A DNA stretch of 64,000 nt from Pseudothauera nasutitermitis (GTDB taxonomy: Bacteria; Pseudomonadota; Gammaproteobacteria; Burkholderiales; Rhodocyclaceae), in contig NZ_SSOC01000001.1 in the NCBI RefSeq assembly GCF_004801295.1, positions 248,001 to 312,000 on the forward strand, written 5' to 3'. Position numbers and translations under genes: made by a program. Under the pieces are notes generated by a model. That model had not been told where the DNA came from. It worked only from the letters and a program-made list of their open reading frames with translations, and did not search any database. This document shows, in pieces, positions 1 through 64,000 of the stretch; the stretch's first letter is position 1; every line of letters begins with the position of its first letter.

Positions 1-2097
1 TGCCGGGTCGACGTCGTCGAGGTATTCGTTGCGGCCATAGGTGTAGCCGCCGCTGATCTGCCAGCCTTGCGCGAGTTCGCCATGCGCTTCGATCTCGACG
101 CCTTCGCTGCGTACCTTGCCGGCGGCGCGCGAGCAGTACCAGCCGCCGCACGCCATCGGTGAATCGTAGTCGGTGACGGCGCGGTTTTTCTGTTCGGCGC
201 GGTAGACCGCCAGCGAGGTGTTCAAGGCGCCGCCGAAGAGTTCGCCCTTGACGCCAAGTTCGTAGTGGGTGCCGGTCATCGGCTCCAGCATGCGCCGCTG
301 GGCGTCCGTGGCGCTCTGGGGGTTGAAGATCTCCGCGTAGCTGGCGTAGGCCGACCATTGCGGTGTCAGGGCATAGACCAGTCCGCCGTAGGGCGTGAAT
401 TCACCGCTCTCCTTCTTTGCCGAGGAGAACGTGTAGCCATCCACGCGGCTGATTCCCATGTCGTTGAATTCGTACCAGCTCGCCCGTCCGCCCAGCACCA
501 GGGTCGCGCGCTCGGTCAGGTGGCTGCGCAGCAGCGCGTACAACCCCTTTTGCGTGGTGTCCGCCTGCTGCTCCCAAATGTCCGAAGGCGTGTAGGCGGA
601 AAGGTGCGACGTGTCGTGATCCGGGTTGAAAACGTCGTAGGTCGTGTAATTCCAGTACTGGACATAGCCATCATCGCGTTTCTGTTTCGCGTAGTTGCCG
701 CCGATGACCACCTCGTGCGCCAGCCCCAAGGCCCGGAGTTTGCCGCTGAGATGGATGTCCAGCCCCTGGCTGGTCGCCGAGTCGTCGTAGGCATAGCCGA
801 CGCCGCTGACCGTGCTGCCGCCCACGGCGACGCGTCCATTCGCGTGCGACTCGACCGCATCGTAGTTTTCGCGGACGTAGGCCGCGGTGGCCTTCAGCTT
901 CCAGTGCTCGCTGAAACGATGCTCCAGATCGAGGAAGACCTGGGTTTCGCGCCGGTCGGCCTCATTCCAGCCTGCGGCGACATAGGCCGAGCGCGGCAGG
1001 CCCAGGTCTCGCCCATCGGCGTAGCGGGGCACACCGGGATTGAGTGCGCTGTTGCCTTTCAGCCGGGCATGCGCCACGCCCACGCCGATGGTGGTGTCCG
1101 GTGTGGCGTCTAAATCCAGCGCGGCGTAGACATTGAGGTTGCGGTCCCACACCGTGTCGAGGAAGGACTGCTTGTCTTCGTAATCGAGCACCGCGCGGCC
1201 GCGCAGCGTGCCTTCCCGGTTCAACGGACCGCCGACGTCCAGGCGAGTGCCGTAGTGGTCCCACGAGCCGACCCGGCCCTCGACGGTCAGGGCGGACTCG
1301 GCCAGGCCGCGCTTGCGCACCAGGTTGACCGCGCCGGCCGGGCTGCCTGCGCCTTCCAGCAGACCCTGTGCGCCGCGCAGCACTTCGACGCGGTCCAGGT
1401 GAACGGCGCTTGCCGCCAGTGCATTGCCCCAGTTGTGGTAGCGCGACAGGGGAATGCCGTCATATTGGATCGTCTCGGTCAGAAAACCGCGCGAATAGAT
1501 GTCGTTGCCGCCGTTGGGCCGCTTTCTCAGCGTGATGCCGGGCGTCTGTTCGAGCACCTCGGTGAGCGTGTCCAGCCCCTGGTCGTCCATCCGCTGCCGG
1601 GTGATCACGGTGACGGACTGGGGGATCTCCTTCAGCGACTGGGCGCCCTTGAACAGCGTCGAGCCGCGCGCGGCATAGCTGCCGCTGCCTTCGGTGGTGA
1701 CCTCGCGCAGTACGCCGGCGCTGACCGTCACCGGTACCAGGGTCGCTTCGCCCTGCCGCAGCGGCAGCTTGCGCAAGGTGTATTCGTTGCCGTCCTGGCT
1801 CACCGCCTCCAGGCCCGAGCCTTCCAGCAGCTTGTCCAGGGCGGTGGCCGGCGTATACGTGCCGTTGAGGGCCGGTGCCTGCTTGCCGGCCAGCAGGCTG
1901 CTGTCCACGCCGATCAGCAGGCCGGTCTTGGCGGCCAGTTCGGTCAGCGCCTTGTCCAGCGGCTGGGCGGAGATGGACAGGGGAAGCGGGGACGCCAGGG
2001 GGCTGCCGGTCTGTGCCCAGGCCGGCGCAGCCAGTCCCAGGCACAGGGCGATCAGCGACAGCCGCGCGGGCAGCCGGCCGTGATGAAGACGATGCAC
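1..2097 (-). CDS. TonB-dependent siderophore receptor with STN signalling domain (3' end beyond window)
   Basis: Outer-membrane ferric-siderophore transporter of the FecA/FpvA transducer class. A GTG start at 2097 is preceded by an AGGAG six bases upstream, and an in-frame TGA lies just above, so no longer start is possible. The order is signal peptide (ending near AAPAWAQ), STN domain (about residues 35-85), plug with the TonB-plug phrase KEIPQSVTVITRQRMDDQ, then barrel. The frame runs off the window edge after 699 codons. Comparison with the paralogue at 5429-7927 suggests about 115-120 C-terminal residues are missing here. The STN domain implies signalling through the FecR/FecI genes just upstream (2180-3641). 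The two receptors are close paralogues over their whole shared length. The siderophore cannot be read from the sequence. Confidence 0.93.
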   Translation of the reverse strand, partial: MHRLHHGRLPARLSLIALCLGLAAPAWAQTGSPLASPLPLSISAQPLDKALTELAAKTGLLIGVDSSLLAGKQAPALNGTYTPATALDKLLEGSGLEAVSQDGNEYTLRKLPLRQGEATLVPVTVSAGVLREVTTEGSGSYAARGSTLFKGAQSLKEIPQSVTVITRQRMDDQGLDTLTEVLEQTPGITLRKRPNGGNDIYSRGFLTETIQYDGIPLSRYHNWGNALAASAVHLDRVEVLRGAQGLLEGAGSPAGAVNLVRKRGLAESALTVEGRVGSWDHYGTRLDVGGPLNREGTLRGRAVLDYEDKQSFLDTVWDRNLNVYAALDLDATPDTTIGVGVAHARLKGNSALNPGVPRYADGRDLGLPRSAYVAAGWNEADRRETQVFLDLEHRFSEHWKLKATAAYVRENYDAVESHANGRVAVGGSTVSGVGYAYDDSATSQGLDIHLSGKLRALGLAHEVVIGGNYAKQKRDDGYVQYWNYTTYDVFNPDHDTSHLSAYTPSDIWEQQADTTQKGLYALLRSHLTERATLVLGGRASWYEFNDMGISRVDGYTFSSAKKESGEFTPYGGLVYALTPQWSAYASYAEIFNPQSATDAQRRMLEPMTGTHYELGVKGELFGGALNTSLAVYRAEQKNRAVTDYDSPMACGGWYCSRAAGKVRSEGVEIEAHGELAQGWQISGGYTYGRNEYLDDVDPA

Positions 2098-2179
2098 GAT
2101 GAACTCCTGATGGTTGATGAAAGCGGCTTCTCAACCTCCATGACTGGCGCCGGAAAAAATCGGGCAGTCCACCGTGAAA

Positions 2180-3127
2180 TTATTTTTGCGTCCGGGTTTC
2201 CTCCGGCGCCAGCCAGACCACGTACGGCGTGGCCTGTTCCACCGATACGGGCAGCGACCGGGCCAGGATGCGCAGCGCGGCATCGCTGTCCTGCAGCGGC
2301 AGCATGCCGGTGAAGCGCAATTCGGCCAGCGCGTCGGCCCGGCGCAGGGTCAGGATGCCGCGCCGGTGGCGCGCCAGTTCGGCAACGACCTCGGGCAGCG
2401 GCGTGGCGTTGAAGATCAGCTGGCCGTTCGCCCAGGCCGCGTCCGTGGCGGCGGGGGCCAGGGTCTCCGGCCTGCCCGGCGCTGCGCGCGTATAGCGCAC
2501 GGTTTGTCCGGCCTGCAGGACGACCGGCTGGTCCGGCCGGGCGCGGCTGGCCACCGCGACGGAGGATTCCAGCACGCTGACCGCCGTGTCGGCGGCCTGC
2601 TGATCGACGATGTAGCGCGTGCCCAGCGCCGTTGCCGTGCCGTCGCGGCCGACGACGCGGAAGCTGCGGCCCTGCGGATCCTTGGCCACGTCGGCCAGCA
2701 AGCGGCCGGCATGCAGATGCACCGAGCGCGTCTGCCCGTCGAAGCGGATATCGACGCTCGCGCCGCTGTCGAGCGTCAGGCGGCTGCCATCCTCCAGCGT
2801 CACCTGGCGCAGTTCACCCGGCGCCACGCGCACGTCGGCCAGCCAGGCCTGCAGCGGCAGCAGCCAGCACAGCACGAGCAGGGCAAGCAGGCCGGCCGCG
2901 GCGGTGGTTTTCCCGCCGCGTTTCGGTTTGGCGGGCTGGGCTGCGGCCTGCCACATCTGCTGCATCTGGCGGAAGATGCGCGCGTGCCGCTCGTCCTGCG
3001 CACACCACGCCCGGCAGGCCGCCTGCACGGCCTGGCGCTGGGCGTCGTCCAGTGCGTCATCGAGGCGTACGATCCACTCGGCGGCCTGTTCGCGGATCGC
3101 GGATTCGTTCAGCGCCGCGTCAGTCAT
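2180..3127 (-). CDS. FecR-family anti-sigma/signal-transducing membrane protein
   Basis: Transmits the periplasmic signal from the STN domain of the receptor to the FecI-type sigma factor. An N-terminal DUF4880-type anti-sigma region (AAEWIVRLDD) is followed by one transmembrane helix (around LLALLVLCWLLPL), then the periplasmic FecR domain with the family phrase ALGTRY and a C-terminal STN-like region. The chosen ATG at 3127 overlaps the 3' end of the sigma gene (stop at 3120), giving 315 residues; an ATG at 3145 would add six. The sigma-fecR-receptor order on one strand is the standard cell-surface signalling operon. Confidence 0.9.
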   Translation of the reverse strand: MTDAALNESAIREQAAEWIVRLDDALDDAQRQAVQAACRAWCAQDERHARIFRQMQQMWQAAAQPAKPKRGGKTTAAAGLLALLVLCWLLPLQAWLADVRVAPGELRQVTLEDGSRLTLDSGASVDIRFDGQTRSVHLHAGRLLADVAKDPQGRSFRVVGRDGTATALGTRYIVDQQAADTAVSVLESSVAVASRARPDQPVVLQAGQTVRYTRAAPGRPETLAPAATDAAWANGQLIFNATPLPEVVAELARHRRGILTLRRADALAELRFTGMLPLQDSDAALRILARSLPVSVEQATPYVVWLAPEETRTQK

Positions 3128-3641
3128 GGGTGTAGAGGCGGGCATGGCAATACGCCAGGGCTTTGCTCAGGTACTGCTTGACGCTGCTCTCGGACACGCC
3201 GAGCGCGGCGGCGATCTCCGCGTAGGACATGCCATCCACGCGCGCCATCAGAAAGGCCCGGTATGGCTTGTCGCCCAGTTCGCGGGCCAGGACGTGCAGG
3301 GTCTCGCCCAGCAGCTGGCGGGTCGCGGCCTGCTCCTCGGGGCTGGCGGCCAGCGCGTCTTCGGCCAGCACCGCCATGGTTTGCAGGCTCTCTTGTTCCA
3401 GCTTGCGCCGCCGGTATTGATCGATCATCAGGTGGCTGGCGATCACCAGCAGATAGGCGCGCGGCTCGCGCAGGGCCGGCAGATTGGCGGACGACAGCAG
3501 TTTGACGAAGGTGTCCTGCACCAGATCGGCGGCCTGGTGCAGGCAGCCGATCTTCTTGCGCAGCCAGCCCTGCAACCAGCCGCGATGGCTGGAATACAGT
3601 TCGCCGATCAACCGGGTTTGTTCTGTCGCTTTGTGCTGCAA
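3120..3641 (-). CDS. FecI-type ECF sigma factor (iron-starvation group)
   Basis: ECF sigma factor controlling the adjacent receptor. Region 2 carries the typical SSHRGWLQGWLRKKIGC and AADLVQDTFVKLL segments. Region 4 ends in an HTH (MSYAEIAAALGVSESSVKQY). The open frame extends upstream to an ATG at 3752, but that would place the coding start upstream of a Fur-like palindrome. A TTG at 3641 with GGAG six bases upstream gives 173 residues, the same size as E. coli FecI, so I chose it. The choice of start is inference; the family assignment is firm. Confidence 0.88.
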   Translation of the reverse strand: MQHKATEQTRLIGELYSSHRGWLQGWLRKKIGCLHQAADLVQDTFVKLLSSANLPALREPRAYLLVIASHLMIDQYRRRKLEQESLQTMAVLAEDALAASPEEQAATRQLLGETLHVLARELGDKPYRAFLMARVDGMSYAEIAAALGVSESSVKQYLSKALAYCHARLYTHD

Positions 3642-3713
3642 GGCAGGCTCCGTGCCGGGCAAGCCGGCCGTTCGACCCGTAACGCTCAGGTACGGAAAGG
3701 GGCAAGAGTTGTT

Positions 3714-3735
3714 GTGAGAATCATTCGCAAATGAT
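3714..3735. promoter_or_regulatory. Fur-box-like palindrome upstream of the sigma gene
   Basis: ATCATT-TGCG-AATGAT (minus strand) is a perfect inverted repeat with flanking GATTCTC, partly matching the Fur consensus GATAATGATAATCATTATC. Its position just before the TTG start of the FecI-type gene is what iron-repressed sigma genes show. Match is partial, so function is inferred. Confidence 0.5.
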
Positions 3736-3846
3736 AGCACCGTTGCCCGCACAGGCGGCTGGCTCGAGTCCCGGCTCTTTTGGCCGCTGGCATGCGTTCG
3801 GTCGATGTTCTAACATACAAACATTGGTGGTGCACAGGGGATAGAA

Positions 3847-4116
3847 ATGACCATCCACACTTTTTCAAGCCGTGAGTTCACCCGCGATGTCGGGGCTGCC
3901 AAGCGGGCGGCCGCTTCCGGGCCGGTATTCATCACGGACCGGGGGAAACCGCGCTACGTGCTGCAAACCATCGAGGACTACTACGCGCAGCAGGCGGAAG
4001 GCGGGCAATCCCTGCTGGCGTTGATGGATGCCATTCCGGGCGGGGAGGGGGTCGATTTCGAGGTGCCGCGTGTTCCGGTCGCCGCGCGTCCCGTCGATTT
4101 CGACGCGGCGCAATAG
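3847..4116 (+). CDS. Phd/YefM-type antitoxin
   Basis: An 89-residue protein beginning with the Phd/YefM pattern: short beta strand, SSREFTRDVGAAKRAAASG, then VFITDRGKPRYVL. It ends two bases before the PIN toxin gene, as expected for a co-transcribed antitoxin-toxin pair. The N-terminal half should bind DNA and autorepress; the acidic, proline-rich C-terminus (VDFEVPRVPV) should wrap the toxin. A second, unrelated-in-sequence pair of the same kind follows at 4655-5311. Confidence 0.88.
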   Translation: MTIHTFSSREFTRDVGAAKRAAASGPVFITDRGKPRYVLQTIEDYYAQQAEGGQSLLALMDAIPGGEGVDFEVPRVPVAARPVDFDAAQ

Positions 4117-4118
4117 CG

Positions 4119-4538
4119 ATGTTCATCCTCGATACCAACGTGCTTTCCGAACTGCGCGCGGGTAAACGCAATCAGTCCTCTGCCGTCAGGGAGTGGGCGG
4201 CGCAGGTCAGGCCCGAGCAGATGTTTCTGACCAGCATCAGTGTCTTTGAAATCGAGGCGGGCATCCGGCGCCTTGAACGGCTGACCCCGCCCCAGGGCGA
4301 GATGATCCGCCATTGGTTCGATACCGTACGTGGTCATTTTTCCGGTCGGGTGCTGCCGTTCTCGGAACAGGCCGCCTTGATCTGCGCCAGACTGCATATT
4401 CCCGACCCCATGGCCATGAACGACTCCATGATCGCGGCCATCGCGCTGGAACATGGCTTTACCGTGGTGACCAGGAATACCAGGGATTTCGAGAACAGTG
4501 GGGTTGGGCTGATCGATCCGTGGGCGTATGGAGCGTAG
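4119..4538 (+). CDS. PIN-domain ribonuclease toxin (VapC-like)
   Basis: A 139-residue PIN nuclease, a predicted Mg-dependent RNase toxin neutralised by the product of 3847-4116. Conserved acidic residues are visible: D5 (FILDTNVLSE), E44 (FEIEAG), D102 (MNDSMIAA) and D123 near TRNTRDF. All catalytic positions are present, so the toxin appears intact. The likely targets (tRNA or rRNA) cannot be told from sequence. Confidence 0.9.
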   Translation: MFILDTNVLSELRAGKRNQSSAVREWAAQVRPEQMFLTSISVFEIEAGIRRLERLTPPQGEMIRHWFDTVRGHFSGRVLPFSEQAALICARLHIPDPMAMNDSMIAAIALEHGFTVVTRNTRDFENSGVGLIDPWAYGA

Positions 4539-4654
4539 TGCAGTGCAATAGGACTTGCCACGGGCTGCAACTGAAGGATTGGCGGGCGGGAGTGGACATC
4601 GGGAAAGGAGTGGACTAAGTTTGGTCAAGTCAACCGTGTCGGGGTAAGAGATCC

Positions 4655-4897
4655 ATGCAATCGATCAACATCCACGAAGCAAAAACGCATTTGTCGCGCT
4701 TTGTCGACCTTGCCGCGGCAGGCGAAGAGATCATCATCGCCCGCGCCGGAAAGCCGGTGGCACGCCTCGTCGCACTGGAAACATCACAGCCGGTGCCGCG
4801 CAGGCTCGGGCTGGGCAAGGGCCGTTTCACCCTGCCTGAAAATTTCGATGCCCTGGCTGCGGATGAAATCCGCGCCATGTTCGAAGGTGCTGGCTGA
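4655..4897 (+). CDS. Phd-family antitoxin
   Basis: An 80-residue antitoxin with the classic Phd/YefM start (INIHEAKTHLSRFVDLAAAG) and the strand IIIARAGKPVARLV. The stop codon directly abuts the ATG of the PIN toxin at 4898, indicating translational coupling. It has little resemblance to the antitoxin at 3847, so the two modules are probably independent acquisitions rather than a duplication. Confidence 0.9.
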   Translation: MQSINIHEAKTHLSRFVDLAAAGEEIIIARAGKPVARLVALETSQPVPRRLGLGKGRFTLPENFDALAADEIRAMFEGAG

Positions 4898-5311
4898 ATG
4901 GAAAAAGCGTCGGCAAGCAGCACCGTGTTGCTGGACACCAATATCCTGCTTGCGGCATTGATCGACCCCGAGCGTTTGCCGGCTGCGGTGCGCAGCGAAC
5001 TGGAAAATCCGGATAACGTCATTCTGTTCAGTGCCGCCAGCATCTGGGAAGTCGCCATCAAGCGTTCGCTCCTGCGCGACGACTTCGACTTCGAACCCGA
5101 AGATATCGAGCCCCTTGCCCTGCAGACCGGCTTTGCCGAGCTTCCCGTCCTGGCGGCGCATTGCCGGCATGTCCGGCATCTGCCCTGGCACCATCGTGAC
5201 CCTTTCGACCGCCTGCTGATCGCCCAGGCGCAGTCCCTGCCGGCCCATCTGTTGACCACGGATGCTGCCCTGGAAAGCTACTCCGTGCTGGTCCGGCGGG
5301 TGATCGTCTGA
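4898..5311 (+). CDS. PIN-domain toxin
   Basis: A 137-residue PIN nuclease, toxin of the second module. Active-site acids are visible: D13 (LLDTNILLAAL), E51 (SIWEVAIK), D101/D104 (HRDPFDRLLIAQA) and D122 (TTDAAL). The WEVAIK and HRDPFDR phrases place it with the PIN subgroup usually paired with Phd-type antitoxins. It starts immediately after the antitoxin stop. Confidence 0.9.
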   Translation: MEKASASSTVLLDTNILLAALIDPERLPAAVRSELENPDNVILFSAASIWEVAIKRSLLRDDFDFEPEDIEPLALQTGFAELPVLAAHCRHVRHLPWHHRDPFDRLLIAQAQSLPAHLLTTDAALESYSVLVRRVIV

Positions 5312-5360
5312 CTGCCGGGGATGAAGCCCTGCCCGGTACGGCGGAGCGTGAAAACAATGC

Positions 5361-5396
5361 GGCGGCACCCGCAAGCGGGTGCCGCCGTGGTTGATG
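5361..5396 (-). terminator. Rho-independent-type hairpin after the second receptor gene
   Basis: GGCGGCACCCGC-AA-GCGGGTGCCGCC is a perfect 12-bp stem. Read on the minus strand it is followed by CATTGTTTTC, and it sits about 45 bases after the receptor stop at 5429. It may also end the PIN-toxin transcript from the other side. Confidence 0.75.
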
Positions 5397-5428
5397 CGTG
5401 CAGCGCCGGGGCGCGCCCGGTAGCGGCG

Positions 5429-7927
5429 TCAGAAGCTGCCGCGCACGGTCAGCGTGAAGTTGCGCGGGGCGCCGACGTAGCTGCCGTAATACCAGTAATT
5501 GTCGATGAAGGCGTAGTAGCGTTTGTCGAACAGGTTCTCGATGTTCAGGGCAGCGGACCAGCGTTTGTCGATCTGGTAAGCCACCCTGGCGTTCCAGACG
5601 GAATACCCGCCCTGCAGCGGATTGCGGATGCTCGTCGGACTGTTGGTTTCCTGGGCGCTCTGGTACTGGACGCCAGCGCCAACGCGCCATGGGTTCAGCC
5701 CCCCCGGCAGACGCCAATCCGACCACAGGCGCAGGATATGCTTCGGGGTGTTGTAGTCGAAGCGTGTGCCGATCAAAGCCGCATTGTTGTCCTGTAGAAA
5801 CTTGTTGCGGTTGTAGGTGTAGCCGCCGCTGATCTGCCAGTTCGAGCTCAATTGACCGTGGGCCTCCAGCTCCCAGCCTTCGCTGCGGACTTCACCGGCA
5901 GCACGGGAGCAGGCGCTCGTACCCGCAGAGCCGCAGACCATCGGCGCGCTGGTATCGGTGACCGCCCGGTTCTTCTGATCGATGCGGAAATGGGCGAGGG
6001 AGACGTTCAACGCGCCATCGAACAGCTCCCCCTTGACGCCTGCTTCGTAGTTGCTGCCCACGATGGGTTGCAGTACCTGGCGCTGGGCGTTCGTGGCGGT
6101 CTGGGGCTGGAAGATGTCGGCGTAGCTGGCATAGGCCGACCATTGGGGGGTGAGCGCGAAGACGAGGCCGGCGAACGGGGTGGTCTCACCACGCTCCCGC
6201 ATCTTGCTGGCACTGCTCCAGGTGGTGGTCTGGGTGTTGTCACGGTAGTCATACCAACTGCTCCGGGCGCCAAGCGCCAAGGTCAGCCGGTCGGTGAGGT
6301 GGCTGCGCAGCACGCCATACAAGCCTTTCTGGCGGGTGCGGGAGTCACTGGCAAGTTGGCTGGTCGGTGAGGTGCTGCCCAGTCTGGGGGCGTCGTGATC
6401 CGGGTTGAATACGTCATAGCTCATGTAATTGAAATATTGAACATAGCGGTTGTCGGTGTCCACATTGGAGAAATTTCCGCCGACGACGATTTCGTGCTCG
6501 ATTCCCAGGCCATTGAACCTGCCGGAGAGATTGGCATCCAGCCCCTGGCTGGTGGTCTGGTAAGCGTAGGCATAGCCCGAGCCGGCCACGGTCGTGCCGC
6601 CCACCGGGACTCGCCCGTTCGCATAGGAAACAAGCGCGTCCCAGTCTTCGATCATGTAGTTGCCGCTGACCTTCAGTGTCCAGTCGGCATTGAGGCGATG
6701 CTCCAGGTCGAGGAACAGTTGGTTCTTGCGGTGGTTGTTGTCGTTCCAGTCAGCGCCGATGTTGGTCGAGCGGGAAATGTCGAGTGGTTCGCCATTCGCA
6801 TAGCGCGGAACGCCGTGGTGAAGCGCCGCGTTGCCGTCGACCCGTGAATGGATGAGGCCGAGGCCAAGCGTCGTGTCCGGCGTGAGGTCGAAATCCAGTG
6901 CGCCGTAGAGGTTCAGGTTGCGGTCGGTGATGGCGTCGAGGAAGGATTTCTTGTCCTCGAAATCGATCACCGCGCGGGCGCGCAGCCTGCCTTGTTCGTC
7001 GATCGAACCGCCCGCGTCCAGGCGCGTGCCATAGTTGTCCCAGGAGCCGAGCCGCCCTTCGACATTGAACGCCGTTTCCGCCAGCCCCCGTTTTCGTACC
7101 AGATTGACGGCGCCGCCGGGATTTCCCGCACCTTCCAGGAGACCTTGCGCGCCGCGCAGGACTTCGACCCGGTCCAGCCAGGTGGTGGAGGCGATGGATG
7201 AATTCCCCGAGGATACGCCGCGTGTCACCGGTACGCCGTCGTATTGCAGATTGGGGGCGATGAAGCCGCGTGAATAGATGTCGTGCCCTCCGGCGGGACG
7301 CTTGACGATGGTGATGCCGGTGGTGTTTTCGAGCAGATCGGTCAGGGTGTCCAGCCTCTGATCGTCCATCCGCTGCCGGGTGATGACGGTGACCGACTGG
7401 GGAATTTCCTTCAGCGACTGGGTACCCTTGAACAGGGTGGTACCACGTGCGGCGTAGGAACCGGTGCCTTCGCTGGTGGCGTCGCGCAGCGCGCCGGCCT
7501 TGACCGTCACCGGCGCCAGCGTGGCGTCGCGCTGGGCGGGCAGCAAGCGCAGCGTATATCCGCCGTTGGCCTGGGGTACGGCCTCCAGGCCGCTGCCGGC
7601 GAGCAGGCGGGCGAGTGCGTCGGGGATGGCGTGGGCGCCGCCGAGGCCGGGGCTGCTGCGCCCGGCGGTGAGTTCAGGTGGGTAGCTGAGCAGCACGCCG
7701 GAGCGCTGGCCGAAGCGGGCGAGCGCCGCATCCAGCGGCCCGGCGGGGATGTCGTAGGCTTGCACGGCGGCGGCCGGTTCGGCGGCCTGTGCCGTGGCGA
7801 GGCCGATGGCCGGCAGCGTGGCGGCAAGGCCGAGGGCGAGCAGGGCGGCCTGCACGGCGACTGCGCCGGCCGTGCGGCGCGGGAGAACGGCGGGTTGGCG
7901 GTGGCGGGGTGCGCGGGCGGGTTTCAT
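5429..7927 (-). CDS. TonB-dependent siderophore receptor with STN domain
   Basis: An 832-residue outer-membrane receptor. ATG 7927 has a GAGGA Shine-Dalgarno about 10 bases upstream and begins MKPARAPRHR; a longer in-frame ATG at 7972 lacks one. The order is signal peptide, STN domain (YDIPAGPLDAALARFGQRSG), plug (LKEIPQSVTVITRQRMDDQ), and a 22-strand-type barrel ending in the canonical aromatic terminus (TLTVRGSF). It shares long near-identical stretches with the receptor at 1-2097 (for example LDRVEVLRGAQGLLEGAG), so one arose by duplication. It is presumably induced by the FecI/FecR pair immediately upstream at 8024-9495. Confidence 0.95.
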   Translation of the reverse strand: MKPARAPRHRQPAVLPRRTAGAVAVQAALLALGLAATLPAIGLATAQAAEPAAAVQAYDIPAGPLDAALARFGQRSGVLLSYPPELTAGRSSPGLGGAHAIPDALARLLAGSGLEAVPQANGGYTLRLLPAQRDATLAPVTVKAGALRDATSEGTGSYAARGTTLFKGTQSLKEIPQSVTVITRQRMDDQRLDTLTDLLENTTGITIVKRPAGGHDIYSRGFIAPNLQYDGVPVTRGVSSGNSSIASTTWLDRVEVLRGAQGLLEGAGNPGGAVNLVRKRGLAETAFNVEGRLGSWDNYGTRLDAGGSIDEQGRLRARAVIDFEDKKSFLDAITDRNLNLYGALDFDLTPDTTLGLGLIHSRVDGNAALHHGVPRYANGEPLDISRSTNIGADWNDNNHRKNQLFLDLEHRLNADWTLKVSGNYMIEDWDALVSYANGRVPVGGTTVAGSGYAYAYQTTSQGLDANLSGRFNGLGIEHEIVVGGNFSNVDTDNRYVQYFNYMSYDVFNPDHDAPRLGSTSPTSQLASDSRTRQKGLYGVLRSHLTDRLTLALGARSSWYDYRDNTQTTTWSSASKMRERGETTPFAGLVFALTPQWSAYASYADIFQPQTATNAQRQVLQPIVGSNYEAGVKGELFDGALNVSLAHFRIDQKNRAVTDTSAPMVCGSAGTSACSRAAGEVRSEGWELEAHGQLSSNWQISGGYTYNRNKFLQDNNAALIGTRFDYNTPKHILRLWSDWRLPGGLNPWRVGAGVQYQSAQETNSPTSIRNPLQGGYSVWNARVAYQIDKRWSAALNIENLFDKRYYAFIDNYWYYGSYVGAPRNFTLTVRGSF

Positions 7928-8023
7928 CGTCAAGGGGTCCTCGTGGACGGTGGTTGTCACCGTCTGTCGCACGAGAAACGGAAACGGCTCAGGCGCGGTG
8001 AAATTCGTCGCGCCCGGCTTGCT

Positions 8024-9001
8024 TCATGCAGCCCGTGGCCGCAGCGCCGCCCAATAGCGGGTGCGGCGGACGACGGTCACCGGCAGGGTGTTGGCGAGCG
8101 CGTCAAGGGCACGGTCGGTGTCGGCGAGCGGGAAGGAGCCGGAAACCCGCAGTGCGGCGATCTGCGGATCGCAGAGCAGCCAGCCGGGGCGGTAGCGCCC
8201 CAGTTCGTCGACGAAGTCGTCCAGCCGCATGGCGGTGACGATGAGCATGCCCTGCCGCCAGGCGGCATCGCGTTCGTCGACCGGGCCCGGCTGGCTGGCA
8301 CCCTGCGCCCGCAGATAGGCCTGTTCGCCTGCGCCGAGCACGAGGGCGGGGCTCTCCTGACGGCTGGGCGTCAGCGCCACCGACCCCTCGAACACCGCGA
8401 TGTGGCTGGCGTCTGCGTTCTGCCGCACGGTGAAGCGCGTGCCCAGGGCCTGGGCGCTGCCGTGGGCGGTATCCACGAAGAACGGGCGGCGCAGGCCGCC
8501 GTCCGGCGCGGTGTCGATGTGGATGCGGCCGGCGCGCAGGTGCAGGCGGCGTTCGTGGTCGTCGAAGCGCACGTCGAGCGCGGTGTCGGTGTCGAGGGTG
8601 ACGCGGGTGCCGTCGGCGAGGACGATGTCGCGCCGTTCGCCGGTGCCGGTGCGGTGGTCGGCCAGCAGTTGCGTGGTGGCGTCCTGGCGTTGCAGCGCCC
8701 AGGCGGCGCTGCCGGCGAACACGAGCACGGCGAGCGTCTTGATGGCCTTGCGGCGCGAGACGGTAGCGCGCGCGGTGCTCAGCGCGGCGTGGGCAAGCGT
8801 GGGGGGCAGGCCGCTGGCGTGCAGGCGGCCGTGCGCGCTGGCGATGATCTGCCAGGCCTGTTCATGTTCGGGCCGGGCGCTGCGCCAGCGCCGGCAGGCG
8901 GCGCGCATGTCGTCGGTGACCGGGTCGGATTGCAGTTCTACCCACCAGGTCATCGCGGCTTCGGCGACTTCCGGGGAGATGCCGTGGGCGCCTGGATTCA
9001 T
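8024..9001 (-). CDS. FecR-family anti-sigma/signal-transducing protein
   Basis: A 325-residue protein. The start ATG at 9001 overlaps the sigma stop in an ATGA arrangement, which fixes the start even though the frame stays open further upstream. The N-terminal anti-sigma region (AAMTWWVELQSD...ARPEHEQAWQ) is followed by a single transmembrane helix (LAVLVFAGSAAWAL), the FecR domain (HRTGTGERRDIVLADGTRVT, ALGTRFTV) and a C-terminal STN-like part (FVDELGRYRPGWL). It relays the signal from the receptor encoded downstream. Confidence 0.93.
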   Translation of the reverse strand: MNPGAHGISPEVAEAAMTWWVELQSDPVTDDMRAACRRWRSARPEHEQAWQIIASAHGRLHASGLPPTLAHAALSTARATVSRRKAIKTLAVLVFAGSAAWALQRQDATTQLLADHRTGTGERRDIVLADGTRVTLDTDTALDVRFDDHERRLHLRAGRIHIDTAPDGGLRRPFFVDTAHGSAQALGTRFTVRQNADASHIAVFEGSVALTPSRQESPALVLGAGEQAYLRAQGASQPGPVDERDAAWRQGMLIVTAMRLDDFVDELGRYRPGWLLCDPQIAALRVSGSFPLADTDRALDALANTLPVTVVRRTRYWAALRPRAA

Positions 9002-9495
9002 TGCGCGAAGTAGAGCAGCGTGCCGGCCTTGACGATATGGCGCTTCACGGTGGCGATGGAGATGTCCAGTTCTGCGGCGATCTGGGCATGACTCAGGCCC
9101 TCGAGCTGGGAGAGCAGGAAGGCCTTGCGGACGACTGGCGGCAGGGTTTCCAGCAGGCGGTCGATTTCGTACAGGGTTTCCAGCCAAAGGGCGCGGGTTT
9201 CTTCCGATACGGCGGTGAGTTCCGGTTGCTGGGCGAGCGTTTCGAGCCAGGCCTGTTCAAGGTACTGGCGGCGGAAATGGCTGGCCAGCACGCGTTGGGC
9301 AATGGTGGTGAGGAAGGCGCGCGGGGTGTCCGGCATCACCGGCTCGCGCTGCGTGAGTACCCGCAGGAAGGTGTCGTGGGCGAGGTCGGCGGCCTGGTCG
9401 GCGCAGGGCAGGCGCCGGCGCAGCCAGTTCTTCAGCCAGACGTGGTGCTCGTCGTAGAGGGTGGAGACACTGCTGCGGAGTGCGTCGTCGGCCAT
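8998..9495 (-). CDS. FecI-type ECF sigma factor
   Basis: A 165-residue ECF sigma factor with region 2 (YDEHHVWLKNWLRRRL, AADLAHDTFLRVL) and region 4 (SQLEGLSHAQIAAELDISIA). It is the first gene of the three-gene operon, and a good Fur-box match lies 40-60 bases upstream. It should direct transcription of the receptor at 5429-7927 when the ferric-siderophore signal releases it from FecR. Confidence 0.93.
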   Translation of the reverse strand: MADDALRSSVSTLYDEHHVWLKNWLRRRLPCADQAADLAHDTFLRVLTQREPVMPDTPRAFLTTIAQRVLASHFRRQYLEQAWLETLAQQPELTAVSEETRALWLETLYEIDRLLETLPPVVRKAFLLSQLEGLSHAQIAAELDISIATVKRHIVKAGTLLYFAQ

Positions 9496-9533
9496 GGGGG
9501 ACTGCCCGGCGGAGGGCGTAGGAAATGGGTCGC

Positions 9534-9552
9534 GTAAATGCTATCCATTCTC
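9534..9552 (-). promoter_or_regulatory. Fur box upstream of the FecI-type gene
   Basis: The minus-strand sequence GAGAATGGATAGCATTTAC agrees with the 19-base Fur consensus GATAATGATAATCATTATC at 13 of 19 positions and ends 39 bases before the sigma start. Iron repression by Fur is inferred from this. Confidence 0.6.
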
Positions 9553-9572
9553 ATTGTGTGCCGCAATGCGAT

Positions 9573-11108
9573 TCAGTCGTCGCTGGCGCTGCGGCGCTTC
9601 TCGTTGCGTACCTCGGCCAGCAGTTCCACCTGGCCGTCGGCATCCACGCTTTCCAGGCGCACGGTGAAGCCCCACAGGCGGGCCAGGTGTTTCATCACCT
9701 CGTCGGTGGCGTCGCCCAGCGGGCGGCGCTGGTATTGCTGATGGCGCAGGGTCAGCGAGCGGTCGCCGCGCAGGTCCACGTTCCACACCTGGATGTAGGG
9801 TTCGCGGCTGCCCAGGTTGTACTGCTCGGAAAGCATGGCGCGCACGCGGCGGTAGCCGTCCTGGTCGTGGATGGCGGAGATGTGCAGGGTGTCTTCCTGG
9901 TCGTCGTCGAGCACGGCGAACAGGCGCAGGTCGCGCATGACCTTGGGCGAGAGGTATTGGGCGATGAAGCTTTCGTCCTTGAAGTTGCGCATGGCGAAGT
10001 CGAACACTTCCAGCCAGTTGCCGCCGGCGATGTCGGGGAACCACTCGCGGTCTTCGTCCGTGGGGTCCTCGCAGATGCGCCGGATGTCCTGCCACATGGC
10101 GAAGCCCAGCGCGTAGGGATTGATGCCGCCGTACCAGCGGCTGTTGTAGGGCGGCTGGTACACCACGTTGGTGTGCGACTGGAGGAATTCCAGCATGAAA
10201 CTGTCGGCCAGCAGGCCTTCGTCGTACAGGCGGTTGAGCAGGGTGTAGTGCCAGAAGGTGGCCCAGCCCTCGTTCATCACCTGGGTCTGGCGCTGGGGGA
10301 AGAAGTACTGGGCGATCTTGCGCACGATGCGCACCACTTCGCGCTGCCAGGGTTCGAGCAGCGGGGCATGCTTTTCGACGAAGTACAGCAGATTCTCTTC
10401 CGGTTCCGGCGGAAAGCGCCGGCTGCCGCCGGGGTCCGCATGGGCCTCATGGACCGGCAGGGTGCGCCATAGTTCATTGACCTGGCCCTGCAGGTATTCC
10501 TCGCGCTCGCGCTGGCGCAGTTTTTCCTTGGCCAGCGAGAGCTTGGGCGGGCGCTTGTAGCGGTCCACGCCCAGATTCATCAGCGCGTGGCAGGAGTCGA
10601 GCAGCAGTTCCACCTCTTCCTCGCCGTAGCGTTCCTCGCATTCGGCGATGTAATTGCGCGCGAACAGCAGGTAATCGATGATCGCGTCGGCATTGGTCCA
10701 GGTGCGGAACAGGTAGTTGCCTTTGAAGAAGCTGTTGTGCCCGTAGGCCGCGTGAGCGATCACCAGGCCCTGCATGGTCAGGGTGTTCTCCTCCATCAGG
10801 TAGGCGATGCAGGGGTTGGAGTTGATGACGATCTCGTAGGCCAGGCCCATCTGCCCGCGCCGGTAGCCCTTCTCGGTGGTCAGGAAGTGCTTGCCGAAGG
10901 ACCAGTGGTGGTAATTCACCGGCATGCCCACCGAAGCGTAGGCGTCCATCATCTGCTCGGCGGTGATGATCTCGACCTGCACCGGGTAGATGTCCAGGCC
11001 GAACTCGGCGGCCGCGCGGGCGATCTCGGTGTTGTACTGGTCGATGGCCTCCGGCGTCCATTCGGAGCCGGCGGGCAACGGTGTGGGCTTGCGGGCGGCG
11101 CGCTTCAT
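9573..11108 (-). CDS. ycgB: SpoVR/YcgB family protein
   Basis: A 511-residue SpoVR-family protein. Recognisable phrases are PVNYHHWSFGKHFL, GQMGLAYEIVINSNPCIAYL and QVMNEGWATFWHY. ATG 11108 overlaps the stop region of yeaH by 4 bases (ATGA-like coupling). It is the last gene of the yeaG-yeaH-ycgB operon, which in enterobacteria is co-regulated in stationary phase and nitrogen starvation; the molecular activity of SpoVR proteins is unknown. The length is typical. A Fur box and the next sigma operon begin right after its 3' end. Confidence 0.93.
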   Translation of the reverse strand: MKRAARKPTPLPAGSEWTPEAIDQYNTEIARAAAEFGLDIYPVQVEIITAEQMMDAYASVGMPVNYHHWSFGKHFLTTEKGYRRGQMGLAYEIVINSNPCIAYLMEENTLTMQGLVIAHAAYGHNSFFKGNYLFRTWTNADAIIDYLLFARNYIAECEERYGEEEVELLLDSCHALMNLGVDRYKRPPKLSLAKEKLRQREREEYLQGQVNELWRTLPVHEAHADPGGSRRFPPEPEENLLYFVEKHAPLLEPWQREVVRIVRKIAQYFFPQRQTQVMNEGWATFWHYTLLNRLYDEGLLADSFMLEFLQSHTNVVYQPPYNSRWYGGINPYALGFAMWQDIRRICEDPTDEDREWFPDIAGGNWLEVFDFAMRNFKDESFIAQYLSPKVMRDLRLFAVLDDDQEDTLHISAIHDQDGYRRVRAMLSEQYNLGSREPYIQVWNVDLRGDRSLTLRHQQYQRRPLGDATDEVMKHLARLWGFTVRLESVDADGQVELLAEVRNEKRRSASDD

Positions 11109-12370
11109 ACCAAGGTCTTCTTGAACAGTTCGCGGAACACCGGGTAGATGTCGGCCGGCGTGCGGATGCGCTGCATGGCGAAGTTGGCGTGCTCGCCGTC
11201 CAGGCGGGCGTACTCGCGCCACAGGTTCTGCGGTTCGCCGGGGGTGATCTCGATGTAGGCGAAGTGCTGGCACCAGGGCAGGATGTCGGTGTCGAGCAAC
11301 TGGCGGCACAGGGGGGAGTCGTTGTCCCAGTTGTCGCCGTCGGAAGCCTGCGCGCCGTAGATGTTCCACTGCCCGCCGGCGTAGCGTTCGCGGAGGATCT
11401 CGTGCATCAGCTTGAGCGCGCTGGAGACCACCGTGCCGCCGGATTCGCGCGAGTGGAAGAATTCGTTCTCGTTCACTTCCCTGGCGACCGTGTGGTGGCG
11501 GATGAACACCACTTCGATGTGCTCGTAGCTGCGCGTGAGGAAGAGGTAGAGCAGCATGAAGAAGCGCTTGGCGGTGGATTTCTTTTCCTCGTCCATCGAA
11601 CCGGAGACGTCCATCACGCAGAACATCACCGCGCTGGTGGTCGGCAGGGGCGTCTTGACGCGGTTGTTGTAGCGCAGGTCGAAACTGTCGATGAACGGGA
11701 TGCCCTCGATGCGTGCGCGCAGGCGGGCGATTTCCTCGCGCAGGGCCTGGATTTCCTCGCCGTGCTCGCCTTTGGCGGCGAGCAGTTCGTCCAGTTGGTG
11801 CTGCGCCTCGCGCAGCCTGGCCGACCACGGCGCGCCCAGCGCCAGGCGGCGGCCCAGCGCACCGCGCATGGAGCGCACGATGTTGATGTTGGCCGGCGTG
11901 CCGTCGGCGGTGAAGCCGGCGCGGCGGGTCTTGTATTCAGTGATGCGCGCGAGCTGGGTGCGCACCAGGTTGGGCAGGGCGAGGTCGTCGAAGAACAGGT
12001 CGAGGAATTCCTCGCGGGAGAGCTGGAAGACGAAATCGTCCTCATGTTCGCCTTCGTTGCTGGCCTTGCCCTGGCCGCCACCGCCGTCGCCATCGAGCGG
12101 ACGGCGCACGTGATCGCCGGAGGTGAACTGATCGTTGCCGGCATACACCTGCTCGCGCACGCCGCCCCGGCCGTGCTGGAAATGCGGTTCGGCCAGGTCG
12201 CGCGCGGGAATGGAGATCTGCTCGCCGTTGTCCAGGTCGCGGATCGAGCGTCCCTGGATGGCGTCCGACACCGCCCTGCGGATCTGCTGGCGGAAACGGC
12301 GCATGAAGCGCTGGCGGTTCACCGCGCTCTTGTTCTTGCTGTCGAACCGCCGGTCGATGATGCGCACCAT
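11105..12370 (-). CDS. yeaH: YeaH/YhbH family protein (DUF444, von Willebrand A-like)
   Basis: A 421-residue protein of the DUF444 family. The N-terminal phrase IIDRRFDSKNKSAVNRQRF and a later MIDAS-like VMDVSGSMDEEKK are characteristic. A glycine-rich acidic linker (GDGGGGQGKASNEGEHEDD) separates the N-terminal region from the VWA domain. It sits between the kinase yeaG and ycgB, which are thought to work together. The biochemical function is not known. Confidence 0.93.
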   Translation of the reverse strand: MVRIIDRRFDSKNKSAVNRQRFMRRFRQQIRRAVSDAIQGRSIRDLDNGEQISIPARDLAEPHFQHGRGGVREQVYAGNDQFTSGDHVRRPLDGDGGGGQGKASNEGEHEDDFVFQLSREEFLDLFFDDLALPNLVRTQLARITEYKTRRAGFTADGTPANINIVRSMRGALGRRLALGAPWSARLREAQHQLDELLAAKGEHGEEIQALREEIARLRARIEGIPFIDSFDLRYNNRVKTPLPTTSAVMFCVMDVSGSMDEEKKSTAKRFFMLLYLFLTRSYEHIEVVFIRHHTVAREVNENEFFHSRESGGTVVSSALKLMHEILRERYAGGQWNIYGAQASDGDNWDNDSPLCRQLLDTDILPWCQHFAYIEITPGEPQNLWREYARLDGEHANFAMQRIRTPADIYPVFRELFKKTLV

Positions 12371-12401
12371 GTCTGCGTGACTCCGCGGAGTTGTCCGGCC
12401 C

Positions 12402-12421
12402 GCCGGCCCGTGCGGGCCGGC
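12402..12421 (-). other. GC-rich hairpin between yeaG and yeaH
   Basis: GCCGGCCCG-TG-CGGGCCGGC is a perfect inverted repeat in the 58-base gap. No T-run follows, so it is more likely a transcript-stability or partial-attenuation element than a terminator. Inference only. Confidence 0.35.
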
Positions 12422-12428
12422 GGCGCGC

Positions 12429-14351
12429 TCAGGCGCTCTTGCGAACGCGCAGATACCACTCGCACAGCAGGCGCACCTGCTTCTCGGTGTAGCCCTTGTC
12501 GATCATGCGGTTGACGAAGTCCTGGTGCTTCTTCTGCTCGTCGGCGCTGGCCTTGGCGTTGAAGCTGATCACCGGCAGCAGGTCCTCGGTGTTGGAGAAC
12601 ATCTTCTTCTCGATCACCCCGCGCAGCTTTTCGTAGCTGGTCCAGCTGGGGTTCTTGCCGCCGTTCTTGGCGCGCGCGCGCAGCACGAAGTTCACCACCT
12701 CGTTGCGGAAGTCCTTCGGGTTGCTGATGCCGGCCGGCTTCTCGATCTTCTCCAGTTCGTCGTTGAGCGCGTTGCGGTCGAGGATTTCGCCGGTGTTCGG
12801 GTCGCGGAATTCCTGGTCCTGGATCCAGAAGTCGGCGTAGGTGCAGTAGCGGTCGAAGATGTTCTGGCCGTATTCCGAGTAGCTCTCCAGGTAGGCGGTC
12901 TGGATCTCCTTGCCGATGAATTCGGCGTAGCGCGGAGCGAGGAATTCCTTGATGAAGCCCAGGTAGCGCGCCTCGGTCTCCGGCGGGTACTGCTCCTGCT
13001 CGATCTGCTGTTCCAGCACGTACATCAGGTGTACCGGGTTGGCCGCCACCTCGCGGTGGTCGAAGTTGAACACGCGGGAAAGCACCTTGAAGGCGAAGCG
13101 CGTGGACAGCCCGGTCATGCCCTCGTCGACGCCGGCGTAGTCGCGGTACTCCTGGAAGCTCTTCGCCTTGGGGTCGGTGTCCTTGAGGTTCTCGCCGTCG
13201 TAGATGCGCATCTTCGAGTAGATGGAGGAATTCTCCGGCTCCTTCAGGCGCGACAGCGCGGCGAACTGCGCCATCATGCGCAGCGTGTCGGGGGCGCACG
13301 GCGCCTGCGACAGCGAGCTGTTGGCGAGCAGCTTCTCGTAGATGCGGATTTCGTCGGACACGCGCAGGCAGTACGGCACCTTCACGGTGAAGATGCGGTC
13401 GAGGAAGGCCTCGTTGTTCTTGTTGTTCTTGAACGCCACCCATTCGGATTCGTTGGAATGCGCCATGACGATGCCGTCGAACGGAATCGCGCCGAAGCCC
13501 TCGGTGCCCTTGTAGTTGCCTTCCTGGGTGGCGGTGAGCAGCGGGTGCAGCACCTTGATGGGCGCCTTGAACATCTCGACGAATTCCAGCAGGCCGCGGT
13601 TGGCCAGGCACAGGCCGCCGGAGTAGCTGTAGGCGTCCGGGTCGTCCTGGGAATACTGCTCCAGCTTGCGGATGTCGATCTTGCCCACCAGCGAGGAGAT
13701 GTCCTGGTTGTTCTCGTCGCCCGGTTCGGTCTTCGCCACGGCGATCTGGCGCAGCACCGAGGGGCGCAGCTTGACCACGCGGAACTTGGTGATGTCGCCG
13801 CCGAATTCGTGCAGGCGCTTCACCGCCCACGGGCTCATGATGGTGTTGAGGTAGCGGCGCGGAATGCCGAAGTCGTCCTCCAGCAGCGTGCCGTCTTCCT
13901 GCGGGTCGAACAGGCCGAGCGGCGATTCGTGCACCGGCGAACCCTTGATGGCGTAGAAGGGCACCTTCTCGATCAGGCTCTTGAGCTTTTCCGCCAGCGA
14001 GGACTTGCCGCCGCCCACCGGGCCGAGCAGGTAGAGGATCTGTTTCTTTTCCTCCAGCCCCTGCGCGCCGTGTCGGAAGTACGACACGATGTGCTCGATG
14101 ACTTCCTCCATGCCGTAGAAGTCGCGGAAGGCCGGATACAGGCGCAGCACCTTGTTGGAGAAGATGCGCGACAGGCGCGGATCGAGCCGGGTGTCGACCA
14201 GTTCCGGCTCGCCGATCGCCATCAGCATGCGTTCGGCGGCGGTCGCGTAGGCGGAGCGGTCGTTCCTGCACAGCTCCAGGTATTCCTGGATCGACATCTC
14301 CTCTTCACGGGCCGATTCGAAACGGGACTGGTACGCGTTGAAGATGCTCAT
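12429..14351 (-). CDS. yeaG: PrkA-family serine protein kinase
   Basis: A 640-residue protein. The N-terminal AAA domain has Walker A GPVGGGKSS (about residue 105) and the C-terminal PrkA kinase domain includes AHSNESEWVAFKNNKNNEAF. It begins MSIFNAYQSRFESAREEEMS, typical of the family and of normal length. It heads the yeaG-yeaH-ycgB operon and is divergent from tig, with a 305-base shared upstream region. In E. coli YeaG supports adaptation to nitrogen starvation; here the role is inferred from the conserved trio. Confidence 0.95.
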   Translation of the reverse strand: MSIFNAYQSRFESAREEEMSIQEYLELCRNDRSAYATAAERMLMAIGEPELVDTRLDPRLSRIFSNKVLRLYPAFRDFYGMEEVIEHIVSYFRHGAQGLEEKKQILYLLGPVGGGKSSLAEKLKSLIEKVPFYAIKGSPVHESPLGLFDPQEDGTLLEDDFGIPRRYLNTIMSPWAVKRLHEFGGDITKFRVVKLRPSVLRQIAVAKTEPGDENNQDISSLVGKIDIRKLEQYSQDDPDAYSYSGGLCLANRGLLEFVEMFKAPIKVLHPLLTATQEGNYKGTEGFGAIPFDGIVMAHSNESEWVAFKNNKNNEAFLDRIFTVKVPYCLRVSDEIRIYEKLLANSSLSQAPCAPDTLRMMAQFAALSRLKEPENSSIYSKMRIYDGENLKDTDPKAKSFQEYRDYAGVDEGMTGLSTRFAFKVLSRVFNFDHREVAANPVHLMYVLEQQIEQEQYPPETEARYLGFIKEFLAPRYAEFIGKEIQTAYLESYSEYGQNIFDRYCTYADFWIQDQEFRDPNTGEILDRNALNDELEKIEKPAGISNPKDFRNEVVNFVLRARAKNGGKNPSWTSYEKLRGVIEKKMFSNTEDLLPVISFNAKASADEQKKHQDFVNRMIDKGYTEKQVRLLCEWYLRVRKSA

Positions 14352-14656
14352 GGCGCTGATCCTCCGTTCAGGGCGCCGCGGGCGGCCCCGGCAGGGCTGC
14401 GTCCGTGGCGGTCCGCGTCACTGGTGAGATAGGGCGGCATGGCCCAAGTTCCGTGTTGCCGAAAGGCTTTTCGCGTCGTGCCGTGACGCATTCTCCGCCC
14501 GCGGGGAGGCTGGAAGGAAGGCCGGGGGGCTGTGCTAGAATCAAAATTTGCTCGCAACGCGCGCACGCCCGGAAAGTACCCGCCGTCCGGCGGGGCCACA
14601 ACCCGCACGAGGGGCCGGCGAAAGCGCAATCCATTGACTTGTCAGGAACCGTTTTA
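14352..14656. promoter_or_regulatory. Divergent promoter region between yeaG and tig
   Basis: No gene is visible in these 305 bases. A possible -10 (TAGAAT, 14536-14541) faces tig, and a Shine-Dalgarno AGGA precedes its ATG. No convincing -35 was found, and no clear promoter for yeaG. Confidence 0.35.
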
Positions 14657-15970
14657 ATGCAGACCACCCAGGAATCGCAAAGCTCGCTCGAACGCCGCAT
14701 CGACATGTCCGTGCCCATGGCGGCCGTCGACAAGGAAGTGGAAGCCCGCCTCAAGCGCCTGGCGCGCACCGTGAAGATGCCGGGTTTCCGCCCCGGCAAG
14801 GTGCCCATGAAGATCGTCGAACAGACCCACGGCGCGCAGGCGCGCTCCGAGGCCATCGGCGCCGCGGTCGAGAAGGCCTTCGTCGAGCAGGTTCAGGAAC
14901 AGAAATTGCGTGTGGCTGGTTATCCGCGCATCGAGCCGAAGCAGGCCGAAATCGCCGAGAACGCCGAAGCGCTGGAATTCACCGCGGTGTTCGAGGTGTA
15001 TCCGGAAATCGCCCTGGGCGAACTGTCCGGCCAGGCCGTCGAGCGTCCGGTACTGGAAGTGGGCGATGCCGAAGTCGACAAGACCCTGGACGTGCTGCGC
15101 AAGCAGCGCACCACCTACGCGGCCGCCGAGAAGGCCGCCGAGGACGGCGACCGGGTGGTGATCGACTTCACCGGCCGCAAGGATGGCGAAGTGTTCGAGG
15201 GTGGTCAGGCCAGCGATTTCCCGTTCGTGCTGGGCGCCGGTTCGATGTTGAAGGATTTCGAGGAGGCCGTGCGCGGTCTGCAGGTGGGCGAGGGCAAGAC
15301 CTTCGATCTGACCTTCCCGGCGGACTACCACGCGGCCCATCTGGCCGGCCAGACGGTGCAGTTCGAGGTGGTGCTGAAGCAGGTCGAGGCGGCCCAGCTG
15401 CCCGAAGTGGATGCGGACTTCGCCCGCGCGATGGGCGTGGCCGACGGCGACGTCGCCAAGCTGCGCGAGGAAGTGAAGACCAACCTGGAACGCGAAGTGA
15501 AGCGCCGCGTCCAGGCCAAGGTGAAGGAGCAGGTCATGGAAGCCCTGCTGGCGGTCAACCCGATCGAAGTGCCGAAGGCGCTGGTCGAGGCCGAAGCCCA
15601 GCAACTGGCCGAGAACGCCAAGCGCGACCTGGAAGCCCGCGGCCTGAAGGCCAAGGATGTGCCGGTGAACGCCAGCTGGTTCGGCGAGCAGGCCGAGCGC
15701 CGCGTCAAGCTGGGCCTGATCATGGCCGAACTGGTCAAGGCCAAGGAACTGCACGCCAAGCCCGAGCAGATCCGCGCCCTGGTCGAGGAAATGGCGCAGA
15801 GCTACGAGGACCCGGCCGAGCTGGTGCGCTGGTACTATGCTCAGCCGGAGCGCCTGGCGCAGGCCGAGGCCGTGGTGATCGAGGACAACGTCGTCGCCTG
15901 GGCGGTGAGCGAGGCCAAGACCACCGACAAGGCGGTGTCTTTTGACGAACTGATGGGCAATGCGGCCTGA
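14657..15970 (+). CDS. tig: Trigger factor, ribosome-associated chaperone/PPIase
   Basis: A 437-residue trigger factor. The ATG at 14657 is preceded by GTCAGGAACC; the frame stays open upstream but only this start gives the family N-terminus. It has the ribosome-binding signature region ([14 protein letters not shown], residues about 45-58), an FKBP-type PPIase domain ([20 protein letters not shown]) and a helical C-terminal chaperone domain. It binds the ribosomal exit tunnel and folds nascent chains. It is the first gene of tig-clpP-clpX, with only 20 bases to clpP. Confidence 0.97.
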
Positions 15971-15990
15971 GCCGCGGAGCGGATCGAACG

Positions 15991-16629
15991 ATGAACAACG
16001 GAACGCCACAACACGCTAGCGACTGGAACCCGGTCGGCCTCGGCCTGGTGCCGATGGTGGTCGAGCAGAGTGGGCGCGGCGAGCGCGCCTACGACATCTA
16101 TTCGCGCCTGCTGAAGGAGCGGGTGGTGTTCCTGGTCGGCCCGGTCAACGACGCCACGGCCAACCTGATCGTCGCCCAGCTGCTGTTCCTCGAGTCCGAG
16201 AACCCGGACAAGGACATCCATTTCTACATCAATTCGCCCGGCGGTTCGGTGACCGCCGGCATGGCGATCTACGACACCATGCAGTTCATCAAGTCGCAGG
16301 TCAGCACCCTGTGCATCGGCCAGGCGGCCAGCATGGGCGCCTTCCTGCTGGCGGCCGGCGAAAAGGGCAAGCGCTACTGCCTGCCCAATTCGCGGGTGAT
16401 GATCCACCAGCCGCTGGGCGGTTTCCAGGGGCAGGCGTCGGACATCGAGATCCATGCGCGCGAGATCCTCTACCTGCGCGAACGCCTGAACGGCATGCTG
16501 GCCAAGCACACCGGGCAGACGATCGAGCAGATCGAGAAGGATACCGATCGCGACAACTTCATGTCCGCGAGCGCGGCAGTCGAGTACGGTCTGGTCGACA
16601 AGGTGCTGACCAGCCGTGCCGATTCCTGA
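15991..16629 (+). CDS. clpP: ATP-dependent Clp protease proteolytic subunit
   Basis: A 212-residue serine protease. Catalytic S114 ([11 protein letters not shown]), H139 ([10 protein letters not shown]) and the Asp in DTDRD are all present. It forms the tetradecameric barrel fed by ClpX, encoded 19 bases downstream. A short N-terminal leader precedes [20 protein letters not shown], the normal mature start region. Confidence 0.98.
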
Positions 16630-16648
16630 GTAACCAGCGAGGAAGGTC

Positions 16649-17917
<1,269 letters not shown>

Positions 17918-17930
17918 TCCGGCGCCGCCG

Positions 17931-17956
17931 CTTGAATTTCCCGCTTGAGCCCATAT
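17931..17956 (+). promoter_or_regulatory. Sigma32-type heat-shock promoter of lon
   Basis: CTTGAA (17931-17936), 13 bases, then CCCATAT (17950-17956) closely match the sigma32 consensus CTTGAA-N13-15-CCCCATNT and lie 34 bases before the lon start. A small inverted repeat GAGCCC/GGGCTC overlaps the -10. Confidence 0.75.
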
Positions 17957-17989
17957 CTGGGCTCAACGCGTCTTAAAAGGGTAAAAATC

Positions 17990-20410
<2,421 letters not shown>

Positions 20411-20428
20411 GCGCTGTTCGCATCCGGA

Positions 20429-20472
20429 GGCGAAACACGCCGTTTTCGGCGTGTTTCGCCTTCTTTCATTTT
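20429..20472 (+). terminator. Strong rho-independent terminator of lon
   Basis: GGCGAAACACGCCG-TTTT-CGGCGTGTTTCGCC is a perfect 14-bp stem (20429-20460), followed by TTCTTTCATTTT. Confidence 0.9.
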
Positions 20473-20509
20473 CCCCTCGTATTTACCCGGAAACCGCGTG
20501 GTTGCGCCC

Positions 20510-20539
20510 TTGACACGCCGGAATTCAGCGCGCTATAAA
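20510..20539 (+). promoter_or_regulatory. Sigma70-type promoter of hup
   Basis: TTGACA (20510-20515), an 18-base spacer and TATAAA (20534-20539) form a near-consensus promoter about 100 bases before the hup start. Confidence 0.8.
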
Positions 20540-20642
20540 GCCCGTGCGAGCTTCGACGCATTTGGAATGGCCCTGAATGCCGCGCCGGTTCAGGGATTGA
20601 GCGTATCTTCATGTTGCACTCGAATCCGAAGAGGGGGCATAA

Positions 20643-20915
20643 GTGAACAAATCCGAGTTGATCGATGAAATCGCGGCCAAGGCCGAAATCTCCAAGTCTG
20701 CCGCAGGCAAGGCACTCGACGCCGCGATCGCGGCCGTCAAACAGGCGCTGAAGAAGGACGACAGCGTCACGCTGGTCGGGTTCGGCACCTTCTACGTCGG
20801 CGAACGCGCCGCGCGTACCGGGCGCAACCCGCGTACCGGCAAGAGCATCAAGATCAAGGCTGCCAAGGTACCCAAGTTCCGTGCTGGCAAGGCCCTCAAG
20901 GATGCGGTAAACTGA
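20643..20915 (+). CDS. hup: DNA-binding protein HU
   Basis: A 90-residue histone-like protein. It begins [20 protein letters not shown] and carries the DNA-embracing arm [24 protein letters not shown] ribosome-binding site precedes the GTGAACAAA context, with translation shown from the start codon at 20643 (GTG). Its place after lon is conserved in proteobacteria, where it is usually called hupB. It compacts the nucleoid and bends DNA. Confidence 0.96.
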
Positions 20916-20949
20916 CGGGCTTCGTCGGGCTCAGGCCCGATGCTAGTAC

Positions 20950-21025
20950 GGGTGCTTAGCTCAGTTGGTAGAGCGCTAGCCTTACAAGCTGGATGTCGGC
21001 GGTTCGATCCCGTCAGCACCCACCA
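20950..21025 (+). tRNA. tRNA-Val (anticodon TAC)
   Basis: A 76-base cloverleaf. The acceptor GGGTGCT pairs with AGCACCC and CCA is encoded. The D-arm is TAGCTCAGTTGGTAGAG, the anticodon loop CTTACAA (anticodon TAC), and the T-arm GGTTCGATCC. It directly follows hup, a common betaproteobacterial order. Confidence 0.96.
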
Positions 21026-21050
21026 ACCAGCCCGGTTCCGGGTATGCGAA

Positions 21051-21076
21051 AACCCCGCCAAGGCGGGGTTTTTTGT
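21051..21076 (+). terminator. Rho-independent terminator after tRNA-Val(TAC)
   Basis: AACCCCGCC-AA-GGCGGGGTT followed by TTTT. Confidence 0.9.
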
Positions 21077-21104
21077 TGTCCATGAAAATTGCTTGCGCGC
21101 GTAC

Positions 21105-21133
21105 TTGACTGTGCCGGAACGGTTCACTAGAAT
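21105..21133 (+). promoter_or_regulatory. Sigma70-type promoter of tRNA-Val(CAC)
   Basis: TTGACT (21105-21110), a 17-base spacer and TAGAAT (21128-21133) lie 18 bases before the tRNA. Confidence 0.75.
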
Positions 21134-21151
21134 GCGCCCTTCTTCGCCGAC

Positions 21152-21226
21152 GGGCGGTTAGCTCAGCGGTAGAGCACTGCCTTCACACGGCAGGGGTCAC
21201 TGGTTCGATCCCAGTACCGCCCACCA
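21152..21226 (+). tRNA. tRNA-Val (anticodon CAC)
   Basis: A 75-base cloverleaf. The acceptor GGGCGGT pairs with ACCGCCC and CCA is encoded. The anticodon stem CTGCC/GGCAG encloses loop TTCACAC, giving anticodon CAC. The T-arm is TGGTTCGATCCCA. It has its own promoter and terminator. Together the two tRNAs read GTA and GTG valine codons. Confidence 0.95.
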
Positions 21227-21241
21227 TCTGCGAAGAACACG

Positions 21242-21275
21242 AAACCCGCACGGCAGCACGCCCTGCGGGTTTTTG
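21242..21275 (+). terminator. Rho-independent terminator after tRNA-Val(CAC)
   Basis: AAACCCGCA pairs with TGCGGGTTT across a 13-base loop and is followed by T residues. Confidence 0.8.
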
Positions 21276-21349
21276 TTTGCTCCTGATTATGCATTTTGCA
21301 AATATTGCGGCTTTTACTATTATGCAAATGTTGTTTTTTGGGGGTAGGC

Positions 21350-21886
21350 ATGATGCAGGAACGGTGCGCGGCGGCACGGGGCTGGAGTCTGATCGAACTG
21401 ATGGGGGTGGTTGCGGTGCTGGCGGTGTTGGCCGGCATGGCGGTGCCATCCTTCGCGGGCATCATGGAGCGGAATCGCGTCGTCACCGCGACCGCCGATC
21501 TGCATGCGGCGCTGTTCTATACCCGTTCGGAGGCGATCCGGCGGGGCGGGCGGGTGACCCTGTGCGCCAGCGCCGATGGCGCTGCGTGCAGCCCCGGCGA
21601 GGGCTGGGGCGTGGGCTGGATCGTTTTCGCCGACGGGAATGGCGACGGGCTGCGTCAGCCCTTGGAGCCCTTGCTGCGTACCGGACAGCCGGCGCCCCAG
21701 GGGATCCGCATCGCCGGCAACGGGCCCTTGCGAGACCATGTGTCGTATCTGCCCAACGGAATCGGCCGGCAGGCCAGCGGTGCGCTGCCCATCGGCTCGA
21801 TCGCCGTGTGCGCCGCGCGCGCGGGGCGCCGCATCGTGATCAGCGCGAGCGGCCGGCCGCGCGTGGAGCGTGCGGACAACTGCTGA
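21350..21886 (+). CDS. GspH/FimT family type IV pseudopilin
   Basis: A 178-residue minor-pilin-like protein. The short leader MMQERCAAARG ends at the prepilin peptidase site, followed by WSLIELMGVVAVLAVLAGM, a hydrophobic helix with the conserved Glu at +5. Position +1 is Trp where Phe is usual. The C-terminal GspH domain has the typical strand-rich segment with VTLCASADGAACSP and a terminal disulfide-type Cys. ATG-ATG at 21350/21353 follows GGGGGTAGG. No other pilus gene is in the window, so it is an orphan. Confidence 0.88.
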   Translation: MMQERCAAARGWSLIELMGVVAVLAVLAGMAVPSFAGIMERNRVVTATADLHAALFYTRSEAIRRGGRVTLCASADGAACSPGEGWGVGWIVFADGNGDGLRQPLEPLLRTGQPAPQGIRIAGNGPLRDHVSYLPNGIGRQASGALPIGSIAVCAARAGRRIVISASGRPRVERADNC

Positions 21887-21943
21887 GACAGGCTTGACGC
21901 CGGTTCGGCAATTTCCCTAGAGTGGGTCCACTGCTTCCGCCTG

Positions 21944-22603
21944 ATGGGCCGTCCGCAAACCGATTTCCCGCCTCGTGCCGTGCTGATTCCCCCGCCATCC
22001 CCGCTGCTGCCGAATTCCCTGTCTCCCGTCTGGTTGCGGGAGCGTTTTGTCGGGGGAGAGCGAGGCCTGCCGGTGCGGGAAGGCGAACCCGGGCTGGCGC
22101 TGCGCCCCGCCGCGGTGCTGGTGCCGGTGGTGGACCGCCCGGAAGGGCTGTCGGTACTGCTCACCAAACGCACCGACCACCTGCACCACCACCCGGGGCA
22201 GATCAGTTTTCCCGGCGGGCGGGTGGAGCGTGCCGACACCTCGGCGGTGATGACGGCCCTGCGTGAGACGCAGGAGGAGATCGGACTCGGCGCGGAGCGT
22301 ATCGAACTGCTCGGGGAGCTGGCCGAGTACGCCACCGGAACCGGGTTCAGCGTGACGCCGGTGGTTGGCCTGGTGCATCCGCCGTTCACGCTGCAGCTCG
22401 ACGCTTTCGAAGTCGCCGAGGCCTTCGAGGTACCGCTGACCTTCCTGCTCGATCCGGCCAATCGCCAACGCCACCGGATGGAGTATCAGGGGCGCATGCG
22501 CGAGTATTACGCCATCCCCTACCGCGACCATTTCATCTGGGGCGCGACCGCCGGCATCCTCGTGCAACTGGGCCGCTTCGTCGGCGTGGGCGAGGGGGGC
22601 TGA
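21944..22603 (+). CDS. Nudix hydrolase, CoA pyrophosphatase type (NudL-like)
   Basis: A 219-residue protein. The phrase [20 protein letters not shown] followed by a Nudix box (GRVERAD...[11 protein letters not shown]) is typical of the CoA pyrophosphatase subgroup, which cleaves CoA to phosphopantetheine and 3',5'-ADP. The C-terminal part has the [19 protein letters not shown] segment of that family. It is followed closely by gltX, probably with a separate transcript. Substrate is inferred from the family. Confidence 0.9.
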
Positions 22604-22674
22604 CCGGCCGCGCTATGCCCGCCCCCGGCGGGTGGCGTAAAATCCGCGCTTTGCTTCGTCAGCGGCCCGTCTCG

Positions 22675-24072
22675 ATGTCCTCCACCGTCCGTACCCGTTT
22701 CGCCCCCAGCCCCACCGGCTTCCTGCACATCGGCGGCGCGCGCACCGCGCTGTTCTCCTGGGCCTATGCGCGCCGCCATGGCGGCACGTTCGTGCTGCGC
22801 ATCGAGGATACCGACGTGGCGCGCTCCACGCCCGAGGCCGTGCAGGCCATCCTGGACGGCATGCGCTGGCTGGGTCTGGAGGCCGACGAAGGCCCGTTCT
22901 ACCAGATGCAGCGCATGGATCGCTACAAGGAGGTGATCCAGCAGATGCTCGCCGCCGGCACCGCGTATCACTGCTATACCTCCAAGGAAGAACTCGACGC
23001 CCTGCGCGCCGAGCAGGAGGCGCGCAAGGAAAAGCCGCGCTACGATGGACGCTGGCGCCCCGAGCCGGGCAAGACCCTGCCCGAACCGCCGGCCGGCGTG
23101 CAGCCGGTGGTGCGTTTCCGCAATCCCACCGACGGCGTGGTGGCCTGGGACGACCAGGTGAAGGGGCGGATCGAGATCGCCAACGCGGAACTCGACGATT
23201 TCATCATCGCGCGCGCCGACGGCACGCCCACCTACAATTTCTGCGTGGTGGTGGACGACTGGGACATGCGCATCACCCACGTCATCCGCGGCGACGATCA
23301 CGTCAACAACACCCCGCGCCAGATCAACGTGCTGCGCGCGCTGGGGGCGGAAGTGCCGCTGTATGCGCACCTGTCGATGATTCTCGGCGGCGATGGCGCC
23401 AAGCTGTCCAAGCGCCACGGCGCGGTCAGCGTGATGCAGTACGACGAGGACGGCTACCTGCCCGAGGCGGTGGTGAACTATCTGGCGCGCCTGGGGTGGA
23501 GCCATGGCGACGATGAACTGTTCAGCCGCGAGCAGTTCGTCGAGTGGTTCGACCTCGACCACATCACCCCGTCCGCCGCGCAATTCAATACCGACAAGCT
23601 CAACTGGCTGAACGCGCAGTACATCAAGCAGGCCGACGATGCGCGCCTGGCCGCCGAGGCCGTTGCACGGCTGGCGCGCCGCGGCGTGGTGGTGACGGAT
23701 GGCCCGGCGCCCACGGCGGTGATGGCACTGTACAAGGAGCGTGCCGCCAATCTCAACGAGCTGGCCGATGCGCTGGAACTCTTCGTCACCGAGGTGCATC
23801 CGGCGGCGGAAGTGTTCGCCCAGCATCTGACCGAGCCGGCCAAGGCCGCGCTGCGCAGCCTGCGCGCACGGCTAGCCGAGGTGGTCTGGGACAAGGCGGC
23901 GATCAACCAGGCCATCAAGGACACCATGGCCGAGCATGGCCTGAAAATGCCCCAGGTGGCCATCCCGCTGCGCGTGGCGCTGCTCGGCGTACCGCAGACG
24001 CCGTCCATCGACGCGGTGGTCGAGGTATTCGGCCGTGAAGCGGCGCTGCGCCGGATCGACCGCCATCTCTGA
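22675..24072 (+). CDS. gltX: Glutamyl-tRNA synthetase
   Basis: A 465-residue class I aminoacyl-tRNA synthetase that charges tRNA-Glu. HIGH-type motif [11 protein letters not shown] is near the N-terminus, KMSKS-type KLSKRHG is at about residue 243, and the helical anticodon-binding domain is C-terminal. Start ATG 22675 begins [15 protein letters not shown]; the upstream in-frame ATG at 22615 would add a non-homologous leader. Confidence 0.97.
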
Positions 24073-24181
24073 ACGGATGCCGCCGGTACGGATTCGCCCG
24101 CCGGCATCGGAGGCGGCTGGCGGGTAGCCCGGTCGGGCAGGGGTGGTTCCGGGCAACAGCCCGATTGACGCTTGAACGGAA

Positions 24182-24199
24182 ATTCTTAAAAATAAGAAT
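24182..24199. promoter_or_regulatory. Fur-box-like palindrome upstream of the third FecI operon
   Basis: ATTCTTA-AAAA-TAAGAAT is a perfect 7-bp inverted repeat, and AATAAGAATC resembles the Fur core AATGATAATC. It lies 30-75 bases before the possible sigma starts. The same core appears at 62984-62993 before the sigma/FecR fusion gene. Confidence 0.55.
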
Positions 24200-24230
24200 C
24201 GTTCCTGTTTTCAGGGGCGCCAGGTCCGCT

Positions 24231-24812
24231 ATGGGGCATTGCGGATACTTCAGTCTTTCCGGAACGCGCCACTTGAGCACCATCGACCCGTTTTCCAACA
24301 CCGTCACCGAGCTTTACCAGGCGCATCACGGCTGGCTGCATGGCTGGCTGCGCAAGAAACTCGGTTGTTCCCACCGCGCCGCCGACCTGGCGCACGACAC
24401 CTTCGAGCGGATCTGGAAGGCCGGTGCCACCCCGGCGCTGGAGCAGCCGCGCGCCTACCTCACGGTCATCGCCAAGCGGCTCGCCATCAACCAGTTCCGT
24501 CGGCAGGCGCTGGAGCAGGCCTACCTGGAAGTGCTTGCCCAGCGACCCGAGCACCATGCGCCGTCCGCCGAGGACCAAGTGGCGGTCATCGAAACCCTCA
24601 CCGAAGTCTGGCGCCTCATCGACGGCATGCCGGAGCGCCGCCGCCGGGTATTCCTGATGGCCCAGCTGGAAGGCCAGCCGCACGCCGAAATCGCCCGCCA
24701 GCTCGGCATCACCGTCAACGTGGTGCACAAGGAGGCCGCCGCCGCACTGCAGCATTGCTACCTGGCGATCTACGCCGGGCAGGCCCCGGCATCCACCCAG
24801 GCAGCGCGATGA
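24231..24812 (+). CDS. FecI-type ECF sigma factor
   Basis: Third iron-starvation sigma factor. Region 2 reads TELYQAHHGWLHGWLRKKLG and AADLAHDTFERIW; region 4 reads AQLEGQPHAEIARQLGITVN. The start is uncertain. ATG 24231 (193 residues, used here) lies downstream of the Fur-like palindrome, but TTG 24273 (179 residues) gives a length closer to E. coli FecI. The stop overlaps the ATG of the FecR gene (ATGA at 24809). It should activate the receptor at 26047-28557. Confidence 0.92.
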   Translation: MGHCGYFSLSGTRHLSTIDPFSNTVTELYQAHHGWLHGWLRKKLGCSHRAADLAHDTFERIWKAGATPALEQPRAYLTVIAKRLAINQFRRQALEQAYLEVLAQRPEHHAPSAEDQVAVIETLTEVWRLIDGMPERRRRVFLMAQLEGQPHAEIARQLGITVNVVHKEAAAALQHCYLAIYAGQAPASTQAAR

Positions 24813-25831
24813 GTTCGTCCGGCGCCTTCAAGGCGATTGCGCCCGATGCCGGGCCGCTCGATCCCGCAGTGGTCGCGCAGGCGGCCGAGTGGATCGTCCG
24901 CCTGCAGTACGAAGACAGCCCGGCATCCCGCCAGGACTGTGCCGCATGGCGCGCGGCGGACCCCAGCCACGAGTTGGCTTGGCAGCGCATGAGTGCGCTC
25001 GGGCAAGATCTGCAGGCCGGCACGCGCGGCATGGCCGCGCCGCTGGCCGCCGCCGCGCTGGAACAGGCCCGCGATGCCGGCCGGCGCGCCCGGCGCAACG
25101 GGCTGAAATGGATGCTCGGCCTGGGCCTCACCGCCGGCCTTGCCTGGCAGGCGCGTGGCATGCTGGAAGGCGCCGCGCCCTGGACGGGATTGCTTGCCGA
25201 CCTGCGCACCGGCACAGGCGAACGCCGGGAGGTCACGCTCGAAGACGGCACCCGCCTGGCGCTGAACACGCGTAGCGCGGTAGACGTCGAGTTCGATGCC
25301 CGCCAGCGCCGCATCGTCCTGCGCGCGGGCGAAATCATGGTCACCACCGCGCCGGACTCGGCCGCGCGCCCCTTGCTGGTGAGCACCGCGCATGGGGACC
25401 TGCTGCCGGTCGGCACCCGCTTCGCCGTGCGCCACCTCGACCAGCCCGGCCAGCCGATCCGCGTCGCGGTGTTCGAGGGGGCGGTGGATATCCATCCGCA
25501 TGGCGCCTTGGCTGTGCAGCGCGTCAGCGCCGGCCTGCAGCGCGAATTCACCGCCGCTGCCCTGTCCCCGGAACATCCGCTGCCCGCCGGCGGCGGCGCG
25601 TGGACCGGCGGCATGCTGGTCGCCAGCCGCATGCCGTTCGAAGATTTCATCGCCGAACTGGGCCGCTACCGCCCCGGCCTGCTGCGCTGCGATCCCGGCG
25701 TGGCCGGCCTGCAGGTCACCGGCGCCTTCCCGCTCGACGACAGCGACCGCGTGCTCGCCATGCTCGAACAGGTCCTGCCGGTGCGCGCCGAATACCGTAC
25801 CCGCTATTGGGTCACGCTGACGCGGCGCTGA
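24809..25831 (+). CDS. FecR-family anti-sigma/signal-transducing protein
   Basis: A 340-residue protein starting at the ATGA overlap with the sigma gene. N-terminal anti-sigma region AAEWIVRLQYEDSP...SHELAWQRM, transmembrane helix WMLGLGLTAGLAW, then FecR domain (LRTGTGERREVTLEDGTRLA, PVGTRFAV) and STN-like C-terminus (FIAELGRYRPGLL). It resembles the FecR at 8024-9001, and the AAEWIVRL start is shared with the FecR at 2180-3127. Confidence 0.93.
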   Translation: MSSSGAFKAIAPDAGPLDPAVVAQAAEWIVRLQYEDSPASRQDCAAWRAADPSHELAWQRMSALGQDLQAGTRGMAAPLAAAALEQARDAGRRARRNGLKWMLGLGLTAGLAWQARGMLEGAAPWTGLLADLRTGTGERREVTLEDGTRLALNTRSAVDVEFDARQRRIVLRAGEIMVTTAPDSAARPLLVSTAHGDLLPVGTRFAVRHLDQPGQPIRVAVFEGAVDIHPHGALAVQRVSAGLQREFTAAALSPEHPLPAGGGAWTGGMLVASRMPFEDFIAELGRYRPGLLRCDPGVAGLQVTGAFPLDDSDRVLAMLEQVLPVRAEYRTRYWVTLTRR

Positions 25832-25877
25832 AGCGCCGTAGCGCGAGCGCGCAAGATAGCCCCCACGCTCCACCGCT

Positions 25878-25912
25878 GCGCGGGTCGCTGCCCCCCGAGG
25901 GGGCGCTTTTGC
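25878..25912 (+). other. GC-rich palindromic intergenic motif
   Basis: GCCCCCC-GA-GGGGGC and the neighbouring CCTTGGGGCGG form hairpins between the FecR and receptor genes. From memory, similar CCCCGAGGGGG-type elements are scattered in betaproteobacterial intergenic regions. It might partially attenuate transcription into the receptor gene. There is no T-run, so it is not called a terminator. Confidence 0.35.
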
Positions 25913-26046
25913 CTTGGGGCGGCCCGGCGGCAAAAAAATCCAAACCGTCGGCAGTTTTTTCCTTGTCGCGTGTTAACCGGGAAGAACCCCTGCGAGGCGC
26001 CCGCGGGGTTTCCCTTTCCATTCATCACGCAAGAGGAAATCCCGGC

Positions 26047-28557
26047 ATGAATCCAGCCAAACCCCGGTCCGCACGCGCAACGCGCGTGCCGCCGCAAAAG
26101 CGTCCGCTCCAACGCGCCGTCTGCGTTGCCTTGCTTGCCCTCGGCGGCCTCGATGGCTTCGACGTTCCCGCCGCCCACGCGCAGGAAGTCCAGGCCATCC
26201 GCCAGCAGTTCGCCATTCCCGCCGGCCCCCTCGACGACGCCCTCGGCGCCTTCGGCGCCGCCGCCGGCATCATGGTCGCCGCCGACCCCGGCCTGACCGC
26301 CGGCATCCGCAGCTCCGGCCTGAGCGGCGAATATGGCATCGAGGACGGCCTGGGCAGGCTGCTCGCCGGCAGCGGGCTGGAAGCGGTACGCGGGCAGAAT
26401 GGCGGCTACCGACTGCGCAGGCTACCGGCGGCAAGCCGGGGTGAAGCGCGGCTTGCGCCGGTGACGGTCACCGCCGCGGCCGAGCGCAGCGGCACCACGG
26501 AAGGCACCGGCAGCTACGCTCAGAGCGGTCCGAGCAGCACGGCCACCGGGCTGAACCTGACCCTGCGCGAAACGCCGCAGACAGTCAGCGTGATGACCCG
26601 CCAGCGCATCGAGGACGAGGCGCTGCTGGGCGTCAAGGACGTGCTGAACAAGACCCCCGGCATCAAGGTCGTCGAGATGGGGCCGGAGCGTTATACGGTC
26701 GGCTCGCGCGGGTACTCGATCACCAACTACCAGTTGGACGGCGTCGGCACGCACACCGACGTCACGACCCAGAACGTTTTTCAAGCCAATACCGACCTGG
26801 TGATCTACGATCGCGTCGAAGTCCTGCGCGGCGCTTCCGGCCTGCTGACCGGTGCCGGCGATCCGTCCGGCGCCATCAATCTGGTGCGCAAGAAGCCGAC
26901 CAGCGAATTCCAGGCCCATGTGGCCGGCGGTATTGGTTCATGGAACCAGCGCCGCGCCGAGGCGGATGTTTCCGGTCCGCTGAACGAAGCCGGCAGCCTG
27001 CGCGGTCGCCTCGTCGCCGCGTGGCAGAAGAAGGACAGCTTTGTTGATTACCACGAGAACGAAAAGAAGGTGCTCTATGGCGTCATCGAGGCCGATCTGA
27101 GCGACCGCACGCGCTTGACCGTGAGCATCGACCACCAGATCAGCGACACCGTGGGGTCGTGGTATGGCATCGGCCAGCCGATGTTCTTCAGTAACGGCGA
27201 GCAGACGAAATTCTCCCGCTCCAAGAGTTTTTCCAGCCGGGACAACTTCAGCGATTTGAAGACGACCAACGCCTTCCTGACGCTGGAACAAGGGCTGGCG
27301 GCCGACTGGAAGCTCAAGCTGTCGGCCAACTACCTGCATGGCGAGCGGGATTACCGGACGACATTCCTGAACAGCATGTACCCATTCCCCGACAAACTGA
27401 CCGGCAATGGTTTGCGATTGGATGCCACGCAAGGCAAAAACAAGCAGGCCCAGAAAAATCTGGATATCAACCTGCAAGGGTCATTCGAACTGTTCGGCCG
27501 CCAGCATGAAGCCGTCCTTGGTTTCAACTACCTGGATTACGAGGATCTTGCCGACATCGAAGTCGACACGGGCGGCGTGCACGGAACCCCGGCCAACATC
27601 TACACCTGGAACAACCGTGGCCACGGCACCCACTACGTCGGCTCCAGCGATTCCGACACCTTCGTGCGTCAAACCGGCTTCTACGCCGCAGGCCGCTTCT
27701 CGCTGAGCGACCGGCTCAAGACCATCGTCGGCGTCAACGTGTACAACCATCGCAACCAGTACATTCTCGATAATTACCTGTACAGCTACTACAACACCAC
27801 CAAGGCGAAGGAACACGGCGTAGTCACGCCCTACGCCGGCATCACCTATGACCTGACGCCGGCGCACACCCTGTACGCCAGCTACACCACCATCTACAAG
27901 CCGCAGACCGTGCAGGACCGCACCGGCGCCATGCTCGACCCGCGCGAGGGCGCCAACTACGAGCTGGGCGTGAAGAGCGAATTCCTCGGCGGCAGGATCG
28001 TCGGCAGCGCATCGGTCTATCAGATCCGCCAGGACAATCTGGCGGTGGTCGATCCCGGCCACACCGTGCCCGGCACCACCAGCAGCGCCTATCGCGCGGT
28101 CAACGGCGCGAAGACCACCGGCGTCGATCTGGAAATCAACGGCGAGGTGCTGCGCGGCTGGAACGTGGCGGCGTCGTGGACCTATGGCCGTACCGAGGAC
28201 GATGCCGGCAAGCGGATCAACACGGTGTATCCCGAGCATCTGGTCAAGCTGTGGACGACTTACCGGCTTCCCGGCGCCCTGCACAAGCTGACGGTGGGCG
28301 GCGGCGTGGATTGGCAGAGCAAGACCTACTACACGGTTCGTCCGTGGTGGGTCGGGCGCAACATCACCGCCAGACAGAGTGCCTACGCGGTCGCCAACCT
28401 GATGGCGCGCTACGAGATCAGCAAGGATCTGTCGCTCACGTTGAACGTGAACAACCTGTTCGACAAGACCTATCTCGGTTCGCTGGAATCGACGTTCTAC
28501 AGCGGCATGTACGGCGCGCCGCGCAATGCGCAGTTGAACGTCAAGTACAGTTTCTGA
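26047..28557 (+). CDS. TonB-dependent siderophore receptor with STN domain
   Basis: An 836-residue outer-membrane receptor. ATG 26047 follows AGGA and begins MNPAKPRSARATRV. Signal peptide ends near AAHAQ; the STN domain contains QQFAIPAGPLDDALGAFG; the plug contains LRETPQTVSVMTRQRIEDEA and VYDRVEVLRG-like VIYDRVEVLRGASGLLTG; the barrel ends in LNVKYSF. The plug and barrel phrasing (RETPQTVSV, GDPSGAINLVRKKPT) is closest to the FpvA/FoxA-like group, and to the interrupted receptor at 59173-61539 rather than to the two receptors at 1-7927. The 215-base gap to FecR leaves room for its own FecI-dependent promoter. Confidence 0.95.
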   Translation: MNPAKPRSARATRVPPQKRPLQRAVCVALLALGGLDGFDVPAAHAQEVQAIRQQFAIPAGPLDDALGAFGAAAGIMVAADPGLTAGIRSSGLSGEYGIEDGLGRLLAGSGLEAVRGQNGGYRLRRLPAASRGEARLAPVTVTAAAERSGTTEGTGSYAQSGPSSTATGLNLTLRETPQTVSVMTRQRIEDEALLGVKDVLNKTPGIKVVEMGPERYTVGSRGYSITNYQLDGVGTHTDVTTQNVFQANTDLVIYDRVEVLRGASGLLTGAGDPSGAINLVRKKPTSEFQAHVAGGIGSWNQRRAEADVSGPLNEAGSLRGRLVAAWQKKDSFVDYHENEKKVLYGVIEADLSDRTRLTVSIDHQISDTVGSWYGIGQPMFFSNGEQTKFSRSKSFSSRDNFSDLKTTNAFLTLEQGLAADWKLKLSANYLHGERDYRTTFLNSMYPFPDKLTGNGLRLDATQGKNKQAQKNLDINLQGSFELFGRQHEAVLGFNYLDYEDLADIEVDTGGVHGTPANIYTWNNRGHGTHYVGSSDSDTFVRQTGFYAAGRFSLSDRLKTIVGVNVYNHRNQYILDNYLYSYYNTTKAKEHGVVTPYAGITYDLTPAHTLYASYTTIYKPQTVQDRTGAMLDPREGANYELGVKSEFLGGRIVGSASVYQIRQDNLAVVDPGHTVPGTTSSAYRAVNGAKTTGVDLEINGEVLRGWNVAASWTYGRTEDDAGKRINTVYPEHLVKLWTTYRLPGALHKLTVGGGVDWQSKTYYTVRPWWVGRNITARQSAYAVANLMARYEISKDLSLTLNVNNLFDKTYLGSLESTFYSGMYGAPRNAQLNVKYSF

Positions 28558-28685
28558 CCCGCTCCGGGTGATTCACGGCACGCGGCGCAATGGGCGCCCG
28601 CCTGAGCGCGGGCGCGCAGCCATTGCTCGCCGGCCAGGCGGCTGTTGGACGACATCAGCCCGAGGATGCGTTTTGCCTCGACCCT

Positions 28686-29063
28686 TCAGGCCAGTTGCAC
28701 GATCTGGTTGAGGATGGCGAGCACTTCGGCGAAGCGGGCATCGGGAATGTGCTTCATCGGGTGCGGTGCGCCGCCTCGCAGGCGCCAGTCGAAGGATTTT
28801 GGCTGATGGCAGAGCACATAACTGGTCTGCCCGGCCTTGCGCCCTTTTGCCGCGCCGGCCGCTACGGCAAAAGGGTTGTCGGCGTTGTAGGCGGCGGTGG
28901 TCATGGGCAGGCCGATGACCAGCGAGGTGCGTTCGTTGAAGGCTTTGGGGGAGAGCACCAGGAAGGGGTGCACGTTGCGCATTTCCTGCCCGCGCTGCGG
29001 GTTGCAGTCGATCCAGATGACGTCCTGCCGGTCCGGCACCCAGCTCTTGGCGGCTTTCACCAT
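28686..29063 (-). CDS. MazF/PemK-type endoribonuclease toxin
   Basis: A 125-residue MazF-fold protein. Family phrases are PDRQDVIWIDCNPQRGQEM (dimer and catalytic loop), HPFLVLSPKAFNERTSLVIG and the later SYVLCHQPKSFDWRLRG, matching the MazF pattern with the S/T-x-x-x-x-Q segment. It should cleave mRNA at short sequence motifs. It overlaps the antitoxin gene by 7 bases, antitoxin first. Confidence 0.92.
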   Translation of the reverse strand: MVKAAKSWVPDRQDVIWIDCNPQRGQEMRNVHPFLVLSPKAFNERTSLVIGLPMTTAAYNADNPFAVAAGAAKGRKAGQTSYVLCHQPKSFDWRLRGGAPHPMKHIPDARFAEVLAILNQIVQLA

Positions 29064-29311
29064 TGTTCGGCGCCGAGCGTTTCGTCAACCAGCATGGCTT
29101 CGCCGCCGTGCTGCTGCGGGTCGAAACGGGCCAGGCGCTGTTCCAGGCTGAGCGCTTCGTCGCGGATGGGGGTGATGATGACGCGCTCGTCTTCCACGGT
29201 GATGCTGACGCGCTGGTCGGCATGCAGACGGGCTGCATTGGCGATGGCGGCCGGCAAGCGTACGCCGAGGTTGTTGCCCCAATGTTTGATGTCGAGGACG
29301 GCTGAGGTCAT
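29057..29311 (-). CDS. MazE/AbrB-type antitoxin
   Basis: An 84-residue swapped-hairpin AbrB protein with the diagnostic KHWGNNLGVRLPAAIANAA and a second strand RVSITVEDERVIITPI. The acidic C-terminal tail (LARFDPQQHGGEAMLVDE) would bind MazF. ATG 29311 is chosen because homology begins there although the frame is open further upstream. Confidence 0.92.
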   Translation of the reverse strand: MTSAVLDIKHWGNNLGVRLPAAIANAARLHADQRVSITVEDERVIITPIRDEALSLEQRLARFDPQQHGGEAMLVDETLGAEQW

Positions 29312-29628
29312 GGTCTGGCTCCAAATGCTGTTTATACGGAGTTTAAACTCACCCTGCGCCGGATACAAGGAATGGGTTTCCCTGAGAACTTGTGAAGTGA
29401 AGGCGATGGTGACCGGATTGAAATCGGGTGCTTCTGCATTGTTGACCGCGGGGCGGTGCAGCCTCGCCCAGGCGAATGCCCTCTCGCTGCAAAAGGCTGG
29501 CCAGTGCTTCAAGGCGCTGATCGGCAAACTGCGCTCACCACTGACTCGCCACCTTCTAAACAACCCATTGATAGAAAATGGATTCACCGCCATATTCGCT
29601 ATTTGCAAGTAGCGAACGAGTGTCGGCC
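29312..29628. other. Intergenic region without recognisable gene
   Basis: 317 bases between the divergent mazE-like gene and the gene at 29629. No ORF with recognisable homology, RNA gene or clear repeat seen. It presumably holds both promoters. Confidence 0.4.
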
Positions 29629-30180
29629 ATGTATCGTTCCAAGTCCAATCCCCAAGTGGTGCTGCACCCCCAGGATCTGGTGGTCCTGCTGCGCCTGTCC
29701 CTGGAGCAGGGGCCACCGCCGACCTATGCCGCGTTGGCGGCCGAGTTGAGTCTGACCGCGTCGGAAGTGCATGCGGGTGTCGAGCGGGCGCGGATGGCGC
29801 AACTGGTGCGCAAGGGGGCGGATGGCAAGCCGCTGGTGGTGCGCGAAGCACTGCGCCTGTTCGTGCGGCACGGAGCACGCTACTGCTTCCCGGCCACGCG
29901 GGGCGAAGCCACGCGAGGCATGCCCACGGCTCATGCCGCAGAACCACTGGTCAGCCGCGTCGTGCAGCCGGCTGGCGAGCCGGTGCCGGTATGGCCGCAC
30001 AAGCAAGGCACAGTGCGCGGCATGGCGTTCTATCCGCTGTACCCCACGGTGCCCGAGGCGGCGGTCCGCAATCCCGCGCTGTACGAGTTGCTCGTGTTGT
30101 TCGATGCGGTGCGCGGCGGCAGTGCCCGCGAACATGGCCTGGCCATCGAATTGCTGGATGCGCGCTGGAAGGTGGGATGA
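29629..30180 (+). CDS. Hypothetical winged-helix-like protein
   Basis: A 183-residue protein starting MYRSKSNPQVVLHPQDLVVL; an ATG 51 bases upstream is possible but less likely. The segment PTYAALAAELSLTASEVHAG, then VERARMAQLV, looks like an HTH. A basic/aromatic middle part (PHKQGTVRGMAFYPLYPTVP) and a helical end (NPALYELLVLFDAVRGG) follow. I do not recognise a named family. Its stop overlaps the start of a gene whose remains (30180-30514) look like a nucleotidyltransferase partner, suggesting a two-gene module, perhaps toxin-antitoxin-like. Function is unknown. Confidence 0.7.
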   Translation: MYRSKSNPQVVLHPQDLVVLLRLSLEQGPPPTYAALAAELSLTASEVHAGVERARMAQLVRKGADGKPLVVREALRLFVRHGARYCFPATRGEATRGMPTAHAAEPLVSRVVQPAGEPVPVWPHKQGTVRGMAFYPLYPTVPEAAVRNPALYELLVLFDAVRGGSAREHGLAIELLDARWKVG

Positions 30181-30514
30181 TGGCCGAACTGAACCCCAAC
30201 GATCCGAACGTGCTCCTGCTGGAATTGGTGGCATCCCGCTTTGGCGATGCGCTGCGGGCAGAACTCGTGTTCGTGGGCGGCGCCGTCACGGGACTCTTGA
30301 TCACCGACCCGGCCATGCCGGCCATCTGATTGCCGAGTGCCGCGCGGCGACATCCGATTTGCGTGCCTATCTCAGCATGCAGTTCACGTCATTACTGAGC
30401 CGTCGTGCCTTTCTGGACGCACTCCCCGGCCATCTGCCCGGCGATCCAGCCAGCCAGGATCGGCTGCCGGAGTTGGCGGTACGACTGCAGGCGCTGGCGC
30501 AGTTGACGGCCTGA
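30180..30514 (+). pseudogene. Remnant of a nucleotidyltransferase-like gene (internal deletion, frameshifted)
   Basis: The 5' part reads MAELNPNDPNVLLLELVASR...LVFVGGAVTGLLITDPAMP and stops at 30327. The GGAVTG phrase resembles the G-G/S motif region of AbiEii-like or MNT nucleotidyltransferases. In another frame, immediately after, LIAECRAATSDLRAYLS...SLLSRRAFLDALPGHLPGD reads as a plausible C-terminus ending at 30514. The catalytic aspartates and the middle of the protein are missing, so an internal deletion is inferred. ATG 30180 overlaps the stop of the upstream gene. Confidence 0.55.
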
Positions 30515-30659
30515 AGCATGTACGGCCGGTCTGTGCGCGGGCGCCGTCCGGTGGAGCTGCCCCGGGTGGATGCATTGCCGGGGGCCTTTCCGGTTGGAAG
30601 GAAAACCGGCCAGAGGAGGTGAGCCGTCTGGGGCAGGCAGGGATGTGCTCGTCGCCTTT

Positions 30660-31088
30660 TCAGCGCCGGTAGGTGGCGACGGGCTCCTGCACGCTGCCGG
30701 GTATGTCGGCTGCGATGCGGGCGCGCAGCCACTGCGCGAACTCGGTTTCGCTGATCGTGCCGTCGGCCAGGCCAATGTACTGCGGATAAAGTTCGAGGTC
30801 GTCGGCCTGCAGCACGCCGCCGTTGAGTTCTATGAAGACTTCGCAGGCAACGGCGGCAGTGCGTTTATTTCCGTCGACGAACGGGTGATTGTGCGCCAGT
30901 CCGCACGCCAGACTGGCGGCGAGGTCAGCCAGTTCCGGTGGTGGATCGCCATAGGCGCGGCGCTGCTGCGGACGTGCCAGCGCCGAATCCAGCAAAGCGT
31001 CGTCACGCACGCCGCCAGCACCGCCATGCTCGGCGAGCTGGCGATCATGAATGGCTAAAGCAAGCGCCTTGCCGATCCAGACGATCAT
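30660..31088 (-). CDS. Doc (death-on-curing, Fic-fold) toxin
   Basis: A 142-residue Fic/Doc protein with the motif HPFVDGNKR at residues 68-76. Doc toxins phosphorylate EF-Tu in the P1 phage prototype. The N-terminal IVWIGKALALAIHDRQLAEHG and GVRDDALLDSALARPQ segments are typical of Doc. The gene upstream encodes an AbrB-type antitoxin instead of the Phd protein found in P1. The catalytic motif is intact. Confidence 0.92.
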   Translation of the reverse strand: MIVWIGKALALAIHDRQLAEHGGAGGVRDDALLDSALARPQQRRAYGDPPPELADLAASLACGLAHNHPFVDGNKRTAAVACEVFIELNGGVLQADDLELYPQYIGLADGTISETEFAQWLRARIAADIPGSVQEPVATYRR

Positions 31089-31099
31089 GCCGTTCTTCT

Positions 31100-31321
31100 T
31101 TACTGCGCCAGCTTGTGCAGCAGAGCCTTGCGCTTGCGCATAACCTGCTCGGCCACAGCCATTTGCGCGGCTAGCGTGGGATCGTAGGCGGTCAGGCGGA
31201 TGCCGTCGGGGGTTTCGATGGCGTAGAGTTCGTCGCCTTTTTCCACGCGCAGGCGGGCCAGCAGTTCCTTGGGAAGGATGACGCCGGCGGAGTTGCCTAC
31301 CGTGGTGATCTTGAGTTTCAT
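31100..31321 (-). CDS. AbrB/MazE-type antitoxin paired with Doc
   Basis: A 73-residue protein with the AbrB swapped-hairpin start MKLKITTVGNSAGVILPKEL and RVEKGDELYAIETPDGIRL, then a basic helical tail. It lies 11 bases upstream of doc. Small AbrB proteins of this type are known partners of Doc in many bacteria. It should autorepress the pair. Confidence 0.9.
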   Translation of the reverse strand: MKLKITTVGNSAGVILPKELLARLRVEKGDELYAIETPDGIRLTAYDPTLAAQMAVAEQVMRKRKALLHKLAQ

Positions 31322-31413
31322 CGGCCGCTCCTTATCGAGTTATAACGAATGTTATCACTGTGGAGGTGGCGATGCGCAAGGGGTACGACGACCGGGCGTG
31401 GTCACACCCCTTT

Positions 31414-31725
31414 TCAGCGGACGAACTTCTGCGGCCGCAGCACGCCCACGTCCGCCACGAAGGCCACCATGGCGTAGTGGCGGAAGTATTGTTCCTCCAC
31501 GTGGCGGGTGATCGCCAGCGAGGTTGCCTCGTCGCACAGGATTTCCATGCGGATGCTCTTGTCCGCCTCCCAGGCGCCGCTGCGCGCGCCGTGGGCGCCC
31601 CAGCCGCGCACGTCGGCCACCGTGTAGCCGTGCGCGCCGAGGGCCATCACGTCGCGGGCCAGCGGCCCTTCCAGCGCCTGTTCGGCGATGATCACCACGA
31701 GCTTGCAGGGATGGGTGTTGGACAT
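31414..31725 (-). CDS. PII-like signalling protein, SbtB type
   Basis: A 103-residue PII-fold protein (CKLVVIIAEQALEGPLARDV, then GAHGYTVADVRGWGAHGARSG as T-loop region, later EEQYFRHYAMVAFVADV). It is separated by 2 bases from an SbtA-like bicarbonate transporter gene, the same pairing as cyanobacterial SbtA/SbtB, where SbtB binds adenine nucleotides (including cAMP) and restrains SbtA. No terminal Cys-rich R-loop is present. Role inferred from context and fold. Confidence 0.85.
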   Translation of the reverse strand: MSNTHPCKLVVIIAEQALEGPLARDVMALGAHGYTVADVRGWGAHGARSGAWEADKSIRMEILCDEATSLAITRHVEEQYFRHYAMVAFVADVGVLRPQKFVR

Positions 31726-31727
31726 GG

Positions 31728-32666
31728 TCAGGCTCCGTGCAGCAGGCCCACGATGCGATCGTAGAGCGGAATGCCGAGCAGGATGTTGAACGGAAAGGTG
31801 ATCACCAGCGCAGCGGTGATCGACAGCCCCGGGTTGGCTTCCGGCACGGCGATGCGCATGGCCGCCGGCGCGGCGATGTAGGAGGCGCTGGCCGCCAGTG
31901 TGGCGAGCAGCAGGGTGCCGCCGGCCGACAGGCCGATCAGCGCGCCGGCGATGGTGCCGATCAGCGCGGAAAGAATCGGCATGCCGATGGCGAAGCCGGC
32001 CAGGAAGGCGCCGCTGGTGCGCAGGGCGCCGGCCTGGCCGGCGGCGACCAGGCCCATTTCCAGCAGGAACAGGCACAGCACGCCCTTGAACAGGGTGAAG
32101 AAGAAAGGTTCCAGCGGCGCCAGCCCGGCGGGGCCGGCCGCCCAGCCGATCAGCAGGCCGCCGGCCAGCAGCACCATGCTCTTGCCGAGGAAGATTTCGT
32201 GCAGCAGCGCGCCCCAGCGGATGCCGCGCGCCGGGCCGCCGAGGCGGGCGAGCAGGATGCCCACGGCGATGCCGGGCATCTCCAGCAGCACCAGGAAGAG
32301 CGGCAGGTAAGCCTCGAAGGGAATGTTGCGCGCGGTGAGGTAATCCACCGCCACCGCGAAGGTCACCACGCTCACCGAGCCGTAGTGCCCGGCGATGGCC
32401 GCCGCGTTGGCGCGATCCAGGCGGCCGAGTTTGTACAGGATCGGGAAGGCCACCAGCGGAATCACCACGCCCAGCACGAGCACGGCGGCGGCTTGCGGGA
32501 GCACCTGCAGGGCATCCTGGCGGGCCAGTTCCATGCCGCCCTTGAGGCCGATGGCGAGCAGCAGATAGATGGACAGGGCCTCGTAGAGCTGCCCCGGCAG
32601 CTTGAGGTCGGAGCGCGCCAGACGGGCGGCGAAGCCGAGCAGGAAGAAGAGCGGGATGGCATCCAT
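31728..32666 (-). CDS. SbtA-like sodium-dependent bicarbonate transporter
   Basis: A 312-residue integral membrane protein of the SbtA (DUF897) family with about ten hydrophobic segments in two repeats. Diagnostic stretches are LLLAIGLKGGMELAR, AAIAGHYGSVSVVTFAVAV and LAASASYIAAPAAMR. Family members import bicarbonate with Na+. It precedes the SbtB-like PII gene by 2 bases, in one operon. No carboxysome or Rubisco gene is in the window, so bicarbonate supply for anaplerosis or autotrophy elsewhere is only a guess. Confidence 0.88.
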   Translation of the reverse strand: MDAIPLFFLLGFAARLARSDLKLPGQLYEALSIYLLLAIGLKGGMELARQDALQVLPQAAAVLVLGVVIPLVAFPILYKLGRLDRANAAAIAGHYGSVSVVTFAVAVDYLTARNIPFEAYLPLFLVLLEMPGIAVGILLARLGGPARGIRWGALLHEIFLGKSMVLLAGGLLIGWAAGPAGLAPLEPFFFTLFKGVLCLFLLEMGLVAAGQAGALRTSGAFLAGFAIGMPILSALIGTIAGALIGLSAGGTLLLATLAASASYIAAPAAMRIAVPEANPGLSITAALVITFPFNILLGIPLYDRIVGLLHGA

Positions 32667-32679
32667 GGCGTGTGCCCGG

Positions 32680-34599
32680 TCAATCCTCGGCGACCGGCGT
32701 GCGCGCCGGGCGCAGCAGGAAGCGCGCGGGGTCGAGCGCTTCCCACAGATCCTGTTCCACGGGCAGGGGCTCGCCGGCCAGGTGGCTAGCCAGGGTTTCG
32801 CCCATCAGCGCGGCGAATACCAGGCCGCGCGAGCCGAAGCCGGAGATCGCCCACAGGTTCTCGTGGCGCGGGATGTCCTGCAGCCTGCGCGGCGCGTCGG
32901 CGCGGCCGATGGCGGGCGGGGCGCCGACCATGGGCAGGCGGTCGGGCGAGGCGGGGCGGAAGCCGGTGCGTCCGCCGAGTATCGCGGGGTCGAGATCGGC
33001 GGTGTAGCCGGGCAGGATGTTTTCCAGCTTGCGCAGGTTCTGCACGTGGTCGGCCAGGCGGACCGTGGGGTCGTCGTCGCCCACGCCGAAGCTGGCACCC
33101 GCGCAGCGCAGGCCATCCACCGCCGGGCTCACGTAGCCCTGGCGGCACACCATGACGCGCGGCGGCGAGGCGTCCTGCGCGGGCAGCAGGGAGACCTGGC
33201 CGCGCGCGCTGATCACCGGCAGTTCAGCCGCCTGCGCGAAGGCGCGGATGCCAGTGCCGTTGGCGAGGATGGCATGCGGCGCGCGCGCGACGGTGCGGCC
33301 CTCGGCATCCAGCGCCAGCCATTCGCCGTTCTGGCGTTCCAGGCGGGCGACGGTCTGCTCGAAGTGGCAGCGGATGCGTTCCGGATGGGCGGCGAGGTTG
33401 GCGCGGCACAGGCTGGGCGGCTGCACCCAGCCGCTGCTCGGGAACCACCAGCCGCCGGCGGGCAGCGGCCAGCCGGCGATGCGGCTGGCTTCCTCGCGGT
33501 CGACATGGCGCAGCAGATCGGTGGGCCACTGCAGGCGCTCGACCACCGTGCGCTGCTTGGCTTCCTGTTCGGTGTCGCGCCCCAGGTGGAGCACGCCGCA
33601 GGTGTCGGCGCGCACGGGCTGGCCGAGCGTGGCGAGGTGGGCGATGTGTTGCAGGGCGTACAGCGTGCCGGCGCGGGTGAGGCGGCTGAGGCGATTGTCG
33701 TCCAGGCTGGGCAGCGGGCGCAGCACGCCGGCGTGGTTGCCGGAGGCACCCGCGCCGGGGCGGTCGGCGGCGTCGAGGATGTCCACGTCCCAGCCGCGCG
33801 CGGCCAGGCGTTCGGCCACGCAGGTGCCGGCGGCGCCGGCGCCCAGCACCAGGGCGTGACGTTGCGCGGGGGCGGGGCTGGAGCGTCCGGGGCCGCGATA
33901 GCGCCCGCGCAGCATCTCGCGCTTGCCGCCGAAGCCGGGGGCCTTTTCGGTATCGAAGCCGGCGCGGCGCAGCCCTTCGCGCACGTCGCCGGCCACCGAC
34001 CAGGTGGCCAGCGTGGCGCCGGGGGCGGCGAGGCGGGAGAGCAGATGGAATACGCGGGCCGACCAGAGGTCCGGGTTGCGCGCTGGGGAGAAGCCGTCCA
34101 GGTAGAACGCATCCGCGCTGGCGTGCAGGTTCGCCAGCCCTTCCGCCGCGTCGCCGAGGAAGAGCGTGAGCACGACCCGGCCGTGGTCCAGATGGATGCG
34201 ATGCACGCCGGCGGCCAGGGTTGGCCACTTGGCCTGCAGTTCGGCGGCCAGCGCGGCGAATTCGGGGTGCCGGGCGACGAGCGGGGCGTGTAGCGCGGCG
34301 AGGCTTTCAGGCTTGAAGGGATGCAGTTCGCAGGACACGAAATGCAGCCGCGTGCAGCGTTGCGGGTCGGCGCGCCACGCGGCCCAGGTCGATAGCAGGT
34401 TGAGGCCGAGGCCGAAGCCGGTTTCGAGGATGACGAACTGCTCGCGGCCTTGCCAGCGTTCGGGCAGGCCGTTGCCGCTCAGGAAGACGTGGCGGGCTTG
34501 TCCGGGGCCGCCGTCGGTGGAGTAGTAGATGTCGTCGTAGGCGCTGCTGCGCGGGGTGCCGTCTGCGGCGAATTCGAGCGGTGCGGGAAGGATCGGCAT
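32680..34599 (-). CDS. mnmC: Bifunctional tRNA 5-methylaminomethyl-2-thiouridine biosynthesis protein MnmC
   Basis: A 639-residue two-domain enzyme making mnm5s2U34 of tRNA. The N-terminal SAM methyltransferase domain (about 1-235, LETGFGLGLNLLSTW, AFYLDGFSPARNPDLW) performs the last step. The C-terminal FAD oxidoreductase (GAGAAGTCVAERL, GASGNHAGVLRP) removes the carboxymethyl group. Both halves are complete and the length is typical. It probably has its own transcript between sbtA and the DUF808 gene. Confidence 0.96.
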   Translation of the reverse strand: MPILPAPLEFAADGTPRSSAYDDIYYSTDGGPGQARHVFLSGNGLPERWQGREQFVILETGFGLGLNLLSTWAAWRADPQRCTRLHFVSCELHPFKPESLAALHAPLVARHPEFAALAAELQAKWPTLAAGVHRIHLDHGRVVLTLFLGDAAEGLANLHASADAFYLDGFSPARNPDLWSARVFHLLSRLAAPGATLATWSVAGDVREGLRRAGFDTEKAPGFGGKREMLRGRYRGPGRSSPAPAQRHALVLGAGAAGTCVAERLAARGWDVDILDAADRPGAGASGNHAGVLRPLPSLDDNRLSRLTRAGTLYALQHIAHLATLGQPVRADTCGVLHLGRDTEQEAKQRTVVERLQWPTDLLRHVDREEASRIAGWPLPAGGWWFPSSGWVQPPSLCRANLAAHPERIRCHFEQTVARLERQNGEWLALDAEGRTVARAPHAILANGTGIRAFAQAAELPVISARGQVSLLPAQDASPPRVMVCRQGYVSPAVDGLRCAGASFGVGDDDPTVRLADHVQNLRKLENILPGYTADLDPAILGGRTGFRPASPDRLPMVGAPPAIGRADAPRRLQDIPRHENLWAISGFGSRGLVFAALMGETLASHLAGEPLPVEQDLWEALDPARFLLRPARTPVAED

Positions 34600-34641
34600 G
34601 GTCGGGCGGCGGAGAAGAGGGGTGCCGGTGATCGGCGTCCG

Positions 34642-35586
34642 CTAGCGAGGCGTGCGCACGGCGCGGACGAGGCGGCCGGCCAGGCCGACCAGAACCAGCA
34701 CGAGCGCGCCGGCCACGATGCCGGCCACGCCGTCCAGCAGGCTGGGCAGCAGCGCGCCGGCCAGGCCGGGAAGGCCGGCGGTGAGTGTTTCGATGAGATG
34801 GTGCAGGGGCGGAATGCCGTGCACGAGGATGCCGCCGCCGACCAGGAACATGGCGATCGTCCCGACCACCGACAGGCTGCGCATCAGCCAGGGGGCGAAG
34901 CCCAGGATGGCATGCCCCAGGCCGCGCACGCCACGGGCGAACAGGCTTTCGCCGGGCTGGCGGCTGAGCAGCAGCCCGGCGTCGTCCAGCTTGACGATGC
35001 CGGCGACCAGCCCGTAGACGCCGATGGTCATCAGTATCGCCACGGTGCACAGCGCCAGCAGGCGGGTGGTGAATTCCATGCCGCCGACCACGGCCAGGGC
35101 GATGACGATGATTTCGGCGGAGAGGATGAAATCGGTGCGGATCGCCCCGCGGATCTTGTCGCGTTCCAGCGCCGCCAGATCGGCGTGCGGATCGGCCAGC
35201 GCCTGCACGGTTTCCGCCCGGCGGGTCTGTGCGCTCTGCGCGTCGGCCTTGTGCAGGAAGCGGTGCGCGAGCTTCTCGAAACCCTCGTAGCACAGGAAGG
35301 CGCCGCCCAGCATCAGCAGCGGCGGGATGGCCCACGGCGCGACGGCGCTGATCAGCAGGGCGGCCGGCACCAGGATGGCCTTGTTGAGCAGCGAGCCCTT
35401 GGCCACCGCCCAGACCACCGGCAACTCGCGCTCGGCGCGCACGCCGCTGACCTGCTGAGCGTTCAGGGCGAGGTCGTCGCCCAGCACGCCGGCGGTCTTG
35501 CGCGCCGCCACCTTGGTCATCGTGGCCACGTCGTCCAGCACGCTGGCGATGTCGTCCAGCAGGGTCAGCAGGCTCGCTCCAGCCAT
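34642..35586 (-). CDS. DUF808 family inner-membrane protein (YedI-like)
   Basis: A 314-residue membrane protein beginning MAGASLLTLLDDIASVLDDV and TMTKVAARKTAGVLGDDLAL, the diagnostic DUF808 N-terminus. It has about six transmembrane segments and the phrase MLGGAFLCYEGFEKLAH. The family function is unknown. It lies between lysS (33 bases upstream) and mnmC on the same strand. Confidence 0.92.
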   Translation of the reverse strand: MAGASLLTLLDDIASVLDDVATMTKVAARKTAGVLGDDLALNAQQVSGVRAERELPVVWAVAKGSLLNKAILVPAALLISAVAPWAIPPLLMLGGAFLCYEGFEKLAHRFLHKADAQSAQTRRAETVQALADPHADLAALERDKIRGAIRTDFILSAEIIVIALAVVGGMEFTTRLLALCTVAILMTIGVYGLVAGIVKLDDAGLLLSRQPGESLFARGVRGLGHAILGFAPWLMRSLSVVGTIAMFLVGGGILVHGIPPLHHLIETLTAGLPGLAGALLPSLLDGVAGIVAGALVLVLVGLAGRLVRAVRTPR

Positions 35587-35619
35587 GATGCCTTGCTCAG
35601 TGGCGGTTGCGTTGGCCGA

Positions 35620-37122
<1,503 letters not shown>

Positions 37123-37371
37123 GATCGGGGGCTTGGGGAACTCGGGAAGCGGGTTGAATGGTGGCGGCAGCGGCAATCGGCGTGCGAACTTGGCCGTGGT
37201 CAAGGACAATATTGTCGCAGGCAGGCATGATCCGGGCAAATCGGTGTGGCGCGCGCACCGCGGGTTCCCCGTTCCGGGCGGAGGGGTGATTGGAAAACGG
37301 CGCGCATGCGCTAAAGTCCGCGGTCGCGGTTCCGTTACATCGGGAAATACAAGACAGAGAGGAGATCTTCG

Positions 37372-39168
37372 ATGAGCACCTTCTGGCGGCTCTACGAAGC
37401 GATTGAAAAAGCCTTCTGGAATTCGTTGACGAAGAAGCTGTGCAGCTTTCTGCTGCTGTTCTTCATCGACCTGTTCTATCTGGCCATCTACCTGCGGCAG
37501 AAGAACGAGGTGACCGGCCTGCTGGCGGCCGGCCAGGTGGCGCCGGAAACGGTGGAGCGCATCACCGCGTCGCTGGATTTCGGCCTGTACGCCATTCTCA
37601 CGCTGAATGGCGTGGCGCTGCTGGTGAACGTCTGCCAGATCCTCTATCTGCGCTATCTGATCGTGCGCCCGGTGAAGGTCATCACCCGCATCTTCAACGA
37701 GATCGCGCGTGGCGAGGGCGACTTCTCGCGCGACCTGCCCAAGACCACCCATGACGAACTGCGCGACCTGGCCGAGAGCTACAACCGCTTCGCCCAGAAG
37801 ATGCGCCAGATCATCAGCGAGGTGCGCACGATGAGCGTGCGCATCGCCTGCGAGGCGGTGCAGGTGAAGAGCAAGGTGGAAAGCTCGGCGCGCGACGCGA
37901 GCGAGCAGGGCCGCATGACCGAGGTGGTGTTCACCGCCAGCAGCGAATCCACGCGCGCCATCGAAGAGGTTTCCACCAGCACGCAGAACATCTCGGCCTC
38001 CACCAACGCCAACCTCGACATCGCGCGCGAATCCCTGCACGAGATGAAGGACATCGCCGGCAAGATCAACGCGGTGAGCGACAAGGTGGTGCAGTTCAAC
38101 CACACCGTGGATGAGCTTTCGCAGCGCTCCGAGAGCGTCAAGCAGATCGCCTCGCTGATCCGCGAGATCGCCGACCAGACCAACCTGCTGGCGCTCAACG
38201 CGGCCATCGAGGCGGCGCGCGCGGGCGAGGCCGGGCGCGGCTTCGCCGTGGTGGCCGACGAGGTACGCAAGCTGGCCGAGCGGGTCAACAAGGCCACCGA
38301 GGAAATCCACGGCAACATCGGCGGGATGATCTCGCTGGTGTCGAGCACGCGCACCGAGAACGAGGTGATCAACGCCGACGTGCTGCAGACCCGCGAGGTG
38401 GTCGCACGCTCGGCCGAGCAGTTCGAGCACATGGTCGGCGAGTTCGAGGAAACCGGCGAGCGCTTGCTGCAGATCGCCGCCGCCATGGAAGAACTCACCG
38501 CCACCAACGGGCAGGTGCATGAAAACGTCAACGTGATCCATGAGCTGTCGGTTTCGGTGTCGCGCGACATGGAGGAATCCGAGGCGCGCACGCGCGATCT
38601 GGCACAGGCCACCGAGGCCGTGCAGGAACTGGTGGCGCGCTTCAAGATCGGCCAGGGTGCCTTCGATCTGGTGGTCGATCAGGCGCGTGTCTTCCGCGAC
38701 GCCGTGCAACACGAGCTGGAAGACATGGCCGCCAGCCACATCGACGTGTTCGACCGCCAGTACCGGCCGATTCCTGGCACCAACCCGCAGAAGTACGAGG
38801 TGTCCTGGGGCACCGAGTACGGCCGGCGCTGCCAGCGTCTGCTGGACGACACCGTGGGCGGCATCGCCAAGGCAGCCTACGCGGTGGCGCTCAACGTGGA
38901 CGGCTACCTCTCCGCGCACAACACCCGCTACTCCAAGCCGCTCACCGGCGACTACGAAACCGACCTGGTCGGCAATCGCACCTGCCGCAAGTTCGAAGCG
39001 CCGGCCGAGCGCCGCGCCGCGCAGAACGCCGAACCGATGCTGCTGCAGACCTTCCTGCGCGACACCGGCGAAGTGCTGTGCGACATTGCCATGCCCATCC
39101 ACATCGGCGGGCGCCATTGGGGCAACGTGCGTGTGGGCGTGCCGGTGGATGCGCTCATCGGCAGTTGA
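37372..39168 (+). CDS. Methyl-accepting chemotaxis protein with a C-terminal Cache-like sensor domain
   Basis: A 598-residue chemoreceptor. TM1 is about residues 23-41 and TM2 about 72-97, separated by only about 30 residues, so there is almost no periplasmic sensor. HAMP follows (about 97-150), then the signalling tip ([20 protein letters not shown], residues 263-303). After the coiled coil, residues about 440-598 form an extra domain ([39 protein letters not shown]) resembling Cache-type sensors placed in the cytoplasm in some proteobacterial MCPs. GAGGAG precedes the ATG. The ligand is unknown. Confidence 0.93.
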
Positions 39169-39179
39169 CCGCAGCGGCC

Positions 39180-39210
39180 GGCAAGGCGGACCTTGCCGGG
39201 TCCGCTTGCC
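39180..39210 (+). terminator. Hairpin between convergent MCP and MocR genes
   Basis: GGCAAGGCGGACC pairs with GGTCCGCTTGCC (one bulge). It probably serves both convergent genes. T-runs are weak. Confidence 0.55.
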
Positions 39211-39217
39211 GTGGTGT

Positions 39218-40657
39218 TCAGCCGTCCAGCTGGCGGGCGGCGAGTTTTCCAAGGGTGACCAGCGCGTGGATGTGGCGGTCGCTGAACGGGTAGCAGCCCG
39301 ACAGGCGGATGTGCCGCGTATAGCGCCCCGAGGGTGAGAACAGCGTGCCCGGCGTGATGCTGATGCCGTGCGCCAGCGCCTCGTCGAACAGACGGTCGGC
39401 ATCGCAGCCCTGCGGCAGTTCCACCCATACCAGAAAGCCCCCGGTGGGTTCCGTAGCCAGCGTGCCGGCGGGGAACACCTCGTCGATCAGGCCGCGCAGG
39501 CGGTCGATCTGCCCCGCATAGGTGCGCCGCAGCCGGCGCATGTGCTGAGCGTAGCCGCCATCTTCCAGAAACACCCCGATGGTTTCGCACACCACCGCCG
39601 GCTGGGAAACCGAAGAGCAGAACTTGAGATCCTCGATCTCGCGCTTGAAGCGCCCCGCATCCATCCAGCCCACGCGGAAGCCCGGTGCCAGCGTCTTGGT
39701 ATAGGACGCGCACAGCAGTACCCAGCCGTCGCGGTCGAAGGCCTTGGCCGCCGGTTGCAGTGGCGCGGCGTATTGCAGCTCGGCGTACAGCGCGTCCTCG
39801 ATCACCGGCACGCGGTACTCGTTGGCCAGCGCCGCCAGCCGGCGCTTGGATTCCAGCGGCATGCTGGTGCCCAACGGGTTGTGCACGTTGGGCAGGGCCA
39901 CCACGGCGGCCACGCGCTTTTCCGACAGCAACAGCTCCAGCGCATCCATCGACATGCCATTCACCGGATGCGTGGGCACCTCGATGATGCGCAGACCCAG
40001 GCGCTTGGCGAGCGGAATCAGGTTGAAATAGGTGGGCGATTCCAGCGCGATGGAGTCCCCCGGACGGGTCACCGTGCGCAGGGCGAACTGCAGCGCTTCC
40101 ATGCAGCCGTTGGTGAGGATGACGTCCTCCGCCTCCATGCTCATGCCCAGCGCCAGCGCATGGCGGGCGATCTCGCGGCGCAGGCGGATGGAGCCCGGCG
40201 GCATGGCGTAATCGCCGATCAGGCGCGGCTGGCGGCGGGCGGTATCGGCGAGCAGGCGGGCCAGCCGTTCGGCCGGGTAGAAATCGCTGCCCTTGGGGCA
40301 GGCGAGTGACAGGTCGACGTAATCCGCGTCGGTCTGCGCGGCCACCACCGCGGCAATGCGGTCCAGCACGGCGGTTTCCACCGGGCGCGCCTTCACCGGC
40401 CGGGCGCCGAAGCGCGGCGCCGGCGGCGCGGCCAGCCGCGAACGCACGAAGTAGCCGGACTGCGGCCGCGCCTCCACCAGCCCGCGTGCCTCCAACTGGC
40501 GGTAGGCCGCCAGCACGGTATTGATGCTTAGCCCACGGCTGCGCGCGGCTTCGCGCACCGAGGGCAGGCGCGCGCCGGCAGGCAGCCGGCCATCATTCAT
40601 GGCGCCGCGCAGTTCATCGGCGAGGGTTTGATACAGCGGAGTCTGGATGGCTTCCAT
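39218..40657 (-). CDS. MocR-type transcriptional regulator (GntR HTH fused to PLP-dependent aminotransferase fold)
   Basis: A 479-residue MocR protein. The N-terminal GntR winged helix ([38 protein letters not shown]) occupies about residues 7-72. The aminotransferase-like domain carries the PLP lysine in [16 protein letters not shown] and [15 protein letters not shown]. It is divergent from a LysE/RhtB exporter across a 146-base region containing direct repeats, so it probably controls that exporter in response to an amino acid or vitamin B6 ligand. The effector is not known. Confidence 0.93.
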
Positions 40658-40694
40658 GGTTGGATACAGAGCGTGTGTGGAGGTTTGGATACAG
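40627..40694. promoter_or_regulatory. Direct repeats, candidate MocR operator
   Basis: TTGGATACAG occurs at 40660-40669 and again at 40685-40694, exactly 25 bases apart. A degenerate copy TTTGATACAG lies at 40627-40636 inside the regulator's start. MocR proteins such as GabR and PdxR bind spaced direct repeats near their own start, so autoregulation and control of the divergent exporter are plausible. Confidence 0.6.
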
Positions 40695-40803
40695 TGTGGG
40701 TAGCTGCAAATTGTGACCAGTATAGAGATTATTTTCTGGCTCTGTAACTATCTTGCCGGGGGCTCTAAAGTGCGTCCAACAAGCGGTTTTGCTGGAGTAC
40801 CCC

Positions 40804-41403
40804 ATGATCGATCTGTCCCTGATGACCTACGTGGCCACCATGTCCGTGACCCCTGGCCCGAACAACCTGATGCTGGCCGCCAGCGGGGTGAACTTTGGCT
40901 TTCGCCGCACGCTGCCGCACATGCTGGGTATCAGCGTGGGCTATGCCTCGCAGGTCGTGGTGGTAGCCGCCGCGCTGGCCTGGGTGATGGTCTGGATCGA
41001 CGCCCTGCGCCCCGCGCTGGTCGCCGCCGGCTGCACCTATCTGCTGTGGCTGGCGTGGCGTCAGGCCCATGCGGGGCAGCCCGGCGCGGGCGGGCGCGGC
41101 GCGCCGCTCGGCCTCACCGGTGCGGCGCTGTTCCAGTGGGTCAATCCCAAGGGCTGGATGATGGTGCTCAACGTGGTCATCCTGTTCCTGCCGCGTGACG
41201 CGGGCTGGGAAGCCATCGGCGGGCTGGTGCTGTGGTGCGTGCTGGTCAATCTGCCCTGCGTGGCCATCTGGGCGGTGGCCGGCGACCGCCTGCGCGCCCA
41301 TCTGCGCGAACCGCGCATGCTGGCGCGCTTCAACTACACCATGGCCGCGCTGCTGGCGGGCACGGCGCTGTGGATCGCGCTGAGCGAGACCGTGCTGGCC
41401 TGA
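40804..41403 (+). CDS. LysE/RhtB family amino-acid exporter
   Basis: A 199-residue protein of the LysE superfamily with about six transmembrane helices. Family phrases are MSVTPGPNNLMLAASGVNFG and FQWVNPKGWMM. GGAG six bases before ATG 40804 decides the start over one 51 bases upstream. Divergent from the MocR gene. It probably exports an amino acid or related metabolite. Confidence 0.92.
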   Translation: MIDLSLMTYVATMSVTPGPNNLMLAASGVNFGFRRTLPHMLGISVGYASQVVVVAAALAWVMVWIDALRPALVAAGCTYLLWLAWRQAHAGQPGAGGRGAPLGLTGAALFQWVNPKGWMMVLNVVILFLPRDAGWEAIGGLVLWCVLVNLPCVAIWAVAGDRLRAHLREPRMLARFNYTMAALLAGTALWIALSETVLA

Positions 41404-41422
41404 GCGGGGGATCTATCCGGCT

Positions 41423-42061
41423 TCAGTGCGCCAGCCAGCCGCGCTCGACCAGCGCATCGGCGATGCGTTCGGCCATGAAGGCGTAGCCGGCAGCGTTGGC
41501 GTGTACGCGGTCGGCGCGCAGTTCCGCGCGCGAGAGCGTTTCCGACACCGCGTCGGGCAACAGCGCCACGCCCTGCGCCTCGGCGATCTCGCGGTACAGC
41601 GGATGATCGGACAGACGGCCGACCAGCGAACCGCCCAGCGACGGCTCCGGAATCGCCACCAGCGCCACATGCGTAGCCGCCACGCGGCTTTCCTCCAGCA
41701 TCGCCTCAATGTTCGCGCGGGTGCCGTCCAGCCCCTGGCGGCGCAGGAAGTCGTTGCCGCCGATAGCGACGATCACCGCCTCCGGGTGGTGTGTGTCGAG
41801 CAGGGCGCGCAAACGGCCGCGCGCATCGGCCGACGTGTTGCCGGGAATTCCCGCGTTGATCACCTCCCACCCGCTGCGCCGGGCCAGCTCCGCCGGCCAG
41901 GAAGTCTCGCGACTGGCTCCCGTGCCGGCCACCAGACTGTCGCCGATCACCAGCACGGTCGTACCGGTTGGCAGGGCGGACTGGCGAGGCTCGGAAGAGC
42001 CCCCGCAGGCGGTTAGCAGCAGGGGCGCGCACAACAGAAGGAACAGACGGCGCAGCAGCAT
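41423..42061 (-). CDS. SGNH/GDSL arylesterase lipoprotein (TesA-like)
   Basis: A 212-residue lipoprotein. Signal LLRRLFLLLCAPLLLTACGG has the lipobox LTAC. Block I is VLVIGDSLVAGTG (nucleophile Ser), followed by GIPGNTSADA, GGNDFL and the terminal DRVHANAAGYAFMAE with the catalytic Asp/His. It hydrolyses esters or acyl thioesters in the periplasm. ATG 42061 is preferred because the lipobox fits; an ATG at 42097 would add 12 residues. Confidence 0.92.
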   Translation of the reverse strand: MLLRRLFLLLCAPLLLTACGGSSEPRQSALPTGTTVLVIGDSLVAGTGASRETSWPAELARRSGWEVINAGIPGNTSADARGRLRALLDTHHPEAVIVAIGGNDFLRRQGLDGTRANIEAMLEESRVAATHVALVAIPEPSLGGSLVGRLSDHPLYREIAEAQGVALLPDAVSETLSRAELRADRVHANAAGYAFMAERIADALVERGWLAH

Positions 42062-42098
42062 CGTGGGGCTCCAGGCGGGAACGGACGGCTTTATCACA

Positions 42099-42527
42099 TT
42101 AGCAAAGTGGGTTTTGGCTTGTCATGCAGGCTTTGCCGTGCCTGGGTCGTTCGGTCGCCCGGAGATAAAGCTGTTTGTAATAGTCGTATGCCACTTCATA
42201 AGGTTGGTTGGGCACGATCGAGCCATCTTCTTTCTCGCCGGCCAATGCCATCAGCAGCTGGAGTTCCTGTCCGCTGGCTTCGACAACATCCGGCCGCAGT
42301 GTCCCGAGCATTCGCCGAAATTCCTTGAGTGCCTTTTCCAGTATGGACGGCGGTGTAGTCGCGAAGCGGAGCCGGTTTTCAGCGACAGTCAGGACTTCTT
42401 CTTCCGTAAGACTCAACCTGTTTATGTACTTGCGTGCCCGATTGATGAAGGTTGAATGCCTTTTGTGCCGAGTCATGTACAGAATGCTTCGAGCAGCATC
42501 TGCTTCAACGTTCCGGTAGTTCGTCAT
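42099..42527 (-). CDS. Hypothetical protein of the terminal integron cassette (5' end probably frameshifted)
   Basis: A 142-residue protein beginning MTNYRNVEADAARSILYMTR; no family recognised. The frame remains open upstream through REDEELKDQFILARYFRYSR without an ATG. A good ATG (MCLHNHSENYS) lies at 42703, at the cassette boundary, in a frame offset by one missing base. The intact gene was probably 42099-42703 with a single-base deletion near 42670. No attC is seen downstream, only 37 bases before the esterase gene, so this cassette seems to have lost its recombination site. It is the 3'-most member of the array. Confidence 0.6.
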   Translation of the reverse strand: MTNYRNVEADAARSILYMTRHKRHSTFINRARKYINRLSLTEEEVLTVAENRLRFATTPPSILEKALKEFRRMLGTLRPDVVEASGQELQLLMALAGEKEDGSIVPNQPYEVAYDYYKQLYLRATERPRHGKACMTSQNPLC

Positions 42528-42773
42528 CGTGGGAGCTCGCTTGCCGAAGGCAGGTGATGGCGGCTTGATGTATCCGATCAGCCGGGAGTATCGGAAGTAC
42601 CGAGCAAGAATGAACTGGTCCTTCAGTTCTTCATCTTCCCGCTTGGAACCAATGTTAAAGATTGCCGTTACGAATAGTTTTCAGAGTGATTGTGGAGACA
42701 CATAACGTGCAAGGTAAGGGGCGGGCCGCTTGCGGCGCGTCCAGTGGAGGCCGCAGGCCGGAGCGACCTTGAC

Positions 42774-44216
42774 TGATGGGATGGACTCCCCCTCCTTTTC
42801 GGCGCCCAATTGGCATCACCGGTGCTCATGGGGATGGGGATCGGTCTTCAGGAGGAGGAGTCCGTCATGCATGCTACTACCGTTGCCGTTGATCTGGCCA
42901 AGAGTGTCTTTCAATCGGCCGTGGCCGATTCGTCCTGGCGCGTGACCGAATGCCATCGACTCACCGCACTCAGTTCGAGCGCTGGTTTGCGAATCGCAAA
43001 GTCTCGCTCGTCATCATGGAAGCCTGCGGTTCTGCGCATTACTGGGCGCGCTGGCTCAACTCGCTCGGCATCGAGGTGCGGTTGCTGCCCGCGGCCTATG
43101 TTCGCGCCTACGTCCGTCGCAACAAGACCGACGCGGCCGATGCCCGTGCGCTGCTCGAAGCGGCCCGCACGGCCAACATCGACCCGGTGCGCGTGAAATC
43201 GGTCGAGCAGCAAGCGCTGCAGGGCCTGCATCGGATTCGGTCGCTGTGGATGAGTACCCGTACTTCGCGCATCAACGCACTGCGTGGCTTCTGCCGGGAG
43301 TTCGGCTTGAGCATCCCGCAAGGCGCACGCACCGGCGTCGAGGCAATCCGCCGCGTGCTGGCCGATCCGCGCTCGCCGGTGCCCGCGCTGATCCGCGAAA
43401 CGATGCGGCTGCTCATCGAGGAGATCCGCCTGCTCGAACAGCGCATCGCGCAACTGGAGCGGGAATTCACCGAACTGGCGCGGCACAGTGCCGCATGCAC
43501 ACAACTGATGTCGGTGCCGGGCATCGGCCTGCTGACCGCGACGGCGATGGTGGCGGCCACCGGTGGCGACGCGACGCACTTCAAGGATGCCCGCCATTTC
43601 GCCAGTTGGTTCGGGCTCACGCCCAAGGAGTATTCGTCGGGCAGCATCCGAAAGCTCGGCCGAATCTCGAAACGGGGAGATCGTTACCTGAGGATGCTGC
43701 TCACCCATGGCGCCCGGGCTGTGCTGCGGGCAGCGGCGCTGGCCCGCAATGCGAGCCGCCCCCTGGACGGCCTGCGAGCCTGGGCGACCGAGGTGCAGCA
43801 CCGCACCAACCACAACAAGGCTGCCTGCGCGCTGGCCAATAAACTTGCCCGTATCTGCTATGCGCTCCTGCGCGATCACGCCGCGTATGGCAATCCGCCG
43901 CCTCGCCCGAACAAGAAGCTCGAACGCACCGCTTTCGCCATCGCTGCCTGATCGATTCACCCTTTCTCCTCACCCTTGCGCCGAGACTGATCGCTCATCA
44001 TGGCAAACCGGGTCACACCCACGCGAACTGACGCCGATAACACTTCCGGCTCTCCAGCAGCCGCTTGTAGCGATTGGCGCATCGCGGGCAGATTCCATGT
44101 CGGCACGGGACATTCAGAACCCAACACAGATGCCGGATATACGACTGCAGGTGATTCATCCCGGAAAGCCAAAAGCATGATCCGTCTTGATTTACGGGGG
44201 AGTCCATATACGTAGG
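42774..44216 (+). mobile_element. IS110-family element, IS1111 group (attC-targeting type)
   Basis: About 1.44 kb. Perfect 12-bp subterminal inverted repeats ATGGACTCCCCC (42781-42792) and GGGGGAGTCCAT (44196-44207) lie a few bases inside the ends, as is typical of IS1111-group elements, which have subterminal repeats and usually no target duplication. It encodes one DEDD transposase (frameshifted) and sits inside an attC, the documented target of the IS1111-attC subgroup. Exact ends are uncertain by a few bases. Confidence 0.85.
42867..43951 (+). pseudogene. IS110/IS1111-group DEDD transposase, one-base frameshift
   Basis: The N-terminal part (MHATTVAVDLAKSVFQ, containing the first catalytic Asp) starts at 42867 after AGGAGGAG. 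Near 42966 the frame shifts by one missing base (HRLT, then RTQFERWF in the other frame). The rest continues intact to 43951: FANRKVSLVIMEACGSAHYW, RNKTDAADARALLEA and the Tnp20-type C-terminus VPGIGLLTATAMVAATGG. A product made only from the second frame would lack the first acidic residue. A natural mutation is the simplest reading; sequencing error or programmed frameshifting cannot be excluded. Confidence 0.85.
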
Positions 44217-44233
44217 GTTAGGCAAATTCCTCA

Positions 44234-44902
44234 TTATTGCTCTCTATCTTGAGGGGGCTTAATCCGGTCGCGTGTGGCATATGAAACTCCAGCGGCAGCT
44301 ACACCGGTACCTACAAGAAGGGCTCCTAATATTTCACCCACATTAAATTCCACATTAACAGTCATTGACGCATTGAGGCCAATAATCGTAAGCCCTCCAA
44401 TAAGCACTACGGATAGGCACAAAATTATCATGTAGGGCAAATTGATCCGCGTGTTTAAGCGATCCCAGAAAGTGACTTGGGCGGCGGGTTTTCCAAACTC
44501 AATCTGAGCCTCAAGCTCAGCGATTCTTTCCTTTGATTGCCAAGCCTCACGAGCTGATGTTGTTGTTTCAAACTCTTTGCCTATTCTTTCGAGAAAGTCG
44601 CTAACAGCTTTCTCGAAAACAGACTTTTTTTGTCGATCTGCCCACTCGATCGAATTCTCGCTGTGATTTTTGATCAGGATTTCAAGTTTCTCCTCATATC
44701 CCAGACGCTCACGATGCGTTTGGTAACTTGAGGAATGGCGATTTTCATCCTGAGAAAATATCCCGGAAATATGTTTGGTTGAGATCATGCGAATAAGCTC
44801 GGCTGCTTGCTTCGTGTGGTCGAAGCGACCCCGACCACTGCGGAACTGTTTAATCAAGTAGTCTGATACCAATCGCGCAATATCGTCTTCTAGGTTGCTC
44901 AT
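44234..44902 (-). CDS. Cassette-borne membrane protein of unknown function
   Basis: A 222-residue protein. The first 140 residues are charged and helical (KQAAELIRMISTKHISGIF, KSVFEKAVSDFLERIGKEFE). Two transmembrane helices follow (YMIILCLSVVLIGGLTIIGL, then ILGALLVGTGVAAAGVSY), ending in a short charged tail. No family recognised. Codon use is less GC-rich than the chromosome. The stop lies 10 bases from the attC core at 44217. A two-helix C-terminal anchor with a cytosolic domain would fit a membrane effector, but no function can be stated. Confidence 0.75.
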   Translation of the reverse strand: MSNLEDDIARLVSDYLIKQFRSGRGRFDHTKQAAELIRMISTKHISGIFSQDENRHSSSYQTHRERLGYEEKLEILIKNHSENSIEWADRQKKSVFEKAVSDFLERIGKEFETTTSAREAWQSKERIAELEAQIEFGKPAAQVTFWDRLNTRINLPYMIILCLSVVLIGGLTIIGLNASMTVNVEFNVGEILGALLVGTGVAAAGVSYATRDRIKPPQDREQ

Positions 44903-44924
44903 TATATTGATCCGTTGTTGTTTT

Positions 44925-45022
44925 CCTAACGCTTGACGTGAGGAGTCGCCGTAGCGGCGAAGCCGCGAAGGGAACCCACAAGCGCAGTTTGTGGGCGGTC
45001 CCTCTCGACGGAATTGTTAGCC
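44925..45022 (-). other. attC site B
   Basis: Bounded by CCTAACG (44925-44931) and GTTAGCC (45016-45022). The inner palindromes CCGTAGCGGCG and CCCACAAGCGCAGTTTGTGGG give the extended stem typical of attC. Orientation places its cassette gene at 45030-45527. Confidence 0.85.
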
Positions 45023-45029
45023 TCATTCA

Positions 45030-45527
45030 CTATTGTTTCTCGATTTCGCGCACCCGCATTGCAGCCAGCTTTCTATCTGTGACGCTTCGAACATACTGCT
45101 GCACTTTTTGCCAAGGAGCAGAGGACAGGCGATTGGCTTTGGGTATGTGCACAGTGAACGACTCTTGATCTTGAGGTGGATTGGGGATGTCTTTAAAAAG
45201 TAGCCAATAGGCCTCTTTCTCACTCTCAACAAATTTCACCAACATGTCTACTTGCAGCTTTTTCCAAAGCAAATTGTAGGTAGCCACCTTGAGTCGCACG
45301 ACCTCCGACTCTCCCGCAGTTGACTTTTTAGAGGCTTTAAGTTGAACAAGCAACTCTAGCCCTGTTGCGTGGCGGCCTTCAAATAGGTCGACTCTAAGAT
45401 CAACGCCATAGTCGTTCGCTGGCTTTTCCGCAGCCCAATTATTCGGCAGATGATCCAGGAAGAATCGTTCAGACAATTCCTCTAATTGATGCGATTCACT
45501 ACGAATTGGAAATTTCATAGGTTGCAT
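45030..45527 (-). CDS. Cassette-borne DUF4365-like (PD-(D/E)XK nuclease-fold) protein
   Basis: A 165-residue protein. The phrase NDYGVDLRVDLF (D43), followed by ELLVQLKASKK (E58, Q62-x-K64), matches the DUF4365 version of the PD-(D/E)XK active site. The N-terminal helix SESHQLEELSERFFLDHLP also fits. The family is seen alone and in restriction or abortive-infection-like settings, so a DNA- or RNA-cleaving defence role is plausible but inferred. Single-gene cassette with the stop 8 bases from attC B. Confidence 0.75.
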   Translation of the reverse strand: MQPMKFPIRSESHQLEELSERFFLDHLPNNWAAEKPANDYGVDLRVDLFEGRHATGLELLVQLKASKKSTAGESEVVRLKVATYNLLWKKLQVDMLVKFVESEKEAYWLLFKDIPNPPQDQESFTVHIPKANRLSSAPWQKVQQYVRSVTDRKLAAMRVREIEKQ

Positions 45528-45546
45528 GACGGAAGGAGCTAGAGGC

Positions 45547-45612
45547 TAATATTTGAATTCAGCGGGTGGGAAAGCATAGATTTTTGACGATTCTCTGGAA
45601 TTTGTTGGCATA
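45547..45612 (-). other. Degenerate attC site C
   Basis: CTAATATTTGAATTCAGCGG resembles the start of site E (CTAACGTTTGAATTCACCGG), and GGAATTTGTTGGC resembles the GTTAG end of site B. The cores are mutated and the inner stem is weak, so it is probably poorly recombinogenic. Confidence 0.45.
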
Positions 45613-45616
45613 GTGC

Positions 45617-46009
45617 TTACAAAACCACGAATTTGAAGTGGCTGGGGCGATCACTGCGAAGAGCATGGTTTGACACCTTGAGGCGACCACAATAGGTGAA
45701 GTCGGTGTGATGCCGCTCTCGGTGGAATAGGTGAATTTCTTCACCGTTTGCCTCTGCGTTGATCATTCTATCTTCAGCAAAATGATCTGTTGGGCCTTCC
45801 CATTCGAGCGTATTGCCAGATAATCGGTCGGCGTACTGTTCGGCCGATGATTGCTTTTCTTCTGTGACGAAGAGAACGATTTTGTTGTCGTTGCGCGGGG
45901 TGACAACGCCGCGCGCGATGGCGTGAAAGCTTGTGTAGCCCCACAACTCGGCTAACGTTTGACGGGAGTAGGTGGAGCCCTTTGTGATTTTAACGAAAGA
46001 GATAGGCAT
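45617..46009 (-). CDS. Cassette-borne DUF3427-like protein
   Basis: A 130-residue protein. The pattern YSRQTLAELWGYTSFHAIAR followed by GVVTPRNDNKIVLFVTEEK and EEIHLFHRERHHTDFTYCG resembles the DUF3427 domain usually found at the C-terminus of helicase/nuclease proteins, here as a free-standing domain. That match is from memory and moderate. The family is often linked to mobile or defence-type helicases. The molecular function is unknown. It lies between attC C and attC D. Confidence 0.65.
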   Translation of the reverse strand: MPISFVKITKGSTYSRQTLAELWGYTSFHAIARGVVTPRNDNKIVLFVTEEKQSSAEQYADRLSGNTLEWEGPTDHFAEDRMINAEANGEEIHLFHRERHHTDFTYCGRLKVSNHALRSDRPSHFKFVVL

Positions 46010-46026
46010 AGTTGTAGATGTGCGAT

Positions 46027-46113
46027 GGCTAACGTAGAGCTAACCGGCGCTGCGCGGCTTTATCGCGCAGCGTCCAGCGACCAAAGGGAGCGAGGTTGAG
46101 CGCCATGTTAGGA
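46027..46113 (-). other. attC site D
   Basis: GCTAACG (46028-46034) to GTTAGGA (46107-46113) with the strong inner stem GCTGCGCGG-CTTTAT-CGCGCAGC. It is nearly identical over about 75 bases to site I (48700-48785). The stop codon of the gene at 46108 lies inside the GTTAG core. Confidence 0.9.
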
Positions 46114-46467
46114 ATCTGCTTGAATAGTCGGTGCTGCAAAATGGCTTGCGACGATTCTTGAAAAAGATAGCAAGCCAGCCGAAACTAAGTAGGCAAACGA
46201 CATTAAATAGAGTGTGATGGATTTTTCTATGCCGGGTTGGCCAGTGGCCATTACGAAAACAATCATTGTTCCACCAGCCGCTAGCAAGACAGCTAAGGTC
46301 CAGCGAGCCCAGTTTTTCCCTTTGAATAGAAACCAGCAAAGAAAACAGTTAACAAATAGCCTCCCAATATCCTTTGGCTCTGGTGACGGAAGCCAACTTA
46401 GCACTGAGAATACGATGATAACGGCAATTATCGAAACGACGATGCTCTTGGCAGAAAGGGTGTTCAT
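46108..46467 (-). CDS. Cassette-borne small membrane protein
   Basis: A 119-residue protein with about four hydrophobic segments (IVVSIIAVIIVFSVLSWL, LFVNCFLCWFLF, LAVLLAAGGTMIVFVMA, LYLMSFAYLVSAGLL). Small multi-helix proteins of this kind are frequent in integron cassettes and have no known function. No family recognised. Confidence 0.75.
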   Translation of the reverse strand: MNTLSAKSIVVSIIAVIIVFSVLSWLPSPEPKDIGRLFVNCFLCWFLFKGKNWARWTLAVLLAAGGTMIVFVMATGQPGIEKSITLYLMSFAYLVSAGLLSFSRIVASHFAAPTIQADS

Positions 46468-46474
46468 TGTGATT

Positions 46475-46540
46475 CCTAACGTTTGAATTCACCGGCCTGC
46501 GCGGCTTTTCGCGCAGGTCCGGTGGAATGATGGGTTCGGC
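46475..46540 (-). other. attC site E
   Basis: CCTAACG (46475-46481) to GTTCGGC (46534-46540) with inner stem CCTGCGCGG-CTTTT-CGCGCAGG and outer arms GAATTCACCGG/CCGGTGGAATG. One core reads GTTCGGC instead of GTTRRRY. Confidence 0.8.
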
Positions 46541-46561
46541 ATCGCATGCAGCAAGACATGA

Positions 46562-47371
46562 CTAGCTCGACCCTTCGAGAAGCATTTCAGATAGCTCTGT
46601 GGTCGGGAGCCAGATTCCTTCGACGCTTTCAAGATAGTTCTGACACAGAGAGACAATTTTGTTCTGACCCGCAATCTTGACGGTGTGCTGCTCCACTTCG
46701 GTTCGCCCACTCAGAACGTTCCCAGTAAACCCCGAGGAAGAGACAAGCAGTCCCTTGGTGCTTTCCCCTGCTTTGGCTACCACATCGACCAAGGCCGATA
46801 GCACTTTGCTTCCGGGCTTCTTCCCGCCCGCGAGCCAGTGTTTCACCTCAACCAAGAAGACTTTGGTTTCGCCGCATTCATCGCTTTCAAGTCGAAGATC
46901 AAAACCTCTGTCTTTCCCCGACCGAGTTAATTCAGTCCTGAATCCAAGACGTTCGAATACCTCGCGCATGACTCGCTCTAAGTCTCTCCACTCAACGTCA
47001 CGGAGGCATTTGGGATTCTCGGCGATCTCCAACGCAATTGCCTTCATTGCTGTTCGAACGATTACTTCAAGCCGAGATGAAGCCTTTACGTCAGGTTCTT
47101 GGCTTTTCTTCGATGTCGCCTCGCTCAAGTAACGTTTGAGTCGAGGCATGCCACCTGCCGAGAAGACGATTCGCCCCTCGGCCTCTAAAGCGGCTGCACG
47201 CTCTCTTGTGAAGCGCCAAGATTGACCTTGCGGGGGCAAGTGACCATGCCATTCATATTGCAGTGTTGGCCGATCAAATGACGACGTGACATCTGAAAGG
47301 ATATATGGCCCTCTTGGGTCATTGTCCGGGTTCTTGTAACGAGCATCAGGTACGGATTCTCTTGAATTCAT
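46562..47371 (-). CDS. Cassette-borne Mrr-like restriction endonuclease with a type III Mod-like N-terminal segment
   Basis: A 269-residue protein. The N-terminus (YKNPDNDPRGPYILSDVTSS, then WRFTRERAAALEAEGRIVF and PRLKRYLSE) matches a region found within type III and related DNA methyltransferases (Mod), but no methyltransferase catalytic motif is present. The C-terminal half is an Mrr-type PD-(D/E)XK domain: FERLGFRTELTRSGKDRGFD (D158) and VFLVEVKHW (E175, K177). It may cleave modified DNA, in the manner of Mrr. A stand-alone nuclease borrowing a Mod piece is unusual. Located between attC E and attC F. Confidence 0.75.
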   Translation of the reverse strand: MNSRESVPDARYKNPDNDPRGPYILSDVTSSFDRPTLQYEWHGHLPPQGQSWRFTRERAAALEAEGRIVFSAGGMPRLKRYLSEATSKKSQEPDVKASSRLEVIVRTAMKAIALEIAENPKCLRDVEWRDLERVMREVFERLGFRTELTRSGKDRGFDLRLESDECGETKVFLVEVKHWLAGGKKPGSKVLSALVDVVAKAGESTKGLLVSSSGFTGNVLSGRTEVEQHTVKIAGQNKIVSLCQNYLESVEGIWLPTTELSEMLLEGSS

Positions 47372-47398
47372 GGGGCCGGTTACGGTGCTTATAGAGAT

Positions 47399-47467
47399 GC
47401 CGAACGTGGAAGTAAGCCGACGGCAAAAGCGCAGCTTTTGACGGTCGGCTTGACTGCAGAGTTAGCA
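47399..47467 (-). other. attC site F
   Basis: GCCGAACGTGGAAGTAAGCC to GTTAGCA, with arms AAGCCGAC/GTCGGCTT and an inner stem CAAAAGCGCAGCTTTTG. Essentially identical to site J at 49354-49422. Confidence 0.9.
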
Positions 47468-47722
47468 CAAACGAAGGCCAAATTGGTTCTGGATGGCACT
47501 GCGTCTGTGGTGGCTTGAACGCGGTTGTGGCACGGCGCCGCAGCAGACGACAACGCCCAGCGTTTATTCGTGGCACCAGCCTTGAAGCCACAACGTGCGA
47601 TTGCGTGCGGAGGTTCAGTGTGGAAACGCGATGGGCGACCTGCACGACGGACAGGCACCATGAAAAACGGCGGTTGAGTTTTCGATGCTGTCGCCATTGG
47701 ATTCATCTGAACAGTGCTAACG
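47399..47722 (-). repeat. Duplicated ORF-poor cassette, copy 1
   Basis: About 320 bases from AACGTGG (47403) to GCTAACG (47722) are identical, except for one base seen (GTG versus ATG context near 47620), to 49358-49677. The cassette has no convincing gene. Two overlapping minus-strand frames of about 100 codons run into the attC and have low-complexity, basic composition. It may carry a promoter, an RNA, or nothing. Confidence 0.85.
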
Positions 47723-47775
47723 CTTGAATTAAGCCGACGCCACTTGTGGCGTTCGGCTTGAATGAACTGTTAGCT
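47716..47775 (-). other. attC site G
   Basis: GCTAACGCTTGAATTAAGCC to GAACTGTTAGC. Inner stem GACGCCA-CTTG-TGGCGTT, arms AAGCCGA/TCGGCTT. Very close to the classical class 1 integron aadA-type attC (about 60 bases). Confidence 0.92.
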
Positions 47776-48285
47776 GCGCCCATGCATGGCCTCTTCTGCG
47801 ATGCTCTGTGCTTCTCGGACAGTCAGGCCATGATGGTAGTGGACGGCTAGCAGGTGATCACTTGGTTGTAGTTCTAAGTAGGGACGAGCACCGCCATTCC
47901 GAGGCCGGACATTTGTCTTGAGGTTGATTGTGTCAGGGTAGTAGGGAAGGCGGTTGCAGAACCAGCCAAAATAGCTGTCAGACTCATCATGCTCGCCCCA
48001 AGTTGATGTGTACTTGTCAAAGCTCTCTTTGCTAAGCGAAACCCAGACACCCCAAAGGAACGGCTCTTCAGTTCCCTGGATTGGAAGCTCCAAAACAACC
48101 CGAGCAAAGTAGTCTGTGCCTTCGGGGTGCTCGATCTTGCAAAAGTCATCATTGATCTGAGCAATGGATTGCTTGTCATGATCTGACAAGTGGTCAAAGG
48201 GCATTGGGGTCTTGTACCCGAAGCTGGGCGAACCCTCATGGAGTTTCCCGCAGCAAGAGCATGTGAATGCAAAGATCGCGGCCAT
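47770..48285 (-). CDS. Cassette-borne DUF2199 domain protein
   Basis: A 171-residue protein. It starts with a zinc-ribbon-like FTCSCCGKLHEGSPSFGY (C9-x2-C12) and continues with the DUF2199 phrases FARVVLELPIQGTEEPFLWG and PYLELQPSDHLLAVHYHHGL. DUF2199 proteins are common single-gene integron cassettes with unknown function. The stop lies in the attC G core. Confidence 0.88.
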   Translation of the reverse strand: MAAIFAFTCSCCGKLHEGSPSFGYKTPMPFDHLSDHDKQSIAQINDDFCKIEHPEGTDYFARVVLELPIQGTEEPFLWGVWVSLSKESFDKYTSTWGEHDESDSYFGWFCNRLPYYPDTINLKTNVRPRNGGARPYLELQPSDHLLAVHYHHGLTVREAQSIAEEAMHGRS

Positions 48286-48296
48286 GTCTGTTAGCA

Positions 48297-48367
48297 GCTA
48301 ACGTTGGAGGTAAGGGGCGCGGAGCCGGCTTGCCGGCGGAGCGTCCCGCTTGACCGAAGTGTTAGGC
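48297..48367 (-). other. attC site H
   Basis: GCTAACGTTGGAGGTAAGGG to GTGTTAGGC. Arms GGTAAG/CTTGACC and the inner stem GGAGCCGG-CTTG-CCGGCGGAG. Well formed. Confidence 0.9.
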
Positions 48368-48379
48368 CGATAGCGGAAC

Positions 48380-48673
48380 TCAAACATCTTCAAATCCTTC
48401 AAGTTCTGGTTCTTCATAAACGAGCAGCTTGTACCTGGACTGGAGTATGTCAAGGACTTGCTGAACATGCGCGCCAGGCTTGTTCGATTTAACTTGATGC
48501 GTCATGGAAGAGAAGGTGTCAATTGCCACTTTCTCTTCGCCATCGAAGATCCATATCCAAGAATCGCCTTGAAGTCCGCTCTTTACCTCAGAAAAACGAG
48601 AGCTCACAAAACCCACTAACTCAGCATGAATATCTGAATATCTTTCGGAGTGCTGAAGGTCGGCAAAGATCAT
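48380..48673 (-). CDS. Cassette-borne hypothetical protein
   Basis: A 97-residue protein of mixed alpha/beta appearance: MIFADLQHSERYSDIHAELV, an IWIFDGEEKVAIDTFSSM strand-turn-strand and a C-terminal helix plus strand (VQQVLDILQSRYKLLVYEE). No family recognised. It fills one cassette between attC H and attC I. Confidence 0.75.
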   Translation of the reverse strand: MIFADLQHSERYSDIHAELVGFVSSRFSEVKSGLQGDSWIWIFDGEEKVAIDTFSSMTHQVKSNKPGAHVQQVLDILQSRYKLLVYEEPELEGFEDV

Positions 48674-48699
48674 CGTTTCCTCGGTGGTTCGGTACGCAG

Positions 48700-48785
48700 C
48701 CTAACGTAGAGCTAACCGGCGCTGCGCGGCTTTATCGCGCAGCGTCCAGCGACCAAAGGGAGCGAGGTTGAGCGCCGGGTTAGAA
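48700..48785 (-). other. attC site I
   Basis: CTAACGTAGAGCTAACCGG to GGGTTAGAA. Same sequence as site D except at the GTTAG end. Confidence 0.9.
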
Positions 48786-48794
48786 GCTGGTGAT

Positions 48795-49349
48795 TCAAAG
48801 CGCATAAGTTACCTTGTTTTCTTTGACGATGACCTTGCCTGTTGATTGCAATTGCTGGAGCAATGAAGCCAACTCAGCTTTGGATACACCTTTGGGGTAA
48901 AGCGAGGTGACAGTGCTCGTAAGCGTCTTGAGAGTGCGCGGCTTAGAATTGCCTCGCTGCTTCAGATTGGCGACAACGAAAGCCAGTTTGTCGTCTTTGG
49001 TTTTGGCGGCGGCTAGTGCTTTGGGTTGAGCTTTAGGTTTGGCTTGGGGCACGGCAGTGGGCGGAGCCTTCGATGGAGTAGCAGTCTTGGCAGAACCGGC
49101 ACCGTTCGGGCACTTGAATTGCCCTTTTTGATTGAGAACAACCTGAAATTTCTCTTTGAGTGACATGCTACCGAGCAGTGCGTTGACTGACTTGCAGCAT
49201 GCGACGCAGTTTTCGTCGTTGTTGCTCCCACCATTGGAGCTGGCTAACAAATGTTCAACGCTTTCCTCAGCCTTTGGCAGCGGTTGCTTGCAGAAGAAAC
49301 ACAGCCCTCCTTGGACAAACATCAAGCGGTCAAGTGGTTTCGTAGGCAT
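48795..49349 (-). CDS. Cassette-borne HNH-type endonuclease with Ala/Lys/Pro linker and C-terminal winged-helix-like domain
   Basis: A 184-residue protein. The HNH domain has two CxxC knuckles (C17-x2-C20, C48-x2-C51), the metal-finger EH at 32-33 (SVEHLLASSNGG), and Asn47/Asn56. Residues about 85-118 form a low-complexity linker (KAPPTAVPQAKPKAQPKALA). Residues about 120-184 (KLAFVVANLKQRGNSKPRTL, KAELASLLQQLQSTGKVIVK) look like a winged helix that could bind DNA. The linker-plus-winged-helix arrangement is unusual. A nicking or cleaving defence role is plausible but inferred. Confidence 0.8.
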   Translation of the reverse strand: MPTKPLDRLMFVQGGLCFFCKQPLPKAEESVEHLLASSNGGSNNDENCVACCKSVNALLGSMSLKEKFQVVLNQKGQFKCPNGAGSAKTATPSKAPPTAVPQAKPKAQPKALAAAKTKDDKLAFVVANLKQRGNSKPRTLKTLTSTVTSLYPKGVSKAELASLLQQLQSTGKVIVKENKVTYAL

Positions 49350-49353
49350 AAGC

Positions 49354-49422
49354 TTCTAACGTGGAAGTAAGCCGACGGCAAAAGCGCAGCTTTTGACGGT
49401 CGGCTTGACTGCAGAGTTAGCA
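49354..49422 (-). other. attC site J
   Basis: TTCTAACGTGGAAGTAAGCC to GAGTTAGCA. Copy of site F. Confidence 0.9.
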
Positions 49423-49677
49423 CAAACGAAGGCCAAATTGGTTCTGGATGGCACTGCGTCTGTGGTGGCTTGAACGCGGTTGTGGCACGGCGCCGCAGCA
49501 GACGACAACGCCCAGCGTTTATTCGTGGCACCAGCCTTGAAGCCACAACGTGCGATTGCGTGCGGAGGTTCAGTATGGAAACGCGATGGGCGACCTGCAC
49601 GACGGACAGGCACCATGAAAAACGGCGGTTGAGTTTTCGATGCTGTCGCCATTGGATTCATCTGAACAGTGCTAACG
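49354..49677 (-). repeat. Duplicated ORF-poor cassette, copy 2
   Basis: Second copy of the cassette at 47399-47722, separated from the first by exactly 1955 bases. It is the cassette nearest to where an attI/integrase would be expected. Confidence 0.85.
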
Positions 49678-49865
49678 TGTTGTAGACAGCATATTTGCTG
49701 TGTAAGTGGAAGAAGTGACGGATAAGTCAGCTGTCGCTGCACGCACAACTTCCATAAGAAACAACGCTGTATTCTCTGTGCTGTGCTTGCGGACAGTACA
49801 TACGCCGCAGACAAACCGATCATTTCGTCCTGCTTGGTTGCATGCAGTAGGTCGAGGTGTTAGGA
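49671..49865 (-). other. Possible atypical long attC or attI remnant
   Basis: Bounded by GCTAACG (49671-49677) and GTTAGGA (49859-49865). At 195 bases it is longer than ordinary attC sites and its arms are not clearly complementary. It may be the decayed attI-side boundary of the array. No integrase gene is recognisable between here and the SMC-like gene. Confidence 0.35.
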
Positions 49866-49979
49866 CGGCGCTGATGCATGCGTAATGCCGCCAAGCATAG
49901 CGTAAGTTTCATGTCATGGCGGCTTCGGTTGGTGCTCTACATCTGTTTAGCCTAAGAGCACCTTAACGCCTGGCGGGCG

Positions 49980-50014
49980 TGCGGGAGCCCTCCGGCAGCG
50001 GGCTTGCTGCCGGA
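49980..50014 (-). terminator. Hairpin after the SMC-like gene
   Basis: GAGCCCTCCGGCAGC pairs with GCTGCCGGAGGGGTC across a short loop, about 10 bases beyond the stop at 50027. No strong T-run is present, so termination is inferred. Confidence 0.6.
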
Positions 50015-50026
50015 GGGGTCGATGCC

Positions 50027-52816
50027 TTACACCGCCCGTGCCAGTATGCCGATAGTCGGTGCCCAGTCATCGCCCGGTTTCTTTTTGCGCGTCACCAGCG
50101 TGAGCTGCGCGGGGGCGAAGACGTTGGCGTTGTGGGTGACTGGCGTGGTGATGAGGTATTGCGCACGGGTGGCGCGCAGGAAGGTGCCGACGCGGTCGAT
50201 GTTGGCGACGTCCAGGTGGGCGAAGGGTTCGTCGATGAACACGAAGCCGCCGGGGCGGGCATCGTCCATCAGCAGGGCGATGAGCAGGATCAGCGATTTC
50301 ATCACCTGCTGGCCGCCGGAGGCTTCGCCGTCGTTGAGGCCCACGGCGCCCTTGCGGTCGAAGTCGAAGCGCACTTCCAGGCCGGCCTGGGCGAGCGACA
50401 GGTCGTCGGCGCCCAGCGCGGGCGGCGGGCAGTCCACGCCCACGCCGGCCAGTTCGCCCAGCGCCTTCAGGTTCTTGCCGTACTGGCGCACGGTGGCGCG
50501 CAGTTTGGCGATGTAGGCGTTGCGCGCTTCTTCGGTGAGGCGGCGGGTGGTGGCGCAGTAGCCCTGGCGTTCGCGGTAGTCCTGCTCGCGCTTGTTCACG
50601 TCCGCCTTGAGGCGTTCGGAGACGGTGAGCACGGCGGGGTCGGTGACCCAGTCGCCTTCGGCCAGCCGGGTGCGCAGGCGGTCGCGTTCGCGGCGGGCGC
50701 CGGCGGCGGATTCGTATTTTTCCGCGAGCAGGGCGATTTCCGCCGGATCGCGCCAGTGCGCGGGCATGCCGCGGCGCAGGCTGCGCAGGCGCTTCAGGCG
50801 CTGGGCCTGGGCGTGGCGGCGCGGTGCGGTGTCGCGGTCGAGTTCGGCCAGGCGCTGTTCGATGGCGTTGAGTTCGCGGCCCCGGCGTTCGATTTCGATC
50901 TGGATGCCGGCAAGCTGGCCGCCCACCTTTTCCTGCAGGGCTTCGATTTGGCTGCGTGCTTCGCTGGCGGTGGCCAGTTCGCCGCGCGCCTGCGGCAGTT
51001 CGGCTTCCGCCGCGGCGTAGGCTTCGGCCTTGGCGGCGAGCAGCTGGGCGGATTGCAGGCCGAGCAGGCGGGCACGCAGCGCGGTGAGGCGATCGGCGGC
51101 TGCCTGCACTTGCGGGCGCGCTTCGGCGAGCTGGCGGTCCAGCTCGCGGATGTCTTCTTCCAGTTGGGCGATGCGCGCCTGGCGGGCCAGTTCGCCGAAG
51201 TGGAAGTCCGCCGGGCGGCCCAGGTGGCGGGCGCCGCGCCGTTCGCGGTGGTAGGCGTCGCGGGTGATCCATTCCACGTCGCGCGGCAGGTTGCGCGCGG
51301 CTTCCACGCTATCGACGCGGCGGATGCGGTTGATCAGGTCTGTGAGCCAGCGCGGCACCGGGGCGCTGAAGTTGACCACTTCGGCGAGGCTTTGCGCGCG
51401 CGCAGGCGGGGCGCTTTCGCGCTCGGGCACGACGAAGTGGCGGAAGCGTTCGCGTTCGCCCAGCGCCCAGGCGGCGTGGCGGTCGGCTTCGCGTTCCAGC
51501 AGCACGACGTGGCGGTAGGGGCGCAGCACGGCTTCCAGCGCGGCCTGCCAGGCGGCGTCAGTGACTTCGACGACTTCCGCCAAGCCCTGGTGGGCGATGC
51601 CCTGTTCATCGAGGAGTGCCCGGAAGCGCGCGACTTCCGGATCGCTGGGCGCGCCACCGCGGTTCTTGGCGGTACGCAGCGCGTCGGAGCGTTCCTCGAA
51701 GCGGCCGACCAGTTCGCGCTCGCGCGCACGCAGGCGGGCGAGGGCGGCTTCGGCTTCTTCGTGTTCGCGTTCCAGCGCCACGGCGTCGGCGCCGTGTTCG
51801 GTTTCGAGCTGGGTACGCAGGGCCGCGCGTTCGGCCAGCAGTTTTTCCAGGTCGCGCACGCGGTCGCGGGCGGCGAGGTAGGCGGTTTCGATGCCCTGGC
51901 CGTCCTGCTTCAACCGGGTGCGCTCGGCCTCGGCCGCGCTTTTCTCGGCGCGCACTTCTTCCAGGCGGTGCAGGCCCTGGCGGCGTTCGGTGTGGCGGGC
52001 GGCGCGCTCGGTTTTCTCGGCGGCCAGTTGCTGGCGTTCAGCACCGGCGTCGCGGGCGAGCTCGGCGGCTTCCAGGCGGGGCACGATCTCGGCTTCCAGC
52101 GCGTGGGCTTCGTCGGCGAGTTGCTTCCACTGCAGGTAGTTGTCCGCTTCCAGGCGGCGGGCTTCGGCCTGGGCGCGCAGGCGGTCCAGGTCCAGGCCCA
52201 GGTCATCGAGTTCGTGCTCGGCGCTCTTCTGTTCCTCGCGCGCGGCTTCGTAGTTGTCCAGCACCTCCTTGTCGCCGAACACGTCGAACACCAGTTCCAG
52301 CAGGGCCTTGGGCGAGTATTCGCACAGCTTGTCGGTGTCGCCCTGTTCCAGTGCCAGCACCTTGGCGATGGCGGGGGTCAGGCCGCCCCAGGCCAGGCGG
52401 CTCTGGTAGTCGCGCAGGCCGATCCAGTCCTCGGTGCGTTCCAGTTCCTCGATGGGCACGTCGCCATCGACGATGGTGTAGTCGCGCGTCCATTCGCCGC
52501 TGGCGCGGCGGATGCGGCAGGACAGGGTGACTTCGTCGTGCAGGCAGGGGAAGAAGGGGCGCCGCCCGCTGCTGCCGGGCTGGTTGGCGACCACGGCGCG
52601 GATCCACGCGAAGCTGCGGTCGGCGCGGCGCACGTAGCGGCGGAAGTCGCGCTTGCCCGAGCAGCGCAGCGCGAACAGGGTGCGCAGGGCGTCGAGCAGG
52701 GTGGTCTTGCCCGAGCCGTTGGGGCCGACGATGGTGATGATCTGGGCATCCAGCGGCAGCGAGAAGCGGCGCCAGTAGTCCCAATGGACGAGTTCGAGTT
52801 GCTTGATGTGGAACAT
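50027..52816 (-). CDS. SMC-like ATPase
   Basis: A 929-residue SMC/Rad50-type protein. Walker A is GPNGSGKT at residues 31-38. Two long Glu/Ala/Arg-rich coiled coils flank a hinge-like domain near the middle (AWQAALEAVLRPYRHVVLLE). The C-terminal head has signature ASGGQQVMKSL and Walker B GFVFIDEPFAHLD. At 929 residues it is shorter than canonical SMC (about 1150) and similar in size to MksB/JetC-type condensin ATPases, though its head is more SMC/Rad50-like than MukB-like. ATG 52816 has a poor ribosome-binding site, as if once coupled to an upstream gene. No partner adjoins it; see 63040-64000. Confidence 0.9.
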   Translation of the reverse strand: MFHIKQLELVHWDYWRRFSLPLDAQIITIVGPNGSGKTTLLDALRTLFALRCSGKRDFRRYVRRADRSFAWIRAVVANQPGSSGRRPFFPCLHDEVTLSCRIRRASGEWTRDYTIVDGDVPIEELERTEDWIGLRDYQSRLAWGGLTPAIAKVLALEQGDTDKLCEYSPKALLELVFDVFGDKEVLDNYEAAREEQKSAEHELDDLGLDLDRLRAQAEARRLEADNYLQWKQLADEAHALEAEIVPRLEAAELARDAGAERQQLAAEKTERAARHTERRQGLHRLEEVRAEKSAAEAERTRLKQDGQGIETAYLAARDRVRDLEKLLAERAALRTQLETEHGADAVALEREHEEAEAALARLRARERELVGRFEERSDALRTAKNRGGAPSDPEVARFRALLDEQGIAHQGLAEVVEVTDAAWQAALEAVLRPYRHVVLLEREADRHAAWALGERERFRHFVVPERESAPPARAQSLAEVVNFSAPVPRWLTDLINRIRRVDSVEAARNLPRDVEWITRDAYHRERRGARHLGRPADFHFGELARQARIAQLEEDIRELDRQLAEARPQVQAAADRLTALRARLLGLQSAQLLAAKAEAYAAAEAELPQARGELATASEARSQIEALQEKVGGQLAGIQIEIERRGRELNAIEQRLAELDRDTAPRRHAQAQRLKRLRSLRRGMPAHWRDPAEIALLAEKYESAAGARRERDRLRTRLAEGDWVTDPAVLTVSERLKADVNKREQDYRERQGYCATTRRLTEEARNAYIAKLRATVRQYGKNLKALGELAGVGVDCPPPALGADDLSLAQAGLEVRFDFDRKGAVGLNDGEASGGQQVMKSLILLIALLMDDARPGGFVFIDEPFAHLDVANIDRVGTFLRATRAQYLITTPVTHNANVFAPAQLTLVTRKKKPGDDWAPTIGILARAV

Positions 52817-52897
52817 GTCGGGTTCGGAGCAAAACTGCGCGTGATGCGGCGAAAGGCCGCCATGTTATCCCATGCGGAGCCTGGAAAACTGCGTGCC

Positions 52898-53098
52898 ATG
52901 GGCACCGCCGCTCCCGCGCTGCTTTTTTCTGCCATCCTGCTGTCGCTGCCGGCGTTTACCGACCGCTCCTACTCCCCGGCCCAGTTGATCCGGCAACGGC
53001 ATGCCTCGCTTCCACCAATGCGCCGTCTGTACTGGCGGGCGGCATGTTTCATGCATGTACGGGTTTCCCGACGCTCTGGTGGTTTCATGAAATGTTGA
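52898..53098 (+). pseudogene. Truncated, decayed DUF2721 gene fragment
   Basis: MGTAAPALLFSAILLSLPAF followed by TDRSYSPAQLIRQRHAS aligns with the start of the intact DUF2721 protein at 55235 (TTPALLFPAISLLLLAYTNR, then LAQVIRQLHAS). After RQRHAS the similarity is lost and the frame ends at 53098. It looks like the 5' relic of a second copy next to the start of the SMC-like gene. Confidence 0.7.
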
Positions 53099-53192
53099 TG
53101 GAGCTATAAAGAAAGCATGGTGGCGAGCCGATTAGTCTTGCGGGATGCCCGGCGCATGCCCCTCCTGTTTTTCATATCGGAGCCGAACGGCC

Positions 53193-55202
53193 ATGATTCT
53201 TCCCGTCCGTATATCGCACCGCCTGTCGCTTGCCTGCGTCTTGCTGCTGGTCGCCACGGCCCTGGCGGTTTTCCTGGTCATGGCGGTGCGCGGACAACCC
53301 CGGGTGGTGGCCGAGAGCGCTGCCCTGATCGAGCAGACCGGCAATGCCACCGTACGCCAGCTGGGCCTGCAGCTTGCCGCCATCGAAGGGGTCACTTCCA
53401 GTCTGGCCAGCGTGGTCGAGGCGCTGCCGAAGGACGAGGCGCTGTATCTCGCCACCCTGCCGAACATCATCGACCATCAGGGCGACGGCGGCATTGCCGG
53501 CGGTGGTGTCTGGCCCGAGCCCGGCGCCTTCGACGAGAGCCGGCAGCGGCGCAGTTTCTTCTGGGCGCGCGACGGCAATGGCCGGCTGGCATATTCCGAT
53601 GAATACAACGATCCCGCGGGAGCCGGCTACCACGGCGAAACGTGGTACACCGCGGTGCGCGACGGCAAGCCCGGGCATTGCGTGTGGTCCGAAGCCTATC
53701 GGGACGTGGTGAGCGGCGTGCCGATGGTGACGTGCAGCGTGGCCTACCGGCAGGCGGGGCGTTTTGCCGGCGTGGTGACGCTGGATTTGCGCCTGGACGA
53801 CGTGGCGCGTTTTCTCCGTGATCAGGGCAGCGTCACCGACGGTTATGCCTTCGCCCTCGATCGGGACGGCAACGTGCTGTACTTTCCCGATGCTGCGGAC
53901 ACGCACCAGAACGAAATGCTTGCCTTCCAGGCATTGACTGCCGCGCGTCCGTGGCTGGGGCCCGTCGCAGCCGCGCTGGACGCTGCGGGAAACGGGAAAA
54001 ATGTGCGCAGCGTCGATCTGGCGCACGACGGCCATCTGGGCAGCGCCAGCCGTGTCAGCCTGTTCCGCATGCCGGGGAGCGACTGGACCGTGGGCATCGT
54101 GACCCCGCAGCAGCGGGTCACCGGGCTGGCCCGCACGCTGACCTGGGAGATCCTGCTGTTCCTGCTTCCGCTGCTGGCGTTTCTGCTGTTCTTCGCCTGG
54201 CTGGCGGGAAAGCGGCTGATCGCCCAGTTGGATGAGACGACCGCGCAGATCGATGCGCTCGGCAAGGGAGGCACGGGTGGCACAGGCGAAGGCCTCCGAA
54301 TCGAGCGCGACGACGAGGTGGGGGCCTTGCGCCGCGCGGTGAACAATTATGCGGGGCAGTTGCGAGCCATGCTGGAGGCGATTTCCGTCGAAGCCCAGCG
54401 CTTGCAGCGGGAAGCGACGCAACTGGCCCGGCTCAGCGAAACCCTGGCCGGACGCGCCGACCAGCAGCGCCAGGAAAATACCGGCCTGGCCGAGGCGATC
54501 TCCGAAATGTCGTCGAGCGCGCAGGATGTCGCGAGCAATACCAGCGATTGCGCCACCACCGCGCAAAGCTCGCTCGGCGTGGTGCAGGAAGGCCAGCAAC
54601 AGGTGGCCTCGAACAGCCGGATCATCCAGGCACTGTCCGAGGACATGGATACGGTGGCCCAGGTGATCGCGCGCCTGGATCAGGATAGCCGCCAGGTCGG
54701 GGCGGTGCTCGATGTGATCAAGGGCATTTCGGACCAGACCAATCTGCTCGCGCTCAATGCCGCGATCGAAGCGGCACGCGCCGGAGAACAGGGACGGGGT
54801 TTTGCCGTCGTGGCAGACGAAGTGCGCACGCTCGCCGGGCGTACCCAGACGTCGGCCAGCGAGATCAGCGGTGTCGTGCATGCATTGCAGCAGGCCGCCC
54901 AGGAGGCCGTTCACACCATGCAGACCAGCGAGGCGCATGCCAACGAAGCGGTGAATGCGGCCGAAGGGGCCGCACAGGCGCTATCCACCACCGTCCAGAG
55001 TTTCGACGACATTTCGCAGCGCGCCCAACAGATTGCCGTGGCGGCCGAACAGCAAAGCCGCGTCACCTTGCAGATCAACGAACTGGCCACGCGCATCAAC
55101 GCGATCAGCGAGGAGAACGCCCGCGACGCGCATGCGCTGAGCAACGTCGGCAAGGAGATGGAAGCGCTGGCATCGCGCCTGGCCACGTTGAGCCGGGGAT
55201 GA
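53193..55202 (+). CDS. Methyl-accepting chemotaxis protein with periplasmic dCache-type sensor
   Basis: A 669-residue chemoreceptor. TM1 is about residues 12-30. A large periplasmic domain (about 31-330) has Cache-like phrases [40 protein letters not shown] and [17 protein letters not shown]2 ([20 protein letters not shown]) and HAMP follow, then the tip [23 protein letters not shown] 53193 has CGGAG upstream and is preferred to 53145. It would sense a small molecule and signal to CheA. No che genes are nearby. Confidence 0.93.
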
Positions 55203-55234
55203 ACGGCGTGCGGCGGCGGGATACACTGCGCGGC

Positions 55235-55627
55235 ATGGACATCACGACCCCCGCGTTGCTTTTTCCCGCCATCTCGCTGTTGCTGCTGGCGTATACCAAC
55301 CGCTTTCTCACGCTCGCCCAGGTGATCCGCCAGCTGCACGCCTCGCCCAACCATGCCAGCCCGCTGGTGATGCGGCAGATTCCGGGGCTCAAGCGGCGCA
55401 TCCACCTCATCCAGTGGATGCAGACCTTCGGGGTGCTGAGCTTTCTGGTGTGCGCGCTGTCCATGCTGGCGCTCTACCTGCATGGGGAGGAAGCCGGCAA
55501 GGTGCTGTTCGGCGTCAGCATCGTCACCCTGGCGGTGTCGCTGGTGCTGTCGCTGATCGAGGTGCTGATTTCCACCAACGCGCTGTCGGTGGTGGTGGAG
55601 GACATGGAGCGCGGCGGCGGAGCTTAA
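55235..55627 (+). CDS. DUF2721 family membrane protein
   Basis: A 130-residue protein with three transmembrane segments (ALLFPAISLLLLAYTNRFL, FGVLSFLVCALSMLALYL, VSIVTLAVSLVLSLIEVLI) and the family cytosolic helix QVIRQLHASPNHASPLVMRQ. An ATG at 55199 overlaps the MCP stop and would add 12 residues. ATG 55235 matches the start of the decayed copy at 52898. Function unknown. Confidence 0.88.
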   Translation: MDITTPALLFPAISLLLLAYTNRFLTLAQVIRQLHASPNHASPLVMRQIPGLKRRIHLIQWMQTFGVLSFLVCALSMLALYLHGEEAGKVLFGVSIVTLAVSLVLSLIEVLISTNALSVVVEDMERGGGA

Positions 55628-55715
55628 CCGGGCTGCCGCAAACAGCAAAAGGAAACGCGCCGCTGACACCCGCCCGAAAGGGCGGAGGCCAGCGGCGCGT
55701 TACTTTGCGCGCTGC

Positions 55716-56546
55716 TCAGGCCGCGCTGGCGGCGGTGTGGATCAGCGTGCCGACGTGTTCGCCGCGCAGGGCGGCGGTGAGCCGGCCCGGCACCAGCCCG
55801 TTGACCACCTGCACGCGTTCGATGTGGCGCGCGTTGGCCATCACTTCCGGCAAGGCGCGGTCCACCGGCAGGGTGCCGGGCTGCCGCAGCAGCGCCGCCG
55901 CGTCGACTTCCGCCAACAGTCGGGCCTGCCCGCCTTGCGGGCCGTTCGGGTCTTCACTGTAGATGCCATCCACGTCTTCCACGATGGTCAGCCCGGCCGC
56001 GCCCAGCGCGTCGGCGAGCAGGAAGGCGCCGGTATCCGCGCGGTGCGGCGGAATGCGCGAACCGGGGAATTCATGGTGGTGATAGGGCGGGAAGGCGCTG
56101 CCGACCACGGCGCGCGCGGCCTGCAGGTGGATGGCCAGTTGGCTGGCGATGGTGGGGTGCTCGATGTAGGACACGCCTTCCGGGGCCAGCAGCGAGGCCA
56201 GGATGTGGCCGTTCTGCCCGGCCTCGCTGGCCGCCAGCGGCGCGAGCGAGCCCACCGGCAGGCCCAGATCCAGGCCCACGCCATACACGTGGCGGGCGCG
56301 GATGCCGGCGCCGGTGAGGATCAGCAGGCGGTGTTCGGGCAGCAGTCGGCGGATTTCCTCGACCAGCGGAAGGATGGCCTCGGCGCCGCGGTCGATGATG
56401 CGCCCGCCGATCTTCACCACCTGCAGCCACGGCAGGATGCGGATCGGCCGCACGCCGGCGACGGGCTTGGTGAGGTTGCGGTCCTGCAGGGTCTGGCGCG
56501 CCAGCGCCGAGGCGACGTGCTTGATGGTATTGGTGTTGTCAGCCAT
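55716..56546 (-). CDS. mosA: Molybdenum storage protein, alpha subunit
   Basis: A 276-residue amino-acid-kinase-fold protein, the same length as Azotobacter vinelandii MosA and, from memory, near-identical through long blocks ([75 protein letters not shown]). With MosB it forms the hexameric cage that stores tens to more than 100 Mo or W atoms as polyoxometalate, using ATP. It is the second gene of mosB-mosA, 9 bases after mosB. The His-rich segment that helps seed Mo clusters is retained. Confidence 0.95.
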
Positions 56547-56555
56547 GGCGGTTCC

Positions 56556-57368
56556 TTAGCGCGCGGTGATCAGGGTGCCGACGTGCTCGCCTGCGAGCGC
56601 GCGGGTCAGGTTGCCGGGGACCAGGCCGTTGATGACCTGCACCTCGCGCACGTGCTGCGCGTTCTGCAGCAGGTCGAGCACGGGGAATTCCAGGATGGAA
56701 TCGTGCAGCCCCCTGGCCTTCATTTCCTCCACGGAAATCTTCGGAATGAAGGTGGGGTTCTTCGCCGTCTTGGGGTTCTCGGTATACAGGCCGTTTTCGT
56801 CCTTCACGTAGATCATCGCCTTGCAGCCGAACTGTTCGGCCATCAGGAAGCAGCCCGCGTCGGTGCGGTAGGGCGGAATCACCCCTTCGGCGGACGGGCG
56901 CATCCACAGCTTGTAGGGCGGCATGCCGCTGAAAATCACCGCATTCACCTCGGCCAGCGACAGCGGCACGGCGGACAGCCCCGCGCCGCCGACCACCGGA
57001 ATGCCGTGCTTGGCGAGCAACTGGCCGAGCATGGCGGCATTCTGGTCGGCCACCGAGGAGCCGAGCTGGGCGAGCACGCCGGCCGGCAGGTTCAACCCGG
57101 CGGCGATGGAGTACAGGTGGCGGGCGCGGGTGCCGGCGCCGGTGCCGATGAGCAGCTTGTGCGTGTCGCGCGCGGCGACGATCTCATCGACCAGCGGGTA
57201 CAGGCCGGCGCGGCCGCGGTCGATGATGCTCTGCCCGCCGATCTTGATCACCGTGGCGTCCGGCAGGATGCGGAAGTCGGCGGCCTGGGCCGTGGCGTCC
57301 AGAAGCTGCGCGTCGGTCAGCGAGCGCTGCATGAGGAGCGTTTCGAGCTCTGTTGTGGTGTCGCTCAT
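56556..57368 (-). CDS. mosB: Molybdenum storage protein, beta subunit
   Basis: A 270-residue protein, matching A. vinelandii MosB in length and in blocks such as FRILPDATVIKIGGQSIIDR, HKLLIGTGAGTRARHLYSIA and PYRTDAGCFLMAEQFGCK. The P-loop-like nucleotide site IKIGG and TGAGTRARH are intact. It is first in the operon, starting at ATG 57368; longer in-frame extensions up to 57956 overlap the DUF488 gene and are rejected. No nitrogenase, mod transport or ModE gene is in the window. Confidence 0.95.
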   Translation of the reverse strand: MSDTTTELETLLMQRSLTDAQLLDATAQAADFRILPDATVIKIGGQSIIDRGRAGLYPLVDEIVAARDTHKLLIGTGAGTRARHLYSIAAGLNLPAGVLAQLGSSVADQNAAMLGQLLAKHGIPVVGGAGLSAVPLSLAEVNAVIFSGMPPYKLWMRPSAEGVIPPYRTDAGCFLMAEQFGCKAMIYVKDENGLYTENPKTAKNPTFIPKISVEEMKARGLHDSILEFPVLDLLQNAQHVREVQVINGLVPGNLTRALAGEHVGTLITAR

Positions 57369-57527
57369 GGGGAATCCTTGCGTGGGGGGGTGTGCTCTGC
57401 GGCATGTCACGCCGGGAGCGTAGGGCAGAGCGTTGTAAAGATTCAACCACACGAGGCCAACAGCGCCGCCGTGCTGGCGGGCCGGGGAGAACCCTGCGAG
57501 GATGCGGGGAGCGACAGGGGAAAGGCG

Positions 57528-57878
57528 ATGAGAATTTCCATCAAGCGCGTCTATGCGGACGCCGACGGCGCGGACGGCATGCGGATTTTGGTGGATCGCA
57601 TCTGGCCCAGGGGGTTGACCCGCGACGCGGCGAAGGTCGATCTGTGGCTCAAGGAGGTGGCGCCCTCCGGCGAACTGCGCAAGTGGTTCGGCCACGATCC
57701 GGACAGATGGGCGGCCTTCCAGGAGAGATACCGGGCCGAACTGGCCGGCAGCGCCGCGCTCGCCGAGTTGCGGGGCATCGTCGCCGGGCAGAAGGCGGTG
57801 ACCCTGGTCTATGCGGCCCGCGACGAGGCGCGCAACAATGCCGTCGTGCTGCGGCAGGTACTGGCGGAAGAGGCCTGA
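57528..57878 (+). CDS. DUF488 family protein
   Basis: A 116-residue protein with the DUF488 phrases IKRVYADADGADGMRILVDR and IWPRGLTRDAAKVDLWLKEV, then SGELRKWFGHDPDRWAAFQ and VTLVYAARDEARNNA. The family function is unknown. The start ATG follows GGGGAAAGGCG. Divergent from mosB across 159 bases. Confidence 0.92.
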   Translation: MRISIKRVYADADGADGMRILVDRIWPRGLTRDAAKVDLWLKEVAPSGELRKWFGHDPDRWAAFQERYRAELAGSAALAELRGIVAGQKAVTLVYAARDEARNNAVVLRQVLAEEA

Positions 57879-58016
57879 CTCGAAACGGCGGAAACCGCTG
57901 CTTTCTTGTGTGCTGCCGCCAAGGGGCAGGCGGCAAAGAGCGGCTGAATAATGCATGGTGGATTTTGTTGTATTGTTTTGGCATTATTCGTGTCCTCCGC
58001 GCATGTTTCATCTGCC

Positions 58017-58991
58017 ATGTCCGGCCAGCCTGCCACCCCCTACGACGGCCTGTACAAGCAGCTGTTCTCCCACCCGCAGATGGTGGAGGCCCTGCTGCGC
58101 GGCTTCGTGCGTGAAGACTGGGTGGCACAGCTGGACTTCGGCACGCTGGAAAAGCCCAACGGCCAGTACGTCAGCGATGAGTTGCTGCAACGCGCCGACG
58201 ACGTGATCTGGCGCGTGCGCCTGAACCTGCCCGACGGGCGCAGCGAATGGCTGTACCTTTACCTGCTGATCGAATTCCAGAGCCGGGCCGATCCGTGGAT
58301 GGCGCTCCGTATGCTCACCTACGTGTGCCTGCTGTACCAGGATCTCATCAAGAGCGGCCAGATCGCCCGCGGCCGCAAGCTGCCTCCCGTGCTGCCGCTG
58401 GTGCTCTACAACGGCCAGCCGCGCTGGCGCCCCACGCGCGAACTCGCCCACCTCATCGCCGCCCCCGTCGGCCTGGCGCGCTGGCGGCCATCCTTCCGCT
58501 ATCACCTGCTCGACGAAGGGCGGGTGGCGGACGAGGAACTGCGGCGCCTGTCGGGCAACCTGCTGGCGCTGCTGATCCGCCTGGGAAACACTCCCGAAGC
58601 CCCCGCCATCAGCGTAGCCACCCGCGAATTGGTCCAACACTTGAAAGGCCCGCAGTACGACAGCCTGCGCCGGGTGTTCGTGGTGTTCTACAATCGGATC
58701 ATCCTTCGGAAACTGAACCCCGGCGAACCCATCGAAGAATTCACCGACTTGCAGGAGATCGATAGCATGCTGGCCGAACGTATCGAACAATGGACCCGGA
58801 GGTGGATGCAGGAAGGCCGTCAGGAAGGCGCTGCCAAGACCCTGGAGCATCTGCTGAGCCTGCGTTTCGGCGAACTGCCGGACTGGGCGGCGGCACGGCT
58901 GGGGCGGGCCACGGAGGCGGAGCTGGAGCAATGGACCGAGGCCGTACTCAGTGCCGACAGCCTGGAAGGGGTGCTGGGCAAGCCGGAATAG
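58017..58991 (+). CDS. Rpn-family recombination-promoting nuclease (PF04754-like)
   Basis: A 324-residue PD-(D/E)XK nuclease-fold protein of the Rpn/YhgA group. It starts ATPYDGLYKQLFSHPQMVEA. Active-site residues D61/D62 (RADDVIWRVRL) and E86-x-Q88 (YLLIEFQSR) are visible, as is VLPLVLYNGQPRW. The C-terminal segment (LLSLRFGELPDWAAARLGRA) resembles DUF4351. E. coli Rpn proteins are DNases that raise RecA-independent recombination; phage defence has also been suggested. ATG 58017 gives the family start. Confidence 0.92.
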   Translation: MSGQPATPYDGLYKQLFSHPQMVEALLRGFVREDWVAQLDFGTLEKPNGQYVSDELLQRADDVIWRVRLNLPDGRSEWLYLYLLIEFQSRADPWMALRMLTYVCLLYQDLIKSGQIARGRKLPPVLPLVLYNGQPRWRPTRELAHLIAAPVGLARWRPSFRYHLLDEGRVADEELRRLSGNLLALLIRLGNTPEAPAISVATRELVQHLKGPQYDSLRRVFVVFYNRIILRKLNPGEPIEEFTDLQEIDSMLAERIEQWTRRWMQEGRQEGAAKTLEHLLSLRFGELPDWAAARLGRATEAELEQWTEAVLSADSLEGVLGKPE

Positions 58992-59172
58992 CGCAGGCCG
59001 CAGCCCAACGACGAACCGCCGGGCCTGCGCGAGCAGCCCGGCGGTTCGTTTTTGTGTGCCTTCACTGTACATGTCGTTTGAGACGGCGAAAAAGGCACTT
59101 TTCATACGAATTGTTGCATTTCGGCAAGTGGAATGCCCCGCTGCGTGCGTATGAACGGGGCGCTCCAGGTGG

Positions 59173-61539
59173 TCAGAAACGGTATTTCAGCGTGGCGTAG
59201 AGATTGCGCGGGGCGCCGTAGTAGTGCGAGGAAGGATATGTGTAGTAGATCTTGTCGAACACGTTGTTCAGCCGCAGCGCCAGGCTCAGGTGATCGTCGA
59301 AGGCGTAGTTCGCCATCAAGTTGACCAGCGCATAACTTTTCTGTGAGAACTGAGTGCCTGCCGAGGCGAGATAGGTTTCGCTTTGCCAGAGCACGCCGCC
59401 GCCCACGGTCAGGCGGTTCAGATTGGCCGGCGTCCAGGTGGTGAACAGCTTGACCTGGTGCTTGGGCATATGGGTGTTGAGTCGCTGGCCGCTGCTGTCC
59501 CTGAGCACCGTGCGCGTGTAGCCGCCCTGCATCTGCCAGCCTGGTGCCAACTCACCGGCAACTTCCACATCCAGGCCGCGGACCTTGGTGTCGTCCGCGG
59601 CGACGTAGGCTTGGCCGCCCTCGGAGGTCTGGTTGTTGCCGTCGGCCACCGCCAGATTGTCCTTGCCGGATCGGAAGACAGCGGCACTGGCATTCAGCCG
59701 GCCGCCGAACCATTCGCCCTTCAAGCCCAGCTCCAGATTCTTGCCCGTTTCGGGGGCCAACAAGCGGCCATTGACGTCTTTGGTGCTCTGCGGATTGAAG
59801 ATCTCGGTATAGCTGACGTAGGCGGAAACCTGCCTGGTCAAGTCGTACACGATGCCGGCATAGGGTGTGAAGACGCTGCTTTCCTTGCGGTCATCGGTCA
59901 CGGCGCCATCGCGGAGTGCTCGCGTTTTCCAATTGCTCCAGCGCGCGCCGACGATGAAGGACAGGTCATCGGTGGCGTGCAGGTGTGTGGCCAGGTAGGC
60001 ACCCGACTGCTTGGTTCGGGTGGCCGATGAATAGAACGTATACGCGGACCAGTCCGGCTCAGGGTAACCGCTGCCATCCCAGCCCAGCACCTGTACGCTG
60101 TCGCCGGTATCCCAGACATTGAGGCCACGAGTCTTGAGGTCCGTATCAGAAGCATTGAACCCCGCCACCAACTCATGTTGCCGACCCCACAGCGTATAGC
60201 GCCCGTTCAGCCTGGTGTCGAGCGCATCGCCACGGCTTTCGGAGAGGTTGTTGCGCAGCGACATGATGCCCATGCCGTCCAGTGCCAGGGGAGGGGCAAG
60301 AAAGCCTCCTGCTATGCCGGTTTTGAATGCCCAGTCCCTGCTGCTGTGGCTGTAGGCCAGCTGGGCCTGCCAGTCTTCGTTGAAGCGGTGCTCCAACGCG
60401 GCTGAAAGCGTTGTGCGCTTGTTGTGCCAGTTGCTCCAGTCGGTCGTGGGATTGTTGTTGCGGGAGAAGGGCGTGGGGCTACCGTCGGTGAACACGCGGG
60501 TGAAGCCCATTTGCATGGCGGCGTCATGAGCCGTTTAGCGGGCATGCTCTAGGCTCAGGGTCAGCATGGTCCTGTCGCCCAGGTCGGCTTCCAGCACGCC
60601 GTAGGCCACGCTGTGGTAGCCCTGGTAGCGATCCGACCAGGAACCGCCTTCATCGTAGGCCGCCACCAGTCGGCTGCGCAGCGAGCCGGCGGCGTTCAGG
60701 GGGCCGCCCACGTCGGCCACACTGCGCCGCTGGCTCCAGCGGCCCATGCTTTGCTCCACGGAGGCCTGGAACTCATGAGTGGGGCGCTTGCGTATCAGGC
60801 TGATGCTGGCGCTGGGATCGCCCGCGCCGGAGAGCAGGCCGGTGGCGCCGCGCACGATGGCAATGGAGTCGTAGATCGCCGTATCCAAGGCTGCGCCTCC
60901 GCCCCAGCCATTCAAGGCCCAAGCATCGGAGGGCACGGTCACGCCATCGATCTGGTAGCTGTTGACACGGTAGCCCCGCGCGTAGGCCGACGAGTTGCTG
61001 CCACCCACTGCGGGACCCGTCCACAGGTGATAAATCCCAGGGGTCTGCTCGAACACTTTCTCGATCGAATCTAGCGCCTGATCGTCCAGCCGCTGCCGCG
61101 TCACCACCGTCACCGACTGCGGCGTCTCGCGCAGCGACAGGTTCAGGCCGCTGGCGGCAGAGGTGCTCCCCGTCGTATAGGAACCCGTGCCTTCGGTCCG
61201 CCCGCCGCGCTCGTGCGTGGCGCTGACGGTGACGGCGGGCAGCGTGGCCGTGCGGGGTGCTGTTTCGACGATCAGGGTGTCGCCTTCGATGCGGGCCTGC
61301 AGGCCCGTGCCGGCCAGCAGTTGGGCGAGGGCGGCCTGCAGGTCGGGGGCGTTGCTGATGCTGCGGGCTTGCTGGCCGGCGACGAGGGTGGGGTTCGTGA
61401 CCAGTTGCAGGCCGGCGGCGCGGGCGAGTTGGCCCAGGGCCAGGTCGAGAGCCTGGGCGGGCTGGTCGAAGGGGGCGGCGGAGGCGTGGCTGCCGAGGGC
61501 GAGCAGGACGGTGGCCAGCAGAGGCTTGCATCGTTTCAT
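59173..61539 (-). pseudogene. TonB-dependent siderophore receptor with STN domain, interrupted by an in-frame TAA
   Basis: The ATG at 61539 opens MKRCKPLLATVLLALGSHAS (signal), an STN domain (FDQPAQALDLALGQLARAAG) and plug (LRETPQSVTVVTRQRLDDQ). The frame stops at TAA (60535-60537) after SLEHAR. The same frame continues (TAHDAAMQMGFTRVFTDG) for 453 codons through a complete barrel ending YATLKYRF. Nothing is missing or shifted: a single codon, most simply CAA to TAA, breaks the gene. It could be a true null mutation, a sequencing error, or a readthrough site. It is regulated, presumably, by the sigma/FecR fusion directly upstream. Confidence 0.88.
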
Positions 61540-61644
61540 GGCGGAACGGTTCCCATGGCGGTTGAAGGAAAAAGGGGCTTCAGCCGGTAGAACGTTCCGC
61601 GGGGATCAAGCCATCAAATTTTTTGCGTGTCTCCGGCAAGCGCC

Positions 61645-62943
61645 TCAGCGGCGGGTGATGAGCAGGGCGCCGTCGTCGGCGGTGGCGATGCGGATGGGCA
61701 GGCTGCGGGCGAGCCGATGCAGCCAGGCTTCGCCGTCGGCGATGCGCACGCGGCCGAGCACGGGCAGGCCGGCGGCGGCGGGGCTGACGTGGATGGGCTG
61801 CGGGCGGTAGCGGGCGAGGCGCTCGGCGACGAGGCCGAGGGGGACGTGGTGGAAGTCGAGCCAGCCGTCGCGCCAGGGGGCGACGGCGGGGGAGCCATGT
61901 GCGGCGTCGAGGGGGACGGTGGCGCCGATGAAGCCGGCCCCGGCCTGCACGCTGGCGTGCTGGTCGGCGCCCAGTTCGCGTGTTTCGCCATTGGGGGCCT
62001 GGATGCGTACGCGCCCGGATTCGACGTCCACGCGCACGCGCTGGTCTTCGATGTCCACGGCGAAGCGCGTGCCGAGCACGGTGAGGCGCATGCCGAGGGC
62101 GTCCACGGTGAAGGGGCGGCCGTCCGTGGCGATGCTGAAATAGGCGCCGCCCTGGTGCAGCGTGGCGCTGCGGCGGGTGGAGTAGTAGGCAACGTCGAGG
62201 CGGCTGGCGGCGTCGAGCAGCAGGGTGCTGCCGTCCGGCAGGGCCTGGCCGTGGAACTGGCCGGCGGCGGTGGCAAGGCGGTACTGGTCGATGGGCACCC
62301 AGTGGCGCCAGGCCTGCCACAGCGCGGGCAGGGCGAGGGCGCCGGCGGCGGCGCCGAGCAGGCGGCTGAGGTTCTGGCGGCGGCCTTTGCGCGGCGGGGC
62401 TTCTTCGCCGCGCCAGGCGTGCAGGGCGCGTTCGATGCGGTCCATGGCGTGCCGGATTTCGCGTTCCACGGTGGGGATGGAGATGCCGTGGCGTTCGGCC
62501 AGCTCCTTCTGGCTGAGCGCTTCCATGCGATGGGCGAGGAAGATCTCGCGGGTGCGCCGGGGCAGGGCGTCGAGGCAGCGGCCGACTACGTCGAGGGCTT
62601 CGGCATGCAGGTGGCGGCGGTCGACGTCCAGGGCGGGGTCGCTGGCCTGGGTGGCGGCTTCGTCGTTGCTGACGAAGCGCTCATGGGTGCGCTGCTGGTG
62701 GCGCTGGTGGTTCACCGCGAGGTTGGCCGCGGTGGCGAAGATGTAGGCGCGGTAGTTGTCCGAGTTCCGCTGCGCATCGTTGCCCAGGGGGTCGCCGGCC
62801 TTGCTGGCGAGGGCGAGCCAGGCGTCGTGCGCCAGGTCGCGCGCGGTGTTCTTGCAGCCGGCGCGCCGGGCAAGAAAGCGGATCAGGGCGTGGTAATGGG
62901 CCTGATAGTGCGGCAGCAGCGGATGGTCCGGCGACGAGGACAT
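61645..62943 (-). CDS. Sigma/anti-sigma fusion: ECF sigma factor joined to a FecR transmembrane signalling domain (IutY-like)
   Basis: A 432-residue single polypeptide. Residues about 12-83 are sigma region 2 (AGCKNTARDLAHDAWLALAS). Residues about 118-172 are sigma region 4 (EALSQKELAERHGISIPTVE). A basic linker (PPRKGRRQNLSRL) leads into one transmembrane helix (about 195-212), then a periplasmic FecR domain (LPDGSTLLLDAASRLDV, VLGTRFAVDI) and an STN-like C-terminus. The DUF4880 anti-sigma segment of ordinary FecR is missing between them. From memory, Pseudomonas putida IutY has this layout and is released by proteolysis. It lies directly upstream of a TonB receptor gene and downstream of a Fur-like site. 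Confidence 0.93.
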   Translation of the reverse strand: MSSSPDHPLLPHYQAHYHALIRFLARRAGCKNTARDLAHDAWLALASKAGDPLGNDAQRNSDNYRAYIFATAANLAVNHQRHQQRTHERFVSNDEAATQASDPALDVDRRHLHAEALDVVGRCLDALPRRTREIFLAHRMEALSQKELAERHGISIPTVEREIRHAMDRIERALHAWRGEEAPPRKGRRQNLSRLLGAAAGALALPALWQAWRHWVPIDQYRLATAAGQFHGQALPDGSTLLLDAASRLDVAYYSTRRSATLHQGGAYFSIATDGRPFTVDALGMRLTVLGTRFAVDIEDQRVRVDVESGRVRIQAPNGETRELGADQHASVQAGAGFIGATVPLDAAHGSPAVAPWRDGWLDFHHVPLGLVAERLARYRPQPIHVSPAAAGLPVLGRVRIADGEAWLHRLARSLPIRIATADDGALLITRR

Positions 62944-62979
62944 GGGGAGTCGATATGGAAAAATCGATAGTATATATAG

Positions 62980-63002
62980 TATTGATTCTTATTTCTTATT
63001 CG
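62980..63002 (-). promoter_or_regulatory. Fur-box-like site in an AT-rich promoter region of the fusion gene
   Basis: The minus strand reads GAATAAGAAATAAGAATCAA, sharing AATAAGAATC with the site at 24182-24199 and approximating the Fur core. A TATATATAC tract follows closer to the start at 62943. The 95-base gap is strikingly AT-rich against its surroundings. Confidence 0.5.
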
Positions 63003-63039
63003 GGCCGGGCGATGGGGCCGTGCGGCTTTGCGCGTGCCG

Positions 63040-63753
63040 TCAGGCGGGGTCTTCCGCGTCGTCCTCGCCGGTGTCGGCCAGGATTTCGGCGTTTTCGAAG
63101 GCGTTGGCTTGCGGCATGGGGTGGCCGGCGCGGGCGATGACCTCGGCCAGCGTGCCGTGGATGATGCGGTCGGCCAGGATGCGGTAGTCCAGCGCCACGT
63201 CGAGCAGCGGGCCTTCGGCGACGATGCCGTTGCGGCGCTCGATGAAGCCCAGGCGGGCGAGTTTGCCGAGCATGAAGTTCTTTACCCGGCTGCGCCCGCC
63301 GAGCAGCGGGCCGAAGTCGGCGATCAGCGAGGCTTCGGAGATGCCGGCGGAAACGCTGTCGCCGTGTTCGACGGGTTTTTCCGTGCCGAACATGTCGCCC
63401 TGGCCGTCGTCGGCGACCTCGCGCCGCGTGACCTGGCGCTCGCGCTTGGGCAGGATGATGAGCGACCACACCACCACCAGCAGGGCGATCTCGTCGCGCG
63501 TGAGGCCCACGTTGCTGGCGGCGTATTCGCGCTTGGCGCCGAACACCGGTTCAAGCATTTCCGGCGCCAGCGCGGTGGCCACGAAGCCGGCGTAGGGGTT
63601 GTCCTGCAGTTGCAGGCCGACGGCGGCCAGGCGCTGGTCGAGTTCCACGCGGAAGGTTTCGTCCACCAGCGCGCGGCGCACCAGGCGGTCGTTGCGCGGC
63701 AGCCAGCGGTTGGCGAGCAGGCGGGCGGTGAGGGTCTGGATGTCCTGGTTCAT
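63040..63753 (-). CDS. Winged-helix, KITE-like protein (possible MksE/JetB-type condensin subunit)
   Basis: A 237-residue protein, not named with certainty. The middle (NVGLTRDEIALLVVVWSLII) and end (SRVKNFMLGKLARLGFIERR, ALDYRILADRIIHGTLAEVI) look like the tandem winged helices of KITE proteins that partner kleisins in MukBEF/MksBEF/Wadjet-type condensins. Its ATG overlaps the stop of the upstream gene (ATGA), as in those operons. The expected third gene, an SMC-like ATPase, does not follow here but one exists on the same strand at 50027-52816. An alternative is an unrelated hypothetical protein. Confidence 0.55.
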   Translation of the reverse strand: MNQDIQTLTARLLANRWLPRNDRLVRRALVDETFRVELDQRLAAVGLQLQDNPYAGFVATALAPEMLEPVFGAKREYAASNVGLTRDEIALLVVVWSLIILPKRERQVTRREVADDGQGDMFGTEKPVEHGDSVSAGISEASLIADFGPLLGGRSRVKNFMLGKLARLGFIERRNGIVAEGPLLDVALDYRILADRIIHGTLAEVIARAGHPMPQANAFENAEILADTGEDDAEDPA

Positions 63754-64000
63754 CGGCGGGCGTCTTGCGGCGTCGGAGTGGTCGGGGCGGATGGGCTTGG
63801 GGTGCCGCGCGGCTGTACGCGGCCGGCGGAGATCAGCGCGATTTCCTCGTCGTCGGCGGCTTCCAGCGTGTCGCCGAACAGCACGTCGAGCGGCAGGCGC
63901 ATGAATTCGCCCACCGGGCCGTCGGCCGGGCCGGCCGATCCGCCGTCCGCGAGGAGTGCCAGCAGCGACAGGCGGTAGGAGGCCGGGGCGAAGCCGCCGC
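63750..64000 (-). CDS. 3' end of an unknown gene overlapping the KITE-like gene
   Basis: Only 83 C-terminal codons are inside the window (ASYRLSLLALLADGG, EFMRLPLDVLFGDTLEAADD, EEIALISAGRV, then a Pro/Thr-rich tail ending in ARR). The stop is embedded in the ATG of the next gene. If the operon is condensin-like this would be the kleisin subunit; the visible part is too short to tell. Confidence 0.5.
   Translation of the reverse strand, partial: GGFAPASYRLSLLALLADGGSAGPADGPVGEFMRLPLDVLFGDTLEAADDEEIALISAGRVQPRGTPSPSAPTTPTPQDARR

Follow-up and report, generated by a model that had tools for sequence, protein, structure and literature searches.

The window analysed here, a stretch of 64,000 nucleotides from Pseudothauera nasutitermitis, carries a FecI-like sigma factor that is encoded in a single uninterrupted chain with a predicted membrane segment and a FecR-type periplasmic domain. 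The joining of sigma and anti-sigma factor in one protein is already known from IutY of Pseudomonas putida, a sigma/anti-sigma hybrid (PMC5411451) that is assigned to ECF243 (PMC8999054) and has been described as unique (PMC5411451), and here it is part of a larger family. We consider it likely that the fusion in the window is a cell-surface signalling regulator of the IutY type, tethered to the membrane and released by proteolysis, and that its circuit is probably not inducible now, because the plug and barrel of the partner receptor differ from those of the closest ortholog and the receptor frame is broken by a stop codon.

The initial annotation had read this gene as one sigma/FecR protein, and the open frame of 432 codons, the Pfam domains (Table 1) and an AlphaFold model all bear this out. 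The match to Sigma70_r2, which in the window copy is weak, is found in 38/38 aligned fusions at E<=0.01. The model, which was built with 30 of 36 related loci, has helices of the sigma type followed by a helix at residues 193-215 and then a beta-rich part, with a mean pLDDT of 83.4, a pTM of 0.53 and values below 50 at residues 186-201. The best match of the model in the PDB is the periplasmic domain of PupR (6ovk, E 8.9e-20), other best matches being a Parabacteroides anti-sigma factor (4m0h) and ECF sigma factors such as sigma-E (1or7, E 7.4e-5). Judging from the model, residues 361-431 would be the expected partner of the signalling domain of the receptor. Within the FecR domain G291 and T292 are invariant in 38/38 fusions and align with the bond at which E. 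coli FecR cleaves itself, Gly181-Thr182 (PMC9249621), which lies within the LGTEF motif of that protein.

Table 1. Features of the fusion gene, its partner receptor and the region upstream (positions within the window)
Feature	Position	Strand	Basis or remark
Weak Fur-box-like sequence	62975..62993	-	31 nt upstream of fusion start; 11/19 matches to a Fur-box consensus
Fused ECF sigma / FecR protein, 432 aa	61645..62943	-	Open 432-codon frame; Pfam domains; L013 ortholog has the same frame
Sigma-70 region 2, residues 13-86	62686..62907	-	PF04542 (Sigma70_r2) 21.2 bits, below its 24-bit cut-off
Sigma-70 region 4, residues 120-169	62437..62586	-	PF08281 (Sigma70_r4_2) 49.9 bits
RRxxLxxLLG motif, residues 188-197	62353..62382	-	At start of membrane helix
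Predicted membrane helix, residues 193-215	62299..62367	-	AlphaFold model, first residues of low confidence; weakly hydrophobic
FecR periplasmic domain, residues 222-313	62005..62280	-	PF04773 63.6 bits; PupR-like fold (6ovk)
Gly291-Thr292	62068..62073	-	Aligns with E. coli FecR self-cleavage bond Gly181-Thr182
C-terminal periplasmic part, residues 361-431	61651..61863	-	Model secondary structure; 218-column match to PupR 6ovk
Receptor 5' part: STN signalling domain, plug, apparent signal peptide	60535..61539	-	STN 36.4 bits, Plug 59.7 bits
End of similarity to L013 receptor gene	61226	.	About receptor residue 105, just past LPAVTV; 93% nucleotide identity over 399 bases
In-frame TAA, receptor codon 335	60535-60537	-	After STN and plug, before barrel match
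Receptor beta-barrel part	59173..60516	-	PF00593 191 bits; same frame as 5' part, beyond the stop

The frame is taken to be real because an ortholog in Thauera linaloolentis (L013) is 95% identical and keeps it, with a dN of 0.017, a dS of 0.60 and thus a dN/dS of about 0.03 over 432 aligned codons, and these values show the fusion to be under purifying selection. A stop or frameshift between residues 175 and 200 was looked for and none is present. A separately started FecR is likewise not indicated, since the in-frame starts around the junction, at residues 140, 159, 167 and 216 within the range 101-270, have at most 3/6 matches to AGGAGG upstream. In having both domains in one chain the protein resembles an IutY-type hybrid, and not the canonical FecI/FecR layout of two proteins in which FecR has an N-terminal anti-sigma segment.

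It is this segment, represented in Pfam by DUF4880, that is missing. At E<=0.01, where 13 families matched and all are listed, DUF4880 is found in 0/38 fusions, and at E<=1 it is absent among the 25 of 43 families listed, whilst it is present in 3/3 separate FecRs of the window. The absence of the segment had been noticed from the sequence at the outset, as had the fact that the other systems of the window, which are three FecI/FecR pairs, all keep sigma factor and FecR apart. The loss is also apparent from the spacing between the sigma and FecR domains, which is 38-67 codons with a median of 42 in fusions (55 frames, which include many copies of one locus) and 65-187 codons with a median of 115 in separate pairs (n=116). 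An origin of the fusion by a plain frameshift or readthrough of neighbouring fecI and fecR genes was considered and rejected, as the DUF4880 stretch would have persisted and none of it is left.

Fusions of this kind are not limited to the window. From a search of contigs, in which the best 80 of 113 relatives were kept, came 79 loci. Of these, 36 match along the query, and in 36/36 there is no stop in the starting frame across the match. For L043 and L045 the length of the match is not divisible by three, which points to a frame break, and these two were left out of the alignment, which holds 38 rows, four from this genome and 34 from others. The records that encode fusions belong to Thauera, Azoarcus, genera of the Comamonadaceae type and a few bins. 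Amongst sampled genomes fusions were found in 1/41 relatives, that one being the present genome (E<=1e-40), in at least 1/369 genomes of the class, again the present one, and in at least 5/399 genomes of the order, the present one included (E<=1e-60), the last two counts being lower bounds from about four candidates scored per genome. The other matches of the class sample, L101-L106, were inspected on both strands and none is a fusion.

Within the present genome there are four fusions, thus three besides the window copy, with the other 70 matches covering mainly one half. The cell-surface signalling repertoire of the genome is in itself very large, with these 70 matches to a sigma or FecR half standing beside the four fusions, and there are 44 matches to the barrel of the window receptor, its own included, some of which are pieces of one gene.

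Trees were made for the FecR half and the sigma half, and in each of them a branch parts 42 fusions from 112 separate pairs, with SH-aLRT support of 97 and 99 by a quick method, although both trees have long branches and the loci were picked with a fusion profile. A clade of 42 fusions with distinct FecR halves would make IutY one of a family, within which one could compare how the anti-sigma segment was lost, what the membrane motif does and in which order the proteases act. A further fusion, L170, comes from a genome of the genus sampled around Pseudomonas (1405-2667 of its record, minus strand); at 421 aa it is longer than IutY (374 aa). By eye, a single frame codes for both its sigma factor and its FecR and shows no anti-sigma stretch between them, and a receptor frame with an STN-like N-terminus adjoins it on the same strand. 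It has no RR before the membrane helix, and neither tree places it within the fusion branch, its position in the sigma tree being unsupported. With L170 added the support for the fusion branch is 89 and 99. A single clade of all fusions including L170 was not rejected (AU p 0.19 for FecR and 0.42 for sigma, with 48 of the 112 separate rows used), so that an independent origin of the Pseudomonas fusion is not shown by these tests. IutY was not identified among the matches listed for 348 and 398 genomes around Pseudomonas, with 4-5 candidates scored per genome.

The predicted membrane helix is weakly hydrophobic. The best 19-residue Kyte-Doolittle mean has a median of 1.36 in the 42 fusions compared with 1.61 in the 112 separate FecRs, and is 1.14 for the helix of the L013 ortholog. 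The motif [RK]RxxLxxLL is found in 42/42 fusions and 0/112 separate FecRs (L170 falls outside that count), whilst any RR is found in 42/42 and 92/112 respectively, L170 again not being counted. Four positions of the motif, R189, L192, L195 and L196, are invariant in 38/38 fusions and R188 is kept in 36/38. As the 42 fusions form one group, this conservation may be inherited rather than functional. The arginine pair aligns beside R79-R80 of E. coli FecR, the export of which is Tat-dependent (PMC10924467, PMC11533796), and TatC is present in this genome; by analogy the fusion might also be inserted by a Tat-dependent route.

Comparison with IutY is of most help in suggesting how the protein may work. 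The sigma domain of IutY reaches residue 168 and is followed by one membrane segment and a FecR-type part (PMC5411451), the same layout as predicted for the window fusion; the precedent named in the initial annotation was apt. In IutY, and by prediction in the fusion, the membrane segment comes soon after the sigma domain and, going by the published residue numbers, would leave no space for the usual N-tail, and in both a receptor with a signalling domain lies alongside. Most of the published IutY mutant positions are also kept in the window fusion, with 6/8 matching at an offset of 27 and 5/6 at an offset of 56, these being the best of the offsets tried and the next best giving 5/8 and 3/6; taken alone the first block of 6/8 would be modest evidence. 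Differences are the length, 374 residues in IutY and 432 here (compared by published residue numbers only), the membership of the window fusion in a clade of betaproteobacteria that has a [RK]RxxLxxLL motif of its own, the four fusion copies of the present genome and the interruption of the window receptor. The FecI-FecR-FecA system of E. coli has the same three modules and the same kind of receptor, and E. coli FecR aligns with the fusion at the Gly-Thr bond and the arginine pair, but in that system, as in the separate systems of the window, sigma factor and FecR are two proteins, and the DUF4880 of the window FecRs (3/3) is absent from the fusions.

Activation of the fusion by proteolysis in the manner of IutY, which the initial annotation had fairly supposed, is considered most likely by analogy. 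A sigma factor that comes covalently joined to a membrane anchor and a FecR-type periplasmic sensor of its own would be held off mainly by the tether, because the usual anti-sigma segment is gone. Binding of a ligand to the neighbouring receptor would then be passed through the STN domain of the receptor to the FecR part. This part would be shortened by a periplasmic protease, and cleavage by RseP at the membrane would let the sigma half go, which could then drive transcription of the receptor gene. These steps are modelled on IutY, for which cleavage by Prc and RseP in the presence of aerobactin is described (PMC5411451). A search for homologues of the two proteases, which had been put forward as a check on the fusion, gave one RseP homologue and one protease of the CTP (C-terminal-processing) family above curated cut-offs in the present genome. 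The CTP-family protein lies in a frame of 484 aa, and E. coli Prc is longer than this; it may be therefore that the site-1 protease differs from Prc.

A tethered sigma factor could also be thought to work without any proteolysis, on promoters that lie near the membrane, as no anti-sigma segment remains to inhibit it. We regard this as very improbable, since the IutY mutant proteins that contain periplasmic residues are all RseP-dependent (PMC5411451), and the FecR domain of the window fusion keeps most of the positions whose change makes IutY constitutive.

Whether release can still be triggered in this strain depends on the receptor, and here the earlier interpretation fell short, as the fusion, the loss of the segment and the likeness to IutY all stood whilst the interrupted partner receptor and the four-copy clade had been overlooked. 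A TonB-dependent receptor follows the fusion in 39/40 loci (found with a profile built from 14 of them); at the remaining locus, L039, none was found beside the fusion, also when the search was made with the receptor that its relative L025 carries. Pfam finds STN in 34, the plug in 35 and the barrel in 33 of 39 neighbouring frames, L038 being left out and some of the frames being wrong ones. The window fusion also adjoins a receptor with STN and plug, the frame of which (61539-59173) is 789 codons long with one internal stop. As the break comes after the plug, normal activation of the window fusion is doubtful, and since plug and barrel also differ from those of the ortholog this copy is probably locked off or orphaned. 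An extra or overproduced signalling domain in the periplasm is known to block the proteolysis of IutY and FoxR (PMC11637429), which leads to the speculation that the STN-plug fragment, if exported and stable, may hold the fusion off. Interruptions were seen in 5/39 receptors, by a stop in the window, L024 and L038 and by a change of frame in L029 and L047, any of which may be errors, with L024 and L038 coming from metagenome bins. No claim is made that the breaks cluster at one site, as they lie at profile positions 348 (window), 613 (L024), 326 (L038), about 322 (L029) and about 195 (L047). Elsewhere in the genome, at C2:114201-116226, another receptor is apparently split over more than one frame.

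The receptor differs from that of the closest ortholog in more than the stop. The two genes agree up to 61226, where the signalling domain ends, and part from there on. Between the window and L013 the fusion is 95% and the STN part 91% identical, yet identity is only 19% in the plug and 24% in the barrel. The change may be on either side, in the window strain or in that of L013, and in three other orthologous pairs of the two strains the barrels are 94, 93 and 96% identical. Across 35 receptors (595 pairs, not independent) the identity of the fusion tracks that of the STN domain (r 0.91) more closely than that of the barrel (r 0.56) or plug (r 0.50). It might be assumed that exchange of the barrel is a trait of fusions, but this was rejected because separate systems have almost the same pattern, with FecR correlating at 0.89 with STN, 0.56 with plug and 0.61 with barrel (231 pairs among 22 receptors, from 113 pairs). 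Exchange at the boundary of the signalling domain is thus general, and the contrast between the window and L013 is the freshest case seen; in five separate pairs with FecRs at least 84% identical the barrel had changed in none. The site of the exchange, where the signalling domain stops, hints at which part of the receptor must match the regulator, and the presence of such exchange in separate systems suggests a general way for receptors to change ligand. A printed description of barrel exchange in such receptors was not found by title or start of abstract, which does not prove that there is none. The reverse discordance is seen between L010 and L015, with barrels 93% and plugs 98% identical and fusions only 76%.

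A bolder reading is that fusion and STN domain together form a portable signalling cassette for new barrels, and that the window receptor first had its barrel exchanged and then lost it to the stop, so that an exported STN-plug fragment is left to pin the fusion off. We think this unlikely as a whole, although if true it would repeat in nature what has been done in the laboratory, where an extra signalling domain blocks IutY proteolysis.

Two further readings of the locus turn on what the stop means. The whole locus may be decaying, with the receptor stop as the first sign, the fusion to follow and nothing regulated any more, and both the in-frame TAA at receptor codon 335 and the score of sigma region 2 under its Pfam cut-off would fit with this. 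Against it, the fusion has no internal stop and the dN and dS given above, an estimate that is a mean over the whole period since the two strains diverged and gives no date for the receptor stop, and the receptor has only its one stop in 789 codons, with a third-position GC of 0.85 before it and a still high 0.80 after. Decay is therefore possible but rather doubtful. The same solitary stop in an otherwise open frame could be put down to an error of sequencing or assembly, in which case the circuit would be a fully working one of the IutY type; the completeness of 100% given for the assembly, which has 20 contigs, is no test of a single base, and the only close ortholog, L013, has a different barrel and cannot arbitrate. 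An error is thought fairly unlikely, and a tethered regulator of the IutY type whose circuit is probably not inducible now remains the preferred reading.

Fur-like boxes were sought upstream of the fusions with a consensus sequence. The box of the window is not significant (shuffle p 0.125), and neither L013 nor the three paralogues of this genome have one at p<=0.05, whilst 23/38 fusion upstream regions do when compared with base shuffles, some of these regions being near-copies.

On the other side of the receptor, an 80-base similarity downstream of the window and L013 receptors was not accepted as an orthologous boundary because it is also found in L010 and holds an inverted repeat. Facing the interrupted receptor tail to tail is a gene of the PF04754 family (Transposase_31, YhgA-like), at 57951-58991 on the plus strand. 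Its tail, which has an inverted repeat, is found again beside the receptors of L010 and, less exactly, L013. Beyond it, at 55716-57956 on the minus strand, are two adjoining genes of the amino-acid-kinase fold, which look like those for the two subunits that make up molybdenum storage protein.
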